Positions 1-39,914 of a stretch of 39,914 nucleotides of DNA are shown here, piece by piece. Numbering within the stretch: position 1 is the first letter of the stretch; each line of letters starts with the position of its first letter. The DNA comes from Gammaproteobacteria bacterium (GTDB lineage: Bacteria > Pseudomonadota > Gammaproteobacteria > Acidiferrobacterales > UBA6901). Where the stretch lies: the NCBI GenBank assembly GCA_016218345.1, contig JACREH010000022.1:1-39914 (forward strand). The letters are read 5' to 3'. A program made the translations under genes and the position numbers. The notes beneath the pieces were generated by a model. The model was given only the letters and a program-made list of their open reading frames with translations. It searched no databases and was not told the DNA's origin.

Positions 1-197
1 GCGTCGTCGCGCAGCCGCAGGCCGGCGTCGAACGGGTGGGCCATCGGCTCGACACCGGCGGTATCGACCTCGCGCATCTGCTCGATCAGTCCGAGGATGC
101 GCGACAGCGTCTCGGCGTAGGCCAGCGTTTCCTGCTCGCCGATCTCGAGGCGCGCCAGGTGCGCGATCTTGCTGACGTCGTTTTTATCCAAAGACAT
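1..197 (-). CDS. gatC: Asp-tRNA(Asn)/Glu-tRNA(Gln) amidotransferase subunit C (partial, runs off the left edge)
   Basis: Reverse-strand reading from ATG at 197: MSLDKNDVSKIAHLARLEIGEQETLAYAETLSRILGLIEQMREVDTAGVEPMAHPFDAGLRLRDD, typical GatC; divergent from mreB. Confidence 0.9.
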   Translation of the reverse strand, partial: MSLDKNDVSKIAHLARLEIGEQETLAYAETLSRILGLIEQMREVDTAGVEPMAHPFDAGLRLRDD

Positions 198-200
198 AAA

Positions 201-241
201 TGAAGCCCTACTTCGCTGCGCTACGTTCGTCTTGCCATAAG
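201..241 (+). repeat. Short repeat unit tgaagccctacttcgctgcgctacgttcgtcttgccataag (single copy)
   Basis: Near-identical to three tandem units at 4686-4806. Confidence 0.9.
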
Positions 242-371
242 AGTTAACTAGCCGGGGTGGCCCGAAGGCGGCCGCACGCTATCACAATCGGCGGTTTCGG
301 GCGACCGGTTGAACCCGCGGGCGGCGGTTGATAGAGTAGCGAATTATACGTCAGCCCCGCCCTAGAGGTAG

Positions 372-1424
<1,053 letters not shown>

Positions 1425-1463
1425 CGTCGTCGGCCCGGCGGGCGTCGCACACGCGTAACGGGC

Positions 1464-2315
1464 ATGATCGATCTCGCCAGTTGGTCGACGCGCACACCGT
1501 CCAACCTGGTGCGTCTGGTTTTTGTCGCGCTGTTGTCGGTCGGGCTCATGATGCTCGACCATCAAGGCGAACGCCTTGCCAAGATCCGCTCGGTGTTGAG
1601 CATCGCGCTCTATCCCTTCCAGGCGGTCGCCACCGTGCCGACGCGCACCGGCGCCTGGTTGATTGAATTCTTTCGCAGCGACCGCGCCATGCGCGAGGAC
1701 TACGAAAAGCTGCGCGCCGACCGCCCGCTGCTGCTCGCCAAGCTCCAGAAGTACCAGGCGCTCGAGGCCGAAAACATCCACTTCCGACGACTGCTGAACG
1801 CCGCCGAACGCGTGTCGGAGCGCGCGCTGGTCGCGGAACTGCTCGAGGTCGGCCCGGAACCGTTCACCCGCAAGCTCGTGATCACCAAGGGCGGGCAGCA
1901 CGGCGTTTACCTGGGCCAACCGGTGATCGATGCACTCGGCATCATGGGCCAGGTCACCGAGGTCGATCCCTACACCAGCCGGGTGACGCTCATCACCGAC
2001 CCGAGCCACGCCATTCCCGTACAGGTCAACCGCAGCGGGCTGCGCGCCATGGTTTTCGGCACCGGCCAGGACGCGGTCGCGGTGCGCTATCTGACCGCGC
2101 TCGCCGATATCCAGGAAGGCGATCTGCTGGTCAGCTCCGGTCTCGGCGGCGGTTTTCCCGCCGGTTATCCGGTGGCGCGCGTGCGCCGCATCAACAACGA
2201 TCCGAACGAGGCGTTTCTGGCGATCGACGCCGAGCCGGTGGCGCAGATCGGCCACAACAAGGAGGTGCTGCTCATCTGGCCGGACAGCGCCGCCAAACCG
2301 CAGGCCAAGAAATGA
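1464..2315 (+). CDS. mreC: Rod shape-determining protein MreC
   Basis: N-terminal TM plus MreC beta-domain sequence (VITKGGQHGVYLGQPVIDALGIMGQV); synteny. Confidence 0.95.
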   Translation: MIDLASWSTRTPSNLVRLVFVALLSVGLMMLDHQGERLAKIRSVLSIALYPFQAVATVPTRTGAWLIEFFRSDRAMREDYEKLRADRPLLLAKLQKYQALEAENIHFRRLLNAAERVSERALVAELLEVGPEPFTRKLVITKGGQHGVYLGQPVIDALGIMGQVTEVDPYTSRVTLITDPSHAIPVQVNRSGLRAMVFGTGQDAVAVRYLTALADIQEGDLLVSSGLGGGFPAGYPVARVRRINNDPNEAFLAIDAEPVAQIGHNKEVLLIWPDSAAKPQAKK

Positions 2316-2803
2316 AACTCTCGAACGCCGCACGCGGCCGCCTGACCATCGTCGCCAGCTTCGCCGCGGCGCTGTTGCTGGCGATCGTGCCCGGCCCGGA
2401 TTGGGCCGAGCCGTTCCGGCCCGAATGGGTCGGGCTGGTGCTCATCTACTGGTGCATGGCCACGCCCCAGCGTGTCGGCGTCGGCGTCGGCTGGTCGGTC
2501 GGGCTCATGCTCGATGTGCTGTACGGTTCGCTGCTCGGCCAACACGCGCTCGCCAAGGCGGCGATCGCCTACCTGACGGTGCGCTTTCACACCCAGTTGC
2601 GCATGTTTCCGCGCTGGCAGCAGGCGGCGAGCGTCCTGGTGCTGGTCGCCATCAATCACCTGCTGGTGCTGTGGGCCAAGGCGCTCGCCAGCGAGGCGCC
2701 GGTCGGCTGGTCGTACTGGACCCCGAGCATCGTCAGCATGCTCGTCTGGCCGTGGTTGTTCGTGATCCTGCGCGATATCCGCCGGCGCGCCAAACTCGCT
2801 TGA
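2312..2803 (+). CDS. mreD: Rod shape-determining protein MreD
   Basis: Hydrophobic 163 aa protein, ATGA overlap with mreC; synteny. Confidence 0.92.
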   Translation: MKLSNAARGRLTIVASFAAALLLAIVPGPDWAEPFRPEWVGLVLIYWCMATPQRVGVGVGWSVGLMLDVLYGSLLGQHALAKAAIAYLTVRFHTQLRMFPRWQQAASVLVLVAINHLLVLWAKALASEAPVGWSYWTPSIVSMLVWPWLFVILRDIRRRAKLA

Positions 2804-2810
2804 GTCTTCG

Positions 2811-4685
2811 ATGAAGCGACCCGCGATCAAGGATTACCTGCGGGAATCCCGGCTGTTCAACCTGCGCGTCGGCATCAGCCTGGCGCTGGTCGCGTCGCTG
2901 GCGCTGATCCTGTTCGTCCGCCTGGTGTATTTACAGGTCGTGAGCCATCGCCACTACGCCACACTCTCCCAGGAAAACAGCGTCAAGCCGCTGCCGATCC
3001 CGGCGGTGCGCGGCCTGATCCTCGACCGCAACGGCGTGGTCCTGGCCCAGAACTTTCCGGTGCTGACGCTCGAGATCACGCCCTATCAGGTCGCCAACAT
3101 GAAGGCGCTGCTCGAGGAGCTCGGGACGGTGGTGACGCTCAACGAGCGCGATCTCAAGAATTTCGAGCGCCAGCGGCGCTCGCGCCCGCGCTTCGAGAGC
3201 CTGGCGATCCGCACCCAGTTGAGCGAGGAGGAGGCGGCGCGCTTCGCCGTCAACCGCCATCGCTTCAACGGCGTCGAGCTGCGCGCCCGCCTGCAACGCC
3301 ATTATCCGCACGGCGGGCTGGCGGTGCACGCGCTCGGCTATGTCGGCCGGATCAACGAGGCCGAGGCCGAGGCGGTCGACAAGGCCGCCTATCGCGGCAG
3401 CCAGCACATCGGCAAGCTCGGCGTCGAGCAGAGTTACGAGGACATCCTGCTCGGCGAGGTCGGCGCCGAGAAGGTCGAGACCAACGCCCACGGGCGGGCG
3501 CTGCGGGTATTGGAGCGCATCGCACCCAAGGCCGGTTACAACCTTTATCTCAATCTCGACATCAAGCTGCAGGCGATCGCCGAGCAAAGCCTCGGCCAGT
3601 ACAAGGGTGCGGTGGTGGCGATCGAGCCCAAGAGCGGCGCGGTGCTGGCGTTCGCCAGCACCCCGACCTACGACCCCAACCCGTTCGTGAACGGCATCGA
3701 CACCGAATCCTACCAGGTGCTGCGCGACAACCGCGACAAACCGCTCATCAACCGCGCGCTCTACGGCCGCTACGCGCCGGGCTCGACCATCAAGGCGTTT
3801 CTCGGGCTGGCGGCGCTGGAATTCAATCAAGATCCGGAGCGCACCGTGTTCTGCCCCGGGTGGTACAGCCTGCCCGGCGATACCCACCGGTTCCGCTGCT
3901 GGAAAAAGGACGGCCACGGCGCGGTCAACCTGCACGACGCGGTGGTGCAATCCTGCGATGTGTACTTCTACCAGCTCGCGGTGAAGCTCGGCATCGAGCG
4001 TATGCATAGTTTCCTGTCCGGCTTCGGTTTCGGCGCCAAGACCGGCGTCGATCTGAAAGGCGAGTCGGGGGGGTTGCTGCCGTCGCCGGCCTGGAAAAAG
4101 GCCCGCGGCCTGCCGTGGTACGGCGGCGAAACCGTGGTCACCGGCATCGGCCAGGGCCCGATCCTGGTCACGCCTCTGCAACTCGCCGCCGCCACGGCCG
4201 CGCTCGCCAACCGCGGCGTGCGCCTGCAACCGCACATGGCCCGCGGTTTCATCGATCCCAAGAGCCGCGAGTTGCAGCTCTTCGAACCGCAGCCGCTCGA
4301 ACCGCTGGCGCTCCAGAACGACGAGCACCTGGAGGCCACGCTGCGCAATCTCACCGACGTGGTGCACGGCGCCGGCGGCACGGCGCGCGGCATCGGCCTG
4401 ACCGCGCCCTACAAAATCGCCGGCAAGACCGGCACCGCCCAGGTCAAGGCCATCGGTCAACACGAGGTATACGTCGAGGGCGCCGTGCCCCTGCACCTGC
4501 GCGACCATGCGCTGTTCGTGGCGTTCGCGCCGGTCGACAATCCCCAGATCGCGGTGGCGGTGATCGCCGAAAACGGCGGCCACGGCAGTTCGACCGCCGC
4601 GCCGATCGCCCGCAAGGTGATGGACTATTACCTGCTCGGCCGCGACCGGCCGCTGGTCAACGTGCCGGCCGGCGAGGCGGATTAA
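2811..4685 (+). CDS. mrdA: Penicillin-binding protein 2 (peptidoglycan transpeptidase)
   Basis: 624 aa, YAPGSTIKAF (SxxK), KTGTAQ motif, N-terminal TM; precedes rodA. Confidence 0.97.
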   Translation: MKRPAIKDYLRESRLFNLRVGISLALVASLALILFVRLVYLQVVSHRHYATLSQENSVKPLPIPAVRGLILDRNGVVLAQNFPVLTLEITPYQVANMKALLEELGTVVTLNERDLKNFERQRRSRPRFESLAIRTQLSEEEAARFAVNRHRFNGVELRARLQRHYPHGGLAVHALGYVGRINEAEAEAVDKAAYRGSQHIGKLGVEQSYEDILLGEVGAEKVETNAHGRALRVLERIAPKAGYNLYLNLDIKLQAIAEQSLGQYKGAVVAIEPKSGAVLAFASTPTYDPNPFVNGIDTESYQVLRDNRDKPLINRALYGRYAPGSTIKAFLGLAALEFNQDPERTVFCPGWYSLPGDTHRFRCWKKDGHGAVNLHDAVVQSCDVYFYQLAVKLGIERMHSFLSGFGFGAKTGVDLKGESGGLLPSPAWKKARGLPWYGGETVVTGIGQGPILVTPLQLAAATAALANRGVRLQPHMARGFIDPKSRELQLFEPQPLEPLALQNDEHLEATLRNLTDVVHGAGGTARGIGLTAPYKIAGKTGTAQVKAIGQHEVYVEGAVPLHLRDHALFVAFAPVDNPQIAVAVIAENGGHGSSTAAPIARKVMDYYLLGRDRPLVNVPAGEAD

Positions 4686-4806
4686 TGAAGCCCTACTGCG
4701 CTCCGCTACGTTCGTCTTGTCATAAGAAACGAAGCCCTACTTCGCTTCGCTTCGTTCGTCTTACCATAAGACGCGAAGCCCTACTGCGCTCCGCTCGTTC
4801 GTCTGG
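4686..4806 (+). repeat. Three tandem copies of a ~41-44 bp repeat between mrdA and rodA
   Basis: tgaagccctactgcgctccgctacgttcgtcttgtcataag / cgaagccctacttcgcttcgcttcgttcgtcttaccataag / cgaagccctactgcgctccgctcgttcgtctgg. Confidence 0.95.
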
Positions 4807-4818
4807 TCAAAATATAAA

Positions 4819-5907
4819 ATGAAACTGTTCGGCGTCTATCGTATCCGCATCGACCGGCCGCTGTTCTTCGCGCTGCTGATCCCGGCGGCCTTGAGCCTGC
4901 TGATTCTGTACTCGGCCACCGGCCAGAACCTCGACATCGTGATCCGCCACGCGCTGCGCCTGGCGGTCGGCTTCGGCATCATGCTGGCGATCGCCCAGAT
5001 CCGCCCCGAGACGCTGGCGCGCTGGACACCCTATCTCTTCGGCCTGGGCGTACTGTTGCTGATCGCCGTGCTGGGCGTCGGCAGCGTATCCAAGGGCGCG
5101 CAACGCTGGCTCAACCTGGGGGTGGTGCGCATCCAGCCCTCGGAGATCATGAAGCTCGCGGTGCCGATGATGCTCGGCTGGTATTTCGCGCGCTCCAGCG
5201 TGCCGCCGCGGCTGTCGCAACTGGCGGTCGCGGCGCTCGTCATCCTGATCCCGGCGCTGCTGGTCGCGAAGCAGCCGGACCTCGGCACCGCCGTGCTCAT
5301 CGTCGGCGCCGGCGGCTTGATCCTGTTCCTGGCCGGCATGGGCTGGCGCACCATGGCCGTGATCGCCGGCCTGACCGGCGCCGCCCTGCCGGTGCTCTGG
5401 TCCTATCTGCACGACTACCAGCGCAAGCGCATTTTCACGCTGCTCGATCCGACCTCCGATCCGCTCGGCGCCGGCTATCACACCATTCAATCCATGATCG
5501 CCATCGGCTCCGGCGGCTTCTTCGGCAAGGGCTGGCTGAACAGCACCCAGGCGCACCTCGAATACCTGCCGGAGAGTTCCACCGACTTCGTGTTCGCGGT
5601 ATTCGCCGAGGAATTCGGGCTGCTCGGCATCGTAATATTGCTGTCGGTGTATCTGTACATCGTGGGTCGCGGACTGATGATCGCGTTCTTCGCCCAGGAT
5701 ACCTATGCGCGCCTGCTGGCCGGCGGCCTGGCGCTCAGTTTTTTTCTGTATTTTTTCATCAACGTCGGCATGGTGAGCGGCATCCTGCCGGTGGTGGGCG
5801 TGCCGCTGCCGCTGATCAGCTACGGCGGCACGTCGCTGGTGACGCTGATGGCGGCGTTCGGTATGCTTATGAGCATACACACCCACCGCAAGATCGTGGC
5901 GACATGA
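4819..5907 (+). CDS. rodA: Rod shape-determining protein RodA (SEDS glycosyltransferase)
   Basis: Polytopic 362 aa with GAQRW, KQPDLGTA and PLPLISYGGTS motifs. Confidence 0.97.
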   Translation: MKLFGVYRIRIDRPLFFALLIPAALSLLILYSATGQNLDIVIRHALRLAVGFGIMLAIAQIRPETLARWTPYLFGLGVLLLIAVLGVGSVSKGAQRWLNLGVVRIQPSEIMKLAVPMMLGWYFARSSVPPRLSQLAVAALVILIPALLVAKQPDLGTAVLIVGAGGLILFLAGMGWRTMAVIAGLTGAALPVLWSYLHDYQRKRIFTLLDPTSDPLGAGYHTIQSMIAIGSGGFFGKGWLNSTQAHLEYLPESSTDFVFAVFAEEFGLLGIVILLSVYLYIVGRGLMIAFFAQDTYARLLAGGLALSFFLYFFINVGMVSGILPVVGVPLPLISYGGTSLVTLMAAFGMLMSIHTHRKIVAT

Positions 5908-6917
5908 GCATGTTTCAGCGCACGCATGAAATAACCCCACGGTTCCGGACGGGCATTCACGCCGCCTTGCTGGCGTCGATTTTTCTCCTGCCAATGCCGG
6001 CGGCGGCGATCGAGATCGACGACTACCCGGCGCTCGTCGAGTTCATCGACAAGATGCACGACCGCCACGGTTTTTCCAAGGTCACGTTGCGCAACTGGTT
6101 CGGCCAGGCGCGTATCGTGCCGGAGATCGTCGAGGCGATCAGCCGCCCCAAGGAAGACCTGCCGTGGCATGAATACCGGAAGATATTCGTCACCGAGGAG
6201 CGCACCGCGCGCGGCGTCGAGTATTGGAAGGACAACGCCGCCAGCCTGGAGCGCGCGCGCCGCGATTACGGCGTCGAGCCGGAGGTGATCGTCGCGATCA
6301 TCGGCATCGAAACGCGCTACGGCAAGAACACCGGCCGTCACCAGGTGTTGAGCGCGCTCGCCACCCTGACCCTGGAATACCCGCGCCGCAGCGAGTTCTT
6401 CCGCAAGGAATTGGAGCAATTCCTGCTGCTGGCGCGCGAACTCAAGGTCGACCCGCTCAAGATCAAGGGCTCGTATGCCGGCGCCATGGGCGCGCCGCAG
6501 TTCATGCCGAGCAGCTACCGCCATTACGCGGTCGATTTCGACAAGGACGGCAAGCGCGACCTGCTCGCCAACACCGAGGACGTGATCGGCAGCGTGGCCA
6601 ATTACTTGAAGAAACACGGCTGGCAACCGGGCGAGACCATCACGCGCGATCTCTATCTCGAGGACTGGCTGCATGTCTTGATCCGCAGCCTGCAGCCGGC
6701 CATGACCGCCGACAACACGGTCAAGCCGGTGTCGGCGGTGATCGTCGCACCGGAGGCGGCGCCGGTAGTCACCCTGGAGGGCGAGGACGGCCCGATCTAC
6801 CGCTTCGGATATACCAATTTGAACGTCATCATGCGCTACAATACGAGCAAGCGTTATGCCATGGCGGTGTTCGAATTGAGCCAGGATTTGCGCAAGCGTT
6901 ACGACGAGGCCCCATGA
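5904..6917 (+). CDS. mltB: Lytic murein transglycosylase B
   Basis: 337 aa, IIGIETRYGKNTGRHQVLSALATL and GAMGAPQFMPSSYRHYAVDFDKDGKRDL motifs. Confidence 0.95.
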   Translation: MSMFQRTHEITPRFRTGIHAALLASIFLLPMPAAAIEIDDYPALVEFIDKMHDRHGFSKVTLRNWFGQARIVPEIVEAISRPKEDLPWHEYRKIFVTEERTARGVEYWKDNAASLERARRDYGVEPEVIVAIIGIETRYGKNTGRHQVLSALATLTLEYPRRSEFFRKELEQFLLLARELKVDPLKIKGSYAGAMGAPQFMPSSYRHYAVDFDKDGKRDLLANTEDVIGSVANYLKKHGWQPGETITRDLYLEDWLHVLIRSLQPAMTADNTVKPVSAVIVAPEAAPVVTLEGEDGPIYRFGYTNLNVIMRYNTSKRYAMAVFELSQDLRKRYDEAP

Positions 6918-7798
6918 ACCGGCGCCGTCTCGCACTTTTTTCGGTTTTGTTGGTCGTAACCGCGTGCAGTTCGACGCCGCGTCGCGACGGCGGCTATTAC
7001 CAGGACGACGGCCCGCACGCCTCAACACCGGTCGACATCTGGCAGGTGCCGGAACCCGCGCCGAAACGCGAACCGCTCAGCAAGTACGGCAACAAACCCT
7101 ATACCGTGTTCAACAAAACCTATTACCCGCTGACCGACGCCAAGGATTACCGCGAGCGCGGCGTCGCCTCCTGGTACGGCCGCAAGTTCCACGGCCAGCG
7201 CGCCTCGAGCGGCGAGACTTACGATATGTATGCGCTCACCGCCGCGCACAAGACCCTGCCGCTACCGAGCTATGCGCGCGTGCGCAATCTCTCCAACAAC
7301 CGCAGCATCGTGGTGCGGGTGATCGACCGCGGCCCGTTCCTGGACAACCGCCTGATCGATCTGTCCTACACCGCCGCCGCGCGCCTTGGTATCCTCGGCA
7401 CCGGCACCGGTCTGGTCGAGGTCGAGGGCCTGATACCGGGCGAATCGCCGCCCGACAGCAGACTCGCGGCAAGCGAGCCGCTGGGCGCGGAGGCCAAGCC
7501 GGTGACCATGGCGGGCGTGATCGCCGGAACCCCGGATCGGGCGCCCGCGCCGCCGGCCACGGCACCGCGCCTGTACGTACAGGCCGGCGCGTTCACCAAC
7601 CTCGACAACGCCCGCGCGCTGCGGGCACGCCTGGAGAACGGCGATTTTACGTCCATCGAGATTCAATCCGCCCGGCTCGAACATCAGATCGTGCATCGCG
7701 TGCGCATCGGCCCGCTGCCGAGCGTCGAGGAAGGCGACCGCGTGGCGGCGCGCGTGACGAACCTCGGCGTCAACAACGCCTACCTGATCGTGGAATAA
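6914..7798 (+). CDS. rlpA: Septal ring lytic transglycosylase RlpA family lipoprotein (DPBB + SPOR)
   Basis: Internal ATG of the supplied 6224..7798 ORF; lipobox VVTACSS; GVASWYGRKFHGQRASSGETYDMYALTAAHKTLP; C-terminal SPOR-like region. Confidence 0.94.
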   Translation: MNRRRLALFSVLLVVTACSSTPRRDGGYYQDDGPHASTPVDIWQVPEPAPKREPLSKYGNKPYTVFNKTYYPLTDAKDYRERGVASWYGRKFHGQRASSGETYDMYALTAAHKTLPLPSYARVRNLSNNRSIVVRVIDRGPFLDNRLIDLSYTAAARLGILGTGTGLVEVEGLIPGESPPDSRLAASEPLGAEAKPVTMAGVIAGTPDRAPAPPATAPRLYVQAGAFTNLDNARALRARLENGDFTSIEIQSARLEHQIVHRVRIGPLPSVEEGDRVAARVTNLGVNNAYLIVE

Positions 7799-7831
7799 CC
7801 GCGTTACCCCAACACCCATCCCGAGTTTGCA

Positions 7832-9007
7832 ATGAAAAAATTCACGCCTGTACTTCTGCTGTTGTTCTGTGTCTGCGCCATGGCCGATCCCGGTCTGATA
7901 ACGCCGTCCAATGGTGGGCCGGTGTCGCGGGAGGCGGGAAGCCGGGAGCGGCCCCCGCCCAGGATCGACGCCAAATCCTGGATGGTCGCCGACTTCCACA
8001 GCGGCCAGGTGCTGGCGGAATATCGCGCCGACGAGCGCATCGATCCGGCCAGCCTCACCAAGCTCATGACCGCCTATGTGGTGTTCAAGGATTTGCGCGC
8101 CGGCAAGTTCAAGCTCGGCGATTCCATCAAGATCAGCAACACCGCCTGGCGCATGCCCGGCTCGCGCATGTTCGTGCGCGCCGGCAGCGCGGTGAGCGCC
8201 GAGGATTTGGTCAAGGGGCTCTTGATCCCATCCGGCAACGACGCCGCCGTGGCGCTCGCCGAGCACCTGGCCGGCAACGAAACCGCGTTCGTCGCGCGCA
8301 TGAACGCCGAGGCGCGGACCTTGAGTCTGGTCAACACCCGCTTCGCCAACAGCACCGGCCTGCCGGCGGCCGACCACTACAGCAGCGCGCGCGACCTCAC
8401 GCGCCTGGCCGGGTTTCTGATCCGCGATTTTCCCGAGTACTACCACTGGAACGCCGCCAAGGAATATAACTACGGCGGCATCACCCAGTACAACCGCAAC
8501 GCGCTGTTGTGGCGCGACGGCGGCGTGGACGGCATCAAGACCGGCCACACGCGCGCCGCTGGGTATTGCATCGTCGCCTCGGCGACGCGCGACAAGATGC
8601 GCCTGATCTCGACGGTGCTGGGCGCGCCCAGCGAACAGGCCCGCACCGAGGCCGGCCGGGCGCTGCTCGACTTCGGTTTCGACAATTTCGAGACCCGCCT
8701 GCTCTATCAGGCCACCGTCCCGGCCACCGAGGTGCGCGTGTGGATGGGCGAGACCGAAACGCTGCCGGTCGGCATCGGCCGCGACCTCTATCTCACCCTG
8801 CCGCGCGGCGCGCACACCAAGCTCGAGGCCAACGTCGCGGTGAAAGACGCCCAGGCCCCGATCCGCCTCGGCCAGCCGCTCGGCACGCTGAACCTGAGTC
8901 TCGACAAAAAAACCATCGCCGATTATCCGCTGGTGGCGCTGCGCGCGGTCGACAGCGGGAATTTATTGCAGCGCGGCATGGATAGCGTGCGGTTGTGGTT
9001 TAAATAG
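7832..9007 (+). CDS. dacA: D-alanyl-D-alanine carboxypeptidase (PBP5/6 type)
   Basis: 391 aa with signal peptide, DPASLTKLMTAYV (SxxK), SGND, KTGHT motifs. Confidence 0.95.
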   Translation: MKKFTPVLLLLFCVCAMADPGLITPSNGGPVSREAGSRERPPPRIDAKSWMVADFHSGQVLAEYRADERIDPASLTKLMTAYVVFKDLRAGKFKLGDSIKISNTAWRMPGSRMFVRAGSAVSAEDLVKGLLIPSGNDAAVALAEHLAGNETAFVARMNAEARTLSLVNTRFANSTGLPAADHYSSARDLTRLAGFLIRDFPEYYHWNAAKEYNYGGITQYNRNALLWRDGGVDGIKTGHTRAAGYCIVASATRDKMRLISTVLGAPSEQARTEAGRALLDFGFDNFETRLLYQATVPATEVRVWMGETETLPVGIGRDLYLTLPRGAHTKLEANVAVKDAQAPIRLGQPLGTLNLSLDKKTIADYPLVALRAVDSGNLLQRGMDSVRLWFK

Positions 9008-9049
9008 GTCCTGGCGGACAGGTTGTTTGTATCGCTCACGCGATGAATT

Positions 9050-9478
9050 TTATTTTGCGGTTCCCGCACCGCGGGCGGGGTACTTAGACTCAGACCCTCC
9101 CTGGTCTTCGCCCTGACGGGCAGACCTTAAACGGTCTGTCCAAATTCGCTCCCAGCGAATTTGTCTTGTCGCGACAAGACCCGTTTGCCGGGAGCAAACG
9201 GGCGCCGCGCGTAAGCGCGCCCGTAAGGGGCCACACCAGGGAAGGTGCAGCGCAAAGTACCCAAAGAAGCGCCTCCCCTCCGGCGCGACTACCCCTGCGC
9301 TTCTCGACCGAGGCGGGGGTTGGCCGACAGGACTGTCCCTGTCCTGCGGCCAACGCGCGCCTCCCGGGCGCGCCCCTGGCGGGCCTGATCCACCTCGGCC
9401 TCCGATGCTCGGCGCGCCGGAAAGGGGGAACGTCAACACCTTCAAACCAACCCCCGAACGTCAAAAACCTAAACCCAA
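9050..9478 (-). repeat. Hairpin-rich repeat element, copy 1 (inverted relative to copy 2)
   Basis: Reverse complement aligns with 9479-9800: shared ggcccgccaggggcgcgc core, shared gggtttagg start, shared position of a GGAC-loop hairpin. Confidence 0.7.
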
Positions 9479-9800
9479 GGGTTTAGGGTTTTGGATTTCG
9501 GGTTCGGTTTTAGGTTTAGGTGTCGCCCCTTGAGTCGCACCGAGCACCGCAGGGCGGCGAGGATAAGGCCCGCCAGGGGCGCGCATGGGATGCGCGCGTT
9601 TTTCGCAGTACACGGACGTACTGTCGAAAAACCCCCTCGCCGGCCGAGGAGCGCAGGGCACCCCTTACCAAAGCGCAACGCGCTTTGGTAAGGGGTGCGA
9701 CGATGGGGCAAAATGGCTTTGGTGACTTTCGCCGAAACGAAAGTCACTCGTGCGCGCGGCGAAACGCGCATGAAAAATGACATCGCCGGAGGCGATACAA
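9479..9800 (+). repeat. Hairpin-rich repeat element, copy 2
   Basis: Head-to-head with copy 1; perfect hairpins at 9659-9697 and 9722-9747; further hairpin at 9599-9631. Confidence 0.7.
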
Positions 9801-9852
9801 AACCCACAAACCGCTACAATATCGAGCCTAAGGCCCGCAAACATTCCCGCTC

Positions 9853-10728
9853 ATGGATTTCTACCCGATCAAACAGGTGTACTTAAACGGCGCGTTCGTC
9901 GCGCCCGAGGCCGCGCAGGTGTCGGCGTTCGACCGCGGCTTTGTGTTCGGCGACGGCGTGTACGAAGTCATCCCGGTCTACGGCGGCAAGGCGTTTCGCC
10001 TGCCGCATCACTTGCAGCGCCTGGAGGCGAGCCTCGCCGCCATCGGGCTCGGCAATCCGCTCACGCACGCCGAGTGGGGCGCGGTGTTCGCGCAACTCAT
10101 CCGCGCTCATGACGGCGGCGATCAATCGATTTACTTGCAAGTGACGCGCGGCGTGGCGCCGCGCGACCATGCGTTTCCCAAGGACACGCCGGCCACGGTG
10201 TTTGCCTTCTCGCAACCGCTCAAGCCGCCCGAGGCCGGGCAATTGGCGGGCGGCATCGCCGCGATCACCGTGCCCGACAACCGCTGGCAGCGCTGCGACA
10301 TCAAGGCGATCGCGCTGCTCGCCAATGTGCTGCTGCGCCAGCAGGCGCAGGCACGCGGCGCGGTCGAGGCGATTCTGATCCGTGACGGGTTTCTCACCGA
10401 GGGCGCGGCCAGCAATATCTTCGTGGTGCGCGCCGGACGCCTGCTCACCCCGCCGCGCGGGCCGTTCATCCTGCCCGGCATCACCCGCGATCTGATCCTG
10501 GAACTGGCGCACGCCCACGGCATCGACTGCCGGGAGAGCGCGGTGAGCGAGGCCGAGCTGCTGAGCGCCGACGAACTGTGGATGACCAGCTCGACCAAGG
10601 AGATCCTGCCGATCACGCGCCTGAACGACCGGCCGGTGGGCGCGGGCCAGCCCGGGCCGTTACAGGCGCGCTTTCGGCAACTCTACGAGGAGTACAAGCA
10701 GGCGTTCCGCGCCGGCCAGGCCGAATGA
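9853..10728 (+). CDS. D-amino-acid aminotransferase (class IV PLP aminotransferase)
   Basis: 291 aa, fold-type IV signature (FDRGFVFGDGVYEVIPVYGGKAFRLPHHLQRL; LIRDGFLTEGAASNIFVV); follows dacA. Confidence 0.9.
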   Translation: MDFYPIKQVYLNGAFVAPEAAQVSAFDRGFVFGDGVYEVIPVYGGKAFRLPHHLQRLEASLAAIGLGNPLTHAEWGAVFAQLIRAHDGGDQSIYLQVTRGVAPRDHAFPKDTPATVFAFSQPLKPPEAGQLAGGIAAITVPDNRWQRCDIKAIALLANVLLRQQAQARGAVEAILIRDGFLTEGAASNIFVVRAGRLLTPPRGPFILPGITRDLILELAHAHGIDCRESAVSEAELLSADELWMTSSTKEILPITRLNDRPVGAGQPGPLQARFRQLYEEYKQAFRAGQAE

Positions 10729-10731
10729 ACG

Positions 10732-11031
10732 ATGGCCAGCATTAAGCCCGGCAACGGCCAGGGCGCGGGCGATGCCCGCCAACTCCTGACCTTCCCGTGC
10801 CGCTATGACCTCAAAGTCATCGGCCGCCAAAGCTCGCGTTTCGAGGCGATGGTGCAGGGCATCGTCACGCGTCACATCGAGGCCCACGACCTGCTGGCCG
10901 TCACCCGTCGCCAGAGCGGGCACGAAAATTATCTGGCGATTACGCTCATCATCAACGCCCGCAGCCGCGAGCAACTCGACGACATCTATCGCGCGTTGTC
11001 GGACTGCGACGAGGTGTTGTTTTCCATCTAA
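10732..11031 (+). CDS. ybeD: DUF493 family protein (YbeD)
   Basis: 99 aa, LTFPCRYDLKVIGRQSSRFEAMVQGIV; between aminotransferase and lipB. Confidence 0.9.
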   Translation: MASIKPGNGQGAGDARQLLTFPCRYDLKVIGRQSSRFEAMVQGIVTRHIEAHDLLAVTRRQSGHENYLAITLIINARSREQLDDIYRALSDCDEVLFSI

Positions 11032-11062
11032 TGAAGCGTGCTCGCCCTCATAGCCATGATAG

Positions 11063-11770
11063 ATGTTGCATGCTTGCCATAACTACCATTCACCAACAAT
11101 GCACGCCGTGAACCGCTTCGACGCCTCCGCCGTCACCGTCAGCGACCTCGGGCTCGTGGATTATCTGCCGTGCCTGCGCGCCATGCAGGACTTCACCGCC
11201 GCGCGCGGGCCCACGACCGGCGACGAGCTCTGGCTGCTGCAACATCCGCCGGTCTATACGCTCGGCCTGAACGCCCGCCAGGCGGTGCTCGCCAATCCGA
11301 CCGGCATCCCGGTGGTAAAGTGCGACCGCGGCGGCGATATCAGCTACCACGGCCCCGGTCAGTTGGTCGCCTATGTGCTCATCGACCTGCGCCGGCGCGG
11401 CTGGGGCGTGAAGCAACTGGTACACGCGCTCGAACAAAGCGTCATCGATTTCCTGGAGGGACGTGGCATCGAGGCCGCACGCCGGCCGGGCGCGCCGGGC
11501 GTGTACGTGGACGGAAAAAAAATCGCGCAACTCGGCCTGCGTATCCGCCGCGGCGCGAGCTACCACGGGCTGTCGTTCAATATCGACATGGACCTGGAAC
11601 CGTTCCGCCAGATCCGGCCGTGCGGCATAGAGGGCCTGGAAGTCACCCAGCTCGCCGCGCTGCCGGGCGGGAAAATACCGCTGAATACCGCCGCCGACGG
11701 GCTGCGCGCGCAGTTGCTGCGCCGACTGGAGTACAATCACACAACTGTTTCCTCCCCGGACCCCGCATGA
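11063..11770 (+). CDS. lipB: Octanoyl-[ACP]:protein N-octanoyltransferase (start may be ATG at 11101)
   Basis: [34 protein letters not shown] and [36 protein letters not shown] motifs. Confidence 0.96.
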
Positions 11771-12744
11771 GTTCCGACTTCGACAGCGACATACCCGCCA
11801 CGCCGCCCAACCCGCGCAAGGGCGCGGCCAAGACCGACCGCATCCCGATCAAGATCGTGCCTAAGCTCGAACCGTTGCGTAAACCGGCCTGGCTGCGGGC
11901 GGGCGCGCCCAACACCCCCGAGGTAGCGCGCCTCAAGGCGATTCTGCGCGCCAACCGGTTGCATTCCGTGTGCGAGGAGGCGTCCTGTCCGAACATCGGC
12001 GAATGCTTCGGCCATGGCACCGCGACCTTCATGATCATGGGCGACCTGTGCACCCGCCGCTGCCCGTTCTGCAACGTCGCCCACGGCCGTCCCGAACCAC
12101 TCGACCCCGACGAACCCGCGAACCTGGCGCGCACCGTCGCCGCCATGGGCCTCAACTACGTGGTGGTGACTTCGGTCGATCGCGACGATCTGCGCGACGG
12201 CGGGGCGGCGCATTTCGCCGCCTGTATCCAGGCAACACGCCAGGCCGTACCGAAGATTGCGATCGAGATCCTGGTGCCGGATTTCCGCGGACGCATGGAA
12301 CCCGCGCTGGCCGCGCTCGCTGGCGCGCCGCCGGACGTGTTCAACCACAACCTCGAAACCGTGCCGCGCCTGTACAAGCAGGCGCGCCCGGGCGCGGATT
12401 ATGCCTGGTCGCTGCAACTGCTCGCCGAGTTCAAGGCCCGCCACCCGCGGGTGCCGACCAAGTCCGGCCTGATGGTCGGCCTGGGCGAGACGAACGAAGA
12501 AATCGAGGTGGTGATGCGGGATCTGCGCGCGCACGACTGCGGCCTGCTCACCATCGGCCAGTATCTGCAACCGAGCCGCGATTACCACCTGCCGGTGGAG
12601 CGCTACGTCACCCCGGCCGAGTTCGACGCGTTCGCCGCGCTCGGCCGGGAAATGGGTTTCCAGCACGTCGCCAGCGGGCCGCTGGTACGCTCGTCCTATC
12701 ACGCCGACCAACAGGCGGCCGGCTATCGAGCGTCGCTGGCGTAG
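11767..12744 (+). CDS. lipA: Lipoyl synthase (radical SAM)
   Basis: [13 protein letters not shown] and [13 protein letters not shown] cysteine motifs; ATGA overlap with lipB; internal start of the supplied 11170..12744 ORF. Confidence 0.97.
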
Positions 12745-12797
12745 TCGGCGGGCAGTAGTACGACGGTCCGTGCCGACATCTATCTTTATCAATAAAA

Positions 12798-12829
12798 AAG
12801 GGCCTACGTTGAGTTCAACGTAGGCCCTT
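12798..12829 (-). terminator. Rho-independent terminator downstream of the tRNA (may also serve lipA)
   Basis: Perfect stem aagggcctacgttga / tcaacgtaggccctt, loop gt; on the minus strand followed by TTTTTTATT. Confidence 0.85.
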
Positions 12830-12839
12830 AATTGATTTA

Positions 12840-12916
12840 TGGTGGGCCCGCCAGGGCTCGAACCTGGGACCAAAGGATTATGAGTCCTCCGCTCTAACCA
12901 ACTGAGCTACAGGCCC
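12840..12916 (-). tRNA. tRNA with CAU anticodon, probably tRNA-Ile2 (elongator Met not excluded)
   Basis: Reverse complement GGGCCTGTAGCTCAGTTGGTTAGAGCGGAGGACTCATAATCCTTTGGTCCCAGGTTCGAGCCCTGGCGGGCCCACCA; cloverleaf; CCA encoded; acceptor C4-G69 and C5-G68 pairs fit Ile2 (TilS substrate). Confidence 0.93.
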
Positions 12917-12967
12917 AAATTACTAGAAAGGCGCGAAGGCACAAAAAGTTCGCCCCCCTCGAAACGC

Positions 12968-12994
12968 CACGGGCCGGTATTGTACCGGCCCGTG
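12968..12994 (-). terminator. Perfect 12-bp hairpin downstream of rpoD, putative terminator or processing hairpin
   Basis: cacgggccggta ttg taccggcccgtg; T-run on the minus strand is about 15 nt away, so not canonical. Confidence 0.5.
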
Positions 12995-13020
12995 ACGGGT
13001 GTGGATAGAACCGAGCCCGG

Positions 13021-14853
<1,833 letters not shown>

Positions 14854-14935
14854 AAAAACTCGGTCGTCGTCGAAAAATCGATATAGAACAGCGAAGTATA
14901 TATCTAAACCCTAATGCTGCCCAACCCCGGCCACT

Positions 14936-16711
14936 TCAAGAGCGGGGGGCGAGACGGTCGAATTCCTGTAATTCCGCCAAAAGCCGGAGTAATTCGGCCT
15001 TTTCCTCGCGAGTAGACCCGCTCACGCGCTGTTTGGCGTTCAGCCGCTCGATCTGCTGGCGGATGGCCTCGCGCCGCAGCCGTTCGACCAAATCAGCGAA
15101 CTCGGCCTGACAGCGGTCGGCATCCTGGTCGAGCACCGGGTGTTGCCAAGCCAGCAATTTGGCCAAATGCGGTTGGTGCTCGCTATCCCGGAAATGCTCG
15201 AGAATCGCCCCGGCGTTGGTCAATTCGCGGGCCTTGAGCAGTACCAGCAGCTCCACCAGCAACCCCATGCCCGGGCGCTCCAGCCCCCGCAACAGCCCCG
15301 GGTCGGCCACTTGGCGGGCAAGCCCGGGATGTTGCAGGAGCAGCGCGATCGCCAGACGTACCAGCGACGGCACCGGCTGGTGGGCGGCCCGTCCGGGCGA
15401 CCGCGGCCGGGCGGCGGCCGGCCCGCCTGGTAACAGTGTAGCCAGATTTTTGGCGTCCACTTGGGTAATTTCCGCCAGCCGGTCGAAAATCAGCTGGCGC
15501 AGCACGCCCTGGGGGAGCTTGGACAGCAACGGCCGGGCAAGTTCCGCCAGGCGCGCGCGCCCATCCAGCCGCCCGAGGTCGACCTGGGCGGTCAGGGTCT
15601 GAAACAGGTAGTCCGGCAGCGACAGCGCCTGGGCGAGGCGCGCGCTGAAGGCGTCCTTGCCCTCTTTCCGCACCAGGGTATCGGGGTCTTCGCCCTCGGG
15701 CAGGAACAGGAAGCTCACCTGCCGACCCTCCGACAGGGTCGGCAGCGCGGTTTCCAGGGCCCGGCCAGCGGCCTCGCGCCCGGCGCGATCGCCGTCGAAA
15801 CAGAACACCACCTCGGGGGCGAAACGGAACAGCCGCTCCAGGTGGTCGCGGGTGGTGGCGGTGCCGAGCGTCGCCACCGCGTAATCGATCCCGAACTGCG
15901 CGAGCGCCACCACGTCCAGGTAGCCCTCCACCACCAGCACGCGCTGCTCGCGCCGAATGGCGTCGCGCGCCCGGTGCAGACCGTACAGCTCACGGCCCTT
16001 GTGGAACAGCGGCGTTTCCGGCGAGTTCAAATACTTAGGCTCGCCGCTGCCCAGCACCCGCCCGCCGAAGCCGATGATGCGCCCGCGGTAATCGTGAATC
16101 GGGAACATTACGCGCTGCCGGAAGCGGTCGTAGTAACCGCCGTTGTCTTTTTTGATGAGCAGTCCGGCCTTCACTAACGCGTCCTGGCCGGCGCCGTCCT
16201 TGCCCAGGGCGCACAACACATTGTCCCAGCCGTCGGGCGCATAGCCCAAGCCGAAGTCGTTGGCGATCTCGCCGCTCAGACCGCGGCCCTTCAGATACTC
16301 GATGGCCTCGTGCGCCTGGGGATGCTCGCGCAACTGGCGGCGGAAATAACGGTCGGCCTGTTGCAGCGCCTCGGAGATCGGCGCGAGATCGTCGGCCGGC
16401 TTGTCGGCGGCCGCGCCGGCCGGCACCTCCAGCCCCACCTGGCGCGCCAGCTCCTCGACCGCCTCGATAAACGGCATATGCTCGTAGCGCATCAAAAAGC
16501 CGATGGCGCTGCCATGCTCGCCGCAGCCGAAACAATGATAAAACTGCTTGGTCTGGCTGACCGTGAACGAGGGGGTTTTTTCGTCGTGGAACGGACAACA
16601 GGCCTTGTAGTCCTTGCCGGCCTTTTTGAGCGGCACGCGCTGATCGATCAGCTCGACGATATCGACGCGCGCCAACAGCTCGTCGATGAATTTTTCGGGG
16701 ATGCGGGCCAT
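14936..16711 (-). CDS. dnaG: DNA primase
   Basis: 591 aa; CCPFHDEKTPSFTVSQTKQFYHCFGCGEHGSAIGFLM zinc finger, VVEGYLDVVALAQFGIDYAVATLGTA Toprim. Confidence 0.98.
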   Translation of the reverse strand: MARIPEKFIDELLARVDIVELIDQRVPLKKAGKDYKACCPFHDEKTPSFTVSQTKQFYHCFGCGEHGSAIGFLMRYEHMPFIEAVEELARQVGLEVPAGAAADKPADDLAPISEALQQADRYFRRQLREHPQAHEAIEYLKGRGLSGEIANDFGLGYAPDGWDNVLCALGKDGAGQDALVKAGLLIKKDNGGYYDRFRQRVMFPIHDYRGRIIGFGGRVLGSGEPKYLNSPETPLFHKGRELYGLHRARDAIRREQRVLVVEGYLDVVALAQFGIDYAVATLGTATTRDHLERLFRFAPEVVFCFDGDRAGREAAGRALETALPTLSEGRQVSFLFLPEGEDPDTLVRKEGKDAFSARLAQALSLPDYLFQTLTAQVDLGRLDGRARLAELARPLLSKLPQGVLRQLIFDRLAEITQVDAKNLATLLPGGPAAARPRSPGRAAHQPVPSLVRLAIALLLQHPGLARQVADPGLLRGLERPGMGLLVELLVLLKARELTNAGAILEHFRDSEHQPHLAKLLAWQHPVLDQDADRCQAEFADLVERLRREAIRQQIERLNAKQRVSGSTREEKAELLRLLAELQEFDRLAPRS

Positions 16712-16822
16712 GGCGCTATTCTACCGCGCCCCGCGGGGTGGTGAAAAAACTAGAAAATGTCCCTAACTCTTGGGAATACCGCCACGCAGGGATAATTACG
16801 CCGTGATCGCCGTCTCCCGCAA

Positions 16823-16953
16823 AGTGTCAATCGCGGCACGCCGTTTGGCGTGCCCGCCTGGGTCAAGCGCACGGCGGCCCGCCTGGGGTTGGAGGCGAGC
16901 CTGCGGCCGCGAGGGCGGTCGCAGTCGGCTCGGAAAAGTAGAATGTCCCCATT
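16823..16953 (+). pseudogene. 3' remnant of a RAYT/IS200-like transposase element
   Basis: About 130 bp closely matching 18671-18813 (agtgtcaa.cgcggcac.ccgtttgg...ctcggaaaagtagaatgtccccatt) with a short internal deletion shifting the reading frame. Confidence 0.85.
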
Positions 16954-17014
16954 ATCTCCCAATATTATCGTTCGAAGCATCAAAGAATGACCGCCTCCTC
17001 ACTACCAATCACGC

Positions 17015-17659
17015 TTAGCCGATCTTTCTAAGTGCCTTCCTTACCAAATCACGAAATAAAGGATTTTCGTGGTTACGTAACGCTTCTAGATGTGGTTTCG
17101 CTTCCTTTGCCTTTAATCTACCCAGTTCGACAATGGCGTGTTGCATCAAATCTCGATCGGACAGAAAACTGATCAGGTCCCCTATCACTTCCTGTTTACC
17201 TGTTCGTGCGTAACCAATAACAAGTTCTCCTCGACTCTCACCATATTTCTTCTCCTTGAGAAGTTTGCCCAACCTTTCAAGATACTTCGGATTTCTAACG
17301 ATATACCCCAATGCCAACCCGATCGTCCATCTAAGATCGTCATTGCGTTCGGCTTCGAAGTGACGAAATAGCATTTCGATCACATCTTGTAGTTGACTGC
17401 TTTTCATCCCTTTACAACCGGCAAACTTTCTGTAAATGGCATCCTTCGTCGCTTGGCTATATTGGCGTTCTATGTGTCTCATCAATACCGGAATCGCAGA
17501 AGCATACCTTTGCCCTGGTACCAGGGATAGATCAAACAACGAACGAAGCTTGTAGCCCAGTTCATTCAACTCTTTGACGAGCGGAGCCTGCTCGATAGCT
17601 TCGGCCTTGATGCGCTCCTGCCTGATTTGCTCCTGGCGTACTTTATCGAAATCAATCAT
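17015..17659 (-). CDS. HEAT-repeat-like alpha-helical protein, candidate immunity protein
   Basis: 214 aa; helical repeats such as RWTIGLALGYIVRNPKYLERLGKLLK and HAIVELGRLKAKEAKPHLEALRNHENPLFRDLVRKAL; 31 bp downstream of the toxin-like ORF. Confidence 0.6.
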   Translation of the reverse strand: MIDFDKVRQEQIRQERIKAEAIEQAPLVKELNELGYKLRSLFDLSLVPGQRYASAIPVLMRHIERQYSQATKDAIYRKFAGCKGMKSSQLQDVIEMLFRHFEAERNDDLRWTIGLALGYIVRNPKYLERLGKLLKEKKYGESRGELVIGYARTGKQEVIGDLISFLSDRDLMQHAIVELGRLKAKEAKPHLEALRNHENPLFRDLVRKALRKIG

Positions 17660-17690
17660 CTTTCCCCCTAGCCCTGTTCATTTGTCGCGC

Positions 17691-18029
17691 CTAACAAATG
17701 ATGTCGCCAATATGGCATGGAGGAATTAGACCCTTGCTTTGCAACCACTCCCTCATCGGCGCGGTGATATGGGTCGGGACATCGAAATCCGGTCCTCGAA
17801 CGTACAGCTGAAACCTATAACCGAGTTGATTCGCGTAATCGATACTGTCTTGGATTTGCGCTTTGTAACTTCCGTCCAGTTCTTTCACACTTTTTACTTC
17901 CCATAATTCTCTTCTGGCTACATCTATTCCATCCGCAATTCTACTATTGCCGTTAATCTTGAACGCTCTTTCAGATTGAGGTATTGGCTTCAATATTCCT
18001 TTTGACGCACGCACGGATGCTTCCGCCAA
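17691..18029 (-). pseudogene. REase-fold polymorphic-toxin C-terminal domain (Tox-REase-7-like), 5' truncated at the transposon boundary
   Basis: RIADGIDVARRELWEVKSVKELDGSYKAQIQDSIDYANQLGYRFQLYVRG: D...ExK plus QxxD pattern; annotated start is TTG and the frame stays open to the TIR at 18070, with a stop inside the TIR (18087-18089). Confidence 0.6.
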
Positions 18030-18069
18030 CTGACCGACTTTATTGGCCTCCAGTCCTCGCGTGACCGGA

Positions 18070-18818
18070 GAAAAAATGGGGACATTCTACTTTTCCCTTG
18101 CCTACCCCGGCCGCTACACCTAGACTGCCCGCATGCCCCGCACTGCCCGCGCCTCGGTCGGCGGTCTTTGTTACCACGTCCTGAACCGTGGCAATGCCCG
18201 TGCGGAGGTGTTTCACGACGAGGCGGACTACCGCGCCTTTCTCGATCTGTTGAACGCCGCCGGCCGGCGGGTGCCGATGCGCGTGCTGGGTTTTTGTCTC
18301 ATGCCCAATCATTTTCATCTGGTGCTTTGGCCGAGGGCCGGTGAGGACCTGTCGCGTTACCTCCAGTGGCTGCTGACCGCCCACGTGCGCCGGTACCACC
18401 GGCGCTATCGCTCCTCCGGTCACGTATGGCAGGGGCGGTTCAAGGCCTTTCCGATCGATCGCGATGCGCATTTGCTGACCGTCCTGCGTTATGTCGAACG
18501 CAATGCCCTGCGGGCCAAGCTGGTGCGCCGGGCCGAGAACTGGCCGTGGTCGAGCCTTGCCTCCCCACGGGCCGGGTTTCTCCACGACAGCCCCGTCCCC
18601 CTGCCCCGGAACTGGATCGTCCGGGTGAACGCGCCGGAGACCGCGGCCGAGTTGGCGGCGCTTCGACAGAGTGTCAACCGCGGCACACCGTTTGGCATGC
18701 CCGCATGGGCCAAACGCACGGCGGAACGCCTGGGGTTGGAGGCGAGTCTGCGGCCACGGGGGCGACCGCGGAAGGGGGTCGCGGTCGGCTCGGAAAAGTA
18801 GAATGTCCCCATTTTTTC
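18070..18818 (+). mobile_element. RAYT/IS200-like insertion element with 27-bp perfect terminal inverted repeats
   Basis: Left end gaaaaaatggggacattctacttttcc (18070-18096) equals the reverse complement of 18792-18818. Confidence 0.85.
18133..18801 (+). CDS. REP-associated tyrosine transposase (RAYT / Y1, IS200-like)
   Basis: 222 aa; MPRTARASVGGLCYHVLNRGNARAEVFHDEADYRAFL, LMPNHFHLVLWP (HUH), YVERNALRAKLVRRAENWPWSS. Confidence 0.95.
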   Translation: MPRTARASVGGLCYHVLNRGNARAEVFHDEADYRAFLDLLNAAGRRVPMRVLGFCLMPNHFHLVLWPRAGEDLSRYLQWLLTAHVRRYHRRYRSSGHVWQGRFKAFPIDRDAHLLTVLRYVERNALRAKLVRRAENWPWSSLASPRAGFLHDSPVPLPRNWIVRVNAPETAAELAALRQSVNRGTPFGMPAWAKRTAERLGLEASLRPRGRPRKGVAVGSEK

Positions 18819-19461
18819 GCGTGCTTGGCGCAGATATTTGGTAACCGGACGGTGCACGGAGAGCCCCTCCCCTTCCTTGATTCCTTGTTATGTACTGCGT
18901 CGACGGCAGACCGACGACGAGGACAATCCTAAAACGCCCGTTCCGAAATCACAAGCGCGGTGCCAACAAATTTCTTCGAATATAAGCTGTTTCTAATTTA
19001 CCGCGCGGGTATATCGCCCACTGGCGGCTTGAATAGCTAAGAACTCGGCGTGCGAAACCCTTATTGCGGATACGCAGACCATCGGCGCGCACCGCTACGG
19101 TGCACTGTGAGGCACCATAAAATAACAACAGGGAAATTAAAGAATGAGGTATTGAACCGCCAAGGGTGAGGTGGGGTATTCGCGGATGTTCAGTGAATAT
19201 ACGCGCCGCCTAACGGGTGCAACGGACAGTCGTTGCACCCCGGGCCGCAACAAGATCGCCAAGAAAGGCGCTTTCCGGGGATTCCTGCCACGGCGCTCAC
19301 GGCGTCGTGGCGGGTAGATTCATTTTGCAACAAGTTCTATGCGAACCAAAAAACGGGTGGGGGTGCAAATCCGGATTATCTTGGGGGGTGCAACTGAAAA
19401 ATGATTTTCTCTGCGCCTTTGCGTCTCTGCGTGGAAAACTATTACAAACTCTCCCTTCCTT

Positions 19462-19911
19462 TTAGGAGCCGGCGAGACGGTCTTTGACCTTGGCGCTGAC
19501 CTTGGCCATGTCGGCGCGGCCGGCGAGCTTGGGCTTGAGCCCGGCCACCACCTTGCCCATGTCCTTGATGGACGCGGCGCCGGTCTCGGCGATCGCGGCA
19601 TTGATCAGCGCGTCGATCTCGGCCTCGCTCAAGGGCGTCGGCAGGTAGGCCTGCATGATGGCGATGTCGCGGTTTTCCTTGTCGGCCAGGTCGGCGCGCG
19701 CGCCCTTGACGAATTGCTCGACGGCCTCGCGGCTTTGCTTGATCTGCTTTTCGATCACCGTCATGACCTGGGCATCGTCGAGGACGATGCGCTCGTCCAC
19801 CTCGCGCCGCTGAATCGCGGCCAGCAGCATGCGGATGGAAACGAGACGCGCCTGGTCCTTCTGGCGCATGGCGTCCTTCATGTCCTGGGTGATGCGGTCC
19901 TTCAGGCTCAT
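19462..19911 (-). CDS. GatB/YqeY domain-containing protein
   Basis: 149 aa; MSLKDRITQDMKDAMRQKDQARLVSIRMLLAAIQRREVDE...AYLPTPLSEAEIDALI. Confidence 0.94.
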   Translation of the reverse strand: MSLKDRITQDMKDAMRQKDQARLVSIRMLLAAIQRREVDERIVLDDAQVMTVIEKQIKQSREAVEQFVKGARADLADKENRDIAIMQAYLPTPLSEAEIDALINAAIAETGAASIKDMGKVVAGLKPKLAGRADMAKVSAKVKDRLAGS

Positions 19912-20054
19912 GGGGACGACCGGTATTTAACGAAGAGAGGGGTTATATTATTTTTTAACGCGGAGACGCAAAGGCGCAGAGAAAAGCATTTATTTTTAGG
20001 ATTTAACGTGTAACGCTTTTTTTCCTTTGCGCCTTGGCGGCTTTGCGTCAAAAA

Positions 20055-20315
20055 TTAATACGACTGCGAATGGCGCTGCGGACGCTCGGTGGTCTCGGTG
20101 GTGCGGGCGTTCATGCGCGTCGGCTTGGCGCGCAGGATCTTCTTCTTCTCGCGCTTGACGGCGGCCGCGGCCTTGCGCTTGCGCACCGTGGTCGGCTTTT
20201 CGTAGAACTCGCGGCGGCGCACCTCGGCGAACACCCCGGCCTTCTCGCACGAACGCCGGAACCGGCGCAGCGCAACCTCAAACGGCTCATGCTCTTTTAT
20301 CCGCACTGACGGCAT
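20055..20315 (-). CDS. rpsU: 30S ribosomal protein bS21
   Basis: [60 protein letters not shown]-terminus extended (86 aa). Confidence 0.97.
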
Positions 20316-20599
20316 TACTCTCTCACCTCGAAAAATCGCCCGGAGGGCGGTTGGGAAGCGCGCAATACTATAGATTTCGGCCGGTTTTGTACACCCTCTG
20401 GCTCCGGGCGCTTGCCGGGGAGGGGGGCCGGTCCCGCAGAAAAAGGCATAAGAACGCCCATCAAAAAGAGATACCCCGCACCCCCCTCCCTCTCCCTCCC
20501 CCTGGAAGGGGGAGGGTTGGGGTGGGGGTCGATTGTCGAGTTCGGTTCATTTTGTTTGGCGCTCTAAGGCTCGCCATTTTCAGTACACTTGGCGCCGAC

Positions 20600-21694
20600 A
20601 TGCGCATATTAGGCATCGAAACCTCCTGCGACGACACCGGGGTCGCGGTCTACGACTCGGACCGCGGCCTGTTGGCCCACCGCCTCTATTCCCAGACCGC
20701 CCTGCACAGCCAGTACGGCGGGGTGGTGCCGGAACTGGCCTCGCGCGACCATATCCGCAAGACCCTGCCCCTGATCCGGACGGTGCTCACCGAAGCCGCA
20801 ATCGCGTCATCCCTGCCCCGCGGCCCTCGCCTCGATCCCATCGGCGAAGCCGGGGTCGGCCCCGGGGGGCTGGACGGCATTGCCTACACCGCCGGCCCGG
20901 GCCTGGCCGGGGCGCTGCTGGTGGGCGCGGCCATCGGTAGCGGCTTGGCGCGCGCCTGGGGAATCCCGGCGGTGGCGGTGCACCACATGGAGGGGCATTT
21001 GCTCTCGCCGATGCTCGAACCCGACCCGCCGACGTTTCCGTTCCTGGCGCTGCTCGTGTCCGGCGGTCACACGCTGCTTGCCGATGTCGCCGGTCTGGGG
21101 CGCTACACGATCCTGGGCGAGTCGGTCGACGACGCGGTCGGCGAGGCGTTCGACAAGACCGCGAAACTGCTTGGGCTCGGCTATCCCGGCGGGCCGGCGA
21201 TCGCGCGCGCCGCGCGCGCCGGCGATCCCGGCAAATATCCGTTCCCGCGTCCCATGACCGAGACCAAAAAAACCCACGGCGCGCACCCCGGCCTCAATTT
21301 CAGTTTCAGCGGCCTCAAGACCGCGGTCGCCACACTCGTGCAAAATAATAAATCGCTCGATCCCCCGACCGTCGCCGACATCGCCGCGTCGTTCCAACAG
21401 GCGGCGATCGACGTGCTGGCGCTCAAATGCCAATGGGCCCTGGATCAAACCGGCGCCAAACAACTGGTGGTCGCCGGCGGCGTGAGCGCCAATGAAAAAT
21501 TGCGCGCGCGCTTGTGGGAACTGACCGAACGCCTCGGCGCGCGCGTCTACTTCCCGCGCCCGGAGTTCTCGACCGACAACGGCGCGATGATCGCCTACGC
21601 CGGCTGGCGGCGACTGCGCGCCGGCCAATCCGCGACCTCCGGCTTCGGGGTGCAAGCGCGCTGGGAGATCGCTACCCTGCCACCGGCCGAGTAA
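20600..21694 (+). CDS. tsaD: tRNA N6-threonylcarbamoyladenosine transferase TsaD
   Basis: [31 protein letters not shown] motifs; internal ATG of the supplied 20351..21694 ORF; divergent from rpsU. Confidence 0.96.
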
Positions 21695-21803
21695 ATCGGC
21701 GAAGGTTTTATTTTCACGGGTCAACCGCGCCCGCGATGGTGCGTTGTACCAAAGAACAACGCCGCAGACCTTATTAATAATAAATAACAGCAATGGAGGA
21801 ATC

Positions 21804-23270
21804 ATGAACCCACCTGACTCGGTCGCCCATCCGCGGGCACCTGCCCGTATTGTCGGTATCGCCTGCGGGCTGTTGTTGGCAGCGGCACTGGCCGGCTGCG
21901 GCGGTGGCGGTGGCGCGGACGGAACCACCGCTCCGCCACCGCCAACCCCGCCGCCCGCCCCGACCGCTGTTGCCTGGACCGCCTATGTCGGTTCGCATTA
22001 CGGCAGCCGCGCGTGGGCGCAATCGGTGCGCGATCCCGGCGGGCCGGGGGACGCCGGATTCGACGCCAGCGTCGACCCGGCGACCGGCCTGGCCAGCTTC
22101 ACCGCCTTCGTGACGACAACTGTCGCACCGTTGCTGCCGGCGCATTATCTGGTGCTGGGCACAGGCGGTCTTGGTTCCGGCCGCGACCAGGTTCTGGTCG
22201 ATACCTTTATGAATTTCATCAAGAACGGCAGCGTCGCCACTTACCGGCAGGCGCTGAAGGATCGCGCCAAGGCGGTGGCGGCGCTGAGCGACGCCCCCGC
22301 CAAGGTGTCGTGGCAATTCGGCAACGAGATCAACAGCCTGCGCTTCAGCGAGACCCTGCATGCCTGGGCGAAGGACGGCGTCACGCCGCGCGGGCATGAC
22401 ACGACCACCATTCCGTACATCGTCGAGTATTTTCTGGCGCCCGGCGTCGAGGGTATCGAGCAAGCGAGTCTCGATCTGTTCGGAAACCGCGACGGCATCC
22501 ATATCATGCTCGGCTCGATCGCCAGCGCCACGAACACCAACGCCCAGGCGTTCCTGAACGCGCTGCTCGATTATCAAATCGTGGGAACCTACGCGCCGAG
22601 CCTGGCTGGCAAGCGCGTTTACCAGGTCGTCGACACGATCTCGATTCATTACACCGTCGGCACCGGCAGCGGCGTGTGGCGGGGATTTCTGGACGGTCTC
22701 CACCAGACCCGCATCGGCCAGGGAAAGATCAAACGCATCGTTTCGACCGAGGAGGTCGGTCAAGCGGCCGCCAACGACGGCAACGGCATGGGCACGGCGC
22801 TGCAAGTGCTGGCGCGTTATTTCGACTGGTGGATCGGCCACGGCTTCACGCCCGATCAGGGGCACGCGTATCTGTGGGGCACCGATCTCGGCCCGGCCGG
22901 CAACACCGTGGATGCGCTCATGCCGGTGCTTTACAACTTCCTCGGGGATGTCGCGATTCTAAAACCGGCGGCGGTCGCGGCGGTGACCGGCGCGGCCAAT
23001 CTCGAACACTACGAGTACGAATCGACGCAGGCGCGCCGGCGCGTGCTGGCGATATTCTCCGCCGATGGCGCGACGACATCGCTCACCACTATTACCGCGG
23101 AACTGCCCGGCTGGAATACGCTGAATGTATCCGTGCATCGTTTCACCGCCGGCGGCGACCTGGCGGTCAACCCGACCGTCACCGCGCTCGCGGCCGGCCG
23201 GTTCGCCATCGACTTCGGCGGGCTTACGCTCAACCCGCGCGAATCGCTGCTGCTCCTGCTGCGGGACTAG
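21804..23270 (+). CDS. Predicted lipoprotein, possible glycoside-hydrolase-like fold
   Basis: SD ggagga before ATG 21804; signal plus lipobox LAGCGGGGG; TIM-barrel-like sequence (VSWQFGNEINSLR, IVSTEEVGQAA). Confidence 0.6.
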   Translation: MNPPDSVAHPRAPARIVGIACGLLLAAALAGCGGGGGADGTTAPPPPTPPPAPTAVAWTAYVGSHYGSRAWAQSVRDPGGPGDAGFDASVDPATGLASFTAFVTTTVAPLLPAHYLVLGTGGLGSGRDQVLVDTFMNFIKNGSVATYRQALKDRAKAVAALSDAPAKVSWQFGNEINSLRFSETLHAWAKDGVTPRGHDTTTIPYIVEYFLAPGVEGIEQASLDLFGNRDGIHIMLGSIASATNTNAQAFLNALLDYQIVGTYAPSLAGKRVYQVVDTISIHYTVGTGSGVWRGFLDGLHQTRIGQGKIKRIVSTEEVGQAAANDGNGMGTALQVLARYFDWWIGHGFTPDQGHAYLWGTDLGPAGNTVDALMPVLYNFLGDVAILKPAAVAAVTGAANLEHYEYESTQARRRVLAIFSADGATTSLTTITAELPGWNTLNVSVHRFTAGGDLAVNPTVTALAAGRFAIDFGGLTLNPRESLLLLLRD

Positions 23271-23298
23271 ACGGTCCGCCGCCCAGTGGATAGTCGAG

Positions 23299-23883
23299 TT
23301 ATTTTCCGATCTTCGGCTCCTTGCCGGCCAGGAGCTTTCCGATATTGGCCCGGTGTCGCCACAGCAGTAACCCGGTCATGGCCAGGGTGGCGTACAGAAA
23401 CGGCGCGCCCGGCACCAGCCACCACACGTAGAGCGGCGTGAGCAGCGCGGCGCTGATCGCGGCCAGCGACGAATAGCGAAACGCCACCGCCATCGCCAGC
23501 CAGGTGCCAACCAACGCCAGCCCCACCCAGTTGTTCAGGGCGAACAGCACGCCAAACGCGGTCGCCACGCCCTTGCCGCCCTGGAAACCGTGGAACACCG
23601 GAAAGAGATGGCCGAGAAAGGCGCAGAACATCACCAGCGCGAGGATCGCGCTATCGTCGGTGAACGCGCGCGCGGCCAGCACCGGCAGCGCGCCCTTGAG
23701 GATGTCGCCGGCGAGCGTCAGCAACGCGGCCTTCTTGCCGCCGTAACGCAGAATATTGGTGGCGCCGGGGTTGCCGGAGCCGACCTTACGCGGGTCCTTG
23801 AGGCCGAACAGGCGGCTGACCACGATCGCCGACGAGACCGAGCCGATCAGATAGGCCGCGAGCGGCAGTAAATAGAGCAGCAT
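23299..23883 (-). CDS. plsY: Glycerol-3-phosphate acyltransferase PlsY
   Basis: MLLYLLPLAAYLIGSVSSAIVVSRLFGLKDPRKVGSGNPGATNILRYGGKKAAL and FHGFQGGKGVATAFG motifs. Confidence 0.96.
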   Translation of the reverse strand: MLLYLLPLAAYLIGSVSSAIVVSRLFGLKDPRKVGSGNPGATNILRYGGKKAALLTLAGDILKGALPVLAARAFTDDSAILALVMFCAFLGHLFPVFHGFQGGKGVATAFGVLFALNNWVGLALVGTWLAMAVAFRYSSLAAISAALLTPLYVWWLVPGAPFLYATLAMTGLLLWRHRANIGKLLAGKEPKIGK

Positions 23884-23975
23884 GGCGCAACGATATAGGG
23901 CGTCGCGGCGAGGAGCAAGAGGGGCCGGCAAAGACCGCTTGTATCTCGCACCTCGTATCTTGTACCTTCACCGTC

Positions 23976-24326
23976 ATGGACATCATCTATCTGCACGATC
24001 TCAAGATCGACTGCGTGCTCGGCATCTGGGACTGGGAACGGCGCACCACCCAGACCGTGACCTTCGACCTCGACATGGCGGCGGACGTGCGCCGGGCGGC
24101 GGCCAGCGACCGCATCGACGACACGGTCAACTACAAGGCCGTGGCCAAACGCCTGACCGCGTTTGTCGGCGCTTCCCAGTTTCAACTGGTCGAAACGCTG
24201 GCCGAGAAGACCGCGGAGCTGATCTTGAACGAGTTTCCGATCCGCTGGGTGCGGGTGCGGGTCAACAAGAAAGGCGCGATCCGCGGCGCCGCCGACGTCG
24301 GCGTGATCATCGAGCGCGGCGAATAG
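23976..24326 (+). CDS. folB: Dihydroneopterin aldolase
   Basis: MDIIYLHDLKIDCVLGIWDWERRTTQTVTFDLDM; divergent from plsY. Confidence 0.95.
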   Translation: MDIIYLHDLKIDCVLGIWDWERRTTQTVTFDLDMAADVRRAAASDRIDDTVNYKAVAKRLTAFVGASQFQLVETLAEKTAELILNEFPIRWVRVRVNKKGAIRGAADVGVIIERGE

Positions 24327-24344
24327 GATCGAAATGACAAGTAA

Positions 24345-24433
24345 TTTTTTTGCCACGGATGAACACAGATAAAATCAAATTATAAAAATTGCCGCGTGCA
24401 TTGTTCATCTGTTTTCATCTGCGTTATCCGTTA
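24345..24433. repeat. Dispersed-type inverted repeat (gccacggatgaacacagat ... ttcatctgttttcatctgcgttatccgt)
   Basis: Two imperfect complementary arms between folB and folK, AT-rich relative to surroundings. Confidence 0.6.
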
Positions 24434-24466
24434 CTGAAATGATAATCGGTAAAGTCCGCTAGTCGA

Positions 24467-24985
24467 ATGCCCCGGATATTCGTCGGCATCGGCAGCAACA
24501 TCGAGCCTGAAAAAAACATTCGCGGGGCGGTACGCACGTTGCGCGCCGCCTACGGGGCACTCACGCTTTCGCGGGTGTACGAAAGCGCCCCGCAGGGTTT
24601 CAGCGGCGACAATTTCTACAACCTGGTGGCGGCGTTCGACAGCGCCGAACCGGTCGAGGCCGTCAAGGCGCGGTTAGCCGCGATCGAGAGCGCGCACGGG
24701 CGCACGCGCGGCGACCGGCGCCTCGCCTCCCGCACCCTCGATCTGGATTTATTGCTCTACGGCGACGCCGTGATCCACCGCGCCGGGCTCGACCTGCCGC
24801 GCGCCGATATCCGCGAATACGCCTTCGTACTGGCGCCGCTCGCCGAGATCGCGCCGGACCTGCGCCATCCCGAAAGCGGCGGGAGTTATAAGGAGATGTG
24901 GGAGAAATTCCAGCCGTCCGAACCGCTCCGAACGGTGGCGCTCGACCTTGAGACCGACGTGGGTTCGACGGGGGAAACTCGCTAG
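24467..24985 (+). CDS. folK: 2-amino-4-hydroxy-6-hydroxymethyldihydropteridine pyrophosphokinase
   Basis: MPRIFVGIGSNIEPEKNIRGAVRTLRAAYG; SRTLDLDLLLYGD; DLPRADIREYAFVLAPLAEIAPD. Confidence 0.95.
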   Translation: MPRIFVGIGSNIEPEKNIRGAVRTLRAAYGALTLSRVYESAPQGFSGDNFYNLVAAFDSAEPVEAVKARLAAIESAHGRTRGDRRLASRTLDLDLLLYGDAVIHRAGLDLPRADIREYAFVLAPLAEIAPDLRHPESGGSYKEMWEKFQPSEPLRTVALDLETDVGSTGETR

Positions 24986-25431
24986 CGCCAGCCGCCCTCT
25001 TGCAACAGTTTGTCGAGGCGCGTGGCGCTGAAACCGCTCATGCGCTTGTCCCCGACCAGGATCAGCGGCACGCCCTTGCCGTTCAGGCGCCTGAACTCGG
25101 CCTTGGCCAGGCCGTTCTTCTCGATATCGAACTCGGTAAACACCACGCCCCGCGACTTCAGATGCGCCTTGGCCTGCTTGCACACGCCGCACCATTCGGT
25201 GGTATAGATGACCACGCTCCCATAAACAAACTCGGCGGCGACCGTTTCCACTTCCGCCGATCCCTCGAGGCTGCGAATCTTGATCTCCTGCACCGCGGCG
25301 TCCTCGGGCGGGCGATCGCCGAAGTGCGTGCGGCCGTCGGGGTCGGTCCATTTATACACGCCGGCGGCGAACGCGGCCGGGGCGAGCAGCGCGCCGCACA
25401 GCGCCAGCATCAACACGACTGTGCGCGTCAC
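24982..25431 (-). CDS. Secreted DUF4124 + glutaredoxin domain protein
   Basis: Signal peptide, GVYKWTDPDGRTHFGDRPP (DUF4124), YTTEWCGVCKQAKAHLKSRGV glutaredoxin CxxC. Confidence 0.88.
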   Translation of the reverse strand: MTRTVVLMLALCGALLAPAAFAAGVYKWTDPDGRTHFGDRPPEDAAVQEIKIRSLEGSAEVETVAAEFVYGSVVIYTTEWCGVCKQAKAHLKSRGVVFTEFDIEKNGLAKAEFRRLNGKGVPLILVGDKRMSGFSATRLDKLLQEGGWR

Positions 25432-25436
25432 TTTTC

Positions 25437-26195
25437 TCAGCCCACCACCGAGCGCCCGCCGTCCACCGCGATCACCTGGCCGGTGATGTAGCCGGCGTCA
25501 CGCACCAGGAACAGGATCGTGCGGGCGATATCGTCCGGGTCGCCGGAGCGCTTCAACGGCACGCGCGAGATGATGCGCTGCTTGGTGAGTTCGTCGAGAT
25601 CGATCTCCGGCCACAGGATCGTGCCGGGCGCGACACCGTTGACGCGCACCTCCGGCGCCAGTTCGCGCGCCAGCGACTTGGTGAGCATCGCCAGACCGGC
25701 CTTGGCGGCGCAATACACCGGGTAGGAGCGCAGCGGCCGTTCAGCGTGGATGTCGACCATGTTGACGATGCAGCCATGGGTTTTCCTGAGGTGCGGCGCG
25801 GCCGCCTGCGACAGGAAGAACGGTGCCTTCAGGTTCGAGCCGATGAGATCGTCCCACTGCTTCTCGGTCGCCTCGCCAATCGGGGTCGGATAAAAACTCG
25901 AGGCGTTGTTGATCAGCACATCCAGGCGCTCGAACGAATCGACAGTCTCGTACACCAGGTTGTCGAGCTTGGCGGCGTTCAACAGCTCGCCGCGCACCAG
26001 CATCACCGACTCCGGGCGGAGCGCGTGCAGCTCGGCCTGCAAGGCGTGCGCGTCCTTCTCGGACGAGCGATAGTGAATCACCAGATTCATGCCCTGGGCG
26101 TGCAGCGTTCGACAGACCGCGGCGCCGATGCGGCGCACGCCGCCGGTCACCAACGCCACCTTGCCGGCCAGATTGTTGTCTTTATTGTCCGCCAT
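25437..26195 (-). CDS. Pteridine reductase-like short-chain dehydrogenase
   Basis: VALVTGGVRRIGAAVCRTLHAQGMNLVIHYRSS, INNASSFYPTPIGE, YCAAKAGL; adjacent to folB/folK. Confidence 0.9.
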   Translation of the reverse strand: MADNKDNNLAGKVALVTGGVRRIGAAVCRTLHAQGMNLVIHYRSSEKDAHALQAELHALRPESVMLVRGELLNAAKLDNLVYETVDSFERLDVLINNASSFYPTPIGEATEKQWDDLIGSNLKAPFFLSQAAAPHLRKTHGCIVNMVDIHAERPLRSYPVYCAAKAGLAMLTKSLARELAPEVRVNGVAPGTILWPEIDLDELTKQRIISRVPLKRSGDPDDIARTILFLVRDAGYITGQVIAVDGGRSVVG

Positions 26196-26255
26196 GCGAT
26201 CCCGTTCGGGCTGCAAAAATGCCACAATACCCGCTCGCCCCGGAAACGCCAACCC

Positions 26256-27461
26256 ATGCCGAGCGACCCGCCCGCCTCCGAGTACCGACCCGCGACCGCC
26301 CCGGAAACGGCCGGCCTGCCCGCGCCCGACGCGCACGAGCGCGCGCTCGGCGAGCGGCTGAGTGCCGCGATCCGGGACGAGATCGCCCGGGCTGGCGGCG
26401 CGCTGCCGTTCGCGCGCTTCATGGAACTCGCCCTGTATGCGCCGGGGCTCGGCTACTACAGCGCCGGCCACCGGAAATTCGGCGCAGCCGGCGATTTCGT
26501 CACCGCGCCGGAACTGGGAAATTTGCTGGCGCGCTGTCTGGCGCGCAATATCGCGCCGGTCTTGCGGGAATTACCGAATAGCGACCTGCTCGAGGCCGGC
26601 GCCGGCAGCGGCGCGCTGGCCGCCGATCTGTTGCTGGCACTGGAGGCGCTCGAACAATTGCCGCGCCATTATTTCATTCTGGAAGTAAGCGCCGAGTTGC
26701 GCGCCCGTCAACGCGCAACGCTCGCGCAGCGCGCCGCGCATCTGGCCGGGCGCGTGCAGTGGCTGGACGATCTGCCGGCGGCGTTTCGCGGCGTGGTGCT
26801 GGGCAACGAGCTGTTGGACGCCATACCGGTGCAGCGGTTTCACCTGACGAACGGCGCGCTGCGCGAGCTGCAGGTCGCCTGGGATCGGGATCGGTTCGTG
26901 TGGCGCGAGGCGCCACCCGGCGCGGAGTTGGAAAGTATTGTTGCGCCGCGAATCGCACTGCTCTCCTTGCCCGACGGCTACACCTCCGAGATCGGTCTGG
27001 CCGCCGAAGCCTGGGTGCGCACCGTCGCCGAACGCCTGACCGCCGGCGCCCTGTTGCTCATCGATTACGGCTTTCCACGCCATGAGTTTTATCACGCGCA
27101 ACGCGCGCACGGCACGTTGATGTGCCACTACCGTCAGCGCGCCCATTCCGATCCCTTGATACTGGTCGGGCTGCAAGACCTCACCGCGCACATCGACTTC
27201 ACCGCCGTCGCCGAGGCCGCGCACGGCGCCGGGCTCGATATCCTGGGGTACACCAGCCAGGGACAATTTTTGCTGGCGAGCGGCATCGCCGAACTGGCGA
27301 ATGTCGCCGACCCGAAGACGCGCTTGACGCTCACCCAGGAAATCAAAAAACTCACCCTGCCGCACGAGATGGGCGAGCTGTTCAAGGTCATCGCCGCCGG
27401 ACGCGACGTGGACGGCGTCTTGCCCGGCTTCGCGCTCAACGACCGGCGCGGCAGACTCTAA
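26256..27461 (+). CDS. MidA/NDUFAF7-type class I SAM-dependent methyltransferase
   Basis: PFARFMELALYAPGLGYYSAGHRKFGAAGDFVTAPELGNLLARCLA, LGNELLDAIPVQRF, LLIDYGFPRHEFYHAQRAHGTLMCHYRQRAH. Confidence 0.92.
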   Translation: MPSDPPASEYRPATAPETAGLPAPDAHERALGERLSAAIRDEIARAGGALPFARFMELALYAPGLGYYSAGHRKFGAAGDFVTAPELGNLLARCLARNIAPVLRELPNSDLLEAGAGSGALAADLLLALEALEQLPRHYFILEVSAELRARQRATLAQRAAHLAGRVQWLDDLPAAFRGVVLGNELLDAIPVQRFHLTNGALRELQVAWDRDRFVWREAPPGAELESIVAPRIALLSLPDGYTSEIGLAAEAWVRTVAERLTAGALLLIDYGFPRHEFYHAQRAHGTLMCHYRQRAHSDPLILVGLQDLTAHIDFTAVAEAAHGAGLDILGYTSQGQFLLASGIAELANVADPKTRLTLTQEIKKLTLPHEMGELFKVIAAGRDVDGVLPGFALNDRRGRL

Positions 27462-27558
27462 GCCGATGGCCGGTGTTGAGGTGCTTCCGCCAACACGGGT
27501 ATGATTCGCATGAGCGGTCGGTTTTCATCAACGCAGGTAACTATACGGAGGTTGCACC

Positions 27559-28305
27559 ATGGATCACGCGAAAACATTCTCGTCACGCATCGCCGTTCTG
27601 TTCGCCATACTCTCCTGGCTGCTCGCGCCGTCGTCCCCGGCCGCGCCGCTGACTATCGTCAACGTCGGCGCGCCCGCCGTCAATTGCAAATTCGACAGCG
27701 ACTGCAAGATCACCGTCACCGACTCGGCCACTCACTTCACCCTGACCGCCACCAGCGGCGATGCGTTTCTTCAGTCCCGCACCTTCCCGGTGGGCGAGGC
27801 CGGTACCGCCGCGGCCGGCCTGTACGCCTACCTCTATCGTATCGACCTGCGCCAGTTGGCCGGCCTGACCGCGCTGCCATGCGTCCACAGTCTAAAAATT
27901 ACCTTCGGCCCGGTGAAATCGCTGGATTACAACAGCGACGGCACCTCGGACCAGGTGTTCGTCGTCACCGCCGGCGGGTTGGGCAGCGTCGCACCGAGCG
28001 CGGCCGACAAGGTCGGCAACGATATCACCTTCAGCTTCAACCCCCCGGTGTGCGCCGGCAGCAGCCCGGGCAGCGGGCAATCCTCGTATTTTTTCGGCCT
28101 CACCTCCGCCCGGGCGGATAGAACCGTCACCGCCACCCTGCACGATACGCTCGGCGGCTCGACCGCGCTGAACGCGCGCGCGCCGAAACTGCTGACCATC
28201 GTCTGGCCGCTGCCGCCGTGGCTGTTCGCGGTCGCGGCCGTGGTCGTGATGACCGCAATCGGCGCCTATCTATTCAAGAAGCGGCGCGCCCCGCGCCGGA
28301 GATAA
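27559..28305 (+). CDS. Exported hypothetical protein with C-terminal TM anchor
   Basis: Signal peptide, beta-rich body, C-terminal WLFAVAAVVVMTAIGAYLFKKRRAPRRR. Confidence 0.7.
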   Translation: MDHAKTFSSRIAVLFAILSWLLAPSSPAAPLTIVNVGAPAVNCKFDSDCKITVTDSATHFTLTATSGDAFLQSRTFPVGEAGTAAAGLYAYLYRIDLRQLAGLTALPCVHSLKITFGPVKSLDYNSDGTSDQVFVVTAGGLGSVAPSAADKVGNDITFSFNPPVCAGSSPGSGQSSYFFGLTSARADRTVTATLHDTLGGSTALNARAPKLLTIVWPLPPWLFAVAAVVVMTAIGAYLFKKRRAPRRR

Positions 28306-28385
28306 CCGCGCCGGTTCGCGGTTTTTCGTCGCCGGCCTGTAAAGGTTTTTATCGACTTCATAAATAATAATTATATTCTCGGTTG

Positions 28386-28399
28386 TTGACGCGCATCAA
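28386..28399 (+). promoter_or_regulatory. Candidate FNR/ANR-type site upstream of hsp20
   Basis: ttgac gcgc atcaa vs consensus TTGAT-N4-ATCAA; plausible -10 tatgtt at 28421-28426. Confidence 0.5.
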
Positions 28400-28497
28400 A
28401 GCAGTTATGCCCGCGACGCGTATGTTAAGGGGTGTCCGATGCCGCACAGTCCGGGAACAGCCGATCGACCGCGCTGTCATCGGATAGGAGGTGCATC

Positions 28498-28989
28498 ATG
28501 AAAACACCTATCGCAGTGAAACGGGAAAGCGAAGGGCGCATCGGCGAGTACAAGCCGGCGCGCGAGATGTTCGAGGAAATGGAGCAGTTGGCGGAACGGA
28601 TGCTGCCGCTAACGTGGATGCGGCCGTTGCCGTTGGAACGGTTGTTCTGGGGGACCGCGCTCCCGCAAGTGAACATCCTCGAGCGGGAAACGGAACTCGT
28701 GGTCCAGGCGGCGGTGCCGGGCTTCGGGAAGGACGACATCGAAGTCACGACCACCGCCGAAACCGTGACATTGCACGGCCGAGTACAGCGGGAAAAACAG
28801 GAAGGCGAGAAAGGCGGAGAGTATTACCGGCGTGAAATTCAGTGCGAGGATTTTCTGCGCACGATCCATCTCCCCTGCCTGGTGGACGACACCAAGGCCA
28901 AGGCGACGTTCAAGGATGGCATGCTGGAATTGATACTCCCCAGACTGGAAGCCGCCAAGCGGCACACAGTCAAAATCGAACAGGCCTGA
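28498..28989 (+). CDS. Small heat shock protein, Hsp20/alpha-crystallin family
   Basis: ACD sequence (VVQAAVPGFGKDDIEVTTTAETVTLHGRV...FLRTIHLPCLVDDTKAKATFKDGMLELILPR). Confidence 0.92.
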   Translation: MKTPIAVKRESEGRIGEYKPAREMFEEMEQLAERMLPLTWMRPLPLERLFWGTALPQVNILERETELVVQAAVPGFGKDDIEVTTTAETVTLHGRVQREKQEGEKGGEYYRREIQCEDFLRTIHLPCLVDDTKAKATFKDGMLELILPRLEAAKRHTVKIEQA

Positions 28990-29014
28990 ACCACCTGTCC
29001 CGTTGACTATAAAG

Positions 29015-29041
29015 ACCCGGCAACCCTGCCGGGTTCTTTTT
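29015..29041 (+). terminator. Rho-independent terminator after hsp20
   Basis: acccggca accc tgccgggt followed by tcttttt. Confidence 0.9.
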
Positions 29042-29118
29042 GTCTATCGACCCTCAACCCAAATGTAAGCTGGAATTAGAACTTATCTCCCGCTGATGTT
29101 CGTATAAGCCCGGATATC

Positions 29119-29233
29119 ATTCCCGCGCGACCGCCATGGATGGCGGAAGTACTGGAAACGCAGGAGCAGTTTCCAGTGCAAGCGGGAATCCAGCATCTTC
29201 AGGTATTTTCTGGATGCCCGCTTTCGCGGGCAT
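29119..29233. repeat. Compound palindromic repeat: outer stem with 55-bp two-hairpin core, plus second small hairpin (copy 1)
   Basis: attcccgc [29127-29181 core] gcgggaat, then gcccgctttcgcgggc; matches copy at 34812. Confidence 0.85.
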
Positions 29234-29275
29234 GACGAACAAATAGCGACGTACCGAATTTCAGATAGGTTCCAG

Positions 29276-30149
29276 TCAAACCACGCCGTGAGTCTTGAAC
29301 CAGGCCTGCATGCGCTTCCAACCGTCCTCGGCCGGTTCCTTGCGATAGCTCGGCCGGTAGTCGGCGTTGAAGGCGTGCGGCGCGTCGGGGTAGACGACGA
29401 TCTCGGACTGGTTGCCGGCGGCCTTGAGCGCGGCGCGCATTTTTTCGACGGTCTCGACCGGGATGCCTTGATCGGCGCCGCCGTACAGCCCGAGCACCGG
29501 CGGTTTGATCGTGGCGGCGACGTTGAGCGGATAGCTCGGCTGGAGATCGCCGGTTTGACCGGTCAGGCGTCCGTACCAGGCCACACCCGCCTTCACGTTG
29601 GGATTGTGCGCGCAATACAACCACACGATGCGCCCGCCCCAGCAGAAACCGGTGATGCCGAGGCGCGCCGTGTCGCCCTTGCCGCTCTTCTTGGCCCAGG
29701 CGACGGTGGCGTCGATGTCGCTCATTACCTGCGCGTCCGGCACCTTGGCGACTACGGTGTCGAGAATCTGCTTGATCTCGGTCATATTCGAGACATCGCC
29801 TTGACGTACATACAACTCGGGCGCGACCGCCAGATAACCGAGCTTGGCCAGGCGCCGGCAGACGTCGCGGATATGTTCATGCACGCCGAAAATTTCCTGG
29901 ATCACCACCACTACCGGAAAGGCCGTGCCCTTGGCCGGCATGGCGCGATACCCCGGAATCTCGCGGTCCTTGGCGGGAATCTTCACTTCGCCGGCGGTGA
30001 GCCCCTTGGTGTCGGTGACGATCACGGTGTCGGCGCATACCGGCCGGACCGCGGCCGCGAAGCCGGTGGCCAGCAGGGTCATCACGAATTCGCGGCGCGT
30101 GAAACCGCTGCGCGGCACGAGGCTCAACAGATCGTCTTTCAGGTTCATG
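29276..30149 (-). CDS. Dienelactone hydrolase family protein, putative Tat substrate
   Basis: [68 protein letters not shown] upstream. Confidence 0.92.
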
Positions 30150-30216
30150 GCATCCTCCTGTTGGTGAACCGATAGCATGACGCATTCTCGCGGACGGGCA
30201 CAAGCCGCCGCGCTGC

Positions 30217-30855
30217 TCATGCGTCGCGCGCCAGGGCGGCGGCCAGCGCGCCCACCAGCGCCAGGCCGGCGTCCTCGGCGCGCGCGCCGAATGCCACCAC
30301 ACCGTCATCATGGCCGCCCATGGCGACGATACCTTGGGCGAACAGTATTCCGGCCCGATACAGCCGCTCGATCTCCGCGGCCATGGCCGGCGTGCCGTAG
30401 GCCACGTCCGGGGAGGTGACCGGAATACCGAGCGCCCGGGCGTGGCGCCAGATCTGCGGCGAATGTCCATGGAAAACGTAGTGAATATCGGCATTCAACC
30501 GATAGAGCATGGCGTGGGTCAGGGATTCCGACGACGGCGCGATCGGCCCGCGCGCCTCGACAGAATTGCGCACGATGTCGCACTTTTCGATCAGCGCGTA
30601 ATGTTCCGCGCCGAGCACCGCGAGGTCGCCGGTTTGGGTTCCGCTGATCGCGAAATCCCCCGGCGTACCGGGCAGGCGCTGACTGACGTTGCCGAAGCCG
30701 ACGCCGCCGTAGCGCGCCGGGTCGCGGCCGATCAACCCCAGGCGATGCAGGAGCGTGCGCCAGGCGTTGAGCGCGCGCAGGGGCGCGAACTCGAGCGGCG
30801 CGGCAGGCGTGAAGCGCAACTCGAACTTGGTGACGCCCTCTTGCGGCGCACTCAC
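30217..30855 (-). CDS. Class II aldolase/adducin family protein
   Basis: [38 protein letters not shown]. Confidence 0.85.
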
Positions 30856-30867
30856 CGCCGGGCCGCG

Positions 30868-31416
30868 CTATTCGATCTTGAGGTAGGCGAACCCCTGGTG
30901 CTGCAACTCGGCCAGGCGCACCACGCCCGATTGCACCAGCTCGACGCCGGCCATGAGCTTGGCCTCATCCAGGTTGACCGCCACGCGGGTGATATTGCAC
31001 AGTTCGAGCTTCACCCCCTGGACCTCCTGCAACGATTGCAAGCGCGACCGCAGATCCTGGCGGCGCTCCTTGAGCAGCGCATCCTCGGCGAACAACGTGC
31101 CGCGCAACGGGTCGTCGGTCACGAACCGGATGCCGTGCGAGACGAACACGATGCGCACGTCGTACTCGACGAGATCGCTCTGATAGGTGGTCACCATATT
31201 ATTGATGCTGGTGAGCATGGCGCTGAACCGGCGCGGATCGGCGAAATCGGCGTGATACACGACCTTGGCCAGCGCCGGCGCCGCGGCCGCCTCCGGCGCG
31301 GGCTTTTTCAGCTTGCCCAGATACGGCCCGGCCGCCAGCAGCAGCGCCACCACCGCCAGCACCGCCGCCGCCAGTCCCAGTTTGTTTCCACCATCGTTGA
31401 TGCGTGCCATAACCAC
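30868..31416 (-). CDS. Membrane-anchored DsrE/DsrF-like family protein
   Basis: N-terminal TM then KVVYHADFADPRRFSAMLTSINNMVTTYQ...VRIVFVSHGIRFV...VKLELCNITR, DsrE-like pattern. Confidence 0.75.
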   Translation of the reverse strand: MVMARINDGGNKLGLAAAVLAVVALLLAAGPYLGKLKKPAPEAAAAPALAKVVYHADFADPRRFSAMLTSINNMVTTYQSDLVEYDVRIVFVSHGIRFVTDDPLRGTLFAEDALLKERRQDLRSRLQSLQEVQGVKLELCNITRVAVNLDEAKLMAGVELVQSGVVRLAELQHQGFAYLKIE

Positions 31417-31455
31417 CTCCTGCGTGAAAGACGTGAAAGATTATGAAACCAGCCG

Positions 31456-32670
31456 TCAGGCCGCCGCGCGCGCCGCGCGGATCGCGGCCAGGCGCTGTAG
31501 CCGTATGGCCTCGGCGATCGCCGGACCCGACAACTCACCGCCGGCCAGGGCGGCGCTATCGACCCCGAGCGCGGCCTGAAACGCCCGCCGGAAGATCTGC
31601 GCCTGCGGGTAGGGCCGTTGCTCGTAGCCGGTGCGGCCACGCGCATCGGCCTCGCAGGCGGCCAGAAACAATTCTAAACGTTCCGGGCGGCGAAACACAT
31701 CGAGGCGCTCGAGCGTCTCCAACAACGTCGCGTCGCGCAGCTCGGGGGCGCGATGGCAATGGGCATGGTATTGCGCGACCAGCACCGCCAGGTCGCGATA
31801 GTCGTTCGGCACCCGGAAACGCCGGCACAGCGCCCGCACCATCTCGGCGCCCTGCTGCTCGTGGCCGATATGCTTGGGCCATTGCTCCTGGGGTGTGCCG
31901 CCCTTGCCGAGGTCGTGCAGCAGCGCGGCGAAGCGCACGCGCGCATCGGCCGACAGCCGCGCCGCCTGGGTCAGTACCATGAGCGTGTGCACGCCGGTGT
32001 CGATCTCGGGATGATGCTCGGGCGGCTGCGGCACGCCGAACAACGCCTCGATCTCCGGAAACAGCCGCGCCAGCGCGCCGCAGCGGCGCAACACCTCGAA
32101 GAACCGCGTCGGGTGGTTTTCGCCCAGGGCGCGTTCCCATTCCTGCCAGACGCGTTCGGCCACCAGCGCCTCCATCTCGCCGGCCGCGACCAGCGCGGCC
32201 ATCAACTCCAGGGTCTCGTCGGCCAGGGTGAAATCGAAGCGCGCCGCGAAGCGCGCCACCCGCAGCACCCGCAACGGGTCTTCGGCGAACGCCGGACTGA
32301 CGTGGCGCAGGATGCCGTTTTGCAAATCGCGCGCGCCGCCGTAGGGGTCGATGAGCGCGCCGTCCAGGCTCTCGGCCATGGCGTTGATGGTGAGGTCGCG
32401 CCGCGCCAGGTCCTGTTCGAGGGTCACGTCAGACCCGCTGTACACGGTAAACCCCTTGTAGCCGCGCCCGCTCTTGCGTTCGGTGCGCGCCAGCGCATAC
32501 TCTTCCTTGGTCTGCGGGTGCAGGAACACCGGGAAATCGGCGCCGATCAGCCGGAAGCCCTGCGCCTCCATCTGCTCGGGCGTGGCGCCGACCACGACGT
32601 AGTCGCGGTCCTTGACCGCCAGACCGAGCAGCTTGTCGCGCACCGCACCGCCGACTAGATAGATTTGCAT
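31456..32670 (-). CDS. cca: CCA tRNA nucleotidyltransferase
   Basis: [72 protein letters not shown]. Confidence 0.97.
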
Positions 32671-32708
32671 GGCTCACATAGTAATGCCGCTGACGGCTCC
32701 CACCAAGC

Positions 32709-33806
32709 ATGATTTATAAATCGCGCGCGCTGCTGGCGATAGTGCTGCTCGCCGCGGGGCTCACCGGCTGCGCGACGCTCGGTTACTACGGCCAGTCGAT
32801 CGGCGGACAACTGGAAATGCTGGCCAAGCGCCGGCCGATCGCGGAGCTGCTCGATGACCCGGCGGCGAGCGACGAGCTCAAGACCAGGTTGGCGCTGATC
32901 CTGCGGCTGCGCGCGTTTGCCAGTAACGAACTGCGGCTGCCGGACAACGCCAGCTACCGTTCGTACGCCGATCTCGAGCGGCCGTACGCGGTCTGGAATG
33001 TCTATGCCGCACCGGAGTTGTCGCTCACCCCCAAGGAGTGGTGCTTCCCGGTCGTGGGCTGCGTCGCCTACCGTGGCTATTTCGCCAAACACGCGGCCGA
33101 GGCGTTCGCCGCGGACCTGCGCACCCAGGGTTACGACGTGTATGTCGGCGGCGTGGCCGCCTACTCGACGCTCGGCTGGTTTCACGACCCGATGCTGAAC
33201 ACGCTCATCCACCGCCCGACCGCCGACCTGGCCGGGCTCATGTTCCACGAGCTCGCCCATCAGCAGGTCTACGTGCGCGACGACAGCGCGTTCAACGAAT
33301 CGTTCGCCACCGCGGTCGAGATCGAAGGCGCGCGCCGCTGGCTGGCGGCCAACGGCACGCCGGGACAGCTCGACGACTACCTGGCCGCCAAGCAGTCCCA
33401 GACGCGCTTCGTGGCGCTCATCATGGACTATCGCGCGCGCCTGACGGCGCTCTACGCCTCGGAGGAATCCGATGAACACAAGCGCGCCGCCAAGGCGAAA
33501 CTATTCACGGAACTGCGCGCCGACCATGAGAAGCAGCGAAACCGGGACGGCGGCGGGCGCGAGTACACCCGCTGGTTCGAACAGGAACTTAACAACGCCC
33601 GGCTGGTGCCGGTCGGCGTGTACCGCCAGTACCTGGCGGCGTTTCAGGCGCTGCTCGCCCGGGAGGGCGGCGATCTGGCGGCGTTCTACCGCGCCGTGCA
33701 GCAGCTCGCGGACCTGCCCAAGGCACAGCGTGACGCGCGGCTCAGTGCGCCGCCCCCGTCCGACCCAAATAGGCAGGCACGATCTCATCGAAGCGCACCG
33801 GGGTAA
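32709..33806 (+). CDS. Zn-dependent aminopeptidase family lipoprotein
   Basis: Lipobox LTGCATL; FHELAHQQVYVRDDSAFNESFATAVE metalloprotease motif. Confidence 0.88.
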   Translation: MIYKSRALLAIVLLAAGLTGCATLGYYGQSIGGQLEMLAKRRPIAELLDDPAASDELKTRLALILRLRAFASNELRLPDNASYRSYADLERPYAVWNVYAAPELSLTPKEWCFPVVGCVAYRGYFAKHAAEAFAADLRTQGYDVYVGGVAAYSTLGWFHDPMLNTLIHRPTADLAGLMFHELAHQQVYVRDDSAFNESFATAVEIEGARRWLAANGTPGQLDDYLAAKQSQTRFVALIMDYRARLTALYASEESDEHKRAAKAKLFTELRADHEKQRNRDGGGREYTRWFEQELNNARLVPVGVYRQYLAAFQALLAREGGDLAAFYRAVQQLADLPKAQRDARLSAPPPSDPNRQARSHRSAPG

Positions 33807-34662
33807 TGCCCAGGATCGGCGGGAAGCCACAGTCGCAGATGCTGTCGATTTGCAGCGAGCGATAGTTGTCGAGCGAGAACGGCTTGCCGGGGAAGTACTC
33901 CAATACCATCGCTTGCAACCGCGACAGGCCGTCGCTCAAGCCCACGATCCGGGTTTTGACACCGGTCAGATCGGCGATGGCTTGCACCAGTTCGCGCAGC
34001 GTATACACCGTCGGGCCGCACAACTCGTAGGCCTGGCCGAAGCATTGGTGTTGATCGAGCGCGTTGATATACGCCTGCGCCACGTCCTCGACGAACACCG
34101 GTTGGAAGCGCGCCTGCGGGCAGGCGAGCGGAAACATGAGCGGCGCCAATTTTACTAACCCGGCGAAGCGGCGCGTGAAGCTGTCGTCCGGCCCGAAGAT
34201 CACCGACGGCCGGAAACTCGTGACCTGCAAGTCCGCGGCCGCCAGCACCTGCGCCTCGCCGCGCGCCTTGCTGCGCAGGTAATGGCTGGGCGCGTCATCC
34301 GCGGCCTTGAGCGCGCACATATGCAGCAGCCGCGTGACGCCGCTCGCGCGGCAGGCCGCGATCACCTTGGCCGGCAGTTCGGCGTGCGCACGTTCGAACC
34401 CGCGGCCATCATGGCCGGCCTCGTTCAGGATGCCGACCAGATTGATCGCGGTGTCGTGACCCGGGAACAGATCCTTCAGCAACGCCGGATTGTGCACGTC
34501 GCCCTCGACCAGGCGCGCGGTCGGCAACACCAGCAACTCACGATGCCGGTCGCGGCGGCGGGTGACGATCGTCACCTCATGACCGAGCGCACACAGCCGC
34601 GCGCTCAGGTGCCGGCCGACGAAGCCGGTACCGCCGAGGAGGATGATCTTGTGTTTCGACAT
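33742..34662 (-). CDS. Complex I NDUFA9-like / atypical SDR NAD(P)-binding protein
   Basis: KIILLGGTGFVGRHLSARLCALGHEVTIVTRRRDRHREL; HMCALKAADDAPSHYLRSKARGE; internal start within the supplied 33742..34764 ORF. Confidence 0.9.
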   Translation of the reverse strand: MSKHKIILLGGTGFVGRHLSARLCALGHEVTIVTRRRDRHRELLVLPTARLVEGDVHNPALLKDLFPGHDTAINLVGILNEAGHDGRGFERAHAELPAKVIAACRASGVTRLLHMCALKAADDAPSHYLRSKARGEAQVLAAADLQVTSFRPSVIFGPDDSFTRRFAGLVKLAPLMFPLACPQARFQPVFVEDVAQAYINALDQHQCFGQAYELCGPTVYTLRELVQAIADLTGVKTRIVGLSDGLSRLQAMVLEYFPGKPFSLDNYRSLQIDSICDCGFPPILGITPVRFDEIVPAYLGRTGAAH

Positions 34663-34811
34663 AGTTTTATGTGTGCCCGCTTTTTTTGAATTACTTCTAT
34701 GATTTCTTGACGCAAAGTCGCAAAGACGCAAAGAAAATCTTTTTTTCCAGAGGCAACTCAACAAAACCGCACTGATTGATAAGAAACCTCTGGTTCAGTG
34801 TCTCGCCCGTC

Positions 34812-34945
34812 ATGCCAGCGCGACCGCCATGGATGGCGGAAGTACTGGAAACGCAGGAGTAGTTTCCAGTGCAAGCTGGCATCCAGTTGGAGCCGAGTCT
34901 ACCGAACATTTTAAAACCCTGGACCCCAGCTTTCGCTGGGGTGAC
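34812..34945. repeat. Compound palindromic repeat with 55-bp two-hairpin core (copy 2)
   Basis: atgccagc [34820-34874 core] gctggcat, later ccccagctttcgctgggg. Confidence 0.85.
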
Positions 34946-35026
34946 GGACTTGTTCAGTATTTCCCTAGTAACCCTTTGCGTCTCAGCGCCTTTGCGTCAA
35001 AAACAAATACAAACTCTCTTCATCCT

Positions 35027-36019
35027 CTATCGCCTCAATCGATGCCGGCGAATCAACCCCCACAACCCATGCACCATCAACCCATCCAAATCGGCGGCCG
35101 GCGCGGTGCGGCGCGCCTGCAGCGCGCGTCGCTCGCGCAGCACCCGCGGCAGGCCCTGGAGCGCGTGCCACTTGGCGCGCCACAGCGCGCCGGGCTGGCC
35201 GGCCAGGGTGAACGCCAACAGGCTCAGGAAATTGAACAGGATATGCCCGGGCAGGTAGCGCCACAACAGGCTGGCCGGCATGTTTTTGACGAACGTCCAC
35301 ACCAGGTTGCGGTGGCCGTGATAGCGGGCGAAATCGCTGGCTTGGCCGCGGCTCGCCGAGCCGACGTGGCGCACCCGGGCGGCCGGGACATACCGGAAGC
35401 GCCCGCCGCGCAGGCCGAGGCGAAACGCCAGGTCGACGTCCTCGAAATAACAAAAGAACGCCTCGTCGAAACCGCCGGCGTCTAAAAAGTCCGCGCGCCG
35501 ATAGAGCGCCGCCGCCGCGCACGGCGCGAACACCGGGCGCGGCACGTCCCACGGCGGGCCGAACACCTGGCCGCGGCCACTGCGCCAGGCGAGGCCGATA
35601 CTGTGATACCTGTCGCCGGCACCGTCCAAGCGCGTCGGATCGGCGTCGTTCAGCTGGCAACTGGCGAACCCGACGCACTCTGGATGGTCGCGCGTCGCCT
35701 GCGCGAGCTGCGCCAGCCAGTCCGGTTCCGGAAAGGCGTCGTTGTTGAGCAGCGCCAGCCAAGCGCCGCGCGCGGCGCGCGCACCGATATTGTTGGCGAC
35801 GGCGAATCCGAGATTCGCGGACTGCGGAATAAAATGCACACCAGGAAAGTCCTGGTTGACGATAGCGGCCGAGCCGTCGCTCGACCCGTTGTCGACGACG
35901 ATCGTTTCGAAATCCCGGAATGTTTGCGCGGCGAGCGCCGCCAGGCAACGCCCGAGATGCACTCGACCGTTCCAGTTCACGACGATGACGCTGACGAGCG
36001 GTGCAGGGGCGGCGGACAT
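35027..36019 (-). CDS. Family 2 glycosyltransferase (rhamnosyltransferase-like)
   Basis: PLVSVIVVNWNGRVHLGRCLAALAAQTFRDFETIVVDNGSSDGSAAIV; LLNNDAFPEPDWL; EAFFCYFEDVDLAFRL. Confidence 0.93.
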   Translation of the reverse strand: MSAAPAPLVSVIVVNWNGRVHLGRCLAALAAQTFRDFETIVVDNGSSDGSAAIVNQDFPGVHFIPQSANLGFAVANNIGARAARGAWLALLNNDAFPEPDWLAQLAQATRDHPECVGFASCQLNDADPTRLDGAGDRYHSIGLAWRSGRGQVFGPPWDVPRPVFAPCAAAALYRRADFLDAGGFDEAFFCYFEDVDLAFRLGLRGGRFRYVPAARVRHVGSASRGQASDFARYHGHRNLVWTFVKNMPASLLWRYLPGHILFNFLSLLAFTLAGQPGALWRAKWHALQGLPRVLRERRALQARRTAPAADLDGLMVHGLWGLIRRHRLRR

Positions 36020-36116
36020 GCCGCTACCATGCCACAAATCGGCGCGCTTCCCAACGGTCGTCGGCCGACGCTGTCTGACGCCGAGGGGCGTGTGGTAGGC
36101 TTGGATACGCCTCGCT

Positions 36117-36995
36117 ATGTCGAACAAGAACAACAATCCGCTCCCGACCACGCCGACCTGGCCGGCGCCGCTCGCGGTGCGCGCGTTGCGCGCGGCGATC
36201 CGGCTGCTCGCCGCGATCTCGCCGGCGCTGGCCGGCGCCTGGGTGTACCGGTTGTGGTTCCGGGCGCGCCGCCATCCCGAGCCGTCGCAGGAAAAGGCAT
36301 GGCGCGAGACCGCCCAGGCGTTGGCCGTCAGCCATCGCGGCCGGCCGCTCGCGGTCCATGCCTGGGGCGCGGGACCGGCGGTGTTGCTGGTCCACGGCTG
36401 GAACGGCCGCGGCGCGCAACTCGGCGCGTTCGCCGCGCCGCTCACGAGCGCCGGCTTTCGCGCCGTGGCATTCGACACGCCGGCGCACGGCCGCTCGCCG
36501 GGACAGGCGACCGACATCCCCGAGATCAACGAGGCGATCCAGGCGGTCGCCGCCGCCTGCGGGCCGGTGCACGCCGTGATCGGCCATTCGTTCGGCGTCG
36601 CCTGCGCGCTCTATGCCGTGCGACACGGTCTCAAGGTCGAACGCCTGGTCGCCATCGCCCCGCCGGCCCGCATGCTCGGGCTCGCCCAGAAATTCTTCGA
36701 CGTGCTGGCCGTGCCGACCGCGGTGCAGGCGGTGTTTCAGCGTAAATTGGAGGCGCGCTTCGGCGCCGATGTCTGGCAACGGTTCTCGCCCGAGACGCTG
36801 GCGCGCCAGCTCGACGTCCCGGGGTTGATCGTTCACGACCGGGACGACAGCGACATGCCCTGGCAGGAGGGCGAAGCGGTGGCGCGCGCCTGGCCGGGCG
36901 CGCAGTTCGTGCGCACCACCGGCCTCGGCCACCGCCGCATCCTGCGCGATCCCGAGGTGCTGGCGCGCGTCACGGCGTTCATCGCCGCCGAATAA
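36117..36995 (+). CDS. Alpha/beta hydrolase
   Basis: VLLVHGWNGRGAQLGAFAAPL, IGHSFGVACAL, GLGHRRIL. Confidence 0.92.
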   Translation: MSNKNNNPLPTTPTWPAPLAVRALRAAIRLLAAISPALAGAWVYRLWFRARRHPEPSQEKAWRETAQALAVSHRGRPLAVHAWGAGPAVLLVHGWNGRGAQLGAFAAPLTSAGFRAVAFDTPAHGRSPGQATDIPEINEAIQAVAAACGPVHAVIGHSFGVACALYAVRHGLKVERLVAIAPPARMLGLAQKFFDVLAVPTAVQAVFQRKLEARFGADVWQRFSPETLARQLDVPGLIVHDRDDSDMPWQEGEAVARAWPGAQFVRTTGLGHRRILRDPEVLARVTAFIAAE

Positions 36996-37014
36996 TCGCT
37001 GCGCAGGACGACCC

Positions 37015-37854
37015 GTGCCCAGACAACGCTACGCCATGAAGCTCACCGAACTCAACAACCTCGGCCCGGCCAGCGCCGGCTGGCTGAATGCCGTCGGCGT
37101 GTTCACGCGCGCCGATCTGGCCGAGCTCGGCGCGATCGAGGCCTATCGCCTCCTGAAAGGCCACGGTTATCCGGCGACCCTCAATCTGGTGTACGCCATT
37201 GACGGTGCGTTGCGCGGCCGCGACTGGCGGGAGCTGCCGGCGGCGCGTAAACGCGAACTGCGCGCCGCGGCGGCCGAGGTCGCCAAACCGCGTTGCCCGT
37301 GGAGCCAGGCGAGTGCGCTCTATCGCCGCTACCACGACCAGGAATGGGGCGTGCCGGTGCACGCCGACCGCAAACACTTCGAGTTTCTGATCCTGGAAGG
37401 CGCCCAGGCCGGCCTGAGCTGGATCACCATCCTGAAAAAGCGCGCCGCCTATCGAAAGGCATTCGCCGGTTTCGACGCCCGGCGGGTGGCGCGGTTCGGC
37501 GCGCGCGACGTGCAGCGCCTGTTGAAAGACGCCGGCATCGTGCGCAACCGCCTCAAGATCGAGGCGGCGATCACCAACGCGCGGGCGTTCCTGGCGGTGC
37601 AAGAGGAATTTTCCGGTTTCGACAACTACGTCTGGCGGTTCGTCGGCGGGCGGCCGATCGTGAACCGCCATACGTCGCTGAAAGATCTGCCGGCGACCAG
37701 CGCCGAATCGGAGGCGCTCTCGAAGGATCTGAAGGCCCGCGGCTTCCGGTTCGTGGGCTCGACGATCGTGTACGCGCACATGCAGGCGGTCGGGATGGTG
37801 AACGACCACCTCGCCTCGTGCTTTCGATTTCGCGCCTTGAAAAACGCGCGCTGA
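37015..37854 (+). CDS. TfoX C-terminal domain fused to DNA-3-methyladenine glycosylase I
   Basis: TfoX_C: LTELNNLGPASAGWLNAVGVFTRADLAELGAIEAYRLLKGHGYPATLNLVYAIDGALRGRDWRELP; Tag: YHDQEWGVPVHADRKHFEFLILEGAQAGLSWITILKKRAAYRKAF; alternative start ATG 37036. Confidence 0.92.
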   Translation: MPRQRYAMKLTELNNLGPASAGWLNAVGVFTRADLAELGAIEAYRLLKGHGYPATLNLVYAIDGALRGRDWRELPAARKRELRAAAAEVAKPRCPWSQASALYRRYHDQEWGVPVHADRKHFEFLILEGAQAGLSWITILKKRAAYRKAFAGFDARRVARFGARDVQRLLKDAGIVRNRLKIEAAITNARAFLAVQEEFSGFDNYVWRFVGGRPIVNRHTSLKDLPATSAESEALSKDLKARGFRFVGSTIVYAHMQAVGMVNDHLASCFRFRALKNAR

Positions 37855-37889
37855 CCAGGTTTCCATAACTACACCGACAAGGAGCGCAC

Positions 37890-38588
37890 ATGATCACACT
37901 CTATCAATTCCCGCCGGCCTGGGGCCTGCCGAACGCCAGCGCGTTTTGCATGAAGGTCGAAACCTATCTGCGCATGGCCGGGCTGCCTTACCAGTTCGCG
38001 CGCGGCGCCGATGTCCGCAAGGCACCCAAGGGCAAGTTCCCGGTGATCGAGGACAACGGCAAGCTCGTTCCCGACTCGGGGTTCATCATCGACTATCTCA
38101 AGGCCACCCACGGCGACCCGCTCGACGGCCGGCTCACGCCCGCCGAACAGGCGGTGGCGCTGGCCGTGCGTAGGCTGCTGGAGGAGCACCTCTATTGGTG
38201 CGTGATCTACTCGCGCTGGGGTGTCGAGGAACACTGGGCGATCACCAAGGCCGCGTTCTTCGCCGGCCTGCCGGCGCCGCTGCGTTGGTTCGTGCCGGAG
38301 CTGGTGCGCAAGAGCCAACTTAAGGCACTTTACCGCCAGGGTATCGGCCGGCATGCGCGCGACGAAATCTACGCGCTCGGCAAGGCCGACATCACCGCGC
38401 TCGCCGATTTTCTGGCCGACAAGCCGTTCTTCCTGGGCGAGCAACCGAGCTCGCTGGACGCGACCGCCTATGCGTTTCTCGCCAACATCCTCTGGCAACC
38501 GCTCGCCGACCCGCTCCAGGCGCATGCGCGCACGTTCGCCAACCTCGGCCGCTACTGCGAGCGCATGAAGGCCAGTTACTATGCGTAG
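37890..38588 (+). CDS. Glutathione S-transferase family protein
   Basis: ITLYQFPPAWGLPNASAFCMKVETYLRMAGLPYQ...KGKFPVIEDNGKLVPDSGFIIDYL. Confidence 0.9.
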   Translation: MITLYQFPPAWGLPNASAFCMKVETYLRMAGLPYQFARGADVRKAPKGKFPVIEDNGKLVPDSGFIIDYLKATHGDPLDGRLTPAEQAVALAVRRLLEEHLYWCVIYSRWGVEEHWAITKAAFFAGLPAPLRWFVPELVRKSQLKALYRQGIGRHARDEIYALGKADITALADFLADKPFFLGEQPSSLDATAYAFLANILWQPLADPLQAHARTFANLGRYCERMKASYYA

Positions 38589-39030
38589 CGTTTTGCTCGG
38601 CCTGTTGCTGGCCGCCATTGCCGGCCCGGTGCCGGCCGCGGACTGGATCAGCGCGCCGCACGGTGCGCCCGAGACACGCGCCATCGCGCAGCTTCTGAAA
38701 GACCAGCCGCTCGCGGCCGGCGCGAATATCCGCGTTATCCGCTTGCAGAAAACCGACCACAGCGCCCAGTTTCTGGTCCAGATCCGCGGCCGCGAACCGC
38801 TGCACTATCACGCCGACAGCGACATCACCGTGTTCCTGTTGCGCGGCCGCGGCCGCATCCGGATCGGCGAGCGCGAGCGCCCGGCGCGCGCCGGCGACGT
38901 CATCCACATCGCGCGCGGCGCGGCGCATGCCTACATCAACGAAGGGCCGGAAATCGGCGTGGCGTTCGTGGTCTACAGCCCGCCACCGGGGCCGGACGAC
39001 CGGGTGCTGGTCGAGCCATCTGGGAAATAA
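38581..39030 (+). CDS. Secreted cupin domain protein
   Basis: Signal peptide; LHYHADSDITVFLLRGRGRIRIGERERPARAGDVIHIARGAAHAYINEG; overlaps end of GST gene by 8 bp. Confidence 0.88.
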   Translation: MRSVLLGLLLAAIAGPVPAADWISAPHGAPETRAIAQLLKDQPLAAGANIRVIRLQKTDHSAQFLVQIRGREPLHYHADSDITVFLLRGRGRIRIGERERPARAGDVIHIARGAAHAYINEGPEIGVAFVVYSPPPGPDDRVLVEPSGK

Positions 39031-39215
39031 CACCGTATTTATGATTACTTGACGCAAAGGCGCCAAGGCGCAAAGAGAAACCGGGAATAACCTCAAGAAA
39101 GCCTTTGCGTCTTTAGATGCGCACCGTCCCTGGCGCGCACCCCTTCGGGGCGCACTAAAGTGCATCCAATTTTGTTCCTGACAAAATTGTGCGGCTCTGC
39201 GTCAAAAACTAATAT

Positions 39216-39914
39216 TTAGAAAAATACCCGCTCCACCGTCCAGTACAGACCGGTAGCGGCGATCGACGCCGAGGCCGGAATCACGATCCGGGCGCGGTAC
39301 CACGGCCGCTCCCGGAACCACAGCCCGACCGCCAGGAACGCCAGCCCGATCACCGCGAGCTGACCGAGTTCCACGCCCAGGTTGAACGTCAGCAGGCCGG
39401 TGAGGAATTCCGAGCGCGGCAGGCCCACTTCCTGCAACACACCGGCGAAGCCCATGCCGTGCAGCAAACCGAAGCCGAATACCACGAACACGCGCCAGGA
39501 ATGCAGCCGCGACGTGAGCAGGTTCTCGACCGCGACATAGACGATCGAGGCCGCGATCAACGGCTCGACGATCACCGGCGAGAGCGAGAACACGCCGTAG
39601 ATGGTCAGCCCGAGCGTGATCGAGTGCGCGATGGTGAACGACGTGACCTGCCACAGCAGCGGCTTGAAGCGCACGCTCAGCAAAAACAGTCCGAGCACGA
39701 ACAGAATATGATCGAGGCCCTTGGGCAGGATGTGGGTGAAACCGAGCGCGGTGTACTGCCCGATCACCTCCCGGCGGGTCATCTGCTTCAGGCCGACGCC
39801 CAGAACATAAGGATCGCTGCGGGCGCCGTTCTTGAGCCACAGCGCCGCCATCTCGCCCTCGGCCTTGCCCGGAAAACGCACGATGCTCTCGCCGAACTCG
39901 GGCGCATACGCCCA
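39216..39914 (-). CDS. HupE/UreJ family membrane protein (partial, 5' end beyond window)
   Basis: FTHILPKGLDHILFVLGLFLLS, FTIAHSITLGL, FGFGLLHGMGFAGVLQEVGLP; frame open to the window end. Confidence 0.9.
   Translation of the reverse strand, partial: WAYAPEFGESIVRFPGKAEGEMAALWLKNGARSDPYVLGVGLKQMTRREVIGQYTALGFTHILPKGLDHILFVLGLFLLSVRFKPLLWQVTSFTIAHSITLGLTIYGVFSLSPVIVEPLIAASIVYVAVENLLTSRLHSWRVFVVFGFGLLHGMGFAGVLQEVGLPRSEFLTGLLTFNLGVELGQLAVIGLAFLAVGLWFRERPWYRARIVIPASASIAATGLYWTVERVFF

Follow-up and report, generated by a model that had tools for sequence, protein, structure and literature searches.

A dispersed two-armed element with oriented GGA-loop hairpins, possibly encoding CsrA-type RNA modules, in a gammaproteobacterial genome

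The gap between dacA (end at 9007) and an aminotransferase gene (start at 9853) in a 39,914-nt stretch of gammaproteobacterial DNA (contig JACREH010000022.1, the window) was found to be occupied by a 776-bp composite element of two opposed arms, which recurs throughout its host genome. The explanation tentatively preferred, on sequence comparison, is that of a MITE-like dispersed chromosomal element whose arms would encode CsrA-type RNA modules. Dispersed repeats are commonly viewed as junk or as typing tools; here a precise branched fold, along with a pair of oriented CsrA-type loops, persists in many families of bacteria despite change in nearly all of the stem sequence. If transcribed, the element would couple a global regulator to the number of repeat copies and offer a test case for mobile DNA building regulatory networks. 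It also allows hairpins shaped by template switching to be separated, within one element, from hairpins apparently held by selection.

Extent and parts of the composite element

The boundaries of the element were determined by aligning its ends over approximately 30 places in the genome. The aligned copies have the common ends TTTGTATCGC...GCGATACAAA, located at 9026–9035 and 9792–9801 in the window. A preliminary description of this DNA had correctly reported an element in the gap, but with wrong bounds (9050–9800): the unit is 9026–9801 and is limited by a perfect 10-nt inverted repeat (TTTGTATCGC, 9026–9035 on the forward strand and 9792–9801 on the reverse strand), which is retained in most intact copies. 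The left repeat starts a terminal hairpin plus T-run. Nine terminator-like sites were recorded (1.5 expected), two of which face inward at the element ends (9030–9045, and 9798–9780 on the reverse strand), and the promoter scan gave no promoter-like site. Eight ORFs in the gap yielded zero Pfam matches; protein-coding content was consequently dropped, in line with the earlier judgement that the gap holds no convincing gene.

Arm A (9026–9478, reverse strand) has its head at 9478 and its tail at 9026, and arm B (9479–9801, forward strand) has its head at 9479 and its tail at 9801. The proposal that the two halves are inverted copies was borne out, with 78% complementarity over 95 nt and 78% over 41 nt, and 75% by blastn over 366 nt. 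The halves align as described, but the reverse half holds an extra module (9086–9253), an optional palindrome at the apex of the arm A P6 hairpin that is absent from most copies. The heads differ between copies, so the start gggtttagg that the two halves share is no family trait.

Each arm folds into a closing stem, P1, enclosing hairpins P2, P3, and P4. The core domain P1–P4 of arm B (9540–9658, forward strand; 120.4 bits with R2, and pair counts) consists of P1 (9552–9562/9635–9645), P2 (9569–9571/9576–9578), P3 (9579–9585/9591–9597; loop TGGGA, 9586–9590), and P4 (9598–9611/9618–9632; loop ACGGAC, 9612–9617). The core of arm A (9293–9412, reverse strand; 109.7 bits with R2) carries a P4 hairpin with a GGCC-type stem and the loop AGGGACA (9320–9353) and a P3 hairpin with the loop CGGGA (9355–9373). 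Both P4 hairpins lie where the preliminary description had placed them. The RNA folding z-scores of the two cores were −4.8 and −5.3, the latter for arm A. Towards the tail of arm B, on the forward strand, the core is followed by P5 (9659–9697), a near-perfect palindrome with an unconserved, invertible loop (22 copies compared), by P6 (GTGACTTTCGCCGAAACGAAAGTCAC, 9722–9747), of all parts the one best conserved in sequence between organisms, by the GC-rich tail hairpin P7 (9750–9771), and by the terminal hairpin P8 (ATCGCCGGAGGCGAT, 9782–9796).

Copies and distribution

The host genome is a 1.85-Mb draft with 80.6% completeness. Each half of the element was compared with it by blastn, giving 69 and 66 matching pieces, which merged into the approximately 30 places used above, and the 119-nt core domain was found 42 times. 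Thirty of the 42 core domains form 15 head-to-head pairs, and no tail-to-tail pairs were found in this genome. In a rough, ORF-based count, all scored copies were intergenic, and the flanking gene ends were 3′ ends in 31 of the 46 cases scored (p=0.026, likewise ORF-based and rough); many copies, including that in the window, lie upstream of a co-directional gene. Several contigs break off inside copies, an expected outcome where a draft assembly meets repeats. Two solo arms (L016 and L020, on contigs C35 and C85) share the same right-hand flank, which perhaps reflects a strain variant or a duplicated assembly region.

No target-site duplication was evident in the flanks of the copies, and the empty sites in a congener were too diverged for the junctions to be defined. 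No linked transposase was seen beside the copies. Among the solo ends, C16 holds a single arm, and contigs C38 and C108 have no more than small fragments of the ends; no transposase was seen there, and an autonomous parent element was dropped as a candidate for these three places.

Among 274 sampled genomes of the class, a covariance model built from the host alignment (R1, from alignment A1, described below) detected the domain in 26 (host included), usually in several copies each. When the search was widened to the phylum (299 genomes, model R2), 14 were matched, every one of them in the same class. The domain has homologues in other families. One of these genomes (G065, another family) contains an element of 720–780 bp with copies up to 94% identical, and two of its filled sites correspond to short gaps in a congener (G327). 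In G065 and G220 the arms stand tail-to-tail, whereas those of the host stand head-to-head, which makes pair orientation a lineage-specific trait. Searches of plasmids, phages, and viral contigs returned no copy, and an origin from any of these was dropped.

Conserved fold, oriented loops, and the P5 palindrome

Conservation of the fold was assessed on two alignments: A1, a sequence-based alignment of 35 arm cores from the host genome, and A3, which comprises 53 members from many families. Four helices were supported in A1, with 95.1% of the cells paired (39–48% in slid controls) and two-sided changes at 16 pairs. In A3, which was fitted to a covariance model, a procedure that favours pairing, 92.4% of the cells were paired (61.2% in shuffled and 32–47% in slid controls), two-sided changes were present in 37 of 37 pairs, and the covariation score was 0.712 (0.167 shuffled). 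Covariation is thus far above both types of control. Hairpin alleles are common to both arm types (GGCC-type P4 stem, 10 A and 4 B arms; TTTTT-type stem, 7 A and 14 B arms), so part of the covariation within the host genome reflects whole-hairpin exchange and not many single events. The nearest member outside the host, from a Solemya symbiont (93 bits), differs largely in the stems of P1, P3, and P4 and adopts the same fold in the absence of any model (z=−6.6).

The P5 hairpin serves as an internal control for how such pairing can arise. In 22 copies it forms a near-perfect stem of 16–19 pairs with very different sequences (386 Watson–Crick, two G·T, two A·C, and one T·T among the cells), and its loops are unconserved, AAC/GTT, TAC/GTA, and AGA/TCT occurring in both orientations on similar stems. 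Homogenised inverted-repeat arms and inverted spacers are known products of template switching (PMC8604942), which also maintains hairpins (PMC8794818). P5 bears the footprint of a template-switch-like process; covariation alone is therefore no proof of function and was dropped as such. The compensatory changes that had been taken as a sign of maintained structure do support it, but changes on both sides of a stem are insufficient by themselves to prove selection. The P5 of the window and those of the 21 other copies also constitute a natural set of spacer inversions.

Stronger evidence for selection is provided by the bias towards one strand and by the oriented GGA loops; of these, the preliminary description had noted only a kept GGAC loop. 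When A1 was read on the head-to-tail strand, 25 G·T cells were counted against 3 A·C cells (p=3×10⁻⁵, with cells treated as independent). Across genomes (A3), GGA is located within the P3 loop in 49 of 52 cases and within the P4 loop in 52 of 52. In A3 and A4 together, A(N)GGA is present in 121 of 130 GGA hairpins, its A being retained regardless of the opposite base, and GGA is followed by T in only about half of them; the two GGA motifs are spaced 26–29 nt apart in 51 of 62 pairs, with approximately 28 nt being typical. The form CA(N)GGA(U/A/C)G is matched by 98 of the 130 hairpins. Inverted P3/P4 loops, carrying TCC, were found in 0 of 35 host arms and in 2 of 69 sequences elsewhere. Such loop orientation and such asymmetry between G·T and A·C are unexpected for palindromes important solely in their double-stranded form, and loop conservation together with the tolerance of G·T in P1–P4 points to selection on one strand. 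The element shows a palindrome-keeping mutational process combined with a one-strand constraint in P1, P3, and P4.

These results also bear on the proposal that the palindromes are neutral, that is, selfish or decaying DNA in which polymerase template switching produces the covariation by homogenising stems and inverting loops. P5, with its near-perfect pairing and its loops in both orientations, is what this proposal predicts, and the mutational process itself is documented in the two studies cited above; the P3 and P4 loops are, however, not inverted, and G·T is tolerated far above A·C in P1–P4. Neutrality is accordingly regarded as an improbable account of the element.

Candidate function, alternatives, and related cassettes

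The P3 and P4 loops resemble CsrA/RsmA sites: their consensus matches the CAGGA(U/A/C)G element repeated in the hairpin loops of CsrB and fits the SELEX site RUACARGGAUGU (PMC7652899). Under the preferred explanation, the arms would be transcribed either from the head junction outward or through read-through of neighbouring genes; the RNA of each arm would offer two putative CsrA sites approximately 28 nt apart and might titrate CsrA or place flanking mRNAs under CsrA control. This explanation is favoured by the multiple copies, the head-to-head pairs, presence and absence between sister species, the deep conservation of the fold, the strand bias, and the CsrA/RsmA-like loops. It is weakened by the lack of a promoter-like site, by the lack of a firm CsrA match in the incomplete host genome and in four other drafts, and by stems longer than those of the SELEX winners, which mostly have four pairs or fewer (PMC7652899); furthermore, the strand bias fits single-stranded DNA equally well as RNA, which counts against a reading in terms of RNA only. 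The explanation is also favoured by a finding in P. putida, where a long palindromic stretch between genes and the intergenic flanks of ISPpu8, which may belong to this family, were pulled down in vivo with Rsm proteins (PMC7937890).

The CsrA gene was not found in the host genome (at its 80.6% completeness), in G178 (95% complete), or in G094 and G154, and G219 gave a weak sub-cut-off match only; it is present in all searched element-bearing genomes with a completeness of at least 98%. Co-occurrence with CsrA was dropped as evidence: with CsrA found in 234 of the 274 genomes of the class, it has no power. More speculatively still, the element could belong to a class of mobile-like elements widespread on gammaproteobacterial chromosomes and equipped with a conserved CsrB-like RNA module, through which the load of copies would act as a distributed CsrA sponge or seed new CsrA-controlled mRNAs.

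Recognition of one DNA strand is a real alternative. The element would then be a single-stranded-DNA mobile element, its one-strand hairpins being recognised by a transposase or recombinase acting in trans as in REPINs and BIMEs, with the GGA loops as recognition marks and with no need for an RNA function. The opposed pairs, intergenic dispersal, and terminal hairpins all fit, as do the lack of a clear target duplication, the empty sites, and the one-strand bias. On the other side, no transposase was present in the copies examined, the consensus of the loops is that of a known protein–RNA site, and the one gene for a Y1 transposase that the genome yielded has its own, unrelated inverted repeat. 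We consider this reading less probable than the preferred explanation. The Y1 gene in question, which is RAYT-like, lies in the window at 18133–18801, with the 26-nt inverted repeat AAAAAATGGGGACATTCTACTTTTCC at 18071–18096 and 18792–18817. Because it bears its own ends, a RAYT-driven REP was ruled out.

Least probable is a portable terminator or insulator in which the inward-facing hairpin and T-run at each end would stop transcription from flanking genes and the interior would be a passenger: the excess of terminator-like sites and of flanking 3′ ends speaks for it, but it leaves the deep conservation of the P1–P4 domain and its loops unexplained, and many copies, that of the window among them, lie upstream of a co-directional gene.

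The element was compared with known systems. MITEs such as QMITE1 and QMITE2 of Coxiella burnetii (PMC5896051) are likewise short, non-coding, multi-copy, and mostly intergenic, with terminal inverted repeats, and QMITEs yield small RNAs (PMC5896051); the present element differs in its pair of opposed arms, both of which contain a deeply conserved domain of several hairpins. Neither target duplication nor parent transposase was found here, the search for the latter covering Y1 transposases. REP, BIME, and REPIN sequences (PMC3733652, PMC3116915, PMC2817692) are also palindromic, intergenic, and often opposed dimers, comparable with the 15 pairs seen here. REPs, however, measure 20–40 bp and bear a GTAG or CGTC tag, whereas the arms described here measure approximately 300–450 bp with no tag conserved in the alignment, and the RAYT-like gene of the window is not linked to the element. 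CsrB/CsrC and RsmX/Y/Z (PMC7652899) similarly present several hairpins with A(N)GGA loops and the consensus CAGGA(U/A/C)G; these RNAs come from a single dedicated gene or a few, whereas the element is dispersed, has longer stems, and carries two A(N)GGA loops in each arm.

No Rfam family was matched at the gathering score by the element and 18 relatives, sub-threshold matches being weak and scattered, and a known RNA family, CsrB/Rsm included, was dropped. The R0–R200 repeats of Pseudomonas fluorescens (PMC2718517) are likewise multi-copy and intergenic, several have inverted repeats, and they are found preferentially where the 3′ ends of two genes face each other; two of them, R200 (320 bp) and R26 (352 bp), have the length of an arm, a comparison made by description. 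The element is thus undescribed in Rfam and in the literature searched, within its incomplete coverage, and part of the superfamily may already be catalogued under another name. The initial reading of a structured, possibly undescribed repeat or mobile element is supported.

Xanthomonas, Lysobacter, and others share the tail stem P6. In relatives of this type the same flanks, CCGAGCAYCGCAG and GAGNAGCGCAGGG, often surround another interior hairpin, which bears the motif TGTYTGAGCG-AGCGAGTT, and the interior of P1 looks like an exchangeable module. At six loci (L085, L114, L103, L106, L168, and L226) the outer flanks and P1 are kept, and P2–P4 are replaced by one TGTYTGAGCG-AGCGAGTT hairpin. 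The P6 core was additionally recorded at L090, L091, L107, and L100 in MAGs labelled Nitrospirales and Planctomycetota, which may reflect transfer or binning error. A smaller cassette of two GGA-loop hairpins (for example GTACAGGGATGTAC and TTGCAGGATGCAA) recurs as an insert within or next to these elements in several genomes (L188, approximately 1645–1700; L248, 1692–1840; L061, L067, L068, and L075).
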